Source of the DNA: an uncultured Algibacter sp.
GTDB lineage: Bacteria > Bacteroidota > Bacteroidia > Flavobacteriales > Flavobacteriaceae
Reading direction: 5' to 3'
DNA: 64,000 nt
Assembly (NCBI RefSeq): GCF_947487575.1
Contig: NZ_CANKXG010000001.1
Location: 62,001 to 126,000, forward strand
Of the stretch, positions 1-64,000 are shown one piece after another (the first letter of the stretch is position 1; each line of letters begins with the position of its first letter). Both the position numbers and the translations under genes were made by a program. The notes under the pieces are model-generated. The model did no database searches, was not told where the DNA came from, and was given only the letters and a program-made list of their open reading frames with translations.

Positions 1-1749
1 ACCAACATAAGGCGAATTCACGCTATGTACAGTATTATATTTACGTTGACAACAGTTACCCCAAACTGGAGTTCCATAAGAGTATTGTCCCCCTCTAGAG
101 AACCCATCAAAATCAGCTAATCTTGCTTCCCCTTCACCTTTAACCTCAGATAAGAAAGAATTCCATTGCCATCCAATTTTAGTGTTTTGAGTAGCTGTAA
201 ACAAACCTGCTGTAATTCCAACATTATCGCTTATTTTTTTACTTATTTTAACATCACCAAAAAAGTTACTTAAATCTTCTATTGAAACATCAAACATGTG
301 TATAATTTGTGCTAATCCATTTGATGGATTAAAAGCTTCTCTATCACCATCAGCATAAACTAATGTTGAAGGCACATCACCAGCTGTCGCGTAATTTCCT
401 AAATGTGATTGTATACCAGAAGTATCAGTATCATTATCAGCTGTTAACGCTCCTTGAATCTCAGCAACTGTACCTACAGCAGCTGTAAAAGGTGCAATCC
501 ATTGCCCGCTATTGTTAGAATATCTAGCTTTACCAGTTATTTTCCAATCTTTTGGTAAGCTAAAAGAAAACTCAGCACCCAATGCTTTTGAAATAGGGTT
601 ATTGCCCTTTCTAACATCATTTACATGTCTTTCACCATTAAAAGGCGATGTACCTGCACTTTGTTGTAAATAAGCAGAGTGTTGAGAGTCTGAAGTAATA
701 TCAAAACCTGGTAAATTAGAATAAGTAGGATTAGAATTATCACCCTCTAAACGCATTGGCATTGGTAAATACATTACAGATTGGTCATTTAAAAACTTAA
801 AATATGTACGTACATATCCATTTTTAAATGTTTTAGTAAGGTTTGCTTTAAATTGCCCTCCTTTATTTCCTTGATATCCAATATCTCTTGGTCCTTCTCC
901 AGTTCTCATAAATCCACCAATATGATAAGACAAACCATTTCCTATTGGTGTACCATATTCAAAATCTAATCTGCTAGTTTGGTAATCCAACCCAAAAGTT
1001 GTTGCTAAAGAACCGCCTTCAGACGAACCTGTTTTACTAATCATGTTAATGATACCTGCTGGTCCATTTGATGTTTGCGTAGATGCAGAACCACCTCTAA
1101 TCGCTTCAACTCTTCCAATATTAGAATCAATTCTTAAAAAGTTATCAGCGTTTCCAAAAGATGTATCTCCAAATAAGTTTAATGGCAAACCATCTTCTTG
1201 GATTTGAAAATATCTTGATCCACCAGAAGATACAGGTACACCACGTACATTAAAGTTAGCATTACCTTCACCTCCTGAAGATTCAGCACGTACACCAGGT
1301 ATGTTTCTAAAAAGTTCACCAGCACTTCTTGGTGCTGCTTGCTCAATAAGTTTAATACCCATTGTAGAAACAGATACACTAGATTCTATTCTAGATTTAG
1401 GATTTACAACTCCCGTTACAATAATTTCATCTAATGATTGTGCGTCTTCTTCCATTATAAAGTCTACAGTAATATCTGCACCGTCAATAGTAATACTTTG
1501 TGAAGTTTTTGCATACCCAATAAAAGTAGCAGACAATGTGTAAGTACCGTTTTCTAAATTACTAATAGAGTAGTTCCCATCAAAATCTGTAACGGCTCCT
1601 TTAGTAGTTCCATCTACAATAACATTAACACCCGGTAAAGGTATACCTGCTTTGTCTTTTACATTTCCTGATATTGATTGCGCTATAACAGTACTAACTG
1701 AAAGTAGCATCATAATCAATAAAAATCCATTTTTTTTAATTGAATTCAT
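1..1749 (-). CDS. TonB-dependent receptor, N-terminal 583 residues (3' end outside window)
   Basis: This is an outer-membrane receptor that would import a bulky ligand, probably a glycan or siderophore-like compound, using TonB energy. The start at 1749 gives a signal peptide ending near STVIAQ. A carboxypeptidase-regulatory-like domain follows at about residues 24-110 (SGNVKDKAGIPLPGVNV, DFDGNYSI), then EIIVTG leads into a plug domain with RNIPGVR, NFNVRGVP and VEAIRGGSA, and then the early barrel strands. The frame stays open to base 1, so the C-terminal barrel lies outside the window. The gene is divergent from a LacI-type regulator, and two palindromic operators lie between them, so substrate-dependent control by that regulator is likely. 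No SusD partner is visible because the downstream side is cut. The substrate is not determined. Family assignment is secure. Confidence 0.93.
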   Translation of the reverse strand, partial: MNSIKKNGFLLIMMLLSVSTVIAQSISGNVKDKAGIPLPGVNVIVDGTTKGAVTDFDGNYSISNLENGTYTLSATFIGYAKTSQSITIDGADITVDFIMEEDAQSLDEIIVTGVVNPKSRIESSVSVSTMGIKLIEQAAPRSAGELFRNIPGVRAESSGGEGNANFNVRGVPVSSGGSRYFQIQEDGLPLNLFGDTSFGNADNFLRIDSNIGRVEAIRGGSASTQTSNGPAGIINMISKTGSSEGGSLATTFGLDYQTSRLDFEYGTPIGNGLSYHIGGFMRTGEGPRDIGYQGNKGGQFKANLTKTFKNGYVRTYFKFLNDQSVMYLPMPMRLEGDNSNPTYSNLPGFDITSDSQHSAYLQQSAGTSPFNGERHVNDVRKGNNPISKALGAEFSFSLPKDWKITGKARYSNNSGQWIAPFTAAVGTVAEIQGALTADNDTDTSGIQSHLGNYATAGDVPSTLVYADGDREAFNPSNGLAQIIHMFDVSIEDLSNFFGDVKISKKISDNVGITAGLFTATQNTKIGWQWNSFLSEVKGEGEARLADFDGFSRGGQYSYGTPVWGNCCQRKYNTVHSVNSPYVG

Positions 1750-1796
1750 TTTGTCTTAATTTTAGTTATTCGATAAATTATTTAGTTAATTTTTAT

Positions 1797-1804
1797 CAAA
1801 TCTA
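1797..1804 (-). promoter_or_regulatory. Putative -7 box (TAGATTTG) of the TonB-dependent receptor gene
   Basis: The minus strand reads TAGATTTG, an exact match to the Bacteroidota consensus TAnnTTTG, about 48 bp before the receptor start codon. I see no clear -33 TTG at the usual spacing. The LacI-type operators lie just upstream, which would put a bound regulator in an activating position or let it block polymerase access. Confidence 0.5.
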
Positions 1805-1836
1805 TATTTATGCACATTTAAATTTTGATTTTTATC

Positions 1837-1854
1837 ATCGAAAACGTTTTCGAT
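1837..1854. promoter_or_regulatory. LacI-family operator 1 (perfect 18-bp palindrome)
   Basis: ATCGAAAACGTTTTCGAT is a perfect palindrome with the central CG and flanking A/T tracts typical of LacI/GalR-family operators (compare the catabolite-repression core GAAAnCGnTTTC). It sits between the receptor gene and the regulator gene at 1916 and is the most likely binding site of that regulator. Confidence 0.8.
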
Positions 1855-1859
1855 TTAAC

Positions 1860-1873
1860 CGAAAACGTTTTCG
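1860..1873. promoter_or_regulatory. LacI-family operator 2 (14-bp palindrome)
   Basis: CGAAAACGTTTTCG repeats the core of operator 1. The two centres are 21 bp apart, close to two turns of B-DNA, so two dimers would lie on the same face of the helix. This copy is nearer to the regulator gene and may mediate autoregulation. Confidence 0.77.
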
Positions 1874-1915
1874 ATTCTTCATTTAATTATTATATTTAGT
1901 CTTTAAATTAAAGAT

Positions 1916-2944
1916 ATGAAACCTGTAACATTAAAAGAAATTGCAGAACAATTAAATATATCTGTTACTACAGTTTCAAAAGCCTTAAAAGATTACCCCG
2001 ATGTTAGTAAAAAAACTAAAGGCTTAGTAAAAGAATTAGCTAAAACGTTAAACTATAAACCCAATACTTTTGCTGTTAATCTTAGAACTAAAGAATCTAA
2101 GACTATAGGCTTAATAATACCCGTAATTGTACATCATTTTTTTTCAAATGTGATTAAAGGCATTATTTCACAAGCTGAAAAAAAGGGGTATTTGGTTATC
2201 ATTCTTCAATCTAATGAATCTTATGAACTAGAAAAAAAACAAATTGATTTGTTACTAAGTCAACGAGTTGACGGTATTCTTATTTCTTTAGCAAATGGAA
2301 CAGCAGATTTTAGTCACTTAAACCAAATTATCGATCAAGAAAAACCTTTGGTTATGTTTGATAAGATTGCGAAAATAGTAAAATGCTCTAAAGTTATAAT
2401 TGATGACCGAAAAGCTGCTTATTTAGCAACGCAGCATTTAATAGATATAGGTTGTAAACGTATTGCTCATTTTAGAGGTGCACTTTTACCTCAAAATTCT
2501 ATAGATAGATTTCTAGGTTACAAAAAAGCTTTATTAGACAATAATCTTCCTTATGACCCTTCTTTAGTTTACATCTGTGAATGTGGAGATATGAGTTTTG
2601 AAGAAGGCAAAAAAAATGCAAAACAGCTATTAATAGAACATAATGATGTTGATGGTATTTTTATTAATACAGATTTAGTAGCCATTGGAGCTATGACTGA
2701 ATTTAATAACCAAGGTGTGAAAATTCCAGAAGATATAAGTATAGTCGGATTTAGTAATTGGTTTATGTCATCAGTAATATCTCCAACCTTAACGACTATT
2801 GACCAACCTGGTTTTAAAATGGGAAAAACCGCTTTTAAACAACTTTACAAAGAAATTAAAGCAATAAAAAATGAAAAACCTAAACCTCCCAAGGTCATTA
2901 CACTTGATACGGCATTAATTGAAAGAGAATCAACAAGAAAATAA
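1916..2944 (+). CDS. LacI/GalR-family transcriptional regulator
   Basis: This 342-residue sugar-responsive DNA-binding protein has the full family layout. An N-terminal helix-turn-helix (about residues 3-50: VTLKEIAEQLNISVTTVSKAL, then a hinge helix with LNYKPN) is followed by a periplasmic-binding-like effector domain starting at SKTIGLIIPVIVHHFFSNV and ending near the C terminus (GFSNWFMSSVISPTLTTIDQP). Length is normal. It is divergent from a TonB-dependent receptor and has two matching palindromes directly upstream, so it probably controls the receptor and itself. Its effector is unknown; in Bacteroidota such regulators often respond to a sugar from the same uptake locus. Its stop codon is 5 bp from the convergent queG stop. 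Confidence 0.92.
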   Translation: MKPVTLKEIAEQLNISVTTVSKALKDYPDVSKKTKGLVKELAKTLNYKPNTFAVNLRTKESKTIGLIIPVIVHHFFSNVIKGIISQAEKKGYLVIILQSNESYELEKKQIDLLLSQRVDGILISLANGTADFSHLNQIIDQEKPLVMFDKIAKIVKCSKVIIDDRKAAYLATQHLIDIGCKRIAHFRGALLPQNSIDRFLGYKKALLDNNLPYDPSLVYICECGDMSFEEGKKNAKQLLIEHNDVDGIFINTDLVAIGAMTEFNNQGVKIPEDISIVGFSNWFMSSVISPTLTTIDQPGFKMGKTAFKQLYKEIKAIKNEKPKPPKVITLDTALIERESTRK

Positions 2945-2949
2945 TATGT

Positions 2950-3873
2950 TTATTCTTTTAAAAAATTGATGTTTCTTTTTAATCCTGAAAATTTGGTGCG
3001 TTTTACGGCAGATTTTTTAAACACTTTTTGAAAAGTGACTTCGGTAATTTCTTCCCAATCTTTTTTAGACATTGAAAGTAATTCAGGATGCGGATTAAAT
3101 AAAGGTTCTTTATGCGATTTTGAGAATCGATTCCATGGGCAAACATCTTGACATACATCACACCCAAACATCCAATCGTCCATTTTACCTTTAAACTCTG
3201 AGGGAATATTTTCTTTTAATTCTATAGTGAAATAAGAAATACATTTGCTCCCATCAACCACATAAGGTTCGGTTATTGCCTCTGTAGGGCAAGCATCTAT
3301 ACATGCTGTGCATGTTCCACAATGGTCAGTAGTTACCATATCATATTCCAAATCTAAATCGATAATTAATTCAGCTATAAAATAAAAAGAACCTACTTGT
3401 TGGGATAATAAATTACTGTGCTTTCCAATCCAACCTAAGCCTGATTTTGCTGCCCAAGCTTTGTCTAAAACGGGTGCCGAATCTACAAATGCTCTACCAC
3501 CTACTTCTCCAATTTCATCTTGAATGAAGTGCAATAATGATTTGAGCTTGTCTTTTATGACGAAATGATAATCGTTTCCATAAGCATATTTCGAAATTCT
3601 GAAGCTGTCTTTACTTTGTTCTTCTGAAGGAAAATAATTTAATAACAAAGACACTACACTTTTTGAACCTTCAACCAATTTAGTTGGATCTAAGCGTTTA
3701 TCAAAATGGTTTTCCATGTACTGCATTTGTCCATGCATATTATTATTTAACCATTTTTCTAACCTTGGTGCTTCCTCTTCTAAAAATTCAGCTTTACTAA
3801 TACCACAAGATAAAAAACCGAGGCGTTTTGCTTCGGTTTTGATTAGTTGTGTGTATTTTGATTTGTTATTCAC
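2950..3873 (-). CDS. queG: Epoxyqueuosine reductase QueG
   Basis: QueG catalyses the last step of queuosine biosynthesis: cobalamin-dependent reduction of epoxyqueuosine to queuosine in the wobble position of GUN tRNAs. The 307 residues match the usual family length. Two ferredoxin-like [4Fe-4S] clusters are visible: C185-C188-C191-C195 ([12 protein letters not shown]) and C238-C241-C245 ([11 protein letters not shown]), the latter probably completed by C211. The segment around residues 128-150 ([23 protein letters not shown]) is the conserved cofactor and substrate region. It lies downstream of ruvB on the same strand, with a 47-bp gap containing a short repeat, so co-transcription is possible but no functional link is implied. 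Confidence 0.94.
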
Positions 3874-3883
3874 TTTTTTAATT

Positions 3884-3908
3884 GACTTCGACTGCGCTCA
3901 GTCTGACA
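3884..3908. repeat. REP-like short palindromic repeat
   Basis: Between queG and ruvB the sequence GACTTCGACTGCGCTCAG and the following TCTGAC contain a 5-bp stem (GACTG/CAGTC, 3890-3903) with a CGCT loop. This G+C-rich motif stands out from the AT-rich background and resembles short extragenic repeats I associate with flavobacterial genomes. No second copy was seen in the window. Confidence 0.5.
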
Positions 3909-3920
3909 ATATAAATTAGT

Positions 3921-4943
3921 TTAAAATAATCCGCCTTGAATATTGTTTTTCACTTTCCCTAAATGTTTATAGGCTTGCTCGGTTACTTCTCGTCCACGAG
4001 GTGTTCGCATAATAAATCCTTGTTGTATTAAAAAAGGCTCGTAAACCTCCTCAATAGTTTCTGGACTTTCACTTACAGCAGTAGCAATGGTACTAATTCC
4101 TACTGGACCGCCTTTAAACTTATCAATAATGGTTATTAGTATTTTGTTATCCATTTCATCCAATCCATGAGCATCAACATTTAAGGCCTCTAAAGCATAT
4201 TTAGCAATTTTAATATCTATACTTCCATTACCTTTTATCTGAGCAAAATCTCGGACACGACGTAATAATGCATTAGCAATTCGCGGTGTACCACGACTCC
4301 TACTTGCAATTTCTATAGCTGCCTCCATGGTAATTGGTACATCCAAAATGGTTGCACTTCGCTGTACAATGGTAGTTAGTAAATCTGTTTTATAATATTG
4401 TAATCTACTTTGAATACCAAAACGGGCACGCATTGGAGCTGTTAGTAAACCTGAACGTGTAGTTGCTCCAATTAAAGTAAAAGGATTAAGGTTGATTTGA
4501 ACCGTTCTTGCGTTAGGTCCAGTTTCAATCATGATATCAATTTTATAATCTTCCATTGCTGAGTACAAATACTCCTCTACAATGGGGCTTAATCGATGTA
4601 TTTCATCTATAAATAAAACGTCTCGTTCTTCAAGATTGGTAAGTAATCCTGCAAGATCCCCTGGTTTATCTAAAACAGGACCCGAAGTTACTTTTATACC
4701 AACTTCTAATTCATTGGCTAAAATATGAGCCAATGTTGTTTTTCCTAATCCAGGAGGGCCATGAAACAATGTATGATCTAAAGCTTCGGTTCTTAAATTT
4801 GCAGCTTGAACGAATATTTGAAGATTTTCCAGTACCTGATCTTGACCTGTGAAGTCATCGAATGACAAGGGTCTTAACTTTCTTTCTACATCTAATTCTT
4901 CAGGTGAAAAATTGTCGTCTGTTGGATCTAGGTTTTCGTTCAT
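3921..4943 (-). CDS. ruvB: Holliday junction branch migration DNA helicase RuvB
   Basis: RuvB is the hexameric AAA+ motor that works with RuvA to drive branch migration of Holliday junctions during recombination and repair. The 340-residue protein shows the N-terminal [11 protein letters not shown] motif, Walker [10 protein letters not shown] (residues 62-70), Walker B LFIDEIH (about 110-116), sensor 1 GATTRSG and arginine-finger region (APMRARFG), and the C-terminal winged-helix domain with [10 protein letters not shown] and RTPRGR. All key residues are present and the length is typical. ruvA and ruvC are not adjacent, which is common in Bacteroidota. Confidence 0.97.
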
Positions 4944-4949
4944 ATCAAC

Positions 4950-5025
4950 TTCCTGCGAAAGCAGGAATCTTATTTAATTAACTAGCGCTTTTAAAAAGTA
5001 GATTTCTGCCTTCGCAGGAATGACA
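4950..5025. repeat. Pair of related short repeats in inverted arrangement
   Basis: TTCCTGCGAAAGCAGGAA (4950-4967) forms a 7-bp hairpin with a GAAA loop. About 40 bp later, TTCTGCCTTCGCAGGAA (5004-5020) is a second, imperfect copy whose loop is CTTC, close to the complement of the first. The pair fills the ruvB upstream region and looks like a mobile or structural extragenic repeat. Confidence 0.6.
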
Positions 5026-5053
5026 AAAAGTTCAGTAATAGCAAATATAAACA

Positions 5054-5082
5054 AAAAGCCTTTCCGAATTGGAAAGGCTTTT
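5054..5082 (-). terminator. Intrinsic terminator after the OmpA/PD40 gene
   Basis: A perfect 12-bp stem (AAAAGCCTTTCC / GGAAAGGCTTTT, loop GAATT) lies about 30 bp after the stop codon of the minus-strand gene ending at 5111 and is followed by T residues on that strand. It would end the T9SS trio transcript. Confidence 0.88.
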
Positions 5083-5110
5083 CAAATATTTGGTTGGTGT
5101 TTTTGGTTAA

Positions 5111-7006
5111 TTATTTCAAAATTGTAAACTCACAACGTCTATTAATATCGTATTCTCTATCATCACAAATACCTTCTTTAACACACGCATTGAGTGGTTG
5201 CATTTCACCATAACCAATACTTTTTAATCGGTTTCGTTCAATGCCTTGACTTACTAAATACTCAAGTGTTGAAGCGGCACGGGCTTTAGATAAATCTAAA
5301 TTGTATTGATCGGGTCCGCGAGCATCCGTATGTGCAGATACTTCAACTTCCATTGATGGGTATTTTTTCATTAAATCAACAAGAACATTTAAAGTAGTTG
5401 CTGCATCTTCACGGATAATAGCTTCATCAAAATCAAAGAAAATTTTATCTAGCTCAACCTGTACAACTTGTTCTGTTCCTTTGTCTTTTTCTTTAACACG
5501 TTCTTCAGCATCTGCAAACGATTCTAAATTTAAATAAATATCGTGTTGCACTTTCCCTTTACTATCTGTAGAAAACTCAACATCTTGAGGAATATAAGCT
5601 TTCCTAGTTCCTCTAACTTTATATTTTTTATTAGGTTCTATTTTGAAAATATAATAAGCATCATCTCCAACAATAGTATCTTGAATTACAGTATCAGATT
5701 CATCAAATAAGGTTACTAATGACCCTCCTAATAATGACTTACTATTTAAATCTTGCACTACACCTTCTACTTGATATATTGTTAATGGGTTTATTTGTCT
5801 TGCAAAACCAAATAATCTATCATAGCCTGTTCTGTTAGAAGACAAATATCCTTTGTTGTTCTTCTCTCTAATCACATATGCAAAATCATCTAAATTACTG
5901 TTTATAGAACTTCCTAAATTTACAGGTTTATCAAATGCATCATTAACCATATTACTTCTAAATACATCTAATCCGCCATAACCTAAATGTCCGATTGAAG
6001 AAAAGTACAACACATTAAACTCACTAATAAAAGGAAATTGTTCTCTGTGTTTTGTATTAATTGTTTCTCCTAAGTTTTCTGGCTCTCCATAAGTACCATC
6101 ATCATTAATTGAAACTCTATAAATATCAAAACTTCCATAAGTTCCTGGCATATCACTAGCAAAATAAAGTGTTTTTCCATCTTTACTTAGCGCTGGGTGC
6201 TCTGTACTATATGCATCTGAGGTGAACGGTAATGCGGTAACATTGGTCCATAAACTATCTACTTTTTCGGCTTTGTAAATTTTGATGTGAGCAATACGCT
6301 CTTCATCCGTTTTCTTACGTGTTGTATTTGTTCTATTGAAATACATAGTTTTACCATCTTTAGTAAATACTGCATTACTTTCATGTGAACTTGTATTTAT
6401 TGCTTCAGAAAATGGTTGGATATCTTCTAAAACATTTTGACTTGTAATAGTGGCACTATATAAATCTAAATATGGCAGATTGTTCCATGCATAATCTGGA
6501 TTTTCAGAATTTCTTCCAGAAGCAAAAGCCACTTTATCATCACCATAAAATGTTAAACCAAAATCGCTACTTGAATTTTTATTTTCAATTTGTTTTAGTT
6601 TAAAAGTATGCGGCGTTGTTTTATCTGTTTGACCTATAAAAGCTAATGTATTAATTTGCTTATTATAATATCTACTTAAATGTTTATCGGCATCTTTATA
6701 TTCTTTAACACCTTTTAGAGCCTGAGCAAATCTGAAATGATATTCTATATCAATAGAATCTCCATATTCTACAAATAACTCTCGGTAGGTTTTAATAGCC
6801 TTTTGAATACTCGTGTTATAATAATAACTATCTCCTAAATTTTGAAGTACTTCTTGATTGCGCTCTTTAGTTTCATAAAGTTCCGCAGCATCTTTATATG
6901 CGCGTATTTCAAAAAGCTTATTTGCTCGTTTCAAATTTTTCTTTTGTGCATGTGCCATTCCACTAACTAATAAAAGGCCTGCAAGTATGTATATATATTT
7001 TTTCAT
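5111..7006 (-). CDS. OmpA-family protein with TPR-like, PD40 and peptidoglycan-binding domains
   Basis: This is a 631-residue exported protein that would link an outer-membrane complex to peptidoglycan. It has a signal peptide (ILAGLLLVSGMAHAQ), a TPR-like helical region at about residues 25-135, and PD40 beta-propeller blades at about 150-400 (motifs such as ALSKDGKTLYFASDMPG and VFTKDGKTMYFNR). A carboxypeptidase-regulatory-like domain follows at about 415-490, then a C-terminal OmpA domain at about 515-631 (IFFDFDEAIIRED, SAHTDARG, LSKARA). In T9SS-bearing Bacteroidota this architecture is regularly encoded beside PorP/SprF-like genes and large type B secreted proteins, exactly as here (20-bp gap to the upstream gene). 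A role in surface display or anchoring of the 1572-residue product is an inference. Confidence 0.9.
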   Translation of the reverse strand: MKKYIYILAGLLLVSGMAHAQKKNLKRANKLFEIRAYKDAAELYETKERNQEVLQNLGDSYYYNTSIQKAIKTYRELFVEYGDSIDIEYHFRFAQALKGVKEYKDADKHLSRYYNKQINTLAFIGQTDKTTPHTFKLKQIENKNSSSDFGLTFYGDDKVAFASGRNSENPDYAWNNLPYLDLYSATITSQNVLEDIQPFSEAINTSSHESNAVFTKDGKTMYFNRTNTTRKKTDEERIAHIKIYKAEKVDSLWTNVTALPFTSDAYSTEHPALSKDGKTLYFASDMPGTYGSFDIYRVSINDDGTYGEPENLGETINTKHREQFPFISEFNVLYFSSIGHLGYGGLDVFRSNMVNDAFDKPVNLGSSINSNLDDFAYVIREKNNKGYLSSNRTGYDRLFGFARQINPLTIYQVEGVVQDLNSKSLLGGSLVTLFDESDTVIQDTIVGDDAYYIFKIEPNKKYKVRGTRKAYIPQDVEFSTDSKGKVQHDIYLNLESFADAEERVKEKDKGTEQVVQVELDKIFFDFDEAIIREDAATTLNVLVDLMKKYPSMEVEVSAHTDARGPDQYNLDLSKARAASTLEYLVSQGIERNRLKSIGYGEMQPLNACVKEGICDDREYDINRRCEFTILK

Positions 7007-7026
7007 GTTTTCCTAGTATTAAATTG

Positions 7027-7989
7027 TTAGAAGAATCTTGGTGAACGATCATATCCACTTTTAAATCCGAATAAATCGACATCAAACAGAATGAATATTT
7101 CGTGTGACCCTGAATTAAAATCACCTAAGTTAGTAGTTGTATAATCATAAGCATAACCTATTCTAAGCTCTGGTGTAATTCTAAAGTTTACTAAAGCACT
7201 TATAGCATCATCTAAACGATAACCTAAACCAGCTTCTAGTTTTTCATTAATTAACACATTTGCCGTAACATCAATAGCCATCGGAGCTCCTTTTACACCT
7301 CTTGCCATAAATGCTGGCTTTAGTTTTACGTTTTTATTAATATCAAAAACATATCCACCGGTTAAAAAGTAGTGTACATTTTGAACACCAGTTGCTATAA
7401 TTCCGCTTTCATCTTCCAAATGCTTTGTTGAAAGCATGTTTGGTGCCGATAACCCTAAATAATAATTATCTGTAAAAAAGAAAGCACCAATACCTAAATT
7501 TGGAAAGGCTTTACTAGTATTTTCGTTGAAAGCAACATCCAGTCCATTATTTACGTTTCCAGATTGCAATTGAAATCCATTAAAATTGGTATCAAAAAGT
7601 GTTACACCTGCTTTTATACCAAAAGATATTTTACTTTCTATACCTACTGGTAACACATATGCAACATCTGCATATATGTTATTTTCGTTTACGACATCAC
7701 CTATGTTATCATTGGTAAATGAGATTCCCATCTCAATTTTATCGTTAATAGGTGTATGAGCAAAAAAGCTTCCTGTTTTTGGAGCACCTTCAATGCCAAC
7801 CCATTGCGTTCTGTAAAGTCCTCCTATATTTAATATCCCTTCTTCCGCAGTAGCGTAAGCCGGATTAATAACACTCATATTATACATATATTGAGTGAAT
7901 TGAGGATCTTGTTGAGCGTTACCTTGAAAAGACAGTATCATTATACTTAACAAAGCAGCTATTTTATGATATATATTTAAATTTTTCAT
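7027..7989 (-). CDS. PorP/SprF-family type IX secretion membrane protein
   Basis: This 320-residue outer-membrane beta-barrel protein belongs to the PorP/SprF family. The signal peptide (LLSIMILSFQGNAQ) is followed by the family hallmark QDPQFTQYMYN and NPAYA near residues 26-46. Regular beta-strands follow to the end (DVDLFGFKSG near the C terminus). PorP/SprF-like proteins are known to be needed for secretion or surface attachment of T9SS substrates with type B C-terminal domains and are commonly encoded right beside them. Here the gene is 25 bp downstream of such a substrate and 20 bp upstream of the OmpA/PD40 gene, so the three are probably one transcription unit. It is a paralogue-type partner and not necessarily SprF itself. 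Confidence 0.93.
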   Translation of the reverse strand: MKNLNIYHKIAALLSIMILSFQGNAQQDPQFTQYMYNMSVINPAYATAEEGILNIGGLYRTQWVGIEGAPKTGSFFAHTPINDKIEMGISFTNDNIGDVVNENNIYADVAYVLPVGIESKISFGIKAGVTLFDTNFNGFQLQSGNVNNGLDVAFNENTSKAFPNLGIGAFFFTDNYYLGLSAPNMLSTKHLEDESGIIATGVQNVHYFLTGGYVFDINKNVKLKPAFMARGVKGAPMAIDVTANVLINEKLEAGLGYRLDDAISALVNFRITPELRIGYAYDYTTTNLGDFNSGSHEIFILFDVDLFGFKSGYDRSPRFF

Positions 7990-8014
7990 GTTTTTAAATT
8001 TTGCTTTATATAAA

Positions 8015-11000
8015 CTATCTGCTTAAGTATAAGCGTCCTTGTTCTGGTTTATTTTCGCCATCATTGAAGTTGAAAATGTAGAAGTACACTCCTACTGGTA
8101 AATTGCCTTTTGAAATGACTCTTGATTGATTTGAAGTTCCATCAAATCGCGGTGAATTCGCATTTCCTTTATAAACAATATTTCCATTTCTATTATAAAT
8201 TTCCATTTCAAAGTTTGGAAATAAAATGGCTAGATTATCTACATCGAATGTATCGTTTACGCCATCTGCATTTGGAGAGAATCCATCTGGAATTTCTAAT
8301 TTACCACAAGCGGTTAGGTCTGGAATAACTTCTAAACGTATACTACTTTCACAACCAGTTACTTGGTCTACCAATGCAACGTAATACGTAATATTGGTTA
8401 ACAAATCACTTTCTGAGTAAGCTGAACCTCCTGTTAATGTATCATACCACCTTAGATTACCTAAAGCACTGTCATGCTCTGCAATATTTGACGATAACGT
8501 GCTAATAGTAGGATTGTCATTGATACAATACTCTAAAGTTGGGTCATCTAATGTTGGGGTTGGGGTATCGTTAATCGTAACATTAATTTGCTCTGATGAA
8601 GACTCACATCCTGTACTATTAGTTTGCGTTAAATAATAATCTTCTCCATCTACCAAAGCTTCGGTGCCTGCTAAAGGAAAGGTTAAAGCGGCATCTTCAT
8701 ACCAGTTTATAGTTCCTGCTGAGCTAACTAAACTTTCTAAATCCGAAACAATAGAATTATCAACTAAACAAAATTCAGGATTATTATTTGTTACTGTCGG
8801 GGTTGGTGTATCATTAACTATAACTGTGATTTCGGCAGTTGAATCTGTTGAACATGGTCCTGATGCAAAAACTGTATAAGTATAAACTCCAGCTGGATCA
8901 ATACTTGGGTTAAATTGGTCGGTAACACCTGTACCACTAAAAGTCCATGTTCCTCCACTTTGCGCATCTGCACTTAAAAATGTAGATAAATCTGTAATAC
9001 CATCAATAACACAAATTGGAGCGGTATTATCGCTTCCTGCATTTGGTGCAAGAGTTACTGCAACATTAATATCACTACTAAAAGTTCCACAAGAATTTTC
9101 TAATGTATAGGTATATGTTCCTGGTGCATCTATTAAAGGGTCAAAAATTCCAGAATTAGTTAAAGTTGGATTCCAAGACCCTCCAGTTTCAGGAGTACCA
9201 CCTAATTGGTCAAATAAATTTACCGTTCCATTATTGCTACAAAGGTTCAGTGGCGTACCATCTGTTCCTGCATCTAACGGCTCTTCAATAGTAACAGTTA
9301 TTGTCGTACTAGCATCAACACATGGCGCTGAAGCTATTATATAATAAGTAAATTGATAATTATTAGCACTTAAAGCTGTAACATCATACATAGTTGGGTC
9401 TACTATTACTGTTCCAGAATTATCTGAACCTTCATACCATGTTCCGCCAGTATCTTCAGTACCGTCTAAACCAATAGTTAAATCTATTGTAGAATCATTA
9501 CACGCAACAATTGGTGTTGCGTTTGGACCTCCTGCATTCGGTGTTTGATAAATAAATGCTGTTACTGCAGTTCTTATTGAAGATTCGCATCCTGTTGTTG
9601 CATCAGTTTGAGATGCATAATAAATTTGAGCATCAACCAAAACTGTAGTATCTGTTAAAAGATTGCCTCCTGTGTCTGCATCATACCATTGAATGGTTGT
9701 TCCTGTAGCAACTAAATCGGCTACAGTTGCGGTATCACAAAACTCTTGTGGAGTTACTGCTGTAGGTGCCGGCGTATCATTAATAATAATACTTACTGTT
9801 ACGTTTACGTCATCACAAGAGTCAATAGCATCAACATCATAAGTAAAATCATATGTTCCTGTTACAAGACCATCTAAAGTAACCGTATTACCCGATAATG
9901 CTCCTGAAGCATCATCATCATTCCACGTTCCAGTTTGGTCTTCATCAGTCAATAAATCAAATAAATTATACGTTTGACCTGTTGTTATTTCTGCTAAACA
10001 AAATTCAACTGGGGCATTTGCTATTCCTGATTCTGGGGCATCTTCTATGAGAATACCAACCGTTGTTGTATTGCTACACATGCTTGAATCTATAACTTCA
10101 TAAGTATATTGATTATTCCCTAGGCCTAATACTGATAAATCTATAATATTAGTAATTGTTGTTCCTGAATTATCTACACCTGTATACCATTGACCTCCTG
10201 AATCAACAGTACCACTTAACAATGAAAACAAATCAAAACTTGTATTACTTAAGGCTGGGTCATTTTCACAAAACGTTTGATTATCTGCTGTACCTGCATT
10301 TGGTAAAGGGTTGATAATAATACTTACTACAACATCAACGTCGTCACATGACATTATAGGATCAATATCAAATGTAAAATCGTAAGTCCCATCTGTATAA
10401 CCAGATAAATCTACATTACTAGGATCTGGCACTATTGCAGATATTGTATTATTTGTCCATACTCCTGTTCCGCTTTCTCCATCTATTAAGCTGTATAAAT
10501 CAAAACTTGCTGGTGCCGAACCTACACAATAATCTGGAAAAGTTGCTACTGGTGTTCCTGATTCTGGTGCTTCTTCGATAATTATTGCAACGGTTGAACT
10601 ATTTGTACAATCATTTGCATCTGTTATACTATATGTGAAATTATAGGTATCAACTACTAATTGACTTAAATCTAATGTATTGACGGTTAATGCTCCTGAT
10701 ATAGGATTAGTACTATCATCAGTCCAAGTTCCTCCTGAATCAACAGTACCACTTAACAATGAAAACAAATCAAAACTTGTATTACTTAAGGCTGGGTCGT
10801 TTTCACAAAATGGTGGTGGATTGTTTGGTGTGCCTGTATTTGGTAAAGGGTTAATAATAATACTTACTATAACATCAACATCGTCACATGAATCTATTGG
10901 GTCAATATCAAATGTAAAATCATAAGTACCGTCTGTATAGCTAGATAAATCTAAATTACTAGGATCTGGCACTATTGCAGATGTTGTATTATTTGTCCAT

Positions 11001-12733
11001 ACTCCTGTTCCGCTTTCTCCTTCTATTAAGCTGTATAAATCAAAACTTGCTGGTGCAGTACCTTCGCAAAACTCTACTGGTGTGTTTGCTGTTCCAGACT
11101 CTGGTGCAGGTTCAATAGTTATTGTTATTGGTTCAGTATCAGAACATACCCCATTATCAATTGTATAATTATATGTATAAGGACTGCCAGTTACTGTTAG
11201 TATTGTAAGATCTAAAGAATTAGAAATAGTATTATTACTTGAGTCTGTCCAAGTACCACTATTGTTATCTTGAGAGCCGTCTAATGCGTCAAATAAATTG
11301 TATGGTGAATTTGAGGCTAAATCGTTTTCACAAAATTCATCATTTAAAGCATTCCCTGCATCCGGATCTTGAAGTACAATAATTTGTACTGTTGTAGATT
11401 CTTCTGGACATGGATTAGGTGATATATTTTGTGTATATGTAAAATTATATATTCCTGGTGTAAAAGCACCTGTAGTTAAATCTATTGGAGATGTAACTAC
11501 TGGATCTGTACTTGAAGTACCTTGTGTCCATTGTCCATCAGGGTCATGATTTTCTATTAATGTAAATAAATCAAAGTCCGTTGGTAATCCTGACTCACAA
11601 AACGATGCTGGATTTACTGCTGAAGGAGTTCCTGAAGAAAGTGTTTCATAAACTGTAATGGTTACAGTTGAAACACCATCAGGACAAACACCATTGCTCG
11701 GAACTGTATATGTGAAAGTATAAATTCCTGCCGTTGTTAATGTTGAAATATTTACTGTACCGTTATGTCCATTTGTAGTTGTTAATGGCCCTGACCAAGA
11801 TCCAGTTGTGTCTTTTGGCCCTCCTAATTCATCAAATAAATCAAAATTTGAAACTGGTAAGCTATCATTACAATATTCTAATGTACTTGATGTTCCTGGG
11901 TTAACAGGGTCATCAATTGAAACTATAACTGCCACAGGGTCACTAACACAAACAAAACTATCAACTTGAACATAATAAGTCCCATTTGATAAAAGATCTG
12001 AAGGTGATAAAGAAGGTGGAATTGGATCTCCAGAAACATCTAAATTTTCATACCAAAAATAAGTATCTATAGTACCTGGGTTTAATTCTGCAACTGTTGG
12101 ATTTGTATCAGAACAAAATTCCTGATTACTAGGAGGTGTAGGGTCACTAGGAGAATTACTTACTACTATTCTAGAACTCTCTATTTGACTTTTACATCCA
12201 ATATTATCAACAAATATAATATAATGATTTACAGTGCTACTTGATATAACATCTGTAGAAATTACTTGACTTGTTAATGCAACATCAGTATAAATTTCTA
12301 CTGAGCCACCAGAAGGAATACTAGTCAATAAAACTTCATCAATATAAACTTGATAGGTAGCATTTTGATTACTGCAATACACACGATCTAAAATTCGTGA
12401 TGAAGAATCAATTGTAAAGTCTATTGTTACTGAGGCTCTAACTCCACAAGTTCCAGAGTTATCATCGGCATAATAAACACCCTCTTGAACTAATTCATTT
12501 GGGTTAAACGGGCTTCCTCCAGTTAACATATCATACCATACAATACCACTGCCCAGATCGGTAGCAAAAGCATTTAAATCGTTAAACGTATAGCCAGAAG
12601 CATCGCAAATAGGAGGCGGGCTTGGGTTAGTTACTGTTGGGCATTGAGAAAATCCTGAATAGGTCATCCCAAATAACAACACATAAAAAAATGCATAGCT
12701 TAAAGCATTCCTTCGAGTAGGTTTGGTTTTCAT
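8015..12733 (-). CDS. Large repeat-rich T9SS secreted protein with type B (gliding-associated) C-terminal domain
   Basis: This is a 1572-residue protein exported by Sec and then by the type IX system. It has a signal peptide (residues 1-30, ending GMTYSGFSQ). The central region is built from many 80-95-residue beta-rich repeats, each with a Cys pair and motifs such as FCENDP, SFDLYSL, GTWTDD and YTFTYT. The last ~95 residues form a type B sorting domain (GFSPNADGVNDTF, EIYNRNGNIVY, LPVGVYFYIFNF). Acidic and Thr/Ser/Asn-rich composition fits a surface adhesin-like stalk. Two supra-repeats of about 180 residues are nearly identical at the DNA level (10201-11100), showing recent duplication. The SprF-like and OmpA-like partners lie downstream. 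It is not an SprB orthologue on length alone; the ligand is unknown. Confidence 0.92.
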   Translation of the reverse strand: MKTKPTRRNALSYAFFYVLLFGMTYSGFSQCPTVTNPSPPPICDASGYTFNDLNAFATDLGSGIVWYDMLTGGSPFNPNELVQEGVYYADDNSGTCGVRASVTIDFTIDSSSRILDRVYCSNQNATYQVYIDEVLLTSIPSGGSVEIYTDVALTSQVISTDVISSSTVNHYIIFVDNIGCKSQIESSRIVVSNSPSDPTPPSNQEFCSDTNPTVAELNPGTIDTYFWYENLDVSGDPIPPSLSPSDLLSNGTYYVQVDSFVCVSDPVAVIVSIDDPVNPGTSSTLEYCNDSLPVSNFDLFDELGGPKDTTGSWSGPLTTTNGHNGTVNISTLTTAGIYTFTYTVPSNGVCPDGVSTVTITVYETLSSGTPSAVNPASFCESGLPTDFDLFTLIENHDPDGQWTQGTSSTDPVVTSPIDLTTGAFTPGIYNFTYTQNISPNPCPEESTTVQIIVLQDPDAGNALNDEFCENDLASNSPYNLFDALDGSQDNNSGTWTDSSNNTISNSLDLTILTVTGSPYTYNYTIDNGVCSDTEPITITIEPAPESGTANTPVEFCEGTAPASFDLYSLIEGESGTGVWTNNTTSAIVPDPSNLDLSSYTDGTYDFTFDIDPIDSCDDVDVIVSIIINPLPNTGTPNNPPPFCENDPALSNTSFDLFSLLSGTVDSGGTWTDDSTNPISGALTVNTLDLSQLVVDTYNFTYSITDANDCTNSSTVAIIIEEAPESGTPVATFPDYCVGSAPASFDLYSLIDGESGTGVWTNNTISAIVPDPSNVDLSGYTDGTYDFTFDIDPIMSCDDVDVVVSIIINPLPNAGTADNQTFCENDPALSNTSFDLFSLLSGTVDSGGQWYTGVDNSGTTITNIIDLSVLGLGNNQYTYEVIDSSMCSNTTTVGILIEDAPESGIANAPVEFCLAEITTGQTYNLFDLLTDEDQTGTWNDDDASGALSGNTVTLDGLVTGTYDFTYDVDAIDSCDDVNVTVSIIINDTPAPTAVTPQEFCDTATVADLVATGTTIQWYDADTGGNLLTDTTVLVDAQIYYASQTDATTGCESSIRTAVTAFIYQTPNAGGPNATPIVACNDSTIDLTIGLDGTEDTGGTWYEGSDNSGTVIVDPTMYDVTALSANNYQFTYYIIASAPCVDASTTITVTIEEPLDAGTDGTPLNLCSNNGTVNLFDQLGGTPETGGSWNPTLTNSGIFDPLIDAPGTYTYTLENSCGTFSSDINVAVTLAPNAGSDNTAPICVIDGITDLSTFLSADAQSGGTWTFSGTGVTDQFNPSIDPAGVYTYTVFASGPCSTDSTAEITVIVNDTPTPTVTNNNPEFCLVDNSIVSDLESLVSSAGTINWYEDAALTFPLAGTEALVDGEDYYLTQTNSTGCESSSEQINVTINDTPTPTLDDPTLEYCINDNPTISTLSSNIAEHDSALGNLRWYDTLTGGSAYSESDLLTNITYYVALVDQVTGCESSIRLEVIPDLTACGKLEIPDGFSPNADGVNDTFDVDNLAILFPNFEMEIYNRNGNIVYKGNANSPRFDGTSNQSRVISKGNLPVGVYFYIFNFNDGENKPEQGRLYLSR
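10201..11100 (-). repeat. Near-identical ~540-bp tandem supra-repeat inside the T9SS protein gene
   Basis: Sequence from 10201 recurs at 10738, and sequence from 10299 recurs at 10839, an offset of 537-540 bp (179-180 codons). A stretch of roughly 60 bp covering SNTSFDLFSLLSGTVDSGG is identical in both. The following ~220 bp (SCDDVDV to GEGSGTGVWTNN segment) differ at only a small number of positions. More diverged copies occur on either side. Confidence 0.85.
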
Positions 12734-12910
12734 AGTTGAAAATTTAAAAACTTATTATTAATAGCTTTAAAACAATTATATCTTAAAATTTATAGTTATA
12801 AGATAAATATTGAAATAATTACGTATGCAATTTAACTGATTTTTTTGTATTTCATCGAGTTTTTACAAACTATTTTACATTTTATCGAAAAAATACGCAT
12901 TTAAACAGAA

Positions 12911-12935
12911 AAACCCACCTAAAATAGGTGGGTTT
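12911..12935 (-). terminator. Intrinsic terminator after coxA
   Basis: AAACCCACCT and AGGTGGGTTT form a perfect 10-bp stem with a 5-nt loop, 31 bp after the coxA stop. On the minus strand the stem runs into a T-rich tail. This ends the act-cox operon. Confidence 0.9.
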
Positions 12936-12966
12936 CAAATATGTAAGAGTAATAATATGTTCTTAA

Positions 12967-14757
12967 TTAATGTTGAAGTTCTTCTTCTCCGTCCTTTAAA
13001 GGAATATTTTGCGGTACAAAATCAACGTCATGGCCTGGTTTACTATAATCATAAGCCCAACGGTATACATGAGGAATTTCTCCTGGCCAGTTACCATGAA
13101 TGTGTTCAACAGGTGCTGTCCATTCTAATGTAGTAGATTTCCATGGGTTTTGAACTGTTTTCTTTCCAAAGAAAATACTACTGAAGAAATTGTACAAATA
13201 AACTATTTGAACTACTCCACCTACTAAAGCAAATATGGTAATTATTACATTCACATTAGCCAAGTCGTCAAATAATGGAAAATTACTGTTAGTATAGTAA
13301 CGTCGTGGTAATCCTGCCATACCTATAAAATGCATAGGAAAGAACACTCCATAAGCACAGACTGCAGTAATCCAGAAGTGAATATATCCAAGATTTTTAT
13401 TTAGCATACGTCCAAACATTTTTGGATACCAATGATAAATCCCAGCAAACATTCCGTAAAGTGCAGATATACCCATTACTAAGTGGAAGTGCGCTACAAC
13501 AAAATACGTATCGTGTACATTAATATCTAAAGCACTATCCCCTAATATAATTCCTGTTAAACCACCAGTTATAAATGTTGATACAAAACCAATAGAGAAT
13601 AACATGGCAGGGTTCATTTGTAGATTACCTTTCCAGAGTGTTGTTATCCAGTTAAAGGCCTTCACAGCCGATGGAATTGCAATTAATAACGTTGTAAATG
13701 TAAATACAGAACCTAAGAATGGATTCATTCCAGAAATAAACATATGGTGTCCCCATACAATTGTCGAAAGAAAAGCAATCGCTAATATAGAAGCAATCAT
13801 TGCACGATAACCAAAAATAGGTTTACGCGAATTCGATGCCATAATTTCAGAAACCAGACCCATTGCTGGTAAGATTACAATATATACTTCTGGGTGACCT
13901 AAGAACCAAAATAAGTGTTCAAATAATACAGGCGATCCTCCTTGATAGTGCAATACTTCACCTTGAATAAATATATCAGATAGGAAGAATGAAGTTCCAA
14001 AACTTCTATCCATGATTAATAATAAAGCTGCAGATAATAATACTGGGAATGAAATAATACCAATAATAGCTGTTACAAAGAAAGCCCAAATAGTTAAAGG
14101 TAGTCTTGTCATAGACATCCCTTTAGTACGCAAGTTTATTACAGTAACTACATAGTTTAATGACCCCAGTAAAGAAGAAGCAATAAATATTGCCATAGAT
14201 ACCAACCACAGAGTCATACCCATACCTGAACCACCTTGTGCCATTGGTAATGCACTTAATGGTGGGTATATAGTCCATCCTGCTGAAGCTGGTCCTGCTT
14301 CAACAAATAATGAAATAACCATTATTACACTTGATAAGAAGAATAACCAATACGATACCATGTTTAAGAAACCAGATGCCATATCTCGTGCACCAATTTG
14401 TAATGGAATTAATAGATTACTAAATGTTCCACTTAACCCCGCTGTAAGTACAAAGAATACCATGATTGTACCATGAATGGTCACTAATGCTAAATAAATA
14501 TCTGCATCCATAACACCACCTGGCGCCCATTTACCTAATAATGCCTCAAATAGCACATTAGGTTCTTCTGGCCATGCGATTTGCATACGAAACATCATTG
14601 ACATTATAACCCCAATAACCCCCATAATAGTACCTGTAATTAAGTACTGCTTAGCAATCATTTTATGGTCCTGACTAAATATATATTTAGTTACAAACGT
14701 TTCTTTATGATGATGTCCGTGGTCGTCGTGTACGTGGTTATCTGCGTGTGCTGACAT
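12967..14757 (-). CDS. coxA: Cytochrome c oxidase subunit I
   Basis: This is the catalytic subunit of a haem-copper oxidase that reduces O2 to water and pumps protons across the inner membrane. The 596 residues include the haem-copper signature WGHHMFISGMNPF (CuB histidines), GHPEVYIVILP (the His-Tyr pair region), and HDTYFVVAHFHLVMG (haem ligands), with about twelve or more membrane helices. The N terminus is unusually rich in His and Asp (HADNHVHDDHGHHHKE). It is the last gene of the operon, 29 bp after coxB and downstream of the alternative complex III genes, so it is the terminal acceptor for that complex. No separate coxC (subunit III) gene is present in this cluster. Confidence 0.96.
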   Translation of the reverse strand: MSAHADNHVHDDHGHHHKETFVTKYIFSQDHKMIAKQYLITGTIMGVIGVIMSMMFRMQIAWPEEPNVLFEALLGKWAPGGVMDADIYLALVTIHGTIMVFFVLTAGLSGTFSNLLIPLQIGARDMASGFLNMVSYWLFFLSSVIMVISLFVEAGPASAGWTIYPPLSALPMAQGGSGMGMTLWLVSMAIFIASSLLGSLNYVVTVINLRTKGMSMTRLPLTIWAFFVTAIIGIISFPVLLSAALLLIMDRSFGTSFFLSDIFIQGEVLHYQGGSPVLFEHLFWFLGHPEVYIVILPAMGLVSEIMASNSRKPIFGYRAMIASILAIAFLSTIVWGHHMFISGMNPFLGSVFTFTTLLIAIPSAVKAFNWITTLWKGNLQMNPAMLFSIGFVSTFITGGLTGIILGDSALDINVHDTYFVVAHFHLVMGISALYGMFAGIYHWYPKMFGRMLNKNLGYIHFWITAVCAYGVFFPMHFIGMAGLPRRYYTNSNFPLFDDLANVNVIITIFALVGGVVQIVYLYNFFSSIFFGKKTVQNPWKSTTLEWTAPVEHIHGNWPGEIPHVYRWAYDYSKPGHDVDFVPQNIPLKDGEEELQH

Positions 14758-14786
14758 AATCTTATATCGTGTTTATCTTTTTTAAA

Positions 14787-15860
14787 TTAGTTAACTAAAG
14801 AGTTCTTGAATTCTTTTTGTTCGGCAATCCAAGCATCATATTCCTCTTGTGATTCTACTACAATTTTCATTTGCATGTTGTAGTGTGATTTTCCACAAAT
14901 TTTATTACAAAGCAATAGGTAATCAAACTCATAACGCTCTAAAGCATCTTCTCCCTTAGCGATGAGCTTTTTACTATTTTCAACCCTAATTTTATTAATG
15001 TTTTCAACTTTTTCAACCATTTGTGGTGTTTGACGCATATCAGTAGTTGTTACTGTAGGTGTAAAACCAAATTGCGTTATCATTCCAGGTACACAGTTCA
15101 TTTGTGCTCTAAAATGTGGCATATAAGCTGAATGCAAAACATCTTGTGATCGCATTTTAAATAATACAGGTTTACCAACTGGTAAATGTAGTTCGTTAGT
15201 AATAACATCATCTTGAGCATTCGGGTCAGATTCATCTAATCCCAAAATATTAGCACGATCAATATCAATTAAACGAACATTTGCTTTTCCTAATGTATTA
15301 TCTGCACCTCCGTATCTAGCTTTCCAGTTAAATTGTTGTGCGTACAATTCAACTACTAATGGATCATCACTTTCGTCAACACCCATGATGTTAATCCATG
15401 TACTCAATCCATAAATAATTAATCCTGCTAAAACAATAACGGGAATAATAGTCCATATAGCTTCCAATTTGTTGTTATCAGCAAAGAACAAAGCTTTTTT
15501 TCCTTTTTCACCTTTATATTTATATGCAAAATAATGTAATAAAAACTGGGTGAAAGTTTGAACAAAGAATATTAAAACCATAGATATAATCATTAGATTA
15601 TCTATAGTTGGCCCATGCTCAGACGCTGAATTCGACATTAAAGGTAAATCACCCCATTTTAAGAAACACACAATAGTTATGAGATAAATGAAAGCTAAAA
15701 AGCCCATCATTAAATAACCATTTAATGTATTATCCTTATCGGTTGCTACCCCAGGGGTAGTACTTTCGTTTTTAGCTTGAGCTAAATCGAAAATCTTAAC
15801 CATTTGCCAAATGGCAATTAAAATAAATACTAAAACTATAATTGTTAATAAAGCAGTCAT
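14787..15860 (-). CDS. coxB: Cytochrome c oxidase subunit II (CuA subunit)
   Basis: This subunit accepts electrons at the binuclear CuA centre and passes them to subunit I. The CuA ligands are visible near the C terminus: an upstream His (VLHSAYMPHFRAQMNCVPG) and the C-x3-C-x3-H-x2-M pattern of CNKICGKSHYNM. Four hydrophobic segments precede the cupredoxin domain (ALLTIIVLVFILIAIW, GFLAFIYLITIVCFLKW, MIISMVLIFFVQTFTQF, IWTIIPVIVLAGLIIYGL), two more than the classical two-helix form. This accounts for a length of 357 residues. No fused cytochrome c domain is seen, so electrons probably come from the ActE/ActA haems. It lies between actF and coxA with gaps of about 30 bp. Confidence 0.95.
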   Translation of the reverse strand: MTALLTIIVLVFILIAIWQMVKIFDLAQAKNESTTPGVATDKDNTLNGYLMMGFLAFIYLITIVCFLKWGDLPLMSNSASEHGPTIDNLMIISMVLIFFVQTFTQFLLHYFAYKYKGEKGKKALFFADNNKLEAIWTIIPVIVLAGLIIYGLSTWINIMGVDESDDPLVVELYAQQFNWKARYGGADNTLGKANVRLIDIDRANILGLDESDPNAQDDVITNELHLPVGKPVLFKMRSQDVLHSAYMPHFRAQMNCVPGMITQFGFTPTVTTTDMRQTPQMVEKVENINKIRVENSKKLIAKGEDALERYEFDYLLLCNKICGKSHYNMQMKIVVESQEEYDAWIAEQKEFKNSLVN

Positions 15861-15889
15861 TGGTATCGTTCGTCTTTATTTATATCTAA

Positions 15890-17254
15890 TTAATAATGAA
15901 ATTCTTCACTTTCTTTTCTAAAAGGGTATCCTTTTACAAGCAATGGTGCTTTTGTTAAAGCTGTAAATACTACAAATATGAATAACCCAGCGAAAAGCAA
16001 TACTGAACTTATTTCAGGAATTCCTATAAACCATCTATCACCTACAGTAGCAGGCATAATCATATTGAAAATATCAATATAATGTCCGAATAAGATGACT
16101 AATCCTGCCATAACAACAAACCAAGGAATACGTTTGTAATCGGCATTCATTAACATTAGTATTGGGAATACAAAGTTCATGACTACCATGCCTAAGAAAG
16201 GCAATTTATAATCTTGGAAACGTGTTACAAAATATGTCACCTCTTCAGGAATATTAGAATACCATATTAACATGAATTGTGAGAACCATAAGTATGTCCA
16301 GAAAATACTGAAGGCGAACATAAATTTAGCAACATCATGCAAATGGTTTTCATTTACAAACTCTAAATAATTTCTAGATTTTAAATAAATAGTAATTAAA
16401 GCTATAACAGTAATACCACTTACAAACATACTAGCAAATACGTACCATCCAAATAATGTTGAGAACCAGTGAGGATCTACACTCATTATCCAATCCCAAG
16501 ACATCATAGATTCTGTATAAATAAAGAATACTAAGAATGCCGCTGAAATACGGAATGACTTTTTAAAGTTACTTTTATCTTCAGCTGTATCTTGAGCAAT
16601 AGAAAATTTTCTAGAAAATTGACGGTATGCAACCCATCCTCCAATAAATATAAGTCCTCTAATAATGAAACCCCAGATATTTAACCATCCTGTCTTTCCA
16701 GCTATAAGCTTATCGTGTGCTACTACTTCTGGATCCATCCAAATAAACAAATTGTTATGCCCAATGAAATGAGATGCAGCTGCTATTCCTAAAACTATTA
16801 AAGCCCCTGGTAATAAGTATGCTGTCATACCTTCCATAACTCTAAACAGTACAGGAGACCAACCAGCCTGTGATGCAATTTGTATCGCATAAAATGCTAA
16901 AACCCCTAATGCAATCATCATAAAGAAAAATGCCGCAACATATAATGCAGACCAAGGTCTATTTGCAATTTGGTGTTGAACGTGTTCAATGTGTTTTGCG
17001 TGTTCATCAACTTTGGCATGAGCAGTTTCTGCGTGACTTTCATCATGCTTATCAGTTGCATGTTCATCATGACTAGTAGCAGCATGAGCCACTTCTTCAC
17101 CATGTCCTCCACCGTGATGTGATTCTTCTGCAAGCAAGTGCTCAACTTCTTCAAAAGATTTATGAGATGTCATAAAACCATAACCAACACCCAATGCTCC
17201 TAAAATCATTAGAATGAAAGAAAATGTCTTTAATTTATTTGAAAATGTATACAT
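15890..17254 (-). CDS. actF: Alternative complex III subunit ActF (NrfD-like quinol-oxidising membrane subunit)
   Basis: ActF is one of the two large NrfD-like membrane subunits of alternative complex III, which oxidises menaquinol and reduces a cytochrome c or oxidase. The 454-residue protein has about ten hydrophobic helices, including FSFILMILGALGVGYGFM and the conserved MMSWDWIMSVDPHWFSTLFGWY region. Between the first helix and the rest there is a long His/Glu/Asp-rich insert (about residues 40-100, containing SHHGGGHGEE and roughly 14 histidines), which may bind a metal. It follows actE by 22 bp and precedes coxB by 29 bp. Confidence 0.93.
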   Translation of the reverse strand: MYTFSNKLKTFSFILMILGALGVGYGFMTSHKSFEEVEHLLAEESHHGGGHGEEVAHAATSHDEHATDKHDESHAETAHAKVDEHAKHIEHVQHQIANRPWSALYVAAFFFMMIALGVLAFYAIQIASQAGWSPVLFRVMEGMTAYLLPGALIVLGIAAASHFIGHNNLFIWMDPEVVAHDKLIAGKTGWLNIWGFIIRGLIFIGGWVAYRQFSRKFSIAQDTAEDKSNFKKSFRISAAFLVFFIYTESMMSWDWIMSVDPHWFSTLFGWYVFASMFVSGITVIALITIYLKSRNYLEFVNENHLHDVAKFMFAFSIFWTYLWFSQFMLIWYSNIPEEVTYFVTRFQDYKLPFLGMVVMNFVFPILMLMNADYKRIPWFVVMAGLVILFGHYIDIFNMIMPATVGDRWFIGIPEISSVLLFAGLFIFVVFTALTKAPLLVKGYPFRKESEEFHY

Positions 17255-17276
17255 ATCTATAATAATCTTATCAATC

Positions 17277-17828
17277 TTACTTTTCTAAATCAGCTTTTAA
17301 CTTTAACACATAAGAAACTACTTGCCAACGTTCTTCTTCATTCAATTGGTTAGCATAAGATCCCATAGCGTTTTTACCATAATAAATAGTATGGTAAATA
17401 CTTCCTTCGTTTATAGCTCTACCAGCGTCATCATAACTTGGAATACCAAGAATTTTTTCACGCTTAACTAGGTTTCCTTGTCCTTTACCTTTATTACCAT
17501 GACAAATACCACAGTAAATATTATAAAGTTCTTTTCCTCTTTCTAAATCTACTTGAGTAGAATCAAGCGGGCTTTTTAAAGTCGCTTTTGCTAACTCATA
17601 TCCTGCTGTTGAATTCTCGATATCAAAAGGAACAAAACCTCTTGGGATAGAACCTTCAGCTGGAATTTGTGCTTCAACTCCATTAGAAAATGCAGCTTCA
17701 CCATAAGTTTCATATCCAGCAGACTCATACATGTTAGGCATGAATTGATAGTTTGGTGCTGTATCTTTTTTACAAGACACTGCAACTAAAACAACTGCTA
17801 TTACTAATATTTTAATTAAGCTCTTCAT
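17277..17828 (-). CDS. actE: Alternative complex III monohaem cytochrome c lipoprotein ActE
   Basis: ActE is a membrane-anchored cytochrome c that takes electrons from the complex and can hand them to the oxidase. It is 183 residues long. The N terminus has a lipoprotein signal (IKILVIAVVLVAVSCKK, lipobox AVSC). One haem site is present, CGICHG near residue 110 (LYNIYCGICHGNKGKGQG), with a probable distal Met ligand at GKNAMGSYANQL near the C terminus. The segment between the lipobox and the haem site (PNMYESAGYETYGE) is typical of the ActE family. It sits 8 bp after actD. Confidence 0.92.
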   Translation of the reverse strand: MKSLIKILVIAVVLVAVSCKKDTAPNYQFMPNMYESAGYETYGEAAFSNGVEAQIPAEGSIPRGFVPFDIENSTAGYELAKATLKSPLDSTQVDLERGKELYNIYCGICHGNKGKGQGNLVKREKILGIPSYDDAGRAINEGSIYHTIYYGKNAMGSYANQLNEEERWQVVSYVLKLKADLEK

Positions 17829-17836
17829 AGTATTTA

Positions 17837-18367
17837 TTAATGGGCTTTATCAACTAAATTAATTTCTACTGCTCCTGTTTCTGCTAATAAACTTTCAAGT
17901 TCTTTTTCATTACCATGAACTGCTATTTCCATTAAAAAATGGTCATCAGTAGTTCTTGGGTCTGGATTTTCAGCATTCTTAAAAGGCCACATTCTACTAC
18001 GCAAGTAAAATGTAATTACCATTAAGTGAGCGGCAAAAAATACTGTAAGCTCAAACATAATTGGTACAAAAGCTGGCATATTCTCTATGTAGCTAAAACT
18101 TGGTTTACCACCAATGTTTTGTGGCCAATCTTCAATCATGATAAAATTCATCATCAAAATGGCTACTGTTAAACCAACTAAACCGTACATAAATGCTGTA
18201 ATAGCAATACGTGTTGGTGCTAACCCCATAGCTTTGTCTAGTCCGTGAACCGGAAACGGTGTGTATATCTCTTCAATGTGATGTTTATCTGCCTTAACCT
18301 TTTTAACGGCCGACATTAAAATATCATCATCGGTATAAATAGCGTGAATAACTTTTGAAGCTTCCAT
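17837..18367 (-). CDS. actD: Alternative complex III subunit ActD (DUF3341)
   Basis: ActD is a small membrane subunit of alternative complex III without cofactors. The 176-residue protein has a cytoplasmic N-terminal domain (residues 1-65, with EEIYTPFPVHGLDKAMG typical of the DUF3341 family) and two hydrophobic helices: IAITAFMYGLVGLTVAILMM and PIMFELTVFFAAHLMVITFYL. A conserved RMWPFKNAENPDPRTTDD segment follows, with a short acidic tail. Spacing to actC is 9 bp and to actE 8 bp, so translation is probably coupled. Confidence 0.93.
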   Translation of the reverse strand: MEASKVIHAIYTDDDILMSAVKKVKADKHHIEEIYTPFPVHGLDKAMGLAPTRIAITAFMYGLVGLTVAILMMNFIMIEDWPQNIGGKPSFSYIENMPAFVPIMFELTVFFAAHLMVITFYLRSRMWPFKNAENPDPRTTDDHFLMEIAVHGNEKELESLLAETGAVEINLVDKAH

Positions 18368-18376
18368 TGACTATGT

Positions 18377-20119
18377 TTAGTTTATTAATTTTTTAGCTTG
18401 TCCTGCCCAATCATCACGTTCTGCTCTTCCTGGGAAAGATTCAGTAATTGAGTCTAACAAATCATATTCTTTTTTTGTCATCTTACTAACTTGAAGGAAG
18501 GTATAAATACCAATACTATTAAGTACGCCCTCCATTTTAGGTCCAACACCACTAATCTTCTTTAAATCATCAGCAGTTTGAGTAGCAGCATCAAAAGCAC
18601 CAATGCTTCCTAACAAGTTACTCACTTTTGCTGAATTATCATCAGTTGAAGGTGTTCCCTTTTTAGCTTTTGCAGCAGGTTTAGCAACTGCATTACCAGA
18701 TGTTCTTGCATCAGAACCTGTTCCTACTAAACTATCACCTCTTTCTCTAATGTTTTTATAACGCTCGCCAGAAGATTTCAAAATTGTTTTTACTTCCGCT
18801 TGAGCTATAACAGGAAACGTTCTTGAGTATAATAAGAATAATACAAAAAAGAATCCTATTGTTCCGATGAAAATTCCAATATCTACAAACGTAGGCGAAA
18901 ACATCGTCCATGATGATGGTAAGTAATCTCTATGTAACGAGGTTACAATGATTACAAAACGCTCAAACCACATTCCTATATTTACTACAATAGAGATAAA
19001 GAATGAGAACATGATACTTGTTCTTAATTTCTTGAACCACATAAATTGTGGAGAGAATACGTTACAAGTCATCATTGCCCAATATGCCCACCAGTAAGGG
19101 CCAGTTGCTCTGTTTAAGAAGGCGTATTGTTCATATTCTACACCAGAATACCAAGCAATAAATAACTCGGTAATATATGCCACACCAACTATAGAACCAG
19201 TAATCATAATTACTATATTCATTAACTCGATGTGTTGTACTGTAATATAATCTTCAAGGTTACACACTTTTCTCATAATAATAAGAAGCGTGTTTACCAT
19301 AGCAAATCCAGAGAATACCGCACCAGCAACAAAGTATGGTGGGAAAATTGTTGTATGCCAACCAGGAATAACTGATGTTGCGAAGTCAAACGATACAATA
19401 GTATGTACAGAAAGTACTAAAGGTGTTGCTAAACCAGCAAGAACCAATGAAACTTCTTCAAAACGTTGCCAATCTTTTGCTCTACCAGACCATCCGAAAC
19501 TTAATAATGAATATATTTTCTTTTGGAAAGGTTTAATAGCTCTATCACGTAACATAGCAAAATCAGGTAATAAACCAGTCCACCAGAATACTAATGATAC
19601 TGATAAATACGTTGAAATTGCAAATACATCCCAAAGTAAAGGCGAGTTAAAGTTTACCCATAACGAACCAAATTGGTTTGGAATTGGTAATACCCAGTAT
19701 CCTAACCAAGGACGGCCCATGTGAATGATTGGGAATAAACCTGCTTGCACAACCGAGAAAATTGTCATTGCTTCTGCAGAACGGTTAATTGCCATTCTCC
19801 ATTTTTGACGGAAAAGTAAAAGTACAGCAGAAATAAGTGTTCCTGCGTGACCAATACCAACCCACCAAACAAAGTTAGTAATATCCCAAGCCCAACCTAC
19901 GGTCTTGTTTAAACCCCAAGTTCCAATACCTGTAGATATTGTGTATAAAATACATCCGATTCCCCAAAGGAAAGCTACAAGTGCTATAGAAAAGACTATC
20001 CACCATTGCTTATTTGCTTTTCCTTCTACAGGTGCTGCAACATCCACAGTAACATCGTGGTATGATTTTTCGCCTGTAACTAAGGGTCTTCTAATAGGTG
20101 CTTCGTAATGAGACGCCAT
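18377..20119 (-). CDS. actC: Alternative complex III subunit ActC (NrfD-like) with C-terminal helix-hairpin-helix extension
   Basis: ActC is the second large NrfD/PsrC-like membrane subunit and forms part of the quinol site of alternative complex III. Conserved membrane segments include GWAWDITNFVWWVGIGHAGT and RSAEAMTIFSVVQAGLFPIIHMGRPW. The protein is 580 residues, about 100 longer than the transmembrane core requires. After a low-complexity Ala/Lys/Ser linker (about 470-510) there is a helix-hairpin-helix-like module, residues about 515-580 (DDLKKISGVGPKMEGVLNSI, then IYTFLQVSKMTKKEYDLLDS). Such modules are usually DNA-binding; its role on a respiratory subunit is unknown and may be protein-protein contact. 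It lies between actB and actD. Confidence 0.93.
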   Translation of the reverse strand: MASHYEAPIRRPLVTGEKSYHDVTVDVAAPVEGKANKQWWIVFSIALVAFLWGIGCILYTISTGIGTWGLNKTVGWAWDITNFVWWVGIGHAGTLISAVLLLFRQKWRMAINRSAEAMTIFSVVQAGLFPIIHMGRPWLGYWVLPIPNQFGSLWVNFNSPLLWDVFAISTYLSVSLVFWWTGLLPDFAMLRDRAIKPFQKKIYSLLSFGWSGRAKDWQRFEEVSLVLAGLATPLVLSVHTIVSFDFATSVIPGWHTTIFPPYFVAGAVFSGFAMVNTLLIIMRKVCNLEDYITVQHIELMNIVIMITGSIVGVAYITELFIAWYSGVEYEQYAFLNRATGPYWWAYWAMMTCNVFSPQFMWFKKLRTSIMFSFFISIVVNIGMWFERFVIIVTSLHRDYLPSSWTMFSPTFVDIGIFIGTIGFFFVLFLLYSRTFPVIAQAEVKTILKSSGERYKNIRERGDSLVGTGSDARTSGNAVAKPAAKAKKGTPSTDDNSAKVSNLLGSIGAFDAATQTADDLKKISGVGPKMEGVLNSIGIYTFLQVSKMTKKEYDLLDSITESFPGRAERDDWAGQAKKLIN

Positions 20120-20147
20120 AATTATATAATTGATTCTTTAATTAAAT

Positions 20148-23100
20148 TTATGCTTCAGTTGTATTTCTCACCTTAGTATGATACTGCACATTAGGCTTAG
20201 TACCAACACTCTCTAATAAGTGATACATACGGTCATCTTTTAAAAGTTTTGCAACTTTACTGTCTTTGTCATTGATATCTCCAAAACTCATTGCGCCATT
20301 ACTACAAGCAGCAGAACAAGCCGTTTGGAATTCACCATCTTTGATTTCACGTCCATCACGTTTTGCATCAAGAATAGTTTTTTGTGTTTTTTGAATACAC
20401 ATAGAACATTTTTCCATCACACCACGAGAACGTACTACAACATCAGGATTTAATACCATACGTCCTAAATCATCATTCATATGATAATCGAACTCATCAT
20501 TTCCGTTATATAAGAACCAGTTGAAACGACGTACTTTATAAGGACAGTTGTTTGCACAATATCTTGTACCTACGCAACGGTTATATGCCATATGGTTTTG
20601 ACCTTGACGACCATGTGATGTTGCTGCCACAGGACAAACTGTTTCACAAGGTGCATGGTTACAATGCTGACACATTACAGGTTGGAATGCTACTTGAGGA
20701 TTCTCAGATGCATTTTCCATTTCACCAAACTCACTTAATGAGCTTCCTAATCCAGAAATATTATCTTTTTTACTGTTATCACCTTCAAAAGATTCTTCAG
20801 ATGAATAATATCTATCTATACGTAACCAGTGCATATCGCGGCTACGACGTACTTCAGTTTTACCAACTACAGGTACATTATTTTCAGCATGACAAGCAAT
20901 AACACAAGCCCCACATCCTGTACAAGCATTTAAATCGATTGATAAGTTGAAGTGATGCCCAATTGAACGATCAAATTCATCCCATAAATCAACATCTGGA
21001 GAAGTAACTGGAGTTTCTTCATGATTTAATGAAACTGTTGGAACTTTATTCCATACATTTCTATCCGAAGTATTAAATATTTCTAAAGTTGTTTCTTTAA
21101 TAATATCTCCACGACCCATTAAGGTATTGTGTAACTGCACCGATGCAAATTCATGCTCACCACCAGCTGACTCAATCGTTACATCTTGAACCGCATTAAA
21201 GTTTTGATAAAATACATAAGCGTTAACGCCAGTTTGCATTTCGCTTTTTAAACCTAATGTTTTTCCGTAACCTAGTGCTAATCCAACTGAACCTTTTGCT
21301 TGCCCTGGTTGAATCATTACTGGAACTTTTAATGTTGCTCCACTTACAGTTACATTAGCATAACTACCATTCAATGCACCATTTGCAACGTGTGTATTGG
21401 TTAACCCTTTAGCATCAGCATCAGCCTTTGAAATGGTTAAGTAGTTATCCCAAGATGTTCTTGATAAAGGGTCAGGAAATTCCTGTAACCATGGGTTGTT
21501 GGCTTGTTGCCCATCACCCATACCTACTTTGGTATATAAAGTTAATTCTAATTCTGAATTCGTTTTTGCAGAAGCTGCTAAGGCTCTAGCTGCATTTCCT
21601 GAAGGCGCTTCAGCTGATTCTTCAGCATTTGAAGTTTCTTCAGTTTCAGTAGCAATTGTTCCAACAAAAACACCATCGTGCAATGCTTTATTAAAAGAAC
21701 CTCCACTTAAAATTCCAGTTCCCCAAGTTTCTTTAATATAATCATGGTAAGAAACATCATTTCCTGTCCATTTTAATAAAGCTTCTTGAAATTGTCTGGT
21801 ATCAAATAAAGGACGAATTGTTGGTTGTGTTAAACCATAATGTCCTTTCTTGATTTCAACATCACCCCAAGATTCTAGGTAATGTGGTGCTGCTGCGATA
21901 TATTGCGCTTCCGAAGACGTTTCGTCTGCTTTCATGGAAAACGCCACAGATAATTCTACTTTTTTCAATCCTTCAGCAAAATCTGAAGCATTTGGCAAGG
22001 TATAAATCGGATTTACTCCACTCATTATAAGTGCTCCAACACGTCCTGCTTTCATATCACCAACTAATCTCGCCACAGCAACATCGCTACCTTGTCTTGT
22101 TTTTATTGGAGATGCTTTATCAAAAGCCTTACTTGATAAAGCTTCATTTATTTCTAAAGCAACTGTTTGTGCGTTAACATCTTGAATTCCTGTAACCACT
22201 AAACCTTTGCTCCCAGCTTTTTTAAGTTGAGAGGCTGCCTTTTTAAGGTCATCGTCAATGTTAACAGGCAACGTTCCTGAAACAGAACCTCCTACAACAT
22301 AACTATATAATTTAGCTAAAGCTAGTTTTTGTTGTGTTGGTGTTAACGGTACACGTTTATCAGCATTCGCTCCAGTTAAAGACATATTAGACTCAAACTG
22401 AATGTGCTTAGACATTTTACCATGATCCGGCACTCTATTTTTAGAATACCCAGAATCAAATCCACCACCTTGCCAATCTCCTAAGAAATCTGCACCAACA
22501 GAAACGATGGTCATTGCTTTAGCAAAATCGTAATTGGCCAATGCCCGTTCCCCATATTTAGCTTGGTATGCATCAAGTGCAGTAGATTCTGAAACAGCAT
22601 CATAAACTACATGACTAACGTTACCATATTTTTCTTTAAATTCAGAAATCAACTTACTTGTAGATGGGCTAGCAAACGTTTGTGTTAATAACACAATGTT
22701 TTTATTAGCCGCAGCAATATTTGTTAATTTCTCAGAAGTTTCAGCATCAAAATCACTCCAAGAAATAGACTCACCAGCTTTTTTTGGCCCTTGAACTCTT
22801 AAGCTATCATACAATCCTAAAACCGAAGCATTAACTCTAGCATTTGCATTACCATTGGTAGCAGCAAGCGTATTATTTTCAATTTTAATTGGACGCCCCT
22901 CTCGGGTTTTTACTAAAACACTAGCAAAATCAAATCCATCAGCAATTGAAGTGGCATAATAATTGGCAACACCTGGAATAATCTCTGTTGGTTGTACTAT
23001 GTATGGTATTGATTTTTTCACAGGACCCTCACAAGCCGCTAAAGAAGCCGCAGCCGTACTAAATCCTACATATTTTAAGAAATCGCGACGCGTAGTAGAT

Positions 23101-23243
23101 GTTTCTTCTAATGTTTCTTTATCACCTAAAAATTCATCAGTAGGAATCTCTGCTACAAACTCGTTTTGTTTTAGCGTCTCAACAATAGAGCTGTTTTCGT
23201 TTAGCTCTTCAACACTTTTCCAGTATTTCTTGTTTGATGACAT
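20148..23243 (-). CDS. actB: Alternative complex III iron-sulfur/molybdopterin-oxidoreductase-like subunit ActB
   Basis: ActB is the large periplasm-facing subunit of alternative complex III and carries its iron-sulfur clusters. The 1031-residue protein has a twin-arginine-type sequence around residues 50-75 (TTRRDFLKYVGFSTAAAS). A long molybdopterin-oxidoreductase-like domain (in ActB generally considered cofactor-free) runs to about 730. A four-cluster ferredoxin domain follows from about residue 770: CTGCGACVIACHAENNVP, CQHCNHAPCETVCPVAATSH, CVGTRYCANNCPYKVRRF and CSMCIQKTQ with CSAACSNGAM. It is the second gene of the operon, 33 bp after actA. Confidence 0.95.
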   Translation of the reverse strand: MSSNKKYWKSVEELNENSSIVETLKQNEFVAEIPTDEFLGDKETLEETSTTRRDFLKYVGFSTAAASLAACEGPVKKSIPYIVQPTEIIPGVANYYATSIADGFDFASVLVKTREGRPIKIENNTLAATNGNANARVNASVLGLYDSLRVQGPKKAGESISWSDFDAETSEKLTNIAAANKNIVLLTQTFASPSTSKLISEFKEKYGNVSHVVYDAVSESTALDAYQAKYGERALANYDFAKAMTIVSVGADFLGDWQGGGFDSGYSKNRVPDHGKMSKHIQFESNMSLTGANADKRVPLTPTQQKLALAKLYSYVVGGSVSGTLPVNIDDDLKKAASQLKKAGSKGLVVTGIQDVNAQTVALEINEALSSKAFDKASPIKTRQGSDVAVARLVGDMKAGRVGALIMSGVNPIYTLPNASDFAEGLKKVELSVAFSMKADETSSEAQYIAAAPHYLESWGDVEIKKGHYGLTQPTIRPLFDTRQFQEALLKWTGNDVSYHDYIKETWGTGILSGGSFNKALHDGVFVGTIATETEETSNAEESAEAPSGNAARALAASAKTNSELELTLYTKVGMGDGQQANNPWLQEFPDPLSRTSWDNYLTISKADADAKGLTNTHVANGALNGSYANVTVSGATLKVPVMIQPGQAKGSVGLALGYGKTLGLKSEMQTGVNAYVFYQNFNAVQDVTIESAGGEHEFASVQLHNTLMGRGDIIKETTLEIFNTSDRNVWNKVPTVSLNHEETPVTSPDVDLWDEFDRSIGHHFNLSIDLNACTGCGACVIACHAENNVPVVGKTEVRRSRDMHWLRIDRYYSSEESFEGDNSKKDNISGLGSSLSEFGEMENASENPQVAFQPVMCQHCNHAPCETVCPVAATSHGRQGQNHMAYNRCVGTRYCANNCPYKVRRFNWFLYNGNDEFDYHMNDDLGRMVLNPDVVVRSRGVMEKCSMCIQKTQKTILDAKRDGREIKDGEFQTACSAACSNGAMSFGDINDKDSKVAKLLKDDRMYHLLESVGTKPNVQYHTKVRNTTEA

Positions 23244-23276
23244 ATTATATAATTGAATTACTTCTTATTAAATTTA

Positions 23277-24581
23277 TTAATAGTGACATTTACCACATTC
23301 TAAACCACCCATTTGAGCTGCGGTTAAATTTTCTACACCATACTTTTTCGATAGCTCTTCATGTATTTTAGTATAGTAAGCATTGTCTTTTACATTAACA
23401 TCAGTTTCTCTATGGCAGTTAATACACCAACCCATAGTTAATGGTGCGTGTTGATACATCACTTCCATTTCCTCAACTGGTCCGTGGCAAGTTTGACATT
23501 CTACGCCAGCCACAGTAACGTGTTGCGAGTGATTGAAATATGCAAAGTCAGGTAAGTTATGAATGCGTATCCATTTTACAGGTTTAGCATCTCCTGCATA
23601 CTTCTGATCAGCATCATCCCATCCTGCAGCAGCATATAATTTCTTTATTTCTCCATCGTAAAAATCTTTAGAATACTCTGGAGATGTTTCTCCATTGTAC
23701 TCATAAATTGATTTATGACAATTCATACAAACATTCAATGAAGGAATACCTGATGTTTTACTCACTCTTGCAGATGAGTGACAGTATTTACAATCTATAC
23801 CATTGTCTCCAGCATGTATTTTATGCGAAAAATGAATTGGTTGTACTGGTTGATACCCTTGATCCACTCCTATTTGAGATAAATAACCATACACAAAATA
23901 TGCACTTGATAATAAAAAGAATATTGCTACTACAATCATTAAAAACTGATTCTGAACAAAAGCTTTCCACAACGGCTTTCTTCCAGAAGACTCAGGCAAA
24001 TCAATACCTTGAGCATTTGCAAAACGACGCAATGTCTTATTTACCAAATACAATCCAGCAGCTAAAAGAATAAACAAAATAGCTAAAGCTCCTAAGATAA
24101 TTTCGTTTGAAATACCCCCAGAACTACCACTAGCCTCTGCCCCTCCAACTGGAGCAACAGCTTGAACAGGCGCCTTTTTTTCTTCAGCAGTATAGGCTAA
24201 AATGTTATTTATATCATCATCTGATAATTGAGGCATAGCAGTCATTGCTGCACCACCGTACTCATTATAAATTTTATTTGCGTACGCATCACCAGACTTG
24301 ATAACGCCAGCACTATTACGAATCCAAGCTTGAATCCAAGCACGATCTAAACCTTGCTCTTCTTCTAAACGCGCTTCTACATTACGTAATGCAGGGCCAG
24401 TCATTTTTTTATCTAATTGATGACAAGCGGCACAATTGGCATTGAATAATGATTTTCCTTTTGCTGAATCTCCTTCTTGAGCAGAAAGAGTTGTGGTAAA
24501 TGCTAGTAAAAAAACTAAGCCTAAACGAAAAAAGTTTGTGCTTAATTTACGGTGAATCACCTTTCTCATATTATTGGTCAA
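23277..24581 (-). CDS. actA: Alternative complex III multihaem cytochrome c ActA with fused N-terminal monohaem domain
   Basis: ActA is the multihaem cytochrome c subunit of alternative complex III. Six CxxCH sites are visible: CAACH near residue 54, then CKYCH, CMNCH, CQTCH, CINCH and CGKCH between about 263 and 433. The classical pentahaem ActA is therefore preceded by an extra class I cytochrome c domain (residues about 30-130: LFNANCAACHQLDKKMTGPAL, with Met ligand candidate TAMPQLSDDD). A first membrane helix (IILGALAILFILLAAGLYLV) and a second (FLMIVVAIFFLLSSAYFVYG) separate the two parts. The signal peptide ends near LAFTTTLSAQ. It is the first gene of the act-cox operon. Total length is 434 residues. 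Confidence 0.94.
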   Translation of the reverse strand: MTNNMRKVIHRKLSTNFFRLGLVFLLAFTTTLSAQEGDSAKGKSLFNANCAACHQLDKKMTGPALRNVEARLEEEQGLDRAWIQAWIRNSAGVIKSGDAYANKIYNEYGGAAMTAMPQLSDDDINNILAYTAEEKKAPVQAVAPVGGAEASGSSGGISNEIILGALAILFILLAAGLYLVNKTLRRFANAQGIDLPESSGRKPLWKAFVQNQFLMIVVAIFFLLSSAYFVYGYLSQIGVDQGYQPVQPIHFSHKIHAGDNGIDCKYCHSSARVSKTSGIPSLNVCMNCHKSIYEYNGETSPEYSKDFYDGEIKKLYAAAGWDDADQKYAGDAKPVKWIRIHNLPDFAYFNHSQHVTVAGVECQTCHGPVEEMEVMYQHAPLTMGWCINCHRETDVNVKDNAYYTKIHEELSKKYGVENLTAAQMGGLECGKCHY

Positions 24582-24601
24582 ATTAACTTCTAAACTTTGG
24601 T

Positions 24602-24615
24602 ATGACTTTTGTCAT
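24602..24615. promoter_or_regulatory. Short inverted repeat in the act operon leader
   Basis: ATGACTTTTGTCAT contains 5-bp arms ATGAC/GTCAT around TTTT, about 20 bp upstream of the actA start and downstream of the putative -7 box. It could be an operator or a small RNA hairpin. The match is short and may be chance. Confidence 0.25.
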
Positions 24616-24652
24616 TTTATAAATGAAAAAGTATAGTTAAAAAAATCTCTCG

Positions 24653-24660
24653 CAAAAGTA
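24653..24660 (-). promoter_or_regulatory. actA: Putative -7 box (TACTTTTG) of the act-cox operon
   Basis: The minus strand reads TACTTTTG, an exact TAnnTTTG match, about 72 bp upstream of the actA start codon. No convincing -33 element was seen. It is the only exact match on that strand in this intergenic region that I found. Confidence 0.45.
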
Positions 24661-24758
24661 ATATTAAAAGTCCATTTTATAAATGTTAGAGAAGTGTTAA
24701 TTGATAATTTAGAGAGATTCTAAATAATAAAAAGAGTATCAATTAAGTTTATAAGACA

Positions 24759-24766
24759 TACCTTTG
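24759..24766 (+). promoter_or_regulatory. Putative -7 box (TACCTTTG) of the SPOR-domain gene
   Basis: An exact TAnnTTTG match lies 16 bp before the ATG at 24783. The predicted transcript start would leave a leader of only about 10 nt, or about 25 nt if translation begins at the second Met (24798). Confidence 0.5.
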
Positions 24767-24782
24767 TTTAAATTAGTTTAAA

Positions 24783-25175
24783 ATGAAACCATTACACATG
24801 AAGATTAGTTTTTTAATCCTTTTTTCTTTTTTATTAACTACTACATATTCTTATTCTCAACAGGGAAATGTAGAAATAAATCAAGATAAACATATTACTG
24901 TTTTATTGGATTTGAAAAAGAAGATGAATAAAAACGAAACCAGTTATGAACGTTACAAAATACAAGTATATTCTGGTAATCGTTCTGGTGCTTACAACGC
25001 TCAAAAGGAATTTAGTAGTTCATTTGGAGATTGGTATCCTTCTATGCAATACGAAACTCCTAATTTTAAAATTTGGGCAGGAAACTTTAGAACACGTTTG
25101 GAAGCAGATAGAGCTTTAAAGAGAATTAAAAGAAAGTTTCCAAATGCATTTATTTTTAAGCCAAAGAAAAAATAA
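24783..25175 (+). CDS. Small exported SPOR-domain protein
   Basis: This 130-residue exported protein carries a C-terminal SPOR domain (about residues 57-128: YKIQVYSGNRSGAYNAQKEF, then FKIWAGNFRTRLEADRALKR). SPOR domains bind denuded glycan strands of septal peptidoglycan, so a role at the division site or cell wall is likely. The signal peptide is MKISFLILFSFLLTTTYSYS, preceded by five residues (MKPLH). The second Met at 24798 is therefore an equally good or better start. It is a monocistronic gene divergent from the act operon and convergent with the PAP2-like gene. Confidence 0.85.
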   Translation: MKPLHMKISFLILFSFLLTTTYSYSQQGNVEINQDKHITVLLDLKKKMNKNETSYERYKIQVYSGNRSGAYNAQKEFSSSFGDWYPSMQYETPNFKIWAGNFRTRLEADRALKRIKRKFPNAFIFKPKKK

Positions 25176-25193
25176 ATAGCAGTGCATCTAATC

Positions 25194-26057
25194 TTAACCC
25201 TTACTTTGGGTAGTTTTCAGGTTATAATATAACTTTTTAGATATAAATAAGATTAATGGAGCCACAATTATTCCGCCAAAAACATCAATTAAATAATGGG
25301 CTTTAATATAAACTGTTGAAAGAAAAAGAAGTATTGTAATAGGAAGGGCTATTTTAAAAAATATTGGAATTGTTTTTTTAGAAATAATTAAAATGATTAA
25401 TGAAATCCCTACATGCGAACTTGGGAAAGCACCAGTTGGCTGCTCTCCATTTTCTTGAATAAAATGCATCACTTTATCAAAAAAATAGGCCGTTGGTACT
25501 TGACTGTCTGGATTTGAAAAATAAAATTGAGGCCCTTCAGACGGTACTAATCCAAAAAGAAAATAAAATAAATACAAGGAAGATGTTAATAAGAAAAAAT
25601 CTCTATTAAAACTTGGTTTATTTTTAAAATAGACGCACAAAACAAAACCTATTATAATTAAATAAAAAGAAAAATAACCAAAATACATAAGTTCACTAAA
25701 AAACAAACTATTAAAATACTCTGAAAACCTTAAGCTAGGCTGAAAACCAAATAGAGCAGTTTCATAATCAATTAATAGTGGATCTAGATTATTAAAAAAT
25801 AGCTTATTATAAAAAACAGTTTCTGAGTAAAAGTAACCACTAAATATTACGGGGTATATATCTCTTAAAAATGATAGTATTTTAAACTTATACTTTGCAC
25901 TAAAAAAAATTAATCCAATAGATAAAATGATAATATAAAATCTAGTTAGTATTAATTGATTAAAGTTTAAAACTTCATTTCTGGAAAAGAATAATAATAA
26001 GGTTGTAATGATTACAAAACCAAAAAAAACAATATCAACTCTTTTAAAAAAACGCAT
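25194..26057 (-). CDS. PAP2-superfamily membrane enzyme, possible sphingolipid head-group transferase
   Basis: This 287-residue integral membrane protein has about six to eight helices and the PAP2-superfamily catalytic motifs: C2-like GAFPSSHVG (near residue 215) and C3-like KAHYLIDVFGG (near 255), which supply the His/His/Asp catalytic set. I could not find the C1 motif (KxxxxxxRP) of phosphatidate phosphatases. That is also true of inositol-phosphorylceramide-synthase-type members, which move a phospho-head group onto ceramide. A GPQFYF segment precedes the catalytic part. It is the last gene of a four-gene run that starts with serine palmitoyltransferase, so a head-group transferase or a phosphatase acting on a sphingolipid intermediate are the leading options. 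Confidence 0.75.
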   Translation of the reverse strand: MRFFKRVDIVFFGFVIITTLLLFFSRNEVLNFNQLILTRFYIIILSIGLIFFSAKYKFKILSFLRDIYPVIFSGYFYSETVFYNKLFFNNLDPLLIDYETALFGFQPSLRFSEYFNSLFFSELMYFGYFSFYLIIIGFVLCVYFKNKPSFNRDFFLLTSSLYLFYFLFGLVPSEGPQFYFSNPDSQVPTAYFFDKVMHFIQENGEQPTGAFPSSHVGISLIILIISKKTIPIFFKIALPITILLFLSTVYIKAHYLIDVFGGIIVAPLILFISKKLYYNLKTTQSKG

Positions 26058-26096
26058 AAAATTTCGAAATATTTTTGTTGTGTATTAACAAAAAAA

Positions 26097-27071
26097 TTAA
26101 TGAATAATTTCTTCTAAGGTATGCTTAGCTTTAAAACCAATCTCTTGTTTTATTTTACTTGCAGAACACCTCCAATTAATCGACGTAATCTCTTTAGCTT
26201 TTTCAATACTATTTAAAGCATTTTTTATTTTAAAATTTTTCTCTAAAAATTGATTTATATAAGCTACCGAATAAACTATACCCTTTGGAATTCTAAATTT
26301 TAATTTTAATTCCTTTTTTAATGCTAAAGCAACAATTTCGTAAACCGAAGCTAAAGTATATTCATTACCATCTGAGAGATTATAAATTTGATTTTCCTTG
26401 CTATGTTTATTAGCCAAAAATATTGCTGTAGAAATATCGTCGGCATGTACAAATGATAAAAGCTGTTTGGGGCTAGCTGTATAAATAGCCATTCGTTTCT
26501 TTACAATTGAAACTAAATCTTTATAATCATTAGTGCCTTGACCAAAAACTGCTGTAGGCCTTATAATTAAATAACTTAAACCCGAATTAATGACTTCTTT
26601 TTCTGCTAATAATTTACTTTTGCCATAGTTAGTAATAGGATTTTCAGGCATGTTTTCCACAATATCTTCTAAACTCACAGCACTTCCTGGTCCCAATGCA
26701 GCTAAACTACTTGTATAAATAAATCTTCCTGTTAATAACTGATTTGTTTTAAGTACTGCACATAAATTTTTAGTTATCTCTGTATTAAACCTATAATAAT
26801 CTTCATTAAAAAAACAAGACGTAACACCTGCATTATGAATAACGGTATCAAAAACAGGAGCGTCTGAGAGTGCCTGATTTATAGTTTCTTCTGAATTAAA
26901 ATCGACATAAATCTCAGTATAATTTAAATGATTTATTCTCTGGGTATTACTAGTTTTCCGTAATGCAATGAAAACCTCGAAATGTTGTTGTATTGCTTGT
27001 TCTACGATATACTTTCCTATGAAACCTGTTGCACCAGTAATTAGAATCTTTTTAGGACGAGTACTAGACAT
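26097..27071 (-). CDS. Extended-SDR NAD(P)-dependent reductase/epimerase, candidate ketosphinganine or ketoceramide reductase
   Basis: This is a 324-residue extended short-chain dehydrogenase. The N-terminal Rossmann motif is GATGFIG (residues about 12-18). The catalytic Ser is in YTSSLAALG, and the YxxxK pair is YGKSK near 150. LIIRPTAVFGQG and SFVHADDIS are typical of the family. The gene begins 4 bp after the acyltransferase stop and follows serine palmitoyltransferase, so reduction of the 3-keto group of the sphingoid base or ceramide is the most economical role. This matches the bacterial scheme in which an epimerase-like SDR (CerR) works in ceramide synthesis. A sugar nucleotide epimerase is the alternative, but no sugar pathway genes are nearby. 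Confidence 0.8.
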   Translation of the reverse strand: MSSTRPKKILITGATGFIGKYIVEQAIQQHFEVFIALRKTSNTQRINHLNYTEIYVDFNSEETINQALSDAPVFDTVIHNAGVTSCFFNEDYYRFNTEITKNLCAVLKTNQLLTGRFIYTSSLAALGPGSAVSLEDIVENMPENPITNYGKSKLLAEKEVINSGLSYLIIRPTAVFGQGTNDYKDLVSIVKKRMAIYTASPKQLLSFVHADDISTAIFLANKHSKENQIYNLSDGNEYTLASVYEIVALALKKELKLKFRIPKGIVYSVAYINQFLEKNFKIKNALNSIEKAKEITSINWRCSASKIKQEIGFKAKHTLEEIIH

Positions 27072-27075
27072 AAAG

Positions 27076-28197
27076 TCAAATGTTTTTTATGTAACAGCGC
27101 CTTCTTTTATGCAATTCGGCATCAAAATACTTCCACAATGATTGTACTTGAACATTGTCTTCTAATTCAATATTAGTTTCTATATGCTTAATTCCAAAAT
27201 CTCTGGCTTCTCTATACAAAGTATCAATCATTACTACACTAACGCCTTTGTCTCTGTATCCCTCTTTAACAGCAACGAGATAAAGATCTAAAATATCATT
27301 TGATTTTAAAGATTTCAATAAATGATACCATCCGAATGGAAACAATTTTCCTTTAGCTTTTTGTAGAGCCTTAGTAAAAGAAGGTAGTGTAACACCAATA
27401 CCAACAATAGCATCATCCTTATCAACTATAATACTAATGAGCTCTTTTTTTACAAAACCAAAGTAATTTTTACCGTAGTATTCTATTTGTTCTTTATTTA
27501 GAGTTGTATAACCATATAAATCTTTATAAGTATCATTGATTAATGAAAAAAGGTCTGGGATATATTGCTTAAGCTCTTTTTTAGTCTTAATTTCTAATGG
27601 CCGTAAACCATATTTACGCTGAACATATTTTGATATTTTTTGAATCTTTTCAGGAACTTCTGGGTTTATTTTAAATGTATATTCCACCCAATCAACACTT
27701 TTTTCAAATCCAAATTTTTCAATGTGCTTTGGATAATACTCATAATTGTAAAGCGTAGCCATTGTACTTAATCGATCAAATCCTTTAACAAGCATACCTT
27801 GTCTGTCTAAATCAGTAAACCCAAATGGACCATGAACTTGAGCCATGTTTTTTTCTTTCAACCAATTTGTTGCAGTTTGCATCAATGCCTGTGAAACATC
27901 AAAATCATCTATAAAATCAAAAAAACCAAACCTCCCAATTTTGGAGTCAGAATTTTTTAATTCATTAGAATTTATAATAGCGCCAATTCTACCTACAACC
28001 TTATCTCCTTTATAAGCTAACCAGTATGCAGATTCACAAATTTTATGTGCTGGGTTTTTACCAACAGTTAATGTGGAGCGCTCATCAAAATCTAAAGGGA
28101 AAGCTATATTACTGTTGTCAGTATATAAAGAAATATAAAATTTAATGAAAGTATTTAAATCACGTTTACTTTCTACCTTTTTTATTGATACAGACAT
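27076..28197 (-). CDS. GNAT-fold acyltransferase, candidate bacterial ceramide synthase
   Basis: This 373-residue soluble protein has an acyl-CoA N-acyltransferase (GNAT) fold. There are an N-terminal half with YWLAYKGDKVVGRIGAIIN (residues about 58-78) and a C-terminal GNAT core with LDLYLVAVKEGYRDKGVSVV (about 305-325), where the R-x-x-G-V/A cofactor loop is seen. It begins directly after the serine palmitoyltransferase stop and is followed 4 bp later by an SDR. In bacterial sphingolipid clusters the N-acylation step is done by a GNAT-like enzyme (bCerS), so acylation of the sphingoid base is the most likely role. Similar proteins are sometimes labelled GTP cyclohydrolase; nothing in the sequence supports that label. 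Orthology to characterised bCerS was not tested. Confidence 0.72.
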   Translation of the reverse strand: MSVSIKKVESKRDLNTFIKFYISLYTDNSNIAFPLDFDERSTLTVGKNPAHKICESAYWLAYKGDKVVGRIGAIINSNELKNSDSKIGRFGFFDFIDDFDVSQALMQTATNWLKEKNMAQVHGPFGFTDLDRQGMLVKGFDRLSTMATLYNYEYYPKHIEKFGFEKSVDWVEYTFKINPEVPEKIQKISKYVQRKYGLRPLEIKTKKELKQYIPDLFSLINDTYKDLYGYTTLNKEQIEYYGKNYFGFVKKELISIIVDKDDAIVGIGVTLPSFTKALQKAKGKLFPFGWYHLLKSLKSNDILDLYLVAVKEGYRDKGVSVVMIDTLYREARDFGIKHIETNIELEDNVQVQSLWKYFDAELHKRRRCYIKNI

Positions 28198-29400
28198 CTA
28201 CATTATTGATTGTTTAGAAAAATGTTCAATAGCTTTTGCAACTTCAGTTACAGCGAATAAAACTTGTTCTTTATTGTGAGCAGAAGTAAGTGAAAAACGT
28301 AAAAGAGAATCAGAGTCTTTAACAGCTGGAGACACAACAGGATTTACATAAACACCATTTTCAAAAAGCATTTTTGCTACTTTAAATGTTTTTTCACTAT
28401 TTCTAATATAAACAGGAATTATAGGGGTTTCGGTTTCACCAATATCTAACCCAAATTCTCTCATTTTTTCTATTGCATAATGAGTATTTTCCCAAAGTTT
28501 TTCGTTAAAACTATTGTCAGTTCTCATAATTTTCAATGCTGCTAAAGCACTTGCAACTGATGCAGGAGGTAAGCTAGCACTAAACATAAATGATCGAGAA
28601 GCATGAGCCAAATACTCAATCATATCGGCATCTCCAGCAACAAATCCTCCTACTGATGCTAATGATTTACTAAATGTACCTCCAATAAGGTCAACTTCTT
28701 TAGAAACATTAAAATGTGATGCCGTACCAGAACCATTTTCCCCTATTACACCAATGGCGTGAGCACAATCTACCATAGTTATAGCATCGTGTTTTTTAGC
28801 AACTTCTACAATTTTATCTAATTTAGCAATATCACCATCCATTGAAAAGATACCATCTGTAACAATTAACTTTTTAGAACCTTCAACACTAGGTAAAGCC
28901 AATTTTTTCTGTAAATCTTCTATATTATTATGTTTGTATTTGATTCGCTTGGCATAACTTAATTGGCAGCCATCAATAATAGAAGCATGATTTAATTCAT
29001 CTATAAAAATACTGTCATCTTTTCCAGTTAAAGCAGGAATTACACCTAAGTTTACTTGAAAACCAGTTGGAAAAACTATTGCAGCTTCTTGCTTTAAAAA
29101 ATCTTTTAATGCATCTTCTAACTCTCTATGAAGGCTAAGTGTACCATTCATAAAACGGCTACCAGTGCAAGACGTACCATATTTAGTTATAGCATCTTGA
29201 GCAGCCTTTTTAATTTCTGGGTGATTATTTAGTCCTAAATAATTATTTGAACCAAACATTAAAACTTTCTTATCACCAAAAAATGCGACATCCGTTTGTG
29301 GAGACGATACTTCTTTAAAAAAAGGATATAAATCTCTAGATTTCAAAAAATGTGTCATTTTTGTAAGCCCGCTCTTTTCGATAAAACTATATTTACCCAT
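28198..29400 (-). CDS. spt: Serine palmitoyltransferase (alpha-oxoamine synthase family)
   Basis: This PLP enzyme condenses L-serine with a long acyl-CoA to give a 3-keto sphingoid base, the first step of sphingolipid synthesis. The 400-residue protein has the alpha-oxoamine synthase landmarks: SNNYLGLNNHPEI, GSRFMNGT, DELNHASIIDGC, the PLP Asp in MVDCAHAIGVIG, and the Schiff-base Lys in GGTFSKSLASVGGF near residue 243. The GTFSKS-type lysine motif and the N terminus resemble Bacteroidota SPT. Glycine C-acetyltransferase and AONS are close relatives and cannot be excluded by motif alone. The tight neighbours, a GNAT acyltransferase, an SDR and a PAP2-like enzyme, favour SPT over biotin or threonine metabolism. 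Confidence 0.87.
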   Translation of the reverse strand: MGKYSFIEKSGLTKMTHFLKSRDLYPFFKEVSSPQTDVAFFGDKKVLMFGSNNYLGLNNHPEIKKAAQDAITKYGTSCTGSRFMNGTLSLHRELEDALKDFLKQEAAIVFPTGFQVNLGVIPALTGKDDSIFIDELNHASIIDGCQLSYAKRIKYKHNNIEDLQKKLALPSVEGSKKLIVTDGIFSMDGDIAKLDKIVEVAKKHDAITMVDCAHAIGVIGENGSGTASHFNVSKEVDLIGGTFSKSLASVGGFVAGDADMIEYLAHASRSFMFSASLPPASVASALAALKIMRTDNSFNEKLWENTHYAIEKMREFGLDIGETETPIIPVYIRNSEKTFKVAKMLFENGVYVNPVVSPAVKDSDSLLRFSLTSAHNKEQVLFAVTEVAKAIEHFSKQSIM

Positions 29401-29509
29401 CTATATTATTTTTGATACCATCTAACAATGATAATAATTATTTATCAAATAACTCACTAATCATAGCTAGACTAGTCATTTATTTAATGAGTTTACTCTT
29501 ACTTTGTCC

Positions 29510-32017
29510 TTAAAAACTTACCTCAATTCTTAATTTAACACCTCCTTTTACAGAAATTTCATCAAAAATTGGGCTTGAATTTATTCTTCTTACATATTCA
29601 ATTCGTAATACTTTCATAATATTACTAATTCCTATCCCCACTTCCATATAAGGTTCTTTAGGTAATTCTATTAAACCTACTGGTAATTTAAAGAATTCGT
29701 CATGTCCATCTCTTAATTTACCATAAAATGCTTTAAACGAAAGCGATTCCCTTATGTTTAAAGATGATAATAAAGGCAATTTATTAAATAAAAAGCCTCC
29801 GCCATTAAAACTTGTGTGCAAATTTGCAAAAACATCTGACGAAAAAGATGTAGGATTTAGTAAATTATAATTAAATCTTGCTAAACCTATGTTCTGATTT
29901 CCACTAGGGTTATTTAATATTGGATATGGAACTTTACCTATTATGTAACCCGTATCTAAAAACATTTTAACAAATCCAGACCCTACTAAAAACTTTTTCT
30001 TCATGGAAGCATTTAATCTAGCATAATATGCTGAAAATTTACTAGCACTCCCTGTAATTTTATTATGACCAATCTCAGCAGTGAAATGATAAACCGGTTT
30101 TATTGAACCATAATATATTCTTGAAAAGAATTGTTGATCAAAATTTCTAGCTTTAGAATACCTCAAATCAAATAAAACGCCTTGGGATCTAAAACCTTTT
30201 ACATTGCTTGAGTTATGTATGAGTCTATTAAATTCGTTTTCTTCGAAAGTATCATAAAAAGGCCTAATTAAATAGCTAGCATTTTCATTGGCTTGATAGG
30301 TTAAAGAAACATCAATATGCTTTTGTTTTAGCATATTGAAATTTAATCTATTTTTATCACTAAAAACTGAAAGCACATTTCCACCACCTCTAGAATAAGG
30401 ATTTTCTTGAACAAACTCAATATACCTACTTTGTGCAATGGTTCTAAAATCATCAAAATGATTTATTCCTATTACAGTCCGCTTTTCTGTTGGTAATAAA
30501 TATTTTGCATTTATTCCATATTTAAAACCTTTATCTTTTAAACCATAACCAACATACCCACCTATTGTATATTTATCAGACATTTTTTGACTTGTTCGAA
30601 AAGGCAATGAAAAACGACTACCTTCAATTCCATTTTTAATATACAAATCGAAATATGGTCCAAAATCAAATTTATTTAAATTGTAATACCCTGTTAGAGT
30701 CATAGTTGCGAAACGATCAAGAAACTTAATTGAATTATTCTTTTTAAGACTTCTAATACCCTTAATTGCATTTGCCTCAAGTGAATCTAGAACTGTTTCA
30801 TCTCCAAGTTTTGATAAGGCAGAATTGTAAGGAATCATGGCCTCCAAAGAATCAACCAATTTCTTAGAAGATTTAAAATCAAAATTATAATCGCTATACT
30901 TTTGATTTTTTTGTACTAAAAAGTGTTTTGATTTTTTCTTTTTAGAACCAGTAAAAGACATTGTTGTATTTGTTTTTTGAGATTTAATCACCCAATGAAC
31001 ACTATCTGGTTTTTGATAATTTATCTCAACTTCTAAAGATTTAATAAAGTTTACATTAGCTTCAACTGGAATTGCTGCTTCTATTTTTGTTAAAGCAAAA
31101 GATTCTGAATCTACCCAAAATTCGCCATCAAAAGCCACACTCTTTTCGTTCTTTGGGTAATACTGAAACTGATACTGTTTAACACCATCAACCATTGAAC
31201 TGTCAGCTAAATATAGATGATAATAAGATTTATAATCACTAGTAATAGGGCTTTGAAAGCTTCTACCCAATAAATCTATATTTTCATCATAAAAATTGAT
31301 GTTTTGTGTTATTTTTTGATTTATAGTGGTTTTAATTAAACCATTTAATTGCTCTAATGTCCCTTCTTGCTCTTCATAAATATTTTTTGTAATATCTATG
31401 TTTTCATCCTTATCTATACGATGCTTAAACCCTTCTTTACTTAGTAGAATAGGCATCATTACTGTAGAATCACTATCTTTAAGAAAGGAGTCTTTAAAAT
31501 TTTTAAATCGCCTTTTATTTAACACCTCTTTTTGAAGATTTGCTAAATACACAGATAACAGAGCCGTTTCATTATACTGAACTTTCCTCACGTTAGCAGG
31601 ATCATTTTTCTTTTTATTACGAATAATCTTTCGCATAAGTCTGTCGGTATAAGGGTCTGCCTTACCGCGTATTACTACTGCATTTAACTGACTTGATTCT
31701 GGCTTTAAATAAATTACAGCATTATTTTTTAAGTCCTTTACAGCTATTATTTTTGTTGCATATCCTAAATAGCTAAAAACAAGAGAATCTTTTTTTGTTA
31801 CTCTTTTTTTTCTAATACTATAGTTTCCATCAATATCAGAAATCACCCCAATTGTTGTATTCTTAAAAAATACATTTACAAAAGCAATGCTAGAATTATC
31901 TTCAGTATCTTTAACAGTTCCAGTAAATTCTTGTCCAAATAATATATTGGAAGAAAAGGAAATTGTTAAAATAATGATTAATATATAACAATTTTTTTTA
32001 TTAACTTTTTGGCTCAT
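29510..32017 (-). CDS. DUF5686 outer-membrane protein with carboxypeptidase-regulatory-like domain
   Basis: This 835-residue exported protein has a signal peptide (LIIILTISFSSNILFG), a carboxypeptidase-regulatory-like domain at about 29-110 (FTGTVKDTEDNSSIAFVNV, SDIDGNYSI), and a long DUF5686 region with many beta-strands ending in an aromatic-type C-terminus (KGGVKLRIEVSF). Such proteins are abundant in Bacteroidota and probably form outer-membrane barrels. The TonB box and plug of receptors are absent. It overlaps the upstream DUF2147 gene by 17 bp and lies 109 bp upstream of the serine palmitoyltransferase gene on the same strand. A part in delivering or placing the sphingolipid in the outer membrane is a speculation that the order alone suggests. 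Confidence 0.85.
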   Translation of the reverse strand: MSQKVNKKNCYILIIILTISFSSNILFGQEFTGTVKDTEDNSSIAFVNVFFKNTTIGVISDIDGNYSIRKKRVTKKDSLVFSYLGYATKIIAVKDLKNNAVIYLKPESSQLNAVVIRGKADPYTDRLMRKIIRNKKKNDPANVRKVQYNETALLSVYLANLQKEVLNKRRFKNFKDSFLKDSDSTVMMPILLSKEGFKHRIDKDENIDITKNIYEEQEGTLEQLNGLIKTTINQKITQNINFYDENIDLLGRSFQSPITSDYKSYYHLYLADSSMVDGVKQYQFQYYPKNEKSVAFDGEFWVDSESFALTKIEAAIPVEANVNFIKSLEVEINYQKPDSVHWVIKSQKTNTTMSFTGSKKKKSKHFLVQKNQKYSDYNFDFKSSKKLVDSLEAMIPYNSALSKLGDETVLDSLEANAIKGIRSLKKNNSIKFLDRFATMTLTGYYNLNKFDFGPYFDLYIKNGIEGSRFSLPFRTSQKMSDKYTIGGYVGYGLKDKGFKYGINAKYLLPTEKRTVIGINHFDDFRTIAQSRYIEFVQENPYSRGGGNVLSVFSDKNRLNFNMLKQKHIDVSLTYQANENASYLIRPFYDTFEENEFNRLIHNSSNVKGFRSQGVLFDLRYSKARNFDQQFFSRIYYGSIKPVYHFTAEIGHNKITGSASKFSAYYARLNASMKKKFLVGSGFVKMFLDTGYIIGKVPYPILNNPSGNQNIGLARFNYNLLNPTSFSSDVFANLHTSFNGGGFLFNKLPLLSSLNIRESLSFKAFYGKLRDGHDEFFKLPVGLIELPKEPYMEVGIGISNIMKVLRIEYVRRINSSPIFDEISVKGGVKLRIEVSF

Positions 32018-32474
32018 CTAGTTTTTCTAGCTTTATCCTTTTAAACAATATATCATCCCATAAAAAAGCCCAATAGCCTGTTGCCTTTATAGTATCTTTA
32101 CTTTGTAATTTAACTACTCCTCTATATGTTCTGTCTGCAATTGGGTCGTAAATTTTTCCTTGATTCCATTTTAAATTTCCTGCATACTTAAAATGGTACA
32201 TTACTTTTATACCTTTTTTTGGTTTATTCTTCTCCCAAGTTCCATTGTCTCTTTGAAAACCAACCAAATAACCTACAGGTAAATTTTTATTATCAAGTTG
32301 AACGTTTACAACCATATTATCACCCTCATCGCAAGATTTCCAATAACCAACAAGGTCTTCCTTTTGTTGACTAAAAGATAACATTCCTATTAAAGACATA
32401 AGAGATACTATTTTTATCTTATTGCAAAAAAGAGAAATTACTTCTTTTCTTTTTACCTTCATTATACAATTCAA
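32001..32474 (-). CDS. DUF2147-like small exported protein
   Basis: This 157-residue protein has a membrane or signal segment near the start (IKIVSLMSLIGMLSFSQQ). A domain similar to the DUF2147 family follows, with LVGYWKSCDEG at the beginning and GKIYDPIADRTYRGVVKL, then ATGYWAFLWDDILFKR near the end. Two in-frame starts are possible (32474 or 32462); the later one gives a basic MKVKRKEV start before the hydrophobic segment. It overlaps the downstream DUF5686 gene by 17 bp, so the two are almost certainly co-expressed. No function is known for the family. Confidence 0.8.
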   Translation of the reverse strand: MNCIMKVKRKEVISLFCNKIKIVSLMSLIGMLSFSQQKEDLVGYWKSCDEGDNMVVNVQLDNKNLPVGYLVGFQRDNGTWEKNKPKKGIKVMYHFKYAGNLKWNQGKIYDPIADRTYRGVVKLQSKDTIKATGYWAFLWDDILFKRIKLEKLDEPKS

Positions 32475-32679
32475 CTTAAAAAAATCTGAATATCTAATAT
32501 TGTTTTCTTCTTTAACAAACTAATTCTATAATCAAAGAATTTATTTAATTTGTAAAAAAGTTGTTTCCCTATTTTTACAAATCTGCAAAAATAATAAAAT
32601 CTTAACAAAAGTAAAAAGAAAAGAAACGTACCTTTTTACCTCTCACCATTAATTACTTTTACTTATTAATGTGCAAAAA

Positions 32680-32703
32680 AAAGCAACCAAATTGGGCTGC
32701 TTT
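32680..32703 (-). terminator. Intrinsic terminator after infB
   Basis: AAAGCAACC and GGCTGCTTT pair with one G-U wobble. On the minus strand the stem is followed by eight T residues. It lies about 20 bp after the infB stop and ends the rimP-nusA-infB operon. Confidence 0.8.
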
Positions 32704-32722
32704 AATTACTTTATAAACACAA

Positions 32723-35455
32723 TTATTTAAGCTTCTTTTTAACTTCCACTTCATGGAAAGCTTCAATTATATCACCTTCTTTAATATCGTTATAGTTCTT
32801 AATTTGCATACCACAATCATATCCTTTTGATACTTCTTTGGCATCATCTTTAAATCGTTTTAACGAAGCTAATTCACCTGTGTAAACGACTACTCCATCA
32901 CGAATTAATCTAATCCCTGAGTTTCTAAGTATCTTACCGTTAGTTACCATACAACCTGCAATAGTTCCAATTTTAGATACTTTAAACATTTCTCTAATTT
33001 CAGCGGTACCGGTAACTTCTTCTTTAAGTTCAGGAGATAACATGCCTTCCATAGCATCTTTAAGATCATTAATAGCGTCGTATATAATAGAATATGTTCT
33101 GATATCAATTTCTTCCTTATCAGCAATCATTCTTGCATTTCCAACAGGACGCACATTAAACCCAACAATAATAGCATCAGAAGCCGATGCTAATAACACA
33201 TCACTTTCAGTAATGGCACCAACACCTTTGTGCAAGATATTAACTTGAATTTCTTCAGTAGATAATTTCTGGAATGAATCTGTTAATGCTTCCACAGAAC
33301 CATCCACATCACCTTTAAGAATGATATTTAACTCTTGGAAATCACCAAGTGCAATACGACGACCTATTTCATCTAATGTAATATGGCGTTGTGTTCTAAC
33401 CGATTGCTCACGTTGTAATTGCGCTCTTTTGGTTGCAATTTGTTTTGCTTCACGTTCATCTTGAAACACATTAAACTTATCACCCGCTTGTGGTGCACCA
33501 TCTAAACCAAGTATTGAAACTGGAGTAGAAGGACCTGCAGCAGTAACATCGTTACCACGCTCATCATGCATCGCTTTTACTTTACCACTATGTTGACCAG
33601 CAAGTACATAATCTCCAACTTTTAAAGTTCCTGCTTGTACAAGAATAGTTGATACATAACCACGTCCTTTATCTAAGAATGCTTCTACAACTGTACCAAT
33701 AGCTGGTTTATCTGGATTTGCTTTAAGCTCTAATAACTCTGCTTCAAGCAACACTTTTTCTAATAACTCTTTAACACCAGTACCCATTTTAGCAGAAATA
33801 TCATGAGACTGAACTTTTCCTCCCCAATCTTCAACTAATAAATTCATATTAGCTAAACCTTCTTTAATTTTTTCTGGGTTTGCTGCTGGTAAATCTATTT
33901 TATTAATAGCGAATACAATAGGAACTCCTGCTGCCTGAGCATGTGAAATAGCTTCTTTGGTTTGCGGCATAATATCATCATCTGCTGCTGCTACAATAAT
34001 TGCTATATCTGTTACTTGAGCACCACGAGCACGCATAGCTGTAAAGGCCTCATGACCTGGCGTATCAAGGAATGCTATTTTTTGCCCGTTTTCTAGCTGA
34101 ACACCATAGGCACCAATGTGCTGTGTGATTCCACCAGACTCTCCAGCAATTACATTTTCCTCACGGATATAATCCAAGAGCGATGTTTTACCATGATCTA
34201 CGTGCCCCATTACCGTAACAATTGGTGCTCGAGATTTTAAATCTTCTGGTTTATCTTGAATTTCTTCAATAGATTCTTCAATATCAGCAGTTACAAATTC
34301 TACTTGATATCCAAATTCTTCAGCAACTATAGATAATGTTTCAGCATCTAAACGCTGATTCATGGTTACCATCATACCAAGAGACATACAAGCTGAAATA
34401 ATTTCAGTAACACCAACATCCATCATGGTAGCCATTTCGCTAGCCGTAACAAACTCTGTTACTTTAATAATTTTACTTTCTGCTTCCTCGATTTGTTGAT
34501 CGATTTCTGTCTGCTCTCTATGTTTATCTCTTTTATCTCTTCTATTTTTTGCGCCTCTACCTTTATTAGATTTACCTTGAAGTTTCTCAAGTGTTTCTCG
34601 CACTTGTTTTTTTACATCTTCTTCACTAGGCTCTTCCTTTGGAGCATTTCTACGTCCTTGTCCTGGTTTCCCTCTAAATCTATCATTTCCACCTGCTCTA
34701 TTTCCACCGCGGTTATCTTGAGGAGCTCCAGCTTTACTAATTCTGCGACGTTTTTTCTTATTACCATCACCAACTTTAGCAGCAGGTTTCTTTTCTTCTT
34801 TTTTCTTTTTTGGCTTATTGAATTTAGATAAATCTATTTTATCTCCAGCTATTTTAGGTCCTGTAAGTTTTTTATACTGTGTAGTTACTTTTTCATCAGG
34901 AACAACTTCTCCTTCATCATTTAAAATCTCTTTTTTAGACTTTTCTTGAGGTTCAGTTTTCTTTGATACAGCAGCTGGTTTTTCTTCAACTTTAGGTATT
35001 TCCGTTTTTACAACTTCCTCCTTAGCAATTTTTACAACTGTTTCTGCAACCTTTTTTGTTTCCGCTGGCTTTTCTTCAACTTTCTTTTTTGAGTCTAAAT
35101 CTATTTTTCCAACAGTTTTAGGACCTGAAAGTTCTGCTGAGGCTTTTACAATTTCCTCTTGTCTAGCTTTTTCTCGGGCTTCTTGTGCTTTTTGCTTAGC
35201 TTCTAATTCTTTTTCACGTTTAATGCGCAAATCTTCCTTTTCTTTCAGCTTTGCTTCGCTTACTTCTTGAGACTTTACTTTCTTATTTGCATCCGTTTCA
35301 AATTCATCTGAAAGAAGATTATAAGTTTCTTCAGAAATTTTTGTAGTGGGACGCTTTTCTATATCTACGCCTTTAGAATCTAAAAATTCTACAGCACGAT
35401 CTAGAGAGATGTTAAGCTCACGTAATACTTTATTTAATCTAATTGTTTCAGCCAT
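32723..35455 (-). CDS. infB: Translation initiation factor IF-2
   Basis: IF-2 is the GTPase that brings initiator tRNA to the 30S subunit and promotes subunit joining. The 910-residue protein has an N-terminal IF2N domain ([17 protein letters not shown]), a long Lys/Glu/Ala-rich linker (about 60-340), and then the G domain with GHVDHGKTS (about 415-423), DTPGHEAF and NKID. Domains II, III and IV follow ([13 protein letters not shown] to the C terminus). This is the standard length for Bacteroidota. It is the third gene of the rimP-nusA-infB operon. Confidence 0.97.
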
Positions 35456-35535
35456 AAATCGCCTTTAAAATACTCAAATATATGTATTATACCTTTTAAG
35501 GCATAATAAAATGCAAATCTGCACTTTTTTATTTA

Positions 35536-36768
35536 CTACTCTTCAAATTCTTCTTTAAGAATTCTGATAACATCTTGGATTGTTTCCTCTTCCAAGTCTG
35601 TTCTTTTAACAAGATCATTAACATCTTGTTCTAGTATGCTTTTAGCAGTATCTAAACCTGCTTTACTAAACTCATCAATAATCCAGCTTTCAATTTCATC
35701 TGAGAATTCTCGTAACTCAACATCCTCTTCGGCGCCTTCTCTAAATACATCAATCTCATAACCAGTTAATTGACCTGCCAAACGAATATTATGACCTCCC
35801 CTACCAATGGCCTTACTTACTTCTTCTGGTTTTAAAATAACCTCAGCTCGCTTTGTTTCTTCGTTTAATTTTATTGAAGTTACTCGCGCAGGGCTTAATG
35901 CTCTAGTTATAAATAACTGCAAGTTATTGGTATAGTTAATAACATCAATATTTTCGTTCCCCAGCTCACGAACAATACCATGAATTCTAGAACCCTTCAT
36001 ACCTACGCAGGCTCCTACAGGATCTATTCTATCGTCATAAGAATCTACAGCTACTTTTGCTTTTTCACCAGGTATTCTTACCACATGCTTTATGGTAATT
36101 AAACCATCAAAAACTTCTGGGATTTCTTGTTCAAATAATTTTTCTAAAAATTTAGGAGAACTTCTAGACATGATAATAGTTGGCTTAGCACCTTTAAGCT
36201 CTACACTATCAATAACTCCTCTTACATTATCTCCTTTTCTGAAGAAATCTGAAGGTATTTGTCTGTCTTTTGGTAGTACAATTTCGTTTCCTTCATCATC
36301 CAATAAAATAACTGCTCTGTGACGAATATGGTGTACTTCTGCTGTATATATTTCCCCAACTAAGTCTTTAAATTGTTTAAAGATTATAGTATTATCGTGT
36401 TCATGAATTTTAGAAATAAGGTTTTGACGTAAGGCTAAAATAGCACGTCTTCCTAAATCGATAAGCTTCACTTCTTCAGACACATCTTCACCAACTTCAA
36501 AATCTGGCTCAATTTTACGAGCTGCAGTTAATGAGATTTCTTGGTTAGGCTCTTCAACCTCTCCATCAGCAACAACAACTCTATTTCTCCATATTTCTAA
36601 ATCCCCTTTATCTGGATTAACAATGATGTCAAAATTATCATCATCCCCAAATTTCTTTTTTAAGGCACTTCTAAATACATCTTCTAAAATTGCCATTAAC
36701 GTTACTCTGTCAATTAGCTTATCATCTTTGAATTCTGAAAAAGATTCAATTAACGCGACATTTTCCAT
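35536..36768 (-). CDS. nusA: Transcription termination/antitermination factor NusA
   Basis: NusA binds RNA polymerase and modulates pausing, termination and antitermination. The 410-residue protein has the NusA N-terminal domain (residues 1-125), an S1 domain (about 130-200), and two KH domains with SYDDRIDPVGACVGMKGSR and VSKAIGRGGHNIRLAGQLTG. A short acidic C-terminal helical repeat region follows (DLVKRTDLEEETIQDVI). Two full C-terminal acidic repeats, as in Escherichia coli, are not seen, in line with other Bacteroidota. It starts 11 bp after rimP and is followed by infB after 80 bp. A terminator-like hairpin in the rimP leader is a candidate site of NusA autoregulation. Confidence 0.97.
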   Translation of the reverse strand: MENVALIESFSEFKDDKLIDRVTLMAILEDVFRSALKKKFGDDDNFDIIVNPDKGDLEIWRNRVVVADGEVEEPNQEISLTAARKIEPDFEVGEDVSEEVKLIDLGRRAILALRQNLISKIHEHDNTIIFKQFKDLVGEIYTAEVHHIRHRAVILLDDEGNEIVLPKDRQIPSDFFRKGDNVRGVIDSVELKGAKPTIIMSRSSPKFLEKLFEQEIPEVFDGLITIKHVVRIPGEKAKVAVDSYDDRIDPVGACVGMKGSRIHGIVRELGNENIDVINYTNNLQLFITRALSPARVTSIKLNEETKRAEVILKPEEVSKAIGRGGHNIRLAGQLTGYEIDVFREGAEEDVELREFSDEIESWIIDEFSKAGLDTAKSILEQDVNDLVKRTDLEEETIQDVIRILKEEFEE

Positions 36769-36779
36769 AACTCTTTAAA

Positions 36780-37241
36780 TTAAAATTTAATCATAACTTT
36801 TGCTTCTACAATATTTTCATAAGGAATATTAGCTTCCTTTTTTACTGTTACTTTACCTTTACCTATTGGTTTTGGTTCTCTAACTTTCCACTCTAATGTG
36901 ATATTATCATCAGTTGCTTTAGTAAGCATTCCTTCTATTTCTTCAGAATTTGTTCTTACACTAAGCGTTCTTTTAAGGTTCTTTTTATACTGTCGCGTAT
37001 GTGTTAATGGAGATGCTGCTCCTGCCGACATAACTTCTAAAGAAAAATCTTCTTCTTCTCTATCTAAGTTGTGTTCTATAGCTCTGCTAATAAACATACA
37101 ATCTTCAACTAAAAGTCCATTATCCCCATCTACTATTACTTTAATATGGTTTTCTGTGTTAATAGAAAAGTCTATCAAAAATAAATCTGGACGTTCAATT
37201 AACGCTGTATCAAGTAATTCTGTGACTTTAGTTTTAAACAT
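36780..37241 (-). CDS. rimP: Ribosome maturation factor RimP
   Basis: RimP is a small protein needed for maturation of the 30S ribosomal subunit. The 153-residue protein has the RimP N-terminal domain (with DGDNGLLVEDCMFISRAIEHN and LEVMSAGAASPL) and a C-terminal SH3-like domain (EWKVREPKPIGKGK, IPYENIVEAKVMIKF). It is the first gene of the classical rimP-nusA-infB operon. Its start codon lies 14 bp after a strong hairpin with a T-tract, which is probably an attenuator of the whole operon. Confidence 0.95.
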   Translation of the reverse strand: MFKTKVTELLDTALIERPDLFLIDFSINTENHIKVIVDGDNGLLVEDCMFISRAIEHNLDREEEDFSLEVMSAGAASPLTHTRQYKKNLKRTLSVRTNSEEIEGMLTKATDDNITLEWKVREPKPIGKGKVTVKKEANIPYENIVEAKVMIKF

Positions 37242-37255
37242 TTTAAGTATAAAAA

Positions 37256-37276
37256 GAGGGGACTTTCCGTCCCCTC
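37256..37276 (-). terminator. rimP: Terminator-like hairpin (possible attenuator) in the rimP leader
   Basis: GAGGGGAC and GTCCCCTC form a perfect, GC-rich 8-bp stem around a 5-nt loop. On the minus strand the stem is followed by TTTTTAT and then the rimP ATG 14 nt downstream. A -7 box at 37305-37312 puts the hairpin inside the transcript leader, not before it. This fits premature termination that controls rimP-nusA-infB. Confidence 0.75.
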
Positions 37277-37304
37277 ATATCTTTAATTTCGCCTTTCAAC
37301 GGTG

Positions 37305-37312
37305 CAAATATA
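37305..37312 (-). promoter_or_regulatory. rimP: Putative -7 box (TATATTTG) of the rimP-nusA-infB operon
   Basis: The minus strand reads TATATTTG, an exact TAnnTTTG match, about 64 bp before the rimP ATG. Expected transcription start is near 37298, upstream of the leader hairpin. No clear -33 motif was found. Confidence 0.55.
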
Positions 37313-37376
37313 TACTTTTTTATTGATTTTTAAAGGAAAAATTCATAAATTTAGGTACACCACAACTTAACTTACT

Positions 37377-37541
37377 ATAAAAAAAATACTAGTTCCCACC
37401 GATTTTTCTGAATCTATACATGCTGATTTAATTGGTATGAGCACCCATGGCAGACAAGGGATATCTCATTTTTTTAATGGTAGTATTAGTGAGGATTTAG
37501 TGAATCATGCGAAGCGACCTGTGGTTACTTTTAAGATTTAA
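37377..37541 (+). pseudogene. Universal stress protein (UspA family) remnant with internal deletion
   Basis: The reading frame gives IKKILVPTDFSESIHADLIG, then MSTHGRQGISHFFNGSIS and EDLVNHAKRPVVTFKI before a TAA stop. The first part is the start of a UspA protein, where MKKILVPTDFSE is usual. The second part is the extreme C terminus of a Usp protein (MSTHGRQG, PVVTFKI). Everything between is missing, but the join is in frame. The expected ATG is ATA and there is no other start after the upstream stop at 37368. This is therefore a decayed gene of 54 codons. Confidence 0.85.
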
Positions 37542-37549
37542 TTTTTTTC

Positions 37550-37569
37550 TCGCGAAGACGCAGAGGCGC
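37550..37569. repeat. Short extragenic repeat (CGCGAAGACGCAGAGGCGCA type)
   Basis: A G+C-rich stretch reading CGCGAAGACGCAGAGGCGCA just after the Usp remnant. A related, degraded phrase (CAAGGCGCAG) is found near 59600. I associate this motif with dispersed repeats in Bacteroidota; only the sequence itself supports it here. Confidence 0.45.
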
Positions 37570-37661
37570 AAAGTTTTAATCTTTGGATTGATTTAGGACT
37601 TTACTTTTTCTAATTATTAACTTATTCAATGCAACACTGTCTTATCGACTTTGTACTAAAA

Positions 37662-37810
37662 TTAGGGATTGCAGTGGATAGCTCACAACCCGATCCCGAT
37701 AGCTATTGGGAGAAGTGAGAGGACTTGGAACGAAACATTTATGTTCATGAATTCAAAAATTTAAAATAGAAATACATAAATAAAAGCCCGACCCTTTTCG
37801 GGTAACACCC
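37662..37810 (+). repeat. Head/tail repeat copy A (TTAGGGATTG ... AGCCCGACCC ... GGTAACACCC)
   Basis: The copy starts with TTAGGGATTG and AGTGGATAGC. It contains a nested hairpin (CTCAC 37682-37686 with GTGAG 37715-37719, inner CCCGATAGCTATTGGG) and ends with AAGCCCGACCCTTTTCGG and GTAACACCC at 37784-37810. It is the most diverged of the three copies and has a longer spacer. Confidence 0.6.
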
Positions 37811-37889
37811 AGATAAAAATTATTGATAAAAATAAAAAAAAGCCTAACTTTAAATTTTTAATCTAAACTTTTTTAATTAAAATATTACT

Positions 37890-38987
37890 ATGGCGTTTTA
37901 TCATGATTTAAAAAAATACAAAAAAAATCCTAATCCAGATTATCCGAAAAAAGCATCGTGGATTTCGTCTCGATTATTAACCCTTCGGCATGATTTATAT
38001 AATAACATTAAAAGAGACAGACAGCCCAACTCGCTGATTATTGGGTCGTGGAATATTCGTGCTTTTGATAATGGTGTTTTAAGAATGGACGAAAGTTACC
38101 ATTATATTGCTGAGATTATAGATCATTTTGATATTTGCGCCATCCAAGAAGTTAAGGGTGATTTAGACCCGTTACGAAGGTTGGTTAAATTACTTGGCCC
38201 TAGTTGGGACTTTTTTGTTTCGGATGTTTCTATACACAAAGGCGGTAATAACGAGCGTATGGCTTTTGTATTTAACAAAAACAAAGTGCGTTTTCGTAAT
38301 TTAATTGGTGAGATTGTGCTACCAAAAGAGACTTTAATTGCTGGAGAACAAGTGGCGCGTTCGCCATTTTTTGCTTCTTTTCAGGCGGGGTGGTTTAAAT
38401 TCTCGCTTTGTTCTGCCCATATTATTTATGGTAACGATTTAAAAATTCGAGCTGCTGAAATTAAATCTGTAGCAAGCATTTTAGTAAAACGTGCTAAGAC
38501 TGAAGATCAGGTTCATATTTTTCTTGGAGATATGAATATTGAGAAAAAGGACGACGAGGTTATGCAAGCGCTTAAAGACTCCAAATTAACAACCCCTGAT
38601 TTTGGACCTACAAATATGGGTGGTAATAGGTGGTTTGACCAAATGGCTTTTACCGCAAAAGGGAAAGCTGGGAATAAAACGCGACTCTTGCGCCACGGGA
38701 CTTTTGATTGGAGACACTCGGTTTTTGGACCACATCCTAAAGAAGAAACTCCCGAATTGACTGCTGAAGACATAGCAAATGGTAAATCTCGATTAACCAA
38801 GGAAGAACTCCTTAAGCATTATGAAAATATTGTAATTAAAATTAGAGAAGAACACGGAAAAGCACCTTATGCTGATTGGTCGAAATCTTATAAGAATTGG
38901 ACAACCTATGAAATGTCAGATCACCTACCAATTTGGATGGAACTTGAAATCGATTATTCGGATGATTATCTACGTCGCTTTCTTTAA
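37890..38987 (+). CDS. Endonuclease/exonuclease/phosphatase (EEP) family protein
   Basis: This 365-residue protein is a member of the Mg-dependent EEP superfamily, which includes DNase I and sphingomyelinase-type enzymes. The catalytic set is visible: GSWNIRAFD (Asn), the metal-binding Glu in CAIQEVKGD, the GDMNIEKKDDEV Asp/Asn pair, and the C-terminal SDHLPIWMEL Asp-His. There is no obvious signal peptide and no membrane segment, so it is probably cytoplasmic. An insert of about 60 residues before the last motif (HPKEETPELTAEDIANGKSR) is acidic and basic mixed. The substrate, nucleic acid or phospholipid or inositol phosphate, cannot be told from sequence. Confidence 0.85.
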   Translation: MAFYHDLKKYKKNPNPDYPKKASWISSRLLTLRHDLYNNIKRDRQPNSLIIGSWNIRAFDNGVLRMDESYHYIAEIIDHFDICAIQEVKGDLDPLRRLVKLLGPSWDFFVSDVSIHKGGNNERMAFVFNKNKVRFRNLIGEIVLPKETLIAGEQVARSPFFASFQAGWFKFSLCSAHIIYGNDLKIRAAEIKSVASILVKRAKTEDQVHIFLGDMNIEKKDDEVMQALKDSKLTTPDFGPTNMGGNRWFDQMAFTAKGKAGNKTRLLRHGTFDWRHSVFGPHPKEETPELTAEDIANGKSRLTKEELLKHYENIVIKIREEHGKAPYADWSKSYKNWTTYEMSDHLPIWMELEIDYSDDYLRRFL

Positions 38988-39003
38988 GGCTAGAATTAAA
39001 ATA

Positions 39004-39037
39004 AAAAATCCTAACTTCTTTCGAAATTAGGATTTTT
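39004..39037. terminator. Bidirectional terminator between the EEP gene and tRNA-Gln
   Basis: AAAAATCCTAA and TTAGGATTTTT form an 11-bp perfect stem with a 12-nt loop. It lies 16 bp after the EEP stop codon on the plus strand and directly at the 3' end of the tRNA on the minus strand, with T residues on both sides. Confidence 0.85.
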
Positions 39038-39038
39038 G

Positions 39039-39111
39039 TTGGCCTACTAGGGCTCGAACCTAGACTCTTTGGTACCAAAAACCAACGTGTTGCCAGTTAC
39101 ACCATAGGCCA
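39039..39111 (-). tRNA. tRNA-Gln (anticodon TTG)
   Basis: The minus strand folds into a 73-nt cloverleaf: acceptor TGGCCTA pairs with TAGGCCA, discriminator A. The anticodon stem TTGGT/ACCAA holds the loop TTTTGGT with anticodon TTG, and the T arm contains GGTTCGAGC. The 3' CCA is not encoded. It is an isolated tRNA with its own promoter and a terminator. Confidence 0.95.
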
Positions 39112-39128
39112 TTCGTGTAATGAGGGTG

Positions 39129-39158
39129 CAAATTTAATATAAAAAATTCTTTGCACAA
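39129..39158 (-). promoter_or_regulatory. Promoter of tRNA-Gln (TTG, 19-bp spacer, TAAATTTG)
   Basis: On the minus strand a -33-like TTG (39158-39156) is separated by exactly 19 bp from TAAATTTG (39136-39129), an exact -7 consensus. The expected start is about 10 nt upstream of the tRNA 5' end. This is one of the best Bacteroidota-type promoters in the window. Confidence 0.75.
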
Positions 39159-39302
39159 GTTTTTTTTTAAAAAATAATCTTGAATACTTTTTGTTTTTAA
39201 AAAGGTTTTAATGTTAACAGTATATGTTAAGACAAACTAAATAGTTAGGTCTCATTTCAGATTTATTGTTAAATTCGCCAAAGCAAATAAACACAGATAC
39301 AA

Positions 39303-42300
39303 ATGGCATATGTAAACTATAAAAAATGGAATACCCTTTTAGGCTGGTTTTCTTTTTTAATAGCGCTTATAACATACGGTTTAACCGTAGAACCTACCAC
39401 TAGTTATTGGGATGCAGGAGAAATTATTTTAACTTCTGCAAAATTACAAATTGGGCATCCACCAGGAGCACCATTGTTTCAAATGATGGGAGCGTTTTTT
39501 ACTATGTTCGCCCTAGAGCCTGATCAAGTAGGTTTTATGATGAATATGATGAGTGCCGTTGCTAGTGCATTCACTATTCTATTCATGTTTTGGACCATTA
39601 CTTTATTGCTAAAAAAATTAGTTGGCGGTAAAAAGGATATGTCTCAAGGGAAATCCATGGCTATTTTAGGGAGCGGATTAGTGGGCAGTTTAGCATTCAC
39701 GTTTACAGATTCATTTTGGTTTAGTGCTGTTGAAACTGAAGTTTATGCCATGGCTACTTTAATTATGTCTGTTTTATTTTGGTTAGGATTGCGTTGGGAG
39801 CAAGATATGGACAAACCTCGTGGAAATCGATGGTTGATTTTGATTGCTTTTGTTATTGGACTTTCTTTTGGGGTTCATTTTATGGGGCTTTTAACCATCC
39901 CAGCAATTGGGCTTATCTATTATTTCAAACATTACAAAGACATTACCATTCAAAACTTCATTATTGCCAATGTGGTTTCGATAGGAATTTTACTTTTTAT
40001 TTTTAAGTTTTTAGCACCAAACATTCTTAAATTTTTTAGCACCTTAGAAATCTTTTTTGTTAATACATTTGGACTTCCTTTTAATTCAGGATCTATTATT
40101 GCTGGTTTACTATTGATTGCTATTATTTACTTTAGTTTAAAATACACTAAGAAAAAACAATACACACATGTAAACACAGGTATTCTTTGTTTAACCTTTG
40201 TTATCATTGGTTTTTCTACTTGGTTAATGTTACCTATTCGTGCAAATGCTAATGTGGTTGTTAACGAAAATAATCCTTCAACTGCCAGAGAATTATTAGC
40301 TTATTACAATCTAGAACAATATCCTGAAACACATTTATTACATGGTCCTCAGTTTACAGATCAATATGCATATTTAGATGAAAACGAGCCGTATGTTGAT
40401 GATAAACCTAAATATGAAAAGGAAAATGGCGAATATGTAGTTATAAATGATTGGAAAAACGCGAAACAGAATTACAATTCGAAACATGCTTCTTTTCTCC
40501 CTCGAATGTGGAGTACTGAACATGCTGAAAACTATATGATGTTTTCTGGATTTTTAGATTTTAAGCTAAAACCAGATTATCAAATGGAAAATGAATTGCG
40601 CGCAGCTGTTTCAAATTTTAAAAATGATGTCGCTCAAGGTAATATTGATTATGAAGATTATAATAATTTTCTAAAACAGTTTCAGAGGTATATTGATATT
40701 GAAAAACCATCACTAGCCAGTAATATTGTTTACCTTTTTGAATACCAATTGGGTTATATGTATTGGCGCTATTTTATGTGGAATTTTTCTGGAAGACAAG
40801 ATGATATTCAAGGGCGCTATGATAATCATGGAAATTGGATTTCTGGAATAAAACCTATAGATGAATGGCATTTAGGTATGTCTCAAGACAATTTACCCAG
40901 TGATGTAAAAAACAATAAAGCAAGAAATACATATTATTTACTTCCTTTAATTTTAGGGCTTATCGGGTTTTTCTTTTTGTTTAACAAAGATAAAAAACTG
41001 TTTTGGGTAATGCTGGTATTTTTCTTATTTACAGGAATAGCTATTCAAGTATATACTAATGTACGTCCGTTTGAACCTCGTGAACGTGACTATTCTGTGG
41101 TTGGATCATTTTATGTATTTGCCCTTTGGATTGGTTTTGGAGTTTATGCAATTTATGATGTTCTTAAAAAGTATGTTCCTAAAAAATTAGCTGCTCCAAT
41201 TGTAACTATTGCATGTTTACTTCTAGTTCCTGGAATTTTAGTTGCGAACAATTGGGACGACCATGATAGATCTGATAAATACACTGCAAAAGCTATGGCA
41301 AAAATGTATTTAGATTCTTGTGCCGAAAATGGTATTCTATTTACCATTGGTGATAATGACACCTTTGCCCTTTGGTATGCGCAAGAAATTGAGGGCTATA
41401 GAACCGATGTACGTGTTGTTAATACCAGTTTATTTCAAACCGACTGGTATATAGACCAAATGAAACGTAAGGCTTATGAGAGCGATCCAATTCCTTCTCA
41501 ATTAACTCATGATTTATATAGATTTGGGACAAATGATTATATCGTCATTCAACCTGTAATCAAAGATACTCTAGAGATTAAAAAATTTTTAGATTTTGTT
41601 GCTAGTGATAACCCTAGGACTAAATACAAATATGTTTTACAAAAGCAAAACGTAGATTTATCAAGAGTACGCCCTAAAGAGTTAAAGGCTACTTATATGC
41701 CAACAGAACATTTAAGACTTCCTGTAAATAAAGAAAATGCCATAAATTCTGGTATTGTAAAGCCTGAAGATGCAGATAAAATTGTGCCACATATAGACCT
41801 CACAGTTTCTGGAGGTGTACTTTATAAAAACAGATTATTAATGCTGGATATTGTTGCGAATAACGATTGGAAACGCCCTATATATTTTACTGGTGGTAGT
41901 TTTGGTGATGATGATTATATTTGGATGAAAGACTACTTACAGTTAGATGGTATGTGCTACAAATTAGTGCCTATTAGAACACCTGTGGATCGGGCTAATC
42001 CTTTTGATATGGGTCGCGTTGATAGTGACTTGATGTATGAAAAAGTTAAAAACTGGGATTGGGGTAATAGTGGAAGTTCTGATATTTATCATGATGTGGA
42101 AACCCGTAAAAACTCAATTACTTACAGAGGCAATTTAGCGCGTTTAGCAGAACAGCTAATTAATGAAGAAAAACTTGATAAAGCTGAAGAAATAGCAGAT
42201 ATAGCCATGGAAAACATGCCTGTTGAATATTATGGTTATTACACGCTTTTAGAACCTTATATTGGTGCTTATTATGAAGTTGGCAACAAGGAAAAAGCAC

Positions 42301-42608
42301 AACGCTTGTTTAAAGATGTTTCTAAAAAATATCAAGAAAACTTATCGTACTACAGTGGTTTAAAAATTGATAACCAAGAACGTTTGTTTGAAGATATTTA
42401 TACAGATATTCAGCGTTACAAAGGTTTAGTTGATGTTTTAATAAAATACGATGTTGAATTTGCTGAATCGGAGGGTGATATTTTTAATAATTACCTAAGA
42501 TCTTTTAAACATTTTTATGGTGAAGATGACACCGAAGATGAAGTTAAGACAGATAAAGATATTCCTGTTGATAGCGAATTGCCAATAGAAATCGATAGCG
42601 CGAATTAA
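39303..42608 (+). CDS. DUF2723 membrane protein, probable lipid-linked-sugar-dependent glycosyltransferase
   Basis: This 1101-residue protein has about a dozen hydrophobic helices in its first 650 residues and a soluble C-terminal half. The N-terminal part shows the DUF2723 signature (TYWDAGE-like SYWDAGEIILTSAKLQIGHP, then PGAPLFQMMGAFF), related to protein O-mannosyltransferase-type GT-C enzymes. The conserved acidic Asp-Ala-Gly-Glu near residue 35 is the expected catalytic loop. The C-terminal part has paired helices resembling TPR repeats (LARLAEQLINEEKLDKAEEI, then YGYYTLLEPYIGAYYEVGNK). Protein glycosylation in the periplasm is likely, because Bacteroidota use such enzymes in O-glycosylation, but the acceptor is unknown. 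It is 13 bp upstream of a polysaccharide deacetylase. Confidence 0.85.
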   Translation: MAYVNYKKWNTLLGWFSFLIALITYGLTVEPTTSYWDAGEIILTSAKLQIGHPPGAPLFQMMGAFFTMFALEPDQVGFMMNMMSAVASAFTILFMFWTITLLLKKLVGGKKDMSQGKSMAILGSGLVGSLAFTFTDSFWFSAVETEVYAMATLIMSVLFWLGLRWEQDMDKPRGNRWLILIAFVIGLSFGVHFMGLLTIPAIGLIYYFKHYKDITIQNFIIANVVSIGILLFIFKFLAPNILKFFSTLEIFFVNTFGLPFNSGSIIAGLLLIAIIYFSLKYTKKKQYTHVNTGILCLTFVIIGFSTWLMLPIRANANVVVNENNPSTARELLAYYNLEQYPETHLLHGPQFTDQYAYLDENEPYVDDKPKYEKENGEYVVINDWKNAKQNYNSKHASFLPRMWSTEHAENYMMFSGFLDFKLKPDYQMENELRAAVSNFKNDVAQGNIDYEDYNNFLKQFQRYIDIEKPSLASNIVYLFEYQLGYMYWRYFMWNFSGRQDDIQGRYDNHGNWISGIKPIDEWHLGMSQDNLPSDVKNNKARNTYYLLPLILGLIGFFFLFNKDKKLFWVMLVFFLFTGIAIQVYTNVRPFEPRERDYSVVGSFYVFALWIGFGVYAIYDVLKKYVPKKLAAPIVTIACLLLVPGILVANNWDDHDRSDKYTAKAMAKMYLDSCAENGILFTIGDNDTFALWYAQEIEGYRTDVRVVNTSLFQTDWYIDQMKRKAYESDPIPSQLTHDLYRFGTNDYIVIQPVIKDTLEIKKFLDFVASDNPRTKYKYVLQKQNVDLSRVRPKELKATYMPTEHLRLPVNKENAINSGIVKPEDADKIVPHIDLTVSGGVLYKNRLLMLDIVANNDWKRPIYFTGGSFGDDDYIWMKDYLQLDGMCYKLVPIRTPVDRANPFDMGRVDSDLMYEKVKNWDWGNSGSSDIYHDVETRKNSITYRGNLARLAEQLINEEKLDKAEEIADIAMENMPVEYYGYYTLLEPYIGAYYEVGNKEKAQRLFKDVSKKYQENLSYYSGLKIDNQERLFEDIYTDIQRYKGLVDVLIKYDVEFAESEGDIFNNYLRSFKHFYGEDDTEDEVKTDKDIPVDSELPIEIDSAN

Positions 42609-42621
42609 CAAATTTCAACGT

Positions 42622-43278
42622 GTGTTAACTCCAATAAAAACACCTTTAGTTGCCAAAAAACTGTTCCAAAACTATATTTGGGATATTTCGACTACTGATA
42701 AAGTTATTTATTTAACGTTTGATGATGGCCCTACACCTAAAATAACAAATTGGACCATGGACGTTTTAAAGCAATACAATGCAAAAGCTACCTTTTTTTG
42801 TATTGGAGATAACATTGAGAAACATCCAGATATTTTTTATACTATTTTAAAGAATGGCCATGCCATTGGCAACCACACGCAGCACCATATAAAAGGCTGG
42901 AAAACTAAAACTAAAGATTATTTAGAAAATATTGCCGAAGCACAAGAGGTTATACTTTCGCAGAATACACATAGTCAAATTTCAAAAACCACTAATCTTT
43001 TTAGGCCGCCTTACGGACAAATAACTCCAAAACAAGGTAAGAGACTTATGGGTTTGGGGTACAAAATAATTATGTGGGATGTGTTATCTTTTGATTGGGA
43101 TAACAATGTTAGTCAAGAAAACTGTTTAGAGAATGTACTCACCAAAACTACAAAAGGGAGTATTATTGTTTTTCATGATAGTGTTAAGGCTTCTAAAAAC
43201 ATGCAATATACTTTACCTAAAGTTTTAGAGCATTTTGCTGGTAAAGGATTTTCTTTTGAAGCTTTGAATTTTAATTGA
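42622..43278 (+). CDS. Polysaccharide deacetylase (NodB-homology) family protein
   Basis: This 218-residue enzyme of carbohydrate esterase family 4 removes acetyl groups from N-acetylated sugars in peptidoglycan or another polysaccharide. Motif 1 is LTFDDGPTP (residues about 33-41), with the catalytic base and metal Asp; motif 2 is NHTQHH (about 91-96), the metal His pair; motif 3 is RPPYGQ (about 129-134). Motif 4 (WDVLSFDWD) and motif 5 (IIVFHDS) follow. Translation begins with GTG at 42622. No signal peptide is seen, so a cytoplasmic or membrane-associated substrate is possible. It probably shares a transcript with the DUF2723 gene. Confidence 0.9.
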   Translation: MLTPIKTPLVAKKLFQNYIWDISTTDKVIYLTFDDGPTPKITNWTMDVLKQYNAKATFFCIGDNIEKHPDIFYTILKNGHAIGNHTQHHIKGWKTKTKDYLENIAEAQEVILSQNTHSQISKTTNLFRPPYGQITPKQGKRLMGLGYKIIMWDVLSFDWDNNVSQENCLENVLTKTTKGSIIVFHDSVKASKNMQYTLPKVLEHFAGKGFSFEALNFN

Positions 43279-43285
43279 AGTTCTG

Positions 43286-43441
43286 GTTTGCGTTAGGGAT
43301 TGAAACGGCATCCTTTTTAAAAACTAAGCAGACTAAAAATAGGAGTGTTACTAAAATTTAACAGATTGCCACGTCGCTTACTCCTCGCAATAACGTTTTT
43401 AAAAAGATATAGTGGAAAGCCCGACCCTTGTGGTAACACCC
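43286..43441 (+). repeat. Head/tail repeat copy B with nested inner repeat
   Basis: The head GCGTTAGGGATTGAA-CGGCATCC and the tail AGTGGAAAGCCCGACCC with GTGGTAACACCC flank a hairpin. Arms CTTTTTAAAAAC (43313-43324) and GTTTTTAAAAAG (43395-43406) pair perfectly over 12 bp. The 70-nt loop holds a second repeat-like unit (43363-43394) with its own ATTGC/GCAAT stem and the phrase CCACGTCGCTTACTCC. Confidence 0.75.
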
Positions 43442-43469
43442 AAAAAATACTTAAAAACGTTTAAGAGTT

Positions 43470-43766
43470 TTAAATATAATCTTGAATAATGCCTATAAGG
43501 GTATTGGCGTCTTGCTCGCCACTTTGGCGCCATTTCATCTCGCCATCTTTATAAATAATAAGTGTTGGTAAAGTCTTTACTCGCAGTGCTTCGGCTAGTT
43601 CTTGATTTTTTTCGACATCAATTTTTATAACTTTTGCCTTATCACCAAGAGCAGCTGCAACATCTCTTAAAGTAAGATGCATAGGCTCTGTTTGATCACT
43701 CCATTCTGTGTAAAAATCTAACAAAACTGGAATTTCTACATCTATTAGTTCCCCAAATTTTGACAT
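43470..43766 (-). CDS. Thioredoxin-fold protein lacking the CxxC active site
   Basis: This 98-residue protein has the thioredoxin fold: LLDFYTEW, then the central VIKIDVEKNQELAEALRVKT, the cis-Pro segment TLPTLIIYKDG, and the C-terminal helix. The active-site WCGPC is replaced by WSDQT, so both redox cysteines are missing and no other Cys is present. It cannot act as a normal disulfide reductase. It may be a chaperone-like or binding member of the family, and the fold itself is convincing. It lies alone between a repeat and a metallophosphoesterase on the same strand, 54 bp downstream of the latter. Confidence 0.85.
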   Translation of the reverse strand: MSKFGELIDVEIPVLLDFYTEWSDQTEPMHLTLRDVAAALGDKAKVIKIDVEKNQELAEALRVKTLPTLIIYKDGEMKWRQSGEQDANTLIGIIQDYI

Positions 43767-43820
43767 ATTTTTTTATTTATTAGTGGGACGTACAATTACA
43801 AATATAGCATTTCTTAGCAA

Positions 43821-45071
43821 TTATGCGCTATTTGAGCCTTTTTTAAGTTCTATAACGGTAATTTCTGGCCATATTCCAACACGCCCAGGAAATGCTAAAT
43901 AGCCAAATCCTCGGTTTACATTAATATATTGTCCCATTTCTTCATATATACCTGCCCAATATTTATAGCGCCATTTTACTGGGCTCCATTTAAACCAGCC
44001 CGGTATTTCTATGCCAAATTGCATGCCATGAGTATGTCCGCTTAATGTTAAATGATAATGATAATCGTCTTGAATTACTTTTTTCTCCCAATGCGATGGG
44101 TCGTGACTCATTAATATTTTAAAATCGTCTTTTTTAATGTTTGAAGCAGCTTGTTTTAAATCGCCAGCTGTTTTAAAACCACCAGCTCCCCAATTTTCGA
44201 CTCCAACTAATGCAATGCGTTCGCCATTTTTTTCAAGAAGCCTACTTTCGTTTAAAAGGACGTCAAAGCCAATTTCATTTTGTAGTGTTTTTAAATCTTC
44301 TAAATTTTTACTTTTTGCAGCCTCAGAATCCCACTTAACATAATCGCCATAATCATGATTTCCTAATACTGAAAACAAACCATCTTTAGCTTTGAGTTTA
44401 TTAAAAATGGTTTTATACGGTGCTAATTCCTCAGCTTTATTATTTACTATATCACCCGTAAATAAAATTACATCGCTTTCTTGTTCATTTATTAAATCGA
44501 CTGCATATTTCACCTTTTCCTTATTATCAAAACTCCCCGAATGAATATCACTAATTTGAGTAAGTTTATATCCATCAAAAGCTACAGGTAAGTCTTCAAA
44601 ACTTAATGTATATTTTAAAACCTTGAAATTGTATTTCCCTTTAAACATTCCATAAAGTATAGCTCCAAAAGGAATGGCTGCAATACCTAGGGCTATTTTT
44701 GAAATAAAAGAACGGCGAGATGGTAAATATTTTATATTCGCATTTGAACCTTCAGTAAAATAACGAAATATGGCTTGTGGCACTCTAAAAATATCTTCTG
44801 AAAATAACACCGCCAATACAATCATTTTTGGAACTAAAAAAACTATTAAAAACCCAAATGCGAAAGCTTGGGAGTTACCAAAATCACTTCTTGCTAACCC
44901 ATAGAATTGATAAATAAAATTCCCTAAAACCAACACAGTTACCAACCAATATGCGGTAGATAACCAAATATTTTTTGAAATGGTTCTAAACGCTTGAAAT
45001 GCATAAACTTCAATAACTATAAAGATGAGTATTATAATAATCCAACGCACAGTTTTCTTTTTTTTGTACAA
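43821..45071 (-). CDS. Membrane-bound metallophosphoesterase
   Basis: This 416-residue protein has four hydrophobic segments in the first ~145 residues (including IIIILIFIVIEVYAF, AYWLVTVLVLGNFIYQF and IALGIAAIPFGAILYGM). A calcineurin-like phosphoesterase domain follows, with QISDIHSGSFDN, FTGDIVNN, LGNHDYGDY, MSHDPSHWEK and LSGHTHGMQFG, so all five metal-binding motifs are intact. It resembles the YkuE/YaeI-type phosphoesterases, some of which act on UDP-2,3-diacylglucosamine or lipids, but the substrate is not clear. The catalytic part should face the periplasm or cytoplasm depending on the topology of the helices. Confidence 0.88.
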   Translation of the reverse strand: MYKKKKTVRWIIIILIFIVIEVYAFQAFRTISKNIWLSTAYWLVTVLVLGNFIYQFYGLARSDFGNSQAFAFGFLIVFLVPKMIVLAVLFSEDIFRVPQAIFRYFTEGSNANIKYLPSRRSFISKIALGIAAIPFGAILYGMFKGKYNFKVLKYTLSFEDLPVAFDGYKLTQISDIHSGSFDNKEKVKYAVDLINEQESDVILFTGDIVNNKAEELAPYKTIFNKLKAKDGLFSVLGNHDYGDYVKWDSEAAKSKNLEDLKTLQNEIGFDVLLNESRLLEKNGERIALVGVENWGAGGFKTAGDLKQAASNIKKDDFKILMSHDPSHWEKKVIQDDYHYHLTLSGHTHGMQFGIEIPGWFKWSPVKWRYKYWAGIYEEMGQYINVNRGFGYLAFPGRVGIWPEITVIELKKGSNSA

Positions 45072-45147
45072 AGATAAGGATATAAGCTACGTTAAAATCT
45101 TATAATAGTGTTAATGGTTTGCTATAAATTTACTTTCTGTAGATATA

Positions 45148-47445
45148 TCAATTAACAAATATTTCATCTATAAATGTCCATGCTTTGTGTCCTGCACCTT
45201 GTTTCCCTTTAGGAATTAAACCAAAGCTTTCAACATTAATCTTAATTGTTTTTGCTTTTAAGGCTTTAAAGGCTATTGCTGCTTTAAACGTGTTTTTTGA
45301 AGTTGAATTGTTATTTTGAAAATAAATTGGAGCTGCTTCTGTTAAAGCATTTCCATTGGTATCAAAAAGTTGAAATTGTATACGTTTTGGCTTATATATC
45401 CACTGGCCTTTACCTTCGTAAAATCGTGTACTAATAGTATTTATTTCGGTTTCCTTATTTAATTTGATAATAATTTCTAAATCTTCACCTTCAAATCCAA
45501 GCCATTCCTTATCGCCATATCTTGAGTTACTGCCACTAATTCCATTAATTAATCCTTCAGCACCACTTCCCGCATAAGCTTTATGCGGTGTTTTGTCTAG
45601 TGTTATTTTAGCACCTAGAGCTTTATGAAAATTAATATACTGCTCGAATGGTTTACCTAATTGTGTTTTAGCATCAAAAACTACTGCCTTTATGGTTTTA
45701 CTTTTTTCAATTGGAATTTTAGTAGTGTAAACTTCAGAGTTTATATTTGGTATACTTTCATCTAAAGTAAATCTTATAATCTTATCTTTCATTAAGGTTT
45801 CTAGGTTATAATAGGCGTTGCCATTTTCAACAATCATATTACCTTCAATGTCATATAAATGATTTGCATAATTAATATTTAAGGCAGTTAAACGCTTATT
45901 AAATTGCTCTAAGCGTTTAGTAAAATCGTTATAATCTTTTTGTGTTGGCTCGCTCCAAACCACCTCGCTCATAGCTACCATTCTAGGAAACACCATGTAT
46001 TCTACTTTTGCTTCTGTAGGTATATACTCTGTCCATAGATTACCTTGCGCTCCCATAACATATTTGGCTTCTTCACTAGTTAATTCTTCGGGGATTGGAT
46101 TGTAGTGATACACTTTTTCTAAAGGTAAGTAGCCGCCAATAGCTAATGGTTCATCTTCGTTATCAGATTGATAATAATCAAAATAACAATTGGATGTTGG
46201 TGTTAAAACCACGTTGTGTCCAGATTTAGCCGCTTCTACAGCGCCACTTCTTCCTCTCCACGACATTACTGTGGCATTAGGAGCTAAACCGCCTTCTAAA
46301 ATCTCGTCCCAGCCAATAATTTGTCGCCCCTTAGTATTTAAATACTTTTCCATTCTGGAAATAAAATAGTTTTGTAATTCATGTACGTTTTTCAGCCCTT
46401 CATCAGCAATTCGTTTCTGACAATGTTCACAATTTTCCCATCTTACTTTTGGAGTTTCGTCTCCACCAATATGAATGTATTCGCTTGGAAATAACACTAA
46501 TACTTCATCTAGAATAACTTCTAGAAAATTAAAAGTTTCCTCTTTTGTACAATATATTTCATCAAATATACCCCACTTTGTTGGCACTTTTACATTGCTT
46601 CCGTTGCAACCTAATTCTGGATACGATGCAATTACGGCTTGACTGTGCCCTGGCATTTCTATCTCTGGAATTATGGTTACAAACCGTTGTTGCGCATATG
46701 ATACAATAGCTTTTATATCGTTTTTAGTATAGTAGCCACCGTATTTTTTCCCATCAAATTGATGTGGCTGATCATTGTAATGCCCAATTAAAGTTTCATC
46801 TCTAAAGGATGAAATTGTATTAAGCTTTGGGTATGCTTCAATTTCAATACGCCATCCTTGATCGTCTGTTAAATGCCAATGAAAGGTATTCATTTTAAGC
46901 ATTGCTATAGCATCTATGTACTTCTTTATAAAATCGACAGAATACATGTGCCTAGAAACATCAAGATGCATTCCTCGGTATTTAAAATTTGGACTATCTG
47001 TAATAGTTACACATGGTATTTTGATAGTTTTACTACTTGATGTTTTATTTTCAAACGATACAGGTAGTAATTGACGTAATGATTGAACTGCATAAAAAGC
47101 ACCTTGATCTGTAGATGCTTTTATTTGAATTTGCTCTTTAGAAATATGAAGCCTATAACCTTCTGAAGGTAATGATGTGTCTTCTAAAAACGCAATTGTA
47201 GTTCCAGATTTTAAATCAATACCACCGCCTACTTTTAAAAATTGTTTTAAAAAATTGGCACTTATTGTAAATTGAGTATCAAAGGACATACCCGTATTTT
47301 CATCTAAAGTAAAAACGGCATTATTTGTTTTAATAGACGATGGTTTGGGAATTATATTCGGAATTTCAGTAGGTATTTCTTTGCTTTTACAGCTAAAAAA
47401 TAAAAGTATTATACCAAAAAAAACTTTTAGAGTCCTGGAAACCAT
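45148..47445 (-). CDS. Beta-N-acetylhexosaminidase (GH20), lipoprotein
   Basis: This 765-residue glycoside hydrolase family 20 enzyme releases terminal N-acetylhexosamine from chitin or glycoprotein glycans through substrate-assisted catalysis. A lipoprotein signal (IILLFFSCKSKE) places it on a membrane. The GH20b domain (about 30-150) is followed by the barrel with YRGMHLDVSRHMY, FHWHLTDDQGWR, the catalytic Asp-Glu in HIGGDETPKVRW (about 325), and MSWRGRSGA. After about residue 525 come two further beta-rich segments, the last resembling a discoidin or chitobiase C-terminal domain (AWTFIDEIFVN). It is divergent from an FHS-type sugar transporter, so both may serve N-acetylglucosamine use. 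Confidence 0.93.
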   Translation of the reverse strand: MVSRTLKVFFGIILLFFSCKSKEIPTEIPNIIPKPSSIKTNNAVFTLDENTGMSFDTQFTISANFLKQFLKVGGGIDLKSGTTIAFLEDTSLPSEGYRLHISKEQIQIKASTDQGAFYAVQSLRQLLPVSFENKTSSSKTIKIPCVTITDSPNFKYRGMHLDVSRHMYSVDFIKKYIDAIAMLKMNTFHWHLTDDQGWRIEIEAYPKLNTISSFRDETLIGHYNDQPHQFDGKKYGGYYTKNDIKAIVSYAQQRFVTIIPEIEMPGHSQAVIASYPELGCNGSNVKVPTKWGIFDEIYCTKEETFNFLEVILDEVLVLFPSEYIHIGGDETPKVRWENCEHCQKRIADEGLKNVHELQNYFISRMEKYLNTKGRQIIGWDEILEGGLAPNATVMSWRGRSGAVEAAKSGHNVVLTPTSNCYFDYYQSDNEDEPLAIGGYLPLEKVYHYNPIPEELTSEEAKYVMGAQGNLWTEYIPTEAKVEYMVFPRMVAMSEVVWSEPTQKDYNDFTKRLEQFNKRLTALNINYANHLYDIEGNMIVENGNAYYNLETLMKDKIIRFTLDESIPNINSEVYTTKIPIEKSKTIKAVVFDAKTQLGKPFEQYINFHKALGAKITLDKTPHKAYAGSGAEGLINGISGSNSRYGDKEWLGFEGEDLEIIIKLNKETEINTISTRFYEGKGQWIYKPKRIQFQLFDTNGNALTEAAPIYFQNNNSTSKNTFKAAIAFKALKAKTIKINVESFGLIPKGKQGAGHKAWTFIDEIFVN

Positions 47446-47685
47446 ATGATAATCTTTTGTCTAAAAATACTAATCTTTTAGTCATGAATCACTTGTATTA
47501 TGTGATACTTCTAAAAAATATAAAATATGATACGTCCACCTCTCTAAATCATACTTCCGTCTAAAAAGAAACATTTCTTAAAAAAAAATAACGATATTGG
47601 AAAACGTATTTTTAAAATTCAGTTTAATTAGAATTTTTTTTTTTAAAGATTCTAATTATATAAATCGACACTAACAAACATAGAT

Positions 47686-49356
47686 ATGACAAGTAAAAAC
47701 AACAAATCTGCATTAGCAACTTTAGTAACTGTATTTTTCTTTTGGGGCTTTATCGCTGCATCAAACGGTGTTTTTATTCCGTTTTGTAAAACGTATTTTA
47801 ATATTGACCAGTTTCAGTCTCAACTTGTAGACTTTGCATTTTATGGAGCCTATTATATTGGTGCATTGTTACTATTTATCATGTCTAGTGCAGTAAAACG
47901 CGATATTTTAAATAATTGGGGTTACAAAAATGGTATTGTATATGGTTTATTATTATCTGCAATTGGTGCATTTATTATGTTTCCCGCTACTTCTGGAGCA
48001 GAACAGGGGCAAACCGCAGTGTTTTATTTTGTCCTTATAGTTTTGTTTATAGTTGGCTTAGGCTTCTCTTTACAACAAACTGCCGCAAACCCGTTTGCAA
48101 TTGCTCTTGGTGACCCAAAAACAGGATCTCATAGGCTTAATTTAGCTGGTGGCATCAACTCTTTTGGAACTACCATTGGACCTGTAGTAGTAAGCCTTGT
48201 TATTTTTGGATCGGCATCATGGTCTACCAGCGAATTGGCAACTATGATAAAAAACAATGAAATTACATTAATAACGGTACAATGGCTTTATGTAGGTGTG
48301 GGATTGTTATTTTTACTTGCTGCTGCTTTATTTTACTTTTCTAAAAAACTACCAGATCTTAAATCTGACACTGCTTTTGAACCAGCAAACAAAGCAAGAA
48401 ATTTATTGATTGTTTTAACGCTAGTTATCATTGGTTGCTTTGGATATATATTTAGCACATATTCTGGTAATGCTGTAGCTACTGAAAATTTAGAACAACA
48501 ACGTTTGCTAGTTCTTTTTGTTGCTCTTTTTGCAGTAGTAGCTGCTATTTTTATTGCAAACACAAGTGCATCTAAAAAACCTGAAGGTTGGGGTGCTATG
48601 AAGTATCCACAACTGGTTTTAGGCATGCTAGCTATATTCACTTATGTTGGCGCAGAAGTAACTATCGGGAGTAATTTAGGTGAATTATTAAAAAAGAGTG
48701 TTGGTGATTCTGGTTTAAATGGTATTGGGTTACCTATTTTGAATGACTCAGAATTAGGTAAATATATATCATTGTATTGGGGCGGTTTAATGATTGGTCG
48801 TTGGGTAGGCGCAATTGCTGTCTTCAACCCAAGTAAAGGACTAAAAAAAATACTTCTTATTGCAGTACCTTATGTTGCCCTTGGAATAATAATTTTAGTA
48901 AATTCTATAAAATATAGTTTCTCTAAAGATGAAATTTTATTCTTCTCGGTATGTATTGCAGTTCAAATTTTAGGATTTTTCTATGCTAAAGACAATCCAG
49001 TAACCACACTAAAAACATTTAGCTTACTTGGTGCTGTAGCTATGTTAATCGGCTTGTTCTCATCAGGAAATATAGCCTTGTTTGCATTTTTATCTGGTGG
49101 CTTATTCTGTTCTATTATGTGGCCTTGTATATTCACCTTAAGTATTGCTGGATTAGGAAAATACACTTCTCAAGGTTCTGCTTTTTTAGTAATGATGATT
49201 CTAGGTGGTGCAATTATTCCTCCTGTTCAAGGTAAAATAGCAGATGTTTTTAGCATCCAATCATCATACTGGATTGCTGTAGCTTGTTTTGCCTATTTGG
49301 TGTTTTATGCTTTTAGAACTAAAACTGTTTTGGACAAACAAAACGTAACGTATTAA
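47686..49356 (+). CDS. FHS-family (FucP-like) sugar:proton symporter
   Basis: This 556-residue major facilitator protein imports a sugar through the inner membrane. The N terminus is typical of the fucose-galactose-glucose symporters: [20 protein letters not shown] with [20 protein letters not shown] and [12 protein letters not shown]. It has about 14 helices and is longer than FucP, with extra segments between about 225 and 300. In Bacteroidota such proteins carry glucose, galactose, fucose or N-acetylglucosamine. The divergent GH20 hexosaminidase 240 bp away makes N-acetylglucosamine a reasonable, unproven substrate. Confidence 0.88.
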
Positions 49357-49392
49357 ATAATTACATCAACTAAATTTACGACTAACTTTTTG

Positions 49393-49400
49393 TAGCTTTG
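49393..49400 (+). promoter_or_regulatory. polA: Putative -7 box (TAGCTTTG) of polA
   Basis: An exact TAnnTTTG match ends 21 bp before the ATG at 49422. It supports that ATG as the true start, because an upstream TTG at 49398 lies inside the promoter element itself. Confidence 0.6.
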
Positions 49401-49421
49401 GTTTCTATCAAAACAAACAAA

Positions 49422-52289
49422 ATGTCTGATAATAAACGTGTCTTTTTAGTTGATGCCTTTGCATTAATTTTCCGCGGCTACTATGCCTTTATTAAAAACC
49501 CTAGAATCAACTCTAAAGGTCTAGATACCTCAGCAATAATGGGGTTTATGAATTCCCTTTTAGATGTTATAAAACGGGAACGTCCAGACCATTTGGCTGT
49601 TTGTTTTGATAAAGGCGGAAGTGCAGACCGTGTGGAAATGTACACCGAATACAAAGCCAATAGAGACGAAACCCCAGAGGCCATAAAAATTGCAGTACCT
49701 ATTATTCAAGACATTTTGAAGGCCATGCATATCCCCATTATGGTTAAAGCGGGTTATGAAGCCGATGATGTTATTGGAACTCTTGCAAAGCAAGCCGAAA
49801 AAGAGGGCTATCAAACCTTTATGGTAACACCAGATAAGGATTTTGCACAATTGGTTTCTGAAAATATTTTTATGTATCGACCTATGTTTGGCGGTGGTTA
49901 TGAAACTTGGGGGATTCCCGAGGTTCAAAAGAAATTTGAAGTAACAGACCCATTACAAGTCATTGACTTTTTAGGCATGATGGGCGATTCTAGCGATAAC
50001 ATTCCTGGATTACCTGGTGTTGGCGAAAAAACTGCAAAAAAGTTTTTAGCGGCTTACGGAAGTATGGAAGGTTTATTGGCTAATACAGACCAGCTGAAAG
50101 GTAAAATGAAAGAAAAGGTTGAAGCGAATATCGAATTAGGATTACTTTCAAAAAAACTAGCAACAATTATGTTAGATGTTCCTGTCACTTTTGATGCGAA
50201 AGATTTTGAATTAGACCAACCAGATATCCCTAAAGTAGTTGAGATTTTTCAAGAGTTAGAGTTTAGAAGATTGATTGATAATTTTACAAAAACATTTAGT
50301 GTTGAAGCCCAAGCAACAGCTAGTGAAACTGTACAATCATCCAACGCTAAAGCTACAGATGAAAAACCAAAAGCCACTCCTAAAGAACAAGCTTCGGCAG
50401 GTGCGGGTCAATTTTCTTTATTTGGAGCAGACCCTTCAAGTGGAACAGATACTGAAACAAGTTCAGCATCTTCGAGAAAAATAGCAGAAACAGTATCACA
50501 TTTCTACCAAAGTGTAGGGTCTGGGATGGCAACCAAATTATTTATTAAAAACTTGATGAGCCAAACGTCTGTATGTTTTGATACAGAAACTACAGGTTTA
50601 AATCCGTTAACTGCAGAATTGGTTGGTATTGCCCTTTCTTGGGAAGTTGGTAAAGGGTTTTATATACCTTTTCCAGATGATAAAAACAAAGCTCAAGAAC
50701 TGATTGAGCAATTACGTCCGTTTTTTGAAAGTGAAACCATTGAAAAAGTAGGTCAGAATTTAAAGTACGATATTAAAGTTTTAGCAAAATATAATGTTGA
50801 AGTTAAAGGCAAGTTGTTTGACACTATGTTAGCGCATTACTTAATAAATCCAGATATGCGTCATAATATGGATGTGTTGGCTGAAACGTATTTGAATTAT
50901 ACTCCAATTTCTATAACAGAATTAATAGGTAAAAAAGGAAAGAATCAATTATCAATGCGAGAGGTTCCTTTAGAAAAACAAACTGAATATGCAGTTGAAG
51001 ATGCAGATATCACCTTACAATTAAAAGAACATTTTAAAACTGAATTAGGCGAAGCCAATACACAAAAACTGTTTGATGATATAGAAATTCCATTGCTACG
51101 TGTTTTAGCTGCTATGGAATTAGAAGGCATTAATTTAGATAAAGACTTTTTAAATGGATTATCTGAAGAATTGAATACTGATATTTCAAACCTAGAAAAA
51201 AGTATCTATGAGGCTGCTGGTGAAGAATTTAATATTGCATCTCCTAAACAGTTGGGTATTATTTTATTTGAAAAACTAAAGTTGGTTGATAAGCCTAAAA
51301 AAACCAAAACAGGTCAATATTCTACAGCAGAAGACGTGTTGAGTTATTTAGCAAAAGACCACGAGATTATTCAAAATATATTAGACTACAGAGGGCTTGC
51401 CAAATTGAAAAGCACGTATGTGGATGCATTACCGTTGCAGGTTGAAGACGCTACAGGCAGAGTGCATACTGATTACATGCAAACCGTTGCTGCTACAGGA
51501 CGATTAAGTAGCAACAATCCCAACTTACAGAACATTCCTATTAGAACACAACGCGGGAGACAAGTGCGTAAAGCATTTGTACCTAGAAATGAAGATTATA
51601 TTTTATTGGCTGCCGATTACAGCCAGATTGAACTTCGTATAATTGCCGCTTTAAGTAAAGAAGAAACCATGATTGAAGCTTTTAAAAATGGAGAAGATAT
51701 TCATGCGTCTACCGCTTCAAAAGTATTTAATGTGACTATTAATGAAGTAACTCGGGAACAACGTAGTAATGCTAAAACAGTAAATTTTGGGATTATTTAT
51801 GGCGTTTCTGCTTTCGGGTTAAGTAATCAAACTGATTTATCTAGAAGTGAAGCCAAAGAATTGATTGATACCTATTATGAAACCTATCCAAAACTTCGTG
51901 CTTACATGAGTGAACAGGTAGATTTTGCTCGTGATAATGGCTATGTACAAACTGTTTTAGGTCGCCGCCGTTATTTAAAAGATATCAATTCTAGGAATGC
52001 TGTGGTTCGTGGTGCTGCAGAACGTAATGCTGTAAACGCACCAATACAAGGTAGTGCTGCCGATATTATTAAAATTGCTATGATTAATATTTATAATAAA
52101 CTTAAAGAAGGCGATTTTAAAACCAAAATGCTATTACAAGTGCATGATGAATTGGTATTTGATGTTTTTAAACCTGAATTAGAAACTATTAAAGAACTGG
52201 TAAAAACTGAAATGGAAAGTGCATTTAAACTAGAAGTGCCTTTGGATGTTGAGTTGGATACTGGTTTTAATTGGCTTGAAGCACACTAA
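49422..52289 (+). CDS. polA: DNA polymerase I
   Basis: DNA polymerase I fills gaps and removes RNA primers in replication and repair. The start at 49422 (MSDNKRVFLVDAFALIFRGY) is chosen over an in-frame TTG at 49398 because the latter lies within a -7 promoter box and the former matches the usual start of the family. The 955-residue protein has a 5' nuclease domain (1 to about 290), a 3'-5' exonuclease domain with an intact DxE (CFDTETTGL near 386) and YAVEDADITLQL, and the polymerase domain with DYSQIELRIIAAL, RSNAKTVNFGIIYG and VHDELVFDV. Proofreading is therefore probably active. The next gene starts 3 bp after its stop. Confidence 0.96.
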   Translation: MSDNKRVFLVDAFALIFRGYYAFIKNPRINSKGLDTSAIMGFMNSLLDVIKRERPDHLAVCFDKGGSADRVEMYTEYKANRDETPEAIKIAVPIIQDILKAMHIPIMVKAGYEADDVIGTLAKQAEKEGYQTFMVTPDKDFAQLVSENIFMYRPMFGGGYETWGIPEVQKKFEVTDPLQVIDFLGMMGDSSDNIPGLPGVGEKTAKKFLAAYGSMEGLLANTDQLKGKMKEKVEANIELGLLSKKLATIMLDVPVTFDAKDFELDQPDIPKVVEIFQELEFRRLIDNFTKTFSVEAQATASETVQSSNAKATDEKPKATPKEQASAGAGQFSLFGADPSSGTDTETSSASSRKIAETVSHFYQSVGSGMATKLFIKNLMSQTSVCFDTETTGLNPLTAELVGIALSWEVGKGFYIPFPDDKNKAQELIEQLRPFFESETIEKVGQNLKYDIKVLAKYNVEVKGKLFDTMLAHYLINPDMRHNMDVLAETYLNYTPISITELIGKKGKNQLSMREVPLEKQTEYAVEDADITLQLKEHFKTELGEANTQKLFDDIEIPLLRVLAAMELEGINLDKDFLNGLSEELNTDISNLEKSIYEAAGEEFNIASPKQLGIILFEKLKLVDKPKKTKTGQYSTAEDVLSYLAKDHEIIQNILDYRGLAKLKSTYVDALPLQVEDATGRVHTDYMQTVAATGRLSSNNPNLQNIPIRTQRGRQVRKAFVPRNEDYILLAADYSQIELRIIAALSKEETMIEAFKNGEDIHASTASKVFNVTINEVTREQRSNAKTVNFGIIYGVSAFGLSNQTDLSRSEAKELIDTYYETYPKLRAYMSEQVDFARDNGYVQTVLGRRRYLKDINSRNAVVRGAAERNAVNAPIQGSAADIIKIAMINIYNKLKEGDFKTKMLLQVHDELVFDVFKPELETIKELVKTEMESAFKLEVPLDVELDTGFNWLEAH

Positions 52290-52292
52290 AAT

Positions 52293-54560
52293 ATGATACT
52301 TAAGAAGACTTTAAATAGTTGGTTACATTTTAATATTGTTGAGTTAAAAAAACTCAATGGTTATGATAATGTCAATTACCTTGTAAAGAGTGATTCTGCC
52401 AAATATATTTTTAAAACCTATTCTTTTACCAAAGATATATTAGCTTTAGTGACTGCTGAAAACTACATTTTAAATCAACTTAACCACAATAACCAATTTC
52501 CAAAACCCATCGCTTTTACTGATGGTAATTTTATTAAAGTTGAAATTATTGATGGCAAGAAAACCATTTGCAGACTTTTAACGTTTTTAGATGGCGATTT
52601 TTTAGCTGAAACAGAACATACTGAAAAGCTCATGCAATCTTTTGGTTCTTTTTTAGGCCATTTAGATGTCCAGCTTTTAAAATTGAATAATCACGTTTTT
52701 AAAGGCAGACAGTGGGAATGGGATTTACAATACTTAGAGCATAACCGAAAATATATTGACTGTATTGAAAATCATCATAATCGGAATTTAGTTTTGTATT
52801 TCTTTCAACAGTATCAACAACATGTGCAACCCATTGCGCCTACTTTAAGGCGTTCTGTTATTCATAATGATGCTAATGAATGGAATGTATTAGTTAATAA
52901 TAATTCAGTATCTGGATTTATTGATTTTGGAGATTTAGCGCATTCTTTTTTAATAAATGAGTTAGCTATTGCTTTAACGTATGTAGCTTATGATAAGGAA
53001 AACCCTTTACAATGGATGTTACCTATTATTAAGGCTTATCATAAAGTATTACCTCTAAAAACGGAAGAGTTAGATATTCTTTATTATCTCATCGCTGGCC
53101 GATTATGTACTAGCGTTTGTAATTCTGCTAATGCTAAAAAAGAAGACCCAAATAATACATATGCTACAGTAAGTGAAAAAAATGCTTGGAATATGTTGCA
53201 CAAATGGATTTCTATAAATCCTATAAAAGCTAAAAACGCATTTTATAAAGCAGCGGCTTTTAATATAGAACCTGTAAAGACGGCAAATGATGTGTTACAA
53301 GAACGCAATCATCATTTTTGCAGTAATTTATCAGTTAGTTACGATTCGCCTATCTATATGAAAGGCTCTGCGTTTCAATATATGTACGATGCTCATGGAA
53401 ATACTTTTTTGGATGCCTATAATAATATTCCACATGTGGGACATTCTAACCCAAATGTAGTAGCTGCTGGCACTAAACAAATGGCGCAACTTAATACCAA
53501 CACACGTTATTTATATGATGAACTTCAAGACTATGCTGAAAAGCTTTTATCTAAATTCCCTAATGCTTTAAACAAAGTGTTTTTTGTGAATTCTGGAAGT
53601 GCTGCAAGCGACTTAGCAATACGTTTAACCCATGCGCACACCAATAAAAAACATGTAATGGTTATGGAACATGGTTACCATGGTAATACCCAACTATCTA
53701 TAGATATTAGCGATTATAAGTTTAGTAATAAAAAAGGGCAAGGTCAAAAAAATCATATTATAAAAACACCAATTCCGGACACTTACAGAGGTCAATATAC
53801 CAATAACAATGGTACAGCTGGACAACAATATGCCGAAGATGCTATTAGAGCTATAGAACAAAGCGAGAAGTCAATCGCTGCTTTTATTTCAGAACCTGTT
53901 GTGGGTTGTGGTGGGCAGGTGCCTTTAGCAAAAGACTATTTAAAACACATTTACCCAGCCATTAGAAAACAAGGTGGTGTTTGTATTAGCGACGAAGTAC
54001 AAACTGGTTTTGGGCGTTTGGGAGATGTTTTTTGGGGTTTCGAAGCTCAAGAAGTTGTACCTGATATCGTGATATTAGGAAAACCCATAGCAAACGGTCA
54101 TCCAATGGGGGCTGTAGTTTGTACAACAGAAATTGCCAATAGTTTTAGTAAAGGTGTGGAGTTTTTTAGTTCGTTTGGTGGTAATCCAGTATCGTGTGCC
54201 ATTGCTAATGCAGTATTACAAGAAATTGACGCTGGTAAATTACAACAAAACGCAAAAGATGTTGGCAAGTACTACCGCTCTCAATTCAGAGCTTTAAAGA
54301 AAAAATATAGCTGTATTGGAGATATAAGAGGCTCTGGTTTATTTATTGGTGTAGAAATTGTCAAAGAAAATACTATAGAACCAAATACAGAATTGGCGCA
54401 TCATATAAAAAATGAATTACGCAATCGTTTCATCTTAGTTAGTACAGATGGCCCTTATGATAGTGTGATAAAATCTAAACCGCCTTTATGCTTTACTAAA
54501 GAAAATGCTAAGACTGTTGTAAATGCTATTTCATGTGTTTTAGAAACTTATTATGCTTGA
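52293..54560 (+). CDS. Fusion of APH/choline-kinase-like kinase and class III aminotransferase-fold enzyme, candidate kinase/phospho-lyase
   Basis: This 755-residue protein joins two catalytic domains. Residues about 1-310 form an aminoglycoside phosphotransferase-like kinase: the catalytic loop is VIHNDANEWNVLV near 190 and the metal Asp is in GFIDFGDLAH near 209. Residues about 335-755 form a class III PLP enzyme with VNSGSAASDLAI, the PLP Asp in CISDEVQTGFGR and the lysine in ILGKPIANGHP near 596. In animals separate proteins of these kinds act in sequence: hydroxylysine kinase makes 5-phosphohydroxylysine, and AGXT2L-type phospho-lyases eliminate ammonia and phosphate from it or from phosphoethanolamine. 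The fusion suggests phosphorylation followed by elimination of an amino alcohol. The substrate is unknown. It follows polA by 3 bp. Confidence 0.87.
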   Translation: MILKKTLNSWLHFNIVELKKLNGYDNVNYLVKSDSAKYIFKTYSFTKDILALVTAENYILNQLNHNNQFPKPIAFTDGNFIKVEIIDGKKTICRLLTFLDGDFLAETEHTEKLMQSFGSFLGHLDVQLLKLNNHVFKGRQWEWDLQYLEHNRKYIDCIENHHNRNLVLYFFQQYQQHVQPIAPTLRRSVIHNDANEWNVLVNNNSVSGFIDFGDLAHSFLINELAIALTYVAYDKENPLQWMLPIIKAYHKVLPLKTEELDILYYLIAGRLCTSVCNSANAKKEDPNNTYATVSEKNAWNMLHKWISINPIKAKNAFYKAAAFNIEPVKTANDVLQERNHHFCSNLSVSYDSPIYMKGSAFQYMYDAHGNTFLDAYNNIPHVGHSNPNVVAAGTKQMAQLNTNTRYLYDELQDYAEKLLSKFPNALNKVFFVNSGSAASDLAIRLTHAHTNKKHVMVMEHGYHGNTQLSIDISDYKFSNKKGQGQKNHIIKTPIPDTYRGQYTNNNGTAGQQYAEDAIRAIEQSEKSIAAFISEPVVGCGGQVPLAKDYLKHIYPAIRKQGGVCISDEVQTGFGRLGDVFWGFEAQEVVPDIVILGKPIANGHPMGAVVCTTEIANSFSKGVEFFSSFGGNPVSCAIANAVLQEIDAGKLQQNAKDVGKYYRSQFRALKKKYSCIGDIRGSGLFIGVEIVKENTIEPNTELAHHIKNELRNRFILVSTDGPYDSVIKSKPPLCFTKENAKTVVNAISCVLETYYA

Positions 54561-54646
54561 TTAAAAACTCATTAATATCAAAAATGTTAAAATTGGTAAG
54601 GACATAAAATATATAGCGACAACTTATTAGTTAATAAGCTTTCACT

Positions 54647-55624
54647 ATGTTTTTTAAAAAAGTCCTACTTAGTATTTTTCTTTTTTGTTCGATAAATATT
54701 AGTGCGCAATGCTGTTCTGGTGGTGTCCCTTTATCAAACAATTTAGGCTTATCACAAGAAGATAAAGGCACGCTACAAATAGGTTTAAATTATGACTACA
54801 ATAATTTAAATACTCTAAAATCAGGGCTAAAAAAATTAAATGAAAAATTCAGATTGCGAACTACGCACTCTGTATTATTAAATACAAGCTATGCAATTAC
54901 TAATAACTTTTCAGCAGAAGGGTTATTAACATGGGTAAACCAACGTCGAATTATTACAAGTCAGTTTGATAATAGCAAAAATATAGAAGCCTCATCAGGA
55001 ATAGGAGATGCTATCCTTTTGTTAAAATATCGCTTTCGTGATATCTATTCTAAAAACAGTGACTTAACTTTAGGCTTTGGAACAAAAATGCCTTTAGGCT
55101 CTTCTACTGAATTAGACTCAAGAGGTATTCTATTGATAAACGATTTACAACCCGGAAGCAATGCTTGGGACTTTATTTATTGGTTATCAACTTCAAAACG
55201 CTTTAATTTTAGACCTTCATTGAATACATCGCTTCGATTCACTTACAGAAATACTGGAACTGACAATGAATACCTTGGAAACTCAACCTATAAATATGGT
55301 AATGAATTTCAAGGATTCTTAAGTTTTTCAGATCAATTTGTTTTTTTTAAAGCTCTTATAAACCCTAGTCTATCGTTTAAATACAGAAATGCGGTAAAAG
55401 ATCAAGTAGATGGAGAAGCATTAGAAAATACTGGAGGAGATTGGATATTTATAATTCCAAATTTTTCAATAGATATTACACCAAATATAGCTTTCTCTAC
55501 AAGAGCAGAATTACCGCTTTACAGTAATATTATTGGCACACAATTAACACCCACATACAGAATTACAACTGGATTTTTATTCAAAATTAAGCCAAAAACA
55601 AAAAAGCTTTTTATCCAAACTTAA
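54647..55624 (+). CDS. Probable outer-membrane beta-barrel protein, family not recognised
   Basis: This 325-residue exported protein has a signal peptide (KKVLLSIFLFCSINISAQ) directly followed by a Cys pair and Gly (CCSGGVPLSNN). The rest is a series of amphipathic beta-strands typical of transporter-like barrels (LQIGLNYDYN, HSVLLNTSYAITNNFSAEG, DAILLLKYRF, LGFGTKMPLG, ISFST-like strands at the end). I do not recognise the family with certainty. It is 10 bp upstream of a DUF3179 lipoprotein gene, so the two are likely to be an operon and perhaps a functional pair. The twin Cys may bind a metal or haem, but no motif proves this. Confidence 0.72.
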   Translation: MFFKKVLLSIFLFCSINISAQCCSGGVPLSNNLGLSQEDKGTLQIGLNYDYNNLNTLKSGLKKLNEKFRLRTTHSVLLNTSYAITNNFSAEGLLTWVNQRRIITSQFDNSKNIEASSGIGDAILLLKYRFRDIYSKNSDLTLGFGTKMPLGSSTELDSRGILLINDLQPGSNAWDFIYWLSTSKRFNFRPSLNTSLRFTYRNTGTDNEYLGNSTYKYGNEFQGFLSFSDQFVFFKALINPSLSFKYRNAVKDQVDGEALENTGGDWIFIIPNFSIDITPNIAFSTRAELPLYSNIIGTQLTPTYRITTGFLFKIKPKTKKLFIQT

Positions 55625-55634
55625 TTATAAAACT

Positions 55635-56723
55635 ATGAAAAAGTATATCTTAAAACTTATTGTAATGCTATTAATCATTTCTTGTAGTAGCATCTCTGAT
55701 GATAATGACCAAAATGGAATTGGCGGTCCAAGTTCAACTCCTATAAACGAAACAACAAATGATAACTCATGGTTAATTCCTATTAACGAAATAAGAGATG
55801 GTGGACCAGGAAAAGATGGTATTCCTTCTATAGACAGCCCAAACTTTACAAATGCAAAGGATGTTGATTTTTTAAATGATAATGATTTAGTAATTGGTAT
55901 TATTAATAATAATGAAGTAAAAGCTTATCCGCATATCATTATGGATTGGCATGAAGTTAGTAATGATCAAGTTGGCAATGATTTTGTTACTATAAATTAC
56001 TGCCCATTAACTGGTACCGCTTTTGCATGGGAAAGTATAGCAGATGGAACACGAAGTTCTTTTGGTGTATCTGGATTACTTTATAATGCTAATTTGATTT
56101 TATATGATAGAAATACAGATAGCAATTGGTCTCAATTGGGTTTAGAGTGTATTAATGGAGAACTAATAAGTGCTAAACCTATTTTGCTAGATGTAGTTGA
56201 AACAGACTGGAAAACATGGAAAGCTTTGTATCCAGATTCTAAAATTTTGAATAGGCAAACTGGATTTTCTAGAACTTATGGGACATCACCCTATGGTAAT
56301 TACGCCACTAATAATGATTTTTTTATTTTTAGACCTGATATTATAAATTCTACACTACCCCATAAAGAACGTGTATATTGCATAATTGATGATAACACAT
56401 CAAAAGCTTATCAATTTTCAAGTTTTGCTGGAGGTAAAGTAATTAAAGACTCCTTAAATGAGAAAGATTATTTAATAGTTGGTAATGAATTTATAATTAA
56501 TGCTTTCGAGCTTTCACCTGAATATGCTAACACCAATTTCCAATACGAATTTAATGAGGCTGAGGGGACCATTTTTATCGATGATTCTGGAAATGCATGG
56601 TCTATTTTTGGAGAAATTATATCTGGCCCAAATGCTGGAGAATCTTTAGGCAAAGCTAAATCTGTAGTTAGTTATTGGTTTGCTATTGCTGCATTTTATC
56701 CAAATCCAGAAATCTACACTTAA
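55635..56723 (+). CDS. DUF3179-domain lipoprotein
   Basis: This 362-residue protein has a lipoprotein signal (LKLIVMLLIISCSSISDD, lipobox LIIS-C) followed by an Asp/Asn-rich tether. The DUF3179 domain covers about residues 48-360 with the hallmark INYCPLTGTAFAWE near 121 (one of few conserved Cys residues) and AYPHIIMDWHEV just before, and with the typical GFSRTYGTSPYGNY. The role of the family is unknown; a redox or metal-related role is often guessed because of the Cys and the two conserved His, but I see no proof. It follows a barrel protein gene by 10 bp and precedes a strong terminator. Confidence 0.88.
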   Translation: MKKYILKLIVMLLIISCSSISDDNDQNGIGGPSSTPINETTNDNSWLIPINEIRDGGPGKDGIPSIDSPNFTNAKDVDFLNDNDLVIGIINNNEVKAYPHIIMDWHEVSNDQVGNDFVTINYCPLTGTAFAWESIADGTRSSFGVSGLLYNANLILYDRNTDSNWSQLGLECINGELISAKPILLDVVETDWKTWKALYPDSKILNRQTGFSRTYGTSPYGNYATNNDFFIFRPDIINSTLPHKERVYCIIDDNTSKAYQFSSFAGGKVIKDSLNEKDYLIVGNEFIINAFELSPEYANTNFQYEFNEAEGTIFIDDSGNAWSIFGEIISGPNAGESLGKAKSVVSYWFAIAAFYPNPEIYT

Positions 56724-56736
56724 TTATAGACATATT

Positions 56737-56776
56737 AAAAAAGGCTGAAATCAAAATTTTGATTTCAGCCTTTTTT
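56737..56776. terminator. Bidirectional terminator between convergent lipoprotein genes
   Basis: A perfect 20-bp inverted repeat: AAAAAAGGCTGAAATCAAAA (56737-56756) pairs with its complement 56757-56776. It ends both the DUF3179 gene and the convergent lipocalin-like gene. Confidence 0.92.
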
Positions 56777-56780
56777 AATA

Positions 56781-57290
56781 CTAGATTTCTATAAATTTCT
56801 CAAAAAGAAGTTCTGTAGCTATATCACTTAATTCACCAAAAGGATCTGCTGACACATAAGCTGCTCTATCTCCTACAAACCTAACTGTTGCTGAATCAGA
56901 TAATCCGCCTGTAGAAGTAAGTGTAAGGGTATTATCTTCAAAACTCCAGGTTCCTATTTGTTCATTAACATCAACACATGTATAGATTGGATTAGTAGGA
57001 TTTGTATTTATAACCAAATCTAAAACTGCAACTTCCAAAGTAACAGTATTATCTGCTCTTAAATCTATAGAAAGCACATAACAAGCTAAGTTAGGTAATG
57101 CTGTTTGCAGCCCTAGGGCTTCTTCCTGTTTTTCAGGCGTAATAGAAGTATCTATCACAAAATCTGATAATACCCAATACCCAACAATTTGATTGACTTC
57201 GTTTTTTTTATCCTCAGTATCATCAGAAGAATTTGAACATGATAATGTAAATAGCAAAAATGATAAAGTAATGATTTTAATAATTTTCAT
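56781..57290 (-). CDS. Lipocalin-like lipoprotein
   Basis: This 169-residue protein has a lipoprotein signal (IITLSFLLFTLSCSNSS, lipobox TLSC) and a short Asp/Glu/Lys tether. A small beta-barrel domain follows, with IVGYWVLSDFVID at the start and IGTWSFEDNTLTLTS later, typical of lipocalin-like domains that are common in Bacteroidota. No ligand can be predicted. It ends at a shared terminator, and an inverted repeat lies 13 bp upstream of its start, possibly an operator. Confidence 0.82.
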   Translation of the reverse strand: MKIIKIITLSFLLFTLSCSNSSDDTEDKKNEVNQIVGYWVLSDFVIDTSITPEKQEEALGLQTALPNLACYVLSIDLRADNTVTLEVAVLDLVINTNPTNPIYTCVDVNEQIGTWSFEDNTLTLTSTGGLSDSATVRFVGDRAAYVSADPFGELSDIATELLFEKFIEI

Positions 57291-57302
57291 TTGAATTTAA
57301 TT

Positions 57303-57331
57303 TTATGTTTATTATGTATACATAAACATAA
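57303..57331. promoter_or_regulatory. Inverted repeat upstream of the lipocalin-like gene
   Basis: TTATGTTTAT (57303-57312) and ATAAACATAA (57322-57331) are perfect 10-bp complementary arms around a 9-bp AT-rich spacer (TATGTATAC). It lies 13-41 bp upstream of the start codon, where an operator or an early leader hairpin would be expected. AT-rich composition raises the chance of coincidence, but a 10-bp arm match is unusual. Confidence 0.4.
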
Positions 57332-57388
57332 ATTAAAAATGTCATCATTAAAATTTATAAAAAAAAAATTAACTACTAAAGACATAAG

Positions 57389-59341
57389 TTAGCGTCGCTT
57401 TTTCTTTGATTTAAATTTAGCTTTATTCTTGCGCTTATTAAAAGGAATAGCATCATCAAAAGTATGTTTTGCTTCACCACTAGGTTTATTTTTACGCCAC
57501 TTTTCTGTCTTTTCAGGAAGTAAGACATCTAATAAATCCTGTCGCCCAAGTTTATTCAAAGTCTTTTTAATCCACGCTTTGTTTTCATCTTTATACCAAA
57601 AGAAAAAACGATGTTGCTCATCTTTTTCTTTGCGAGTTATGGGCGTGTTTACTTTTTTTAGAGTGTATGGGTGATAACCACTATAATAAATAACTGTAGC
57701 CACCGTCATGGGTGTAGGCGTAAAGCCTTGAACTTGTTCAAGTTGAAAGCCCATGTCTTTAGTTTCTGCAGCCAAATTAGCCATGTCTTCAGCTTCACAA
57801 GCTGGATGATTCGAAATAAAATAAGGTATCAATTGTAGTTTCAACCCTTTCTTAATATTAATCTTATCAAAACGTTCCTTAAACTTATGGAAATAACTAA
57901 AAGACGGTTTTCTCATCAATTTCAATACAGGATCACTTGTGTGTTCTGGCGCTACTTTAAGTCTTCCAGAAACGTGTTTTGTCATGACCTCTTCGGTATA
58001 ATCATCCAACTCTTTAGGGTCGGCATTTTTATTAAATTCAGGCACCAACATATCGTGGCGAATACCACTACCAATAAACGATTTCTTCACTTTCGGATGA
58101 CTATCAACCGCTTGATATAAATCTGTTAAAGGCTTATGAGACGTATCCAGATTGCTACAAATCACAGGCGAAATACAACTAGGCGCTACACACTTATCAC
58201 AAATGGACTGAACTTTCCCTTTCATCTTGTACATATTCGCACTTGGGCCACCAATATCAGACAAATAGCCTTTAAAATCTGGCATATTTGCAACCTTATC
58301 TACCTCTCGCAATACCGATTCCTGACTACGAGACGCAATAAACTTCCCTTGGTGAGCAGAAATAGTACAGAAACTACACCCTCCAAAACACCCACGGTGA
58401 ATGTTAATAGAAAACTTAATCATTTCAAACGCAGGTATTGGTCCGCGCTTATTATATTTTGGGTGAGGCATTCGTGTATAAGGCAACTCAAAAGACGCAT
58501 CAATTTCATCCTCAGTCATTGTAGGGTAAGGCGGATTAATCATCAAGGTCTTATCACCTACCTTCTGAAAAATACGTCTAGCAGCCAATTTATTACTCTC
58601 CTGCTCTATTGTTTTAAAATTAGAAGCATATTTCTTTTTATCCTTTAAGCAAACCTCATGCGATACAATTTCAACATCTTCCCAATTACTATTTTTTGGA
58701 ACTTTAGCATCCGCATCCAATAAAATAGCAGTTTGCTTAATAGTAGTAATACTAGAAAATGGAACCCCTTTTTGCAACAAACGTACCACTTCTCGTAAGG
58801 GTTGCTCGCCCATACCATACACCAACATATCCGCTTTCGAAGATTCTAAAATAGTAGGCATAAGCTTATCACTCCAATAATCATAATGGGTTACACGTCG
58901 CAACGATGCTTCAATCCCCCCAATTAAAACCGGCACATCAGGCCATTTTTCCTTTAAAATATTCGAATACACCGTACTCGCATAATCCGGCCTAAACCCT
59001 ATATCACCATTTGGCGTATACGCATCCTTATCGCGGCGTTTTTTATTCGCATTATAATTACTAATCATGGGATCCATACAACCACCAGTTACCCCAAAAA
59101 ACAATTTTGGAGCACCCAATTTCACAAAATCCTGAAGATTATCATTCACGTTAGGCTGCGGCACAATAGCCACACGCAAACCGTAACTCTCTAAAATCCG
59201 ACCAATAACGGCAGGTCCAAACGACGGATGATCCACATAAGCATCACCGCTAAACAAAATCACGTCCAGCGCATCCCAACCGCGTATTTTCACCTCTTTA
59301 TTTGTGGTAGGCAACCAATCCGAAAGCTTTAATTCCTCCAT
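57389..59341 (-). CDS. YgiQ-family radical SAM protein
   Basis: The start is set at 59341 (MEELKLSDWLPTT), nine residues after the most upstream possible ATG (59368, which would add the unusual MFFAYFCSA). The protein then has 650 residues, similar to YgiQ of other bacteria. It shows the N-terminal B12-binding-like region (ALDVILFSGDAYVDHPSFG) and the radical SAM cluster motif CxxxCxxC in HRGCFGGCSFCTISAHQG near residue 317. The C-terminal domain ends in a very basic Lys/Arg tail. The biological role of YgiQ proteins is not established. It is a monocistronic gene. Confidence 0.93.
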   Translation of the reverse strand: MEELKLSDWLPTTNKEVKIRGWDALDVILFSGDAYVDHPSFGPAVIGRILESYGLRVAIVPQPNVNDNLQDFVKLGAPKLFFGVTGGCMDPMISNYNANKKRRDKDAYTPNGDIGFRPDYASTVYSNILKEKWPDVPVLIGGIEASLRRVTHYDYWSDKLMPTILESSKADMLVYGMGEQPLREVVRLLQKGVPFSSITTIKQTAILLDADAKVPKNSNWEDVEIVSHEVCLKDKKKYASNFKTIEQESNKLAARRIFQKVGDKTLMINPPYPTMTEDEIDASFELPYTRMPHPKYNKRGPIPAFEMIKFSINIHRGCFGGCSFCTISAHQGKFIASRSQESVLREVDKVANMPDFKGYLSDIGGPSANMYKMKGKVQSICDKCVAPSCISPVICSNLDTSHKPLTDLYQAVDSHPKVKKSFIGSGIRHDMLVPEFNKNADPKELDDYTEEVMTKHVSGRLKVAPEHTSDPVLKLMRKPSFSYFHKFKERFDKINIKKGLKLQLIPYFISNHPACEAEDMANLAAETKDMGFQLEQVQGFTPTPMTVATVIYYSGYHPYTLKKVNTPITRKEKDEQHRFFFWYKDENKAWIKKTLNKLGRQDLLDVLLPEKTEKWRKNKPSGEAKHTFDDAIPFNKRKNKAKFKSKKKRR

Positions 59342-59396
59342 AGCACTGCAAAAATAAGCAAAAAACAACGCTTACACATTATAAGTCAATTAATTT

Positions 59397-59487
59397 GGGC
59401 GTTACCACAAGGGTCGGGCTTTCACTACTCAATCCCTCCTATATCGGGGATTTCAAACATGCCGTTCAATCCCTAACGCAAGCCTGC
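59397..59487 (-). repeat. Head/tail repeat copy C (compact form)
   Basis: Read on the minus strand the copy is GCGTTAGGGATTGAACGGC, then a hairpin (AATCCC/GGGATT at 59431-59436 and 59447-59452), then AGTGAAAGCCCGACCC and GTGGTAACGCCC. Head and tail match copy B almost perfectly, but the middle is unrelated, shorter and still self-complementary. Confidence 0.78.
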
Positions 59488-59727
59488 TTGCAAGAGTCAC
59501 TACTCTAGTCATTAGTCAAAATAAAGAATGAAACGAATAACCAAAAACAATACCTAAGTAAAAAGGTCAACACCCTAATCAATTCGCAGAATTGAACGTC
59601 AAGGCGCAGAATAGATGAAGAAAAGTTCCGAGAACAGGAGAACGCAGTTCTACGCGGAGTTTTCAAATCGGTTTTAATACCTATTCTATCGGAATAAAAA
59701 ATTCCTCGGCTTGAACTTGATTTTTTG

Positions 59728-59755
59728 GTTCGTTTTGCATCAAGGCAAAATGAAC
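59728..59755. repeat. REP-like hairpin upstream of tsaC
   Basis: GTTCGTTTTGC and GCAAAATGAAC pair over 11 bp with one G-U pair and a 6-nt ATCAAG loop. It is part of a longer stretch beginning near 59700 (CCTCGGCTTGAACTTGA) that resembles dispersed flavobacterial repeats. No T-tract follows on either strand, so it is not a typical terminator. Confidence 0.55.
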
Positions 59756-59774
59756 AAAATATATTTATTTTAAC

Positions 59775-59782
59775 TAATTTTG
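59775..59782 (+). promoter_or_regulatory. tsaC: Putative -7 box (TAATTTTG) of the tsaC gene
   Basis: An exact TAnnTTTG match 17 bp before the ATG at 59800. The -33 element is not clear. Confidence 0.5.
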
Positions 59783-59799
59783 CAACCTGATTTACAAAA

Positions 59800-60762
59800 A
59801 TGAGTATCATTTCAAAAGACATACAAAAAGCCATTTCACTACTAAGTGCAGATACACTCGTTGCCATACCTACCGAAACAGTATATGGTCTCGCAGGCAA
59901 CATTTTTAGTGAAATAGCAATAAAAAGTATTTTTGAAACTAAAAAACGCCCATTTTTCAACCCGCTAATCGTTCATATACCATCAATAAGTGCCTTAAAT
60001 GATATTGTAAGTCATATCCCAGAAAAAGCAAAATTATTAGCTGAAGCCTTCTGGCCTGGGCCAATGACTTTAGTTTTAAAAAAACAATCTATAATCCCTG
60101 ATTTAATCACTGCTGGAAAAACTACCGTTGCAGTCCGTGTACCAAATCATCCAGTAACCTTAGAACTTTTAAAGCAGTTACCATTCCCTTTAGCAGCACC
60201 TAGTGCAAATCCTTTTGGAAACATTAGCCCCACAAAACCAGAACATGTAGAGCGTTATTTTAAAGATGTTATCGGTCAAGTTTTAGATGGTGGCGCATGT
60301 ACAAATGGTATAGAATCAACCATTATAGGCTTTAAAAATGATGAACCAATCATTTATCGTTTAGGCGCATTAGCTATAGAAGATATTGAATCTGTTGTGG
60401 GGAAAGTAGCCATAAAAAACAAAAAAGAAGAGAGTCCAGATGCCCCAGGGATGTTAGAACGTCATTACGCTCCGGCAACGAAAACCTTCTTAACGGATGC
60501 TATTTCAAAAGAAATAAAAAAGCACCGTGGCAAAAACATTGGCATTCTTACTTTCAAAGAAGACTTAAATGACGAAACTATAACCACACAAATCATCTTA
60601 TCTAAAAAAGGCGATATGCAAGAAGCAGCATCAAAACTTTATGATGCTATGCACGATTTAGACCATCAAAATTTAGACGTTATAATCGCTGAAAAATTTC
60701 CAGATTTTGGACTAGGAAAATCAATTAACGACAGGTTGCAACGTGCTACATTTAGTAGTTAA
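59800..60762 (+). CDS. tsaC: L-threonylcarbamoyladenylate synthase (Sua5/YrdC type)
   Basis: This enzyme makes threonylcarbamoyl-AMP from threonine, bicarbonate and ATP, the first step of the universal t6A modification of ANN-decoding tRNAs. The 320-residue protein has the YrdC domain (residues about 10-200: VAIPTETVYGLAGN, KKRPFFNPLIVHI, FWPGPMTLVLKK, PLAAPSANPFGNISPT) and a C-terminal Sua5 domain of about 110 residues (SPDAPGMLERHYAP). It is therefore the long Sua5 form. It is transcribed alone from a repeat-rich upstream region. Confidence 0.94.
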   Translation: MSIISKDIQKAISLLSADTLVAIPTETVYGLAGNIFSEIAIKSIFETKKRPFFNPLIVHIPSISALNDIVSHIPEKAKLLAEAFWPGPMTLVLKKQSIIPDLITAGKTTVAVRVPNHPVTLELLKQLPFPLAAPSANPFGNISPTKPEHVERYFKDVIGQVLDGGACTNGIESTIIGFKNDEPIIYRLGALAIEDIESVVGKVAIKNKKEESPDAPGMLERHYAPATKTFLTDAISKEIKKHRGKNIGILTFKEDLNDETITTQIILSKKGDMQEAASKLYDAMHDLDHQNLDVIIAEKFPDFGLGKSINDRLQRATFSS

Positions 60763-60816
60763 ATTTCTTTGGCTCCAGCTACCTGATTTTCAACCATAAA
60801 AAAACCTCAAACTAGG

Positions 60817-60847
60817 TTTGGTAATCCAATAGTTTATCGTAAATTTG
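60817..60847 (+). promoter_or_regulatory. rplM: Promoter of rplM-rpsI (TTTG, 19-bp spacer, TAAATTTG)
   Basis: TTTG at 60817-60820 and TAAATTTG at 60840-60847 are spaced by 19 bp, which matches the Bacteroidota primary promoter consensus at both elements. The expected start leaves a leader of about 40 nt before the GTG at 60896. Confidence 0.8.
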
Positions 60848-60895
60848 CAAACTCTTTTTTAAGAGAGGAATGTTTAATAATTAAAAAATCAAAGT

Positions 60896-61351
60896 GTGGA
60901 CACATTAAGCTACAAAACGATTTCAGCAAACAAAGCTACTGTAAATAAGGAGTGGGTTTTGGTTGATGCTGAAGGTCAAGCGCTTGGTCGTTTAGCTTCT
61001 AAAGTTGCAAAACTTATAAGAGGTAAGCACAAGCCAAACTTCACACCTCATGTTGATTGCGGAGATAATGTTATCATTATCAATGCCGAAAAAATCACGT
61101 TATCTGGTAACAAATGGACTGACAAGTCATACATTCGTCACACCGGATACCCAGGAGGTCAAAAAAGTTTAACTGCTACAGAATTGTTTGGAAAAGATCC
61201 TGCAAGAGTAGTAGAAAAAGCGGTTAAAGGCATGTTACCTAAAAACAAATTAGGAGCGGCTTTATTCCGTAATTTAACAGTTGTTGTTGGAACAGAGCAT
61301 GCTCATGCAGCTCAAAAGCCAAAAGCAATAAATCTAGAAGAATTTAAATAA
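60896..61351 (+). CDS. rplM: 50S ribosomal protein L13
   Basis: This is ribosomal protein L13, 151 residues, with the conserved [42 protein letters not shown] and [10 protein letters not shown] segments. Translation starts with GTG ([16 protein letters not shown]), which matches the Bacteroidota N terminus; no ATG lies in a suitable position. The stop is one base before the rpsI start, so the two are translated together. Transcription is from a strong consensus promoter. Confidence 0.97.
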
Positions 61352-61352
61352 C

Positions 61353-61739
61353 ATGGAAGTAATTCACAAAATTGGCCGTAGAAAAACGGCTGTTGCGCGC
61401 GCTTATGTTGCCCCAGGAAAAGGAAACATTACAATCAATAAAAAAGACTTAGCTAATTATTTTACTACTGCTACTTTACAGTACAAAGTAAAACAACCAT
61501 TAGTTTTGACTAACAATGACGCCAACTTTGATATTACAGTAAATGTATATGGAGGTGGTATTACTGGACAAGCTGAGGCTGTTCGTTTAGCAATTTCTCG
61601 TGCAATGTGCGAAGTTGATGCAGAGAACAGATTAACACTTAAACCAGAAGGTTTATTAACAAGAGACCCAAGAATGGTTGAACGTAAAAAATTCGGTCAG
61701 AAGAAAGCTCGTAAGAAGTTTCAATTCTCTAAACGTTAA
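61353..61739 (+). CDS. rpsI: 30S ribosomal protein S9
   Basis: This is ribosomal protein S9, 128 residues, with IGRRKTAVARAYVAPGKG at the start and the basic tail (KKFGQKKARKKFQFSKR), ending in the conserved Lys-Arg that contacts P-site tRNA. It begins one base after the rplM stop. The rpsB leader of 200 bp follows. Confidence 0.97.
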   Translation: MEVIHKIGRRKTAVARAYVAPGKGNITINKKDLANYFTTATLQYKVKQPLVLTNNDANFDITVNVYGGGITGQAEAVRLAISRAMCEVDAENRLTLKPEGLLTRDPRMVERKKFGQKKARKKFQFSKR

Positions 61740-61859
61740 TATTCTGGACATGGTTCAGGATCTGTTTACCAGATTTCTTTATCATTTTCAAATCAAAATT
61801 ATAAATTAAAACAGTTATTGTTGTCCTAGTGTAAAAACAGGATTTAGTTTAGCATCTAA

Positions 61860-61913
61860 ATGAAGCCAAGAGCCAAAAGCAAAAAAGCTAAAAGCCAAAT
61901 GGAACATTGCTAA
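61860..61913 (+). other. Very short basic open frame in the rpsB leader
   Basis: ATG at 61860 opens a 17-codon frame (MKPRAKSKKAKSQMEHC) that ends 26 bp before the rpsB ATG. It is very basic and would be a leader peptide if translated. The underlying DNA is a low-complexity AGCCAA/AAAGC run, so the frame may be a by-product of repetition. Confidence 0.25.
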
Positions 61914-61939
61914 TTCAACAGAACGTAAACTATTACAAA

Positions 61940-62767
61940 ATGGCAGTAGAAGTAAAAGAATTACTTGAAGCAGGTGTACACTTTGGACACCTTACACGTA
62001 AGTGGGATCCAAACATGGCACCTTACGTATATATGGAGCGTAACGGCATTCATATTATAAACCTTTACAAAACAGCGGCTAAAATTGATGAAGCCGGAGC
62101 AGCACTTGCTAAAATTGCTGCTTCTGGACGTAAAATTTTATTCGTTGCAACAAAAAAACAAGCAAAAGATATTGTATCTGAAAAAGCTACAGAAATTAAC
62201 ATGCCTTACATCACAGAAAGATGGCCAGGTGGTATGTTAACTAACTTTGTTACTATTAGAAAAGCAGTTAAAAAAATGGCTTCTATTGATAGAATGAAGA
62301 AAGATGGTACGTTCATGACATTATCTAAAAAAGAGCGTTTACAAGTTGATCGTTTAAGAGCTAAGTTAGAGAAAAACTTAGGTTCTATTTCAGATATGAC
62401 ACGTTTACCAGGTGCTTTATTTGTTGTAGATATTAAGCGTGAGCATATCGCGATTAAAGAAGCACAGAAATTAAACATTCCAATTTTTGCAATGGTAGAT
62501 ACCAACTCTGATCCACGTCAGGTTGATTATGTTATCCCTGCAAATGACGATGCTTCTAAATCAATAGATAAAATCTTAACGCATGTAGCATCTGCAGTAT
62601 CTGGTGGATTAGCTGAACGTAAAGCTGAAAAAGAAGCTGCTGCTGCTCCTAAAGAGGAAGCTCCAAAAGCTAAAAAAGAAGCAAAAACTGAAGCAGTAGT
62701 TGAAAAATCTACTCCTAAAGCTAAAGCTGCACCTGCTAAAAAAGCTGTTGCGGAAGAAGAAGAATAA
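61940..62767 (+). CDS. rpsB: 30S ribosomal protein S2
   Basis: This is ribosomal protein S2. The start is set at 61940 (MAVEVKELLEAGVHFGHLTR), which is the normal N terminus; an upstream in-frame alternative at 61907 would add LIQQNVNYYK-like residues that are not family-typical. Landmarks are HFGHLTRKWDPNM, RWPGGMLTNF, and LFVVDIKREHIAIKEA. The last ~45 residues are an Ala/Lys/Glu-rich extension (KEAAAAPKEEAPKAKKEA) beyond the core. It is followed by tsf, with a hairpin in the gap. Confidence 0.96.
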   Translation: MAVEVKELLEAGVHFGHLTRKWDPNMAPYVYMERNGIHIINLYKTAAKIDEAGAALAKIAASGRKILFVATKKQAKDIVSEKATEINMPYITERWPGGMLTNFVTIRKAVKKMASIDRMKKDGTFMTLSKKERLQVDRLRAKLEKNLGSISDMTRLPGALFVVDIKREHIAIKEAQKLNIPIFAMVDTNSDPRQVDYVIPANDDASKSIDKILTHVASAVSGGLAERKAEKEAAAAPKEEAPKAKKEAKTEAVVEKSTPKAKAAPAKKAVAEEEE

Positions 62768-62788
62768 AAAAACTTAATACAACATTAT

Positions 62789-62836
62789 AAAGTCGTTTGA
62801 TTCTTTTCTTTGTTGAATAAATTGAACGACTTTTTT
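62789..62836 (+). terminator. Hairpin with T-tract between rpsB and tsf
   Basis: AAAGTCGTT (62789-62797) pairs with AACGACTTT (62825-62833), followed by TTTT. The loop is 27 nt. It would be a partial terminator that lowers tsf expression relative to rpsB, and is followed by the tsf ATG 15 bp later. Confidence 0.6.
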
Positions 62837-62850
62837 AAATTATAATCATT

Positions 62851-63825
62851 ATGAGTACTACAGTAAAAATTACAGCCGCTGAAGTAAATAAATTAAGACA
62901 AGCAACTGGTGCAGGTATGATGGACTGCAAAAAAGCTTTAGTTGAAGCTGAAGGTGATTTTGATAAAGCTATTGACGTTCTTCGTAAAAAAGGACAAAAA
63001 GTAGCTGAAAAAAGAGCTGACAGAGATTCTTCTGAAGGTGCTGCTATTTCAAAAATTAATGCAGACCAAACTGAAGGTGTTGCTATAGTTCTAGGATGTG
63101 AAACAGACTTTGTTGGTAAAAACGAAAACTTTTTAGCATTAGCAAGTCAATTAGGAGATATTGCACTTAACACAAATTCTAAAGATGAATTTTTAGCTGC
63201 TGATTTTGGAGGTATGACTGTTGCTGAAAAATTAGTTGAGCAAACAGGTGTTATTGGTGAAAAACTTGAAATCACAGCTTTTGAAAAATTAGAAGCAGCT
63301 TATGTTGGTTCTTATGTTCACATTAACAAGATTGCTGCTTTAGTAGGGTTATCTGCTAAAGTTGATAATGCTGATGTTTTAGTTAAAGATGTAGCAATGC
63401 AAGTAGCTTCTATGGGAGCAACTTCGTTATCATACAAAGATTTTGACCCTGCTTTTGTAGCATCAGAAACTGAAGCTAGAATTGCTGTTATTGAAAAAGA
63501 CAATATTGAATTAGGACGTTTAGGCAAAACACTTAAAAATGTTCCTAAATATATTTCTATGGCTCAATTAACTCCTGAAGTTATTGCTGAAGCTGAAGAA
63601 GCTGCTAAAGCTGAATTAAAAGCTGAAGGTAAACCAGAACAAATCTGGGACAGAATTTTACCTGGAAAAATGGAACGTTTTATTTCTGATAACACAACTT
63701 TAGATCAAGAGCAATGTCTTTTAGATCAAAAATTCATCAAAGATGAAAAGAAAACTGTTGCAGAATATGTTTCTACTTACGGTGAAGTTGAAATTGCAGG
63801 TTTCAAACGCGCTACAGTAGGATAA
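62851..63825 (+). CDS. tsf: Translation elongation factor Ts
   Basis: EF-Ts is the guanine nucleotide exchange factor of EF-Tu. The 324-residue protein has the N-terminal UBA-like domain and the TDFV motif region: KLRQATGAGMMDCKKALVEA (about 14-33), CETDFVGKNENF (about 82-93), and the C-terminal FKRATVG. The length is longer than the E. coli factor by about 40 residues, as usual in this phylum. It follows rpsB. Confidence 0.96.
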   Translation: MSTTVKITAAEVNKLRQATGAGMMDCKKALVEAEGDFDKAIDVLRKKGQKVAEKRADRDSSEGAAISKINADQTEGVAIVLGCETDFVGKNENFLALASQLGDIALNTNSKDEFLAADFGGMTVAEKLVEQTGVIGEKLEITAFEKLEAAYVGSYVHINKIAALVGLSAKVDNADVLVKDVAMQVASMGATSLSYKDFDPAFVASETEARIAVIEKDNIELGRLGKTLKNVPKYISMAQLTPEVIAEAEEAAKAELKAEGKPEQIWDRILPGKMERFISDNTTLDQEQCLLDQKFIKDEKKTVAEYVSTYGEVEIAGFKRATVG

Positions 63826-63883
63826 TTTTTTATGCGACACGTACTAGACTTTTTTAAGTAAAGCGAAAATCCAATAAAAATTC

Positions 63884-63918
63884 AAACCACTATTCTAAAT
63901 TAGAGTAGTGGTTTTTTT
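63884..63918 (+). terminator. Intrinsic terminator after tsf
   Basis: AAACCACTATTCTA (63884-63897) and TAGAGTAGTGGTTT (63901-63914) pair with a single mismatch-like wobble and are followed by TTTTT. It ends the rpsB-tsf transcript. Confidence 0.88.
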
Positions 63919-63965
63919 ATTCTAAAATTCGAGTTTCATAAAATTCAAAAAATAAAAAAAATGTG

Positions 63966-63973
63966 TAGCTTTG
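63966..63973 (+). promoter_or_regulatory. Putative -7 box (TAGCTTTG) of a gene starting at the window edge
   Basis: Exact TAnnTTTG match 17 bp before an ATG at 63991. The spacing to the ATG resembles that of the polA and tsaC promoters in this window. Confidence 0.5.
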
Positions 63974-63990
63974 CTAAACTTCAAATTTAA

Positions 63991-64000
63991 ATGAAATACA
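63991..64000 (+). CDS. Likely start of a further gene, cut by the window end
   Basis: ATG AAA TAC begins at 63991, 17 bp after an exact -7 box and after the tsf terminator. Only three codons are visible, so no function can be given. Confidence 0.35.

Follow-up and report, generated by a model that had tools for sequence, protein, structure and literature searches.

Gene organization of the block

Four adjacent minus-strand genes in a 64,000-nt stretch of DNA (hereafter the window) raise the question of which lipid they would make, and whether the last of them supplies its head group. The initial annotation had described four open reading frames with gaps of 0, 4 and 39 bp, and these were confirmed at the positions listed in Table 1. 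It had also read them as what looks like a complete sphingolipid pathway. The run itself is real, but the unit extends further: the four genes sit at the lower end of an island of six (25194-32474), with the DUF5686 and DUF2147 genes in the same block.

Table 1. Features of the block and its flanks, in window coordinates
Feature	Position	Strand	Remarks
Serine palmitoyltransferase (SPT)	28198-29400	-	400 aa; Pfam Aminotran_1_2
GNAT-fold N-acyltransferase, bCerS homologue	27076-28197	-	373 aa; Pfam Acetyltransf_1
Extended SDR, CerR-like keto-reductase	26097-27071	-	324 aa; Pfam Epimerase
PAP2_3 membrane protein, candidate ceramide phosphoethanolamine synthase	25194-26057	-	287 aa; PF14378, 62 bits
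DUF5686 + CarbopepD_reg_2 protein, putative outer-membrane partner	29510-32017	-	Pfam
DUF2147 protein, common to the G270 island	32001-32474	-	Pfam
Inserted block	25176-32722		Between infB-like gene and SPOR gene
infB-like gene	32723-35455		Flank of block
SPOR gene	24783-25175		Flank of block

Identity of the first enzyme

Judged from its sequence, the enzyme that opens the run is a genuine serine palmitoyltransferase, as initially annotated, and KBL, AONS and the cysteate enzyme were excluded. The best PDB match was the Sphingobacterium SPT (8guh/3a2b) with 447 bits, against 239 bits for CFAT (28eh), and the PDB scores, a discriminator residue and the tree all separated the protein from SulA and from KBL and AONS, the last two being the alternative identities named beforehand. 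NF047600 was its top family at 551 bits, which is under the NCBIfam cut-off of 640; the MAG relatives L312 (549 bits) and L336 (603 bits) likewise fell under this cut-off.

The residues expected of an AOS enzyme are Asn53, His140, Lys251 and Arg376 in SulA numbering (PMC9304779, in excerpt). Their equivalents Asn52, His138, Lys245 and Arg368 were present in the window SPT, although they do not discriminate, because they are common to the SulA, KBL and AONS rows. The residue reported to separate the two enzymes is Lys281 in SulA and Ala in Spt (PMC9304779, in excerpt). The alignment placed Ala275 of the window SPT at this position, where Ala was found in 30 of 30 other SPT-locus rows and Lys in all 37 SulA-like rows.

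The GNAT and SDR proteins and the order of the steps

For the proposed comparison with bCerS and CerR, proteins of E. coli BL21 were used in place of the Caulobacter proteins. The BL21 YghO and CerR-like genes are listed with Caulobacter CC_1154 and CC_1164 (PMC9386255, in excerpt), and ECD_02852 of that paper was assigned by its position to the epimerase gene near spt in the BL21 record. Both window proteins proved homologous to their counterparts: the GNAT protein matched YghO with 140 bits (E 3.9e-42, phmmer), and the SDR matched the CerR-like protein with 94 bits (26% over 324 columns, E 1e-23). The SDR carries the NAD-binding motif GATGFIG and the active-site motif YGKSK (YxxxK); a simple scan found no hydrophobic segment in it. 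The CerR of Caulobacter is reported as periplasmic (PMC11087976, in excerpt). The identity of the SPT, together with the homology of the GNAT and SDR proteins to relatives of bCerS and CerR, therefore points to a sphingolipid pathway. The ceramide genes of Caulobacter crescentus and E. coli BL21 comprise homologous SPT, GNAT and extended SDR genes (PMC9386255, in excerpt), whereas the window run is tight, holds no ACP or acyl-ACP synthetase gene within its four genes, and has a GNAT of a different branch from YghO.

In the tree, the window GNAT grouped with SPT-linked GNATs, outside a 54-row clade of family GNATs. It paired with the GNAT of G270 (support 100/100), and the pair joined those of G426 and G761 (82/86). 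A recent duplication of the GNAT copy at the genome's own capnine locus (C9) was rejected, because the window protein joins these three relatives and not the clade holding the C9 copy.

In the pathway that we infer, SPT would make 3-ketosphinganine by condensing L-serine with an acyl thioester, the GNAT enzyme would N-acylate this product, and the CerR-like SDR would reduce the ketone to give dihydroceramide; acylation and reduction may occur in the reverse order. Reduction first, with sphinganine as the intermediate and as the substrate of the GNAT enzyme, is rather unlikely. BT_0972 of B. thetaiotaomicron does convert 3-ketosphinganine to sphinganine (PMC9278070, in excerpt), but the SDR of the window run belongs to the extended CerR type, and deletion of cerR in Caulobacter leads to accumulation of oxidised ceramide (PMC11087976, in excerpt). 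The gene order SPT-GNAT-SDR, with the GNAT gene before the SDR gene, is suggestive at most.

The PAP2 protein and the head group

Phosphatases of the PAP2 superfamily are marked by the motifs C1 (KxxxxxxRP) and C3 (SRxxxxxHxxxD). The observation that the last protein of the run lacks C1 was borne out: the motif is absent because the R-P dipeptide occurs nowhere in the protein. It carries P-S-S-H and H-Y-x-x-D, and its C3 region reads TVYxxxHYxxD, with no Ser-Arg; the Y...HYxxD form was also seen in AUR1 by alignment. Eukaryotic SMS/SMSr and Aur1 are PAP2-like transferases with a His-Asp pair. In the tree, the window protein fell into a clade of seven rows with the GP and PSSHV motifs (support 93/87, long branches). 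A profile of this clade matched AUR1 weakly (27 bits), no better than the PgpB-type YodM (25 bits), and no SMS chains were among its 7 matches at E up to 10.

The clade members of three Bacteroidaceae-type genomes (G620, G731 and G772) adjoin a CerR-like SDR gene, as does a motif-alike PAP2 of G613, a copy outside the tree sampling. In MAGs of two other phyla, the order SPT-GNAT-SDR-PAP2 was repeated (L336, Acidobacteria) or SPT-SDR-PAP2 was found (L350). G613, whose SPT is 96% identical to that of Bacteroides acidifaciens, holds both this and the inositol type of PAP2, which fits the reports, in the portions available, that Bacteroides makes IPC and PE-ceramide (PMC8791184, PMC10191378).

From the context of the SDR- and SPT-linked clade members, we infer that the PAP2 protein is a transferase. 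This multi-pass PAP2_3 protein would transfer phosphoethanolamine from phosphatidylethanolamine (PE) to the 1-hydroxyl of ceramide through its His/Asp catalytic pair, yielding ceramide phosphoethanolamine and diacylglycerol. The block very probably makes a phosphate-headed sphingolipid beside the sulfur-lipid pathway; the whole scheme, in which a gained island makes ceramide phosphoethanolamine with a PE-dependent PAP2_3 enzyme, is somewhat favoured.

The first three genes may instead lead to dihydroceramide, with the PAP2 protein being a phospholipid hydrolase or phosphatase, or a transferase of head groups to another lipid. This is unlikely. Several loci speak for it. G131 has a 55% relative of the PAP2 protein overlapping a GNAT gene, and its search for SPT gave just KBL-like and SulA-like AOS at E up to 1e-30; because this SPT-less genome holds such a PAP2 beside a GNAT, the protein may not need ceramide. 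Moreover, SPT was seen in none of 16 PAP2 loci fetched from the phylum, and at four SPT-less loci of distant PAP2_3 relatives, SDR and CPBP genes lie beside the PAP2 gene. The near-equal scores for YodM and AUR1 point the same way. Against it stand the missing C1 and Ser-Arg of C3, the AUR1-like Y...HYxxD form, and the neighbourhood of CerR-like SDR genes in four genomes and of SPT and SDR in the two MAGs.

The head-group donor was sought in the Algibacter genome, which is 99.88% complete. Inositol-1-phosphate synthase (MIPS, PF01658) had 0 matches, and the sole CDP-alcohol transferase was PssA-like (best NCBIfam match PssA, 94 bits against a cut-off of 107), so that phosphatidylinositol, initially put forward as a donor, was abandoned. 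An Aur1-type inositol phosphorylceramide synthase is accordingly very improbable. The window protein, the only PAP2_3 of the genome over the cut-off, does belong to the same Pfam family (PF14378), and a mixed profile of 15 PAP2 sequences matched AUR1 at E 2e-27, yet 10 of its 15 rows were of the inositol type. The window protein has GPQFY and FPSSHV in place of the PPWY and PSLH of AUR1 and of the inositol-type clade (10 rows, 100/100), and it lies outside that clade; with MIPS and a PI synthase candidate both missing, an inositol head group was ruled out. The inositol phosphoceramide operon of B. thetaiotaomicron (BT_1522-1526) and the SPT loci with such inositol genes (L108, L112, L113 and L119) share the PAP2_3 enzyme and SPT-GNAT-SDR with the window run, which differs in having no MIPS, PIP synthase, PgpA or GtrA and in its PAP2 clade and motifs. 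A phosphonate head group was also ruled out here, as no PEP mutase over the cut-off was found in the genome.

A capnine-type sulfonolipid as the product of the cluster has a negligible probability: GNAT genes of the same family do have SulA-like genes nearby in 37 of the 56 family loci fetched, but the reading was ruled out by Ala in place of Lys at the SulA position and by the separate locus C9, with CapA (642 bits, cut-off 600), CFAT (714 bits to 28eh) and its own GNAT. In addition, a sulfonate lacks the C1 hydroxyl on which a PAP2 transferase would act. The two loci each have an AOS and paralogous GNATs (38%); C9 differs from the window run in having a cysteate synthase and in the Lys of its AOS at the discriminator position.

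Insertion site and origin of the block

In 8 of 10 genomes of the family, the infB-like and SPOR genes lie side by side, indicating a conserved junction. The congener G265 has ∼76 bp at the site occupied by the block, and the island was absent from both congeners examined. The block would be a sphingolipid island gained horizontally, gain being more probable than loss. Mean gene GC was 0.29 in the block and 0.34 for the 34 other window genes, 7 of which had a GC no higher than the block's highest-GC gene, and GC is a weak sign of foreign origin. At the island ends, a search for a mobile-element signature or flanking repeats gave just short imperfect repeats. The single tRNA of the window lies at 39038-39111. 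A Bacteroidota-type promoter pattern had 5 matches in the window against 6.9 expected, and 0 within the island.

Lack of conservation beside SPT in other Flavobacteriaceae had been named as an argument against the pathway, and it applied in part: the run is uncommon among Flavobacteriaceae, where 6 of 397 genomes have SPT, including this one, but a GNAT gene of the same family as the window GNAT adjoins SPT in 25 of the 30 SPT loci fetched from the phylum.

Related islands and significance

The SPT island of G270 (L107) has the same order DUF2147-DUF5686-SPT-GNAT-SDR (SPT 78%, DUF5686 59%, DUF2147 71%). In place of PAP2 it carries LysE-like, PEP mutase, phosphonopyruvate decarboxylase, cytidylyltransferase-aminotransferase and CDP-alcohol transferase genes, and it lies elsewhere in the chromosome, the infB-SPOR junction of G270 being intact. 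Tentatively, and with slightly more doubt than confidence, the PAP2 clade with GP and PSSHV may represent the bacterial PE-ceramide synthase, and the islands of Bacteroidota may be modular, combining one ceramide core with interchangeable cassettes for the head group (PAP2 for ethanolamine; PAP2 with inositol genes; a phosphonate set leading to ceramide aminoethylphosphonate), in genomes that also keep the sulfonolipid pathway.

PE-ceramide was found in all Bacteroides species tested in one study (PMC10191378, in excerpt). A second paper (PMC8791184, in excerpt) counts it with the most abundant sphingolipids of B. thetaiotaomicron vesicles, yet found no match to a Drosophila EPC synthase in this species. 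No gene was found assigned as PE-ceramide synthase in the portions of the Bacteroides literature searched, nor was the candidate head-group enzyme encoded by the last gene of the block found named there. The small PAP2 clade, with Bacteroidaceae-type members beside a CerR-like reductase, makes the missing PE-ceramide gene testable by knockout in a laboratory strain.

A Lys-type SulA was also present in 5 of the 6 SPT-bearing family genomes. Genes for sphingolipids and sulfonolipids can therefore share one genome, contrary to a published suggestion, as worded in the part of the source available, that the two pathways may be exclusive.

Besides the window, 11 of the 30 SPT loci that were fetched contain a DUF5686 match. 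A single dedicated sphingolipid clade of DUF5686 proteins was unsupported by a 30-row tree; the linkage to SPT or MIPS is clustered yet not of single origin, because it required 5 changes on this tree against a shuffled mean of 10.3.

Organization and origin of the gene run

The initial annotation had described a minus-strand run of four genes separated by 0, 4 and 39 bp, and the four open reading frames matched that description exactly, while a Pfam search returned the same families that it had named. The run is not a chance arrangement: none of its genes is short or broken, and adjoining genes in other genomes are homologous to them. In a named Labilibaculum MAG, the SPT (65% identity), GNAT (53%) and SDR (37%) genes followed the order of the window, and the contig ended shortly after.

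The DUF5686 and DUF2147 genes are part of the island, and their order is shared with family genome G270. Mean GC content was 0.29 for the six island genes versus 0.34 for the 34 other window genes, 7 of which were no higher than the highest-GC island gene. In the congener G265, only ∼76 bp lie between the SPOR gene and an infB-like gene (infB and Act are putative names given from the sequences). Of 10 family genomes, 8 have this pair as immediate neighbours, next to Act-type genes; G270 is among the 8, and its related island sits elsewhere. One of the remaining two had no infB in the stretch compared. Given the short gap in G265 and this adjacency, the inserted block is most simply explained as a gain. 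In the congener G044, the infB-SPOR gap holds an unrelated 345-aa ORF that had no Pfam or NCBIfam match, and this gap may be a recurrent insertion site.

Coordinates of the features discussed (window positions, or fetched locus and positions)
Feature	Genome	Coordinates
PAP2_3 gene	Algibacter (window)	25194-26057
CerR-like SDR gene	Algibacter (window)	26097-27071
bCerS-like GNAT gene	Algibacter (window)	27076-28197
SPT gene	Algibacter (window)	28198-29400
DUF5686 gene	Algibacter (window)	29510-32017
DUF2147 gene	Algibacter (window)	32001-32474
Inserted block	Algibacter (window)	25176-32722
Capnine cluster	Algibacter (C9)	L017:5197-8919
ORF in infB-SPOR gap	G044	L219:8832-9869
PAP2 gene overlapping GNAT gene	G131	L278:7050-9040
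Phosphonate-type island	G270	L107:8747-14314
CDP-alcohol transferase-like gene	G398	L115:5042-5746
CDP-alcohol transferase-like gene	G575	L123:573-1520
DUF4833 gene		L108:5308-5880
DUF4833 relative		L312:3374-3892

Enzymes of the ceramide core

The best solved-structure match of the window alpha-oxoamine synthase was the Sphingobacterium SPT (447 bits); chains labelled AONS or KBL reached at most 284 bits, and cysteate-C-fatty acyltransferase 239 (229 for its chain 7u7h). The NCBIfam SPT model scored 551 bits, below its cut-off of 640, yet was the best-scoring family. Lys281 of SulA versus Ala in Spt has been proposed as a discriminator (PMC9304779). At this position the window enzyme has Ala275, and E. 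coli Spt shares the Ala, as do the 30 rows from other SPT loci; Lys is found in the 37 SulA-like rows from family loci, and Asn and Thr, respectively, in the KBL-like and AONS-like rows of the Algibacter genome. SPT was present (E up to 1e-105) in 6 of 397 family genomes, this one included, and was absent at that level from both congeners examined; in the phylum it was found in 30 of 395 genomes, again with this one counted.

E. coli BL21 yghO (ECD_02850) and ECD_02852 have been paired with the Caulobacter acyltransferase CC_1154 and reductase CC_1164 (PMC9386255). When YghO and the product of the epimerase gene near spt, equated with ECD_02852 by position, were used as queries, the kinship with bCerS and CerR raised by the initial annotation was supported: YghO matched the window GNAT at E 3.9e-42 (140 bits), and the window SDR was matched by the BL21 reductase (94 bits, 26% identity). 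A tree of 83 rows grouped the window GNAT with that of G270 (100/100) and next with G426 and G761 (82/86), all SPT-linked. The GNAT family was found in 55 of 60 family genomes, this one included, and 54 family GNATs from this genome set made up a separate clade of the tree (100/99). An alpha-oxoamine synthase accompanied it in 37 of 56 fetched family GNAT loci, every one with the SulA Lys, and no match to the window-type SDR or PAP2 was seen in the 56.

Coexistence with sulfonolipid genes

The capnine cluster elsewhere in the Algibacter genome comprises a CapA cysteate synthase (642 bits, cut-off 600), a CFAT and a convergent GNAT, a candidate sulfonolipid N-acyltransferase; the SulA-like protein there matched CFAT 28eh at 714 bits. 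Of the six family genomes with SPT, five carry a Lys-type SulA as well: the Algibacter genome itself (G000), G270, G128, G234 and G318, but not G387. Sulfonolipid and sphingolipid synthesis in Bacteroidota may be mutually exclusive, according to a review (PMC10191378), but at gene level this exclusion does not hold here.

Head-group genes

No match to inositol-1-phosphate synthase (MIPS) was detected in the Algibacter genome (99.88% complete), nor any PEP mutase over cut-off. Its single CDP-alcohol transferase fitted PssA best (94 bits, cut-off 107), and its one PAP2_3 over cut-off is the window gene. G234 and G387 combine SPT-GNAT-SDR with PIP synthase, MIPS, PgpA and GtrA, with a PAP2_3 in the same stretch in G234. 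In G270, the SDR is followed by a PEP mutase (415 bits, cut-off 320), a phosphonopyruvate decarboxylase (495, cut-off 313), a cytidylyltransferase-aminotransferase fusion (aminotransferase families below the NCBIfam cut-off) and a CDP-alcohol transferase; this set is a candidate pathway to ceramide aminoethylphosphonate. Thus, these loci keep one ceramide core and differ in their head-group genes. Near SPT in G398 and G575, genomes without a MIPS match, lies a CDP-alcohol transferase-like gene, perhaps another head-group route.

The PAP2 gene

In a 25-row tree, ten inositol-operon PAP2_3 proteins formed one clade (100/100) carrying PAAPPWY and PSLH, motifs also found in AUR1. The window PAP2 fell in another clade (93/87), with proteins of G131, three members of family f11, and an Acidobacteria and a Verrucomicrobia MAG; GP and PSSHV were common to all seven rows. 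The f11 copies of G620, G731 and G772 each directly adjoin a CerR-like SDR (29-33%), as does the PAP2 of G613 (outside the tree; GPQFY and PSSHV). The order SPT-GNAT-SDR-PAP2 of the window recurs in locus L336, and L350 has SPT-SDR-PAP2 with the GNAT on the opposite strand. Both PAP2 types occur in G613, and its SPT shares 96% identity with the Bacteroides acidifaciens enzyme. For B. thetaiotaomicron, no EPC synthase match was reported (PMC8791184), and deletion of BT_1522 left PE-ceramide unaltered (PMC9246714). Taken with the clade context, these two results make the SDR-linked PAP2 a natural candidate for the PE-ceramide (EPC) synthase, a gene not named in the literature that a limited search turned up.

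The PAP2 step is nevertheless the least certain part of the proposed pathway, for three reasons. G131 has a PAP2 55% identical to the window copy, overlapping a GNAT gene; the alpha-oxoamine synthases found in this genome were KBL-like and SulA-like only, with no SPT found. The window-clade profile scored AUR1 (27 bits) and the PgpB-type YodM (25 bits) nearly equally. Finally, a phylum-wide search gave some PAP2 match in 63 of 395 genomes, this one included, mostly at 23-32% identity, and no SPT was seen in the 16 loci fetched among them. Four distant Bacteroidota loci in which SPT was not seen (L279, L283, L289 and L292) group PAP2_3, CPBP (Rce1-like) and SDR genes, and in G128 (L109) the set stands together with SPT-GNAT.

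Other SPT loci

Thirty SPT loci were fetched (5 family, 25 phylum), and other groups were named by SPT identity to named contigs, 'Bacteroidaceae-type' denoting f11. A GNAT match lay beside SPT in 25 of the 30, the exceptions (L121, L122 and L126-L128) being Bacteroidaceae-type loci and G727. An SDR match came next in the same run in 13 (L109 counted) and on the opposite strand in 4. A DUF5686/CarbopepD_reg gene was observed in or beside 11 of the 30 (L107, L108, L110, L112-L114, L116, L117, L119, L120 and L123), as well as in the window. These DUF5686 proteins come from more than one lineage, and a possible role is moving sphingolipid to the outer membrane; the 56 GNAT/SulA loci gave two partial DUF5686 matches only, both in L069. 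A DUF4833 protein and its relatives (also in L114, L116, L117, L119 and L120) recur in inositol-type or SPT loci.
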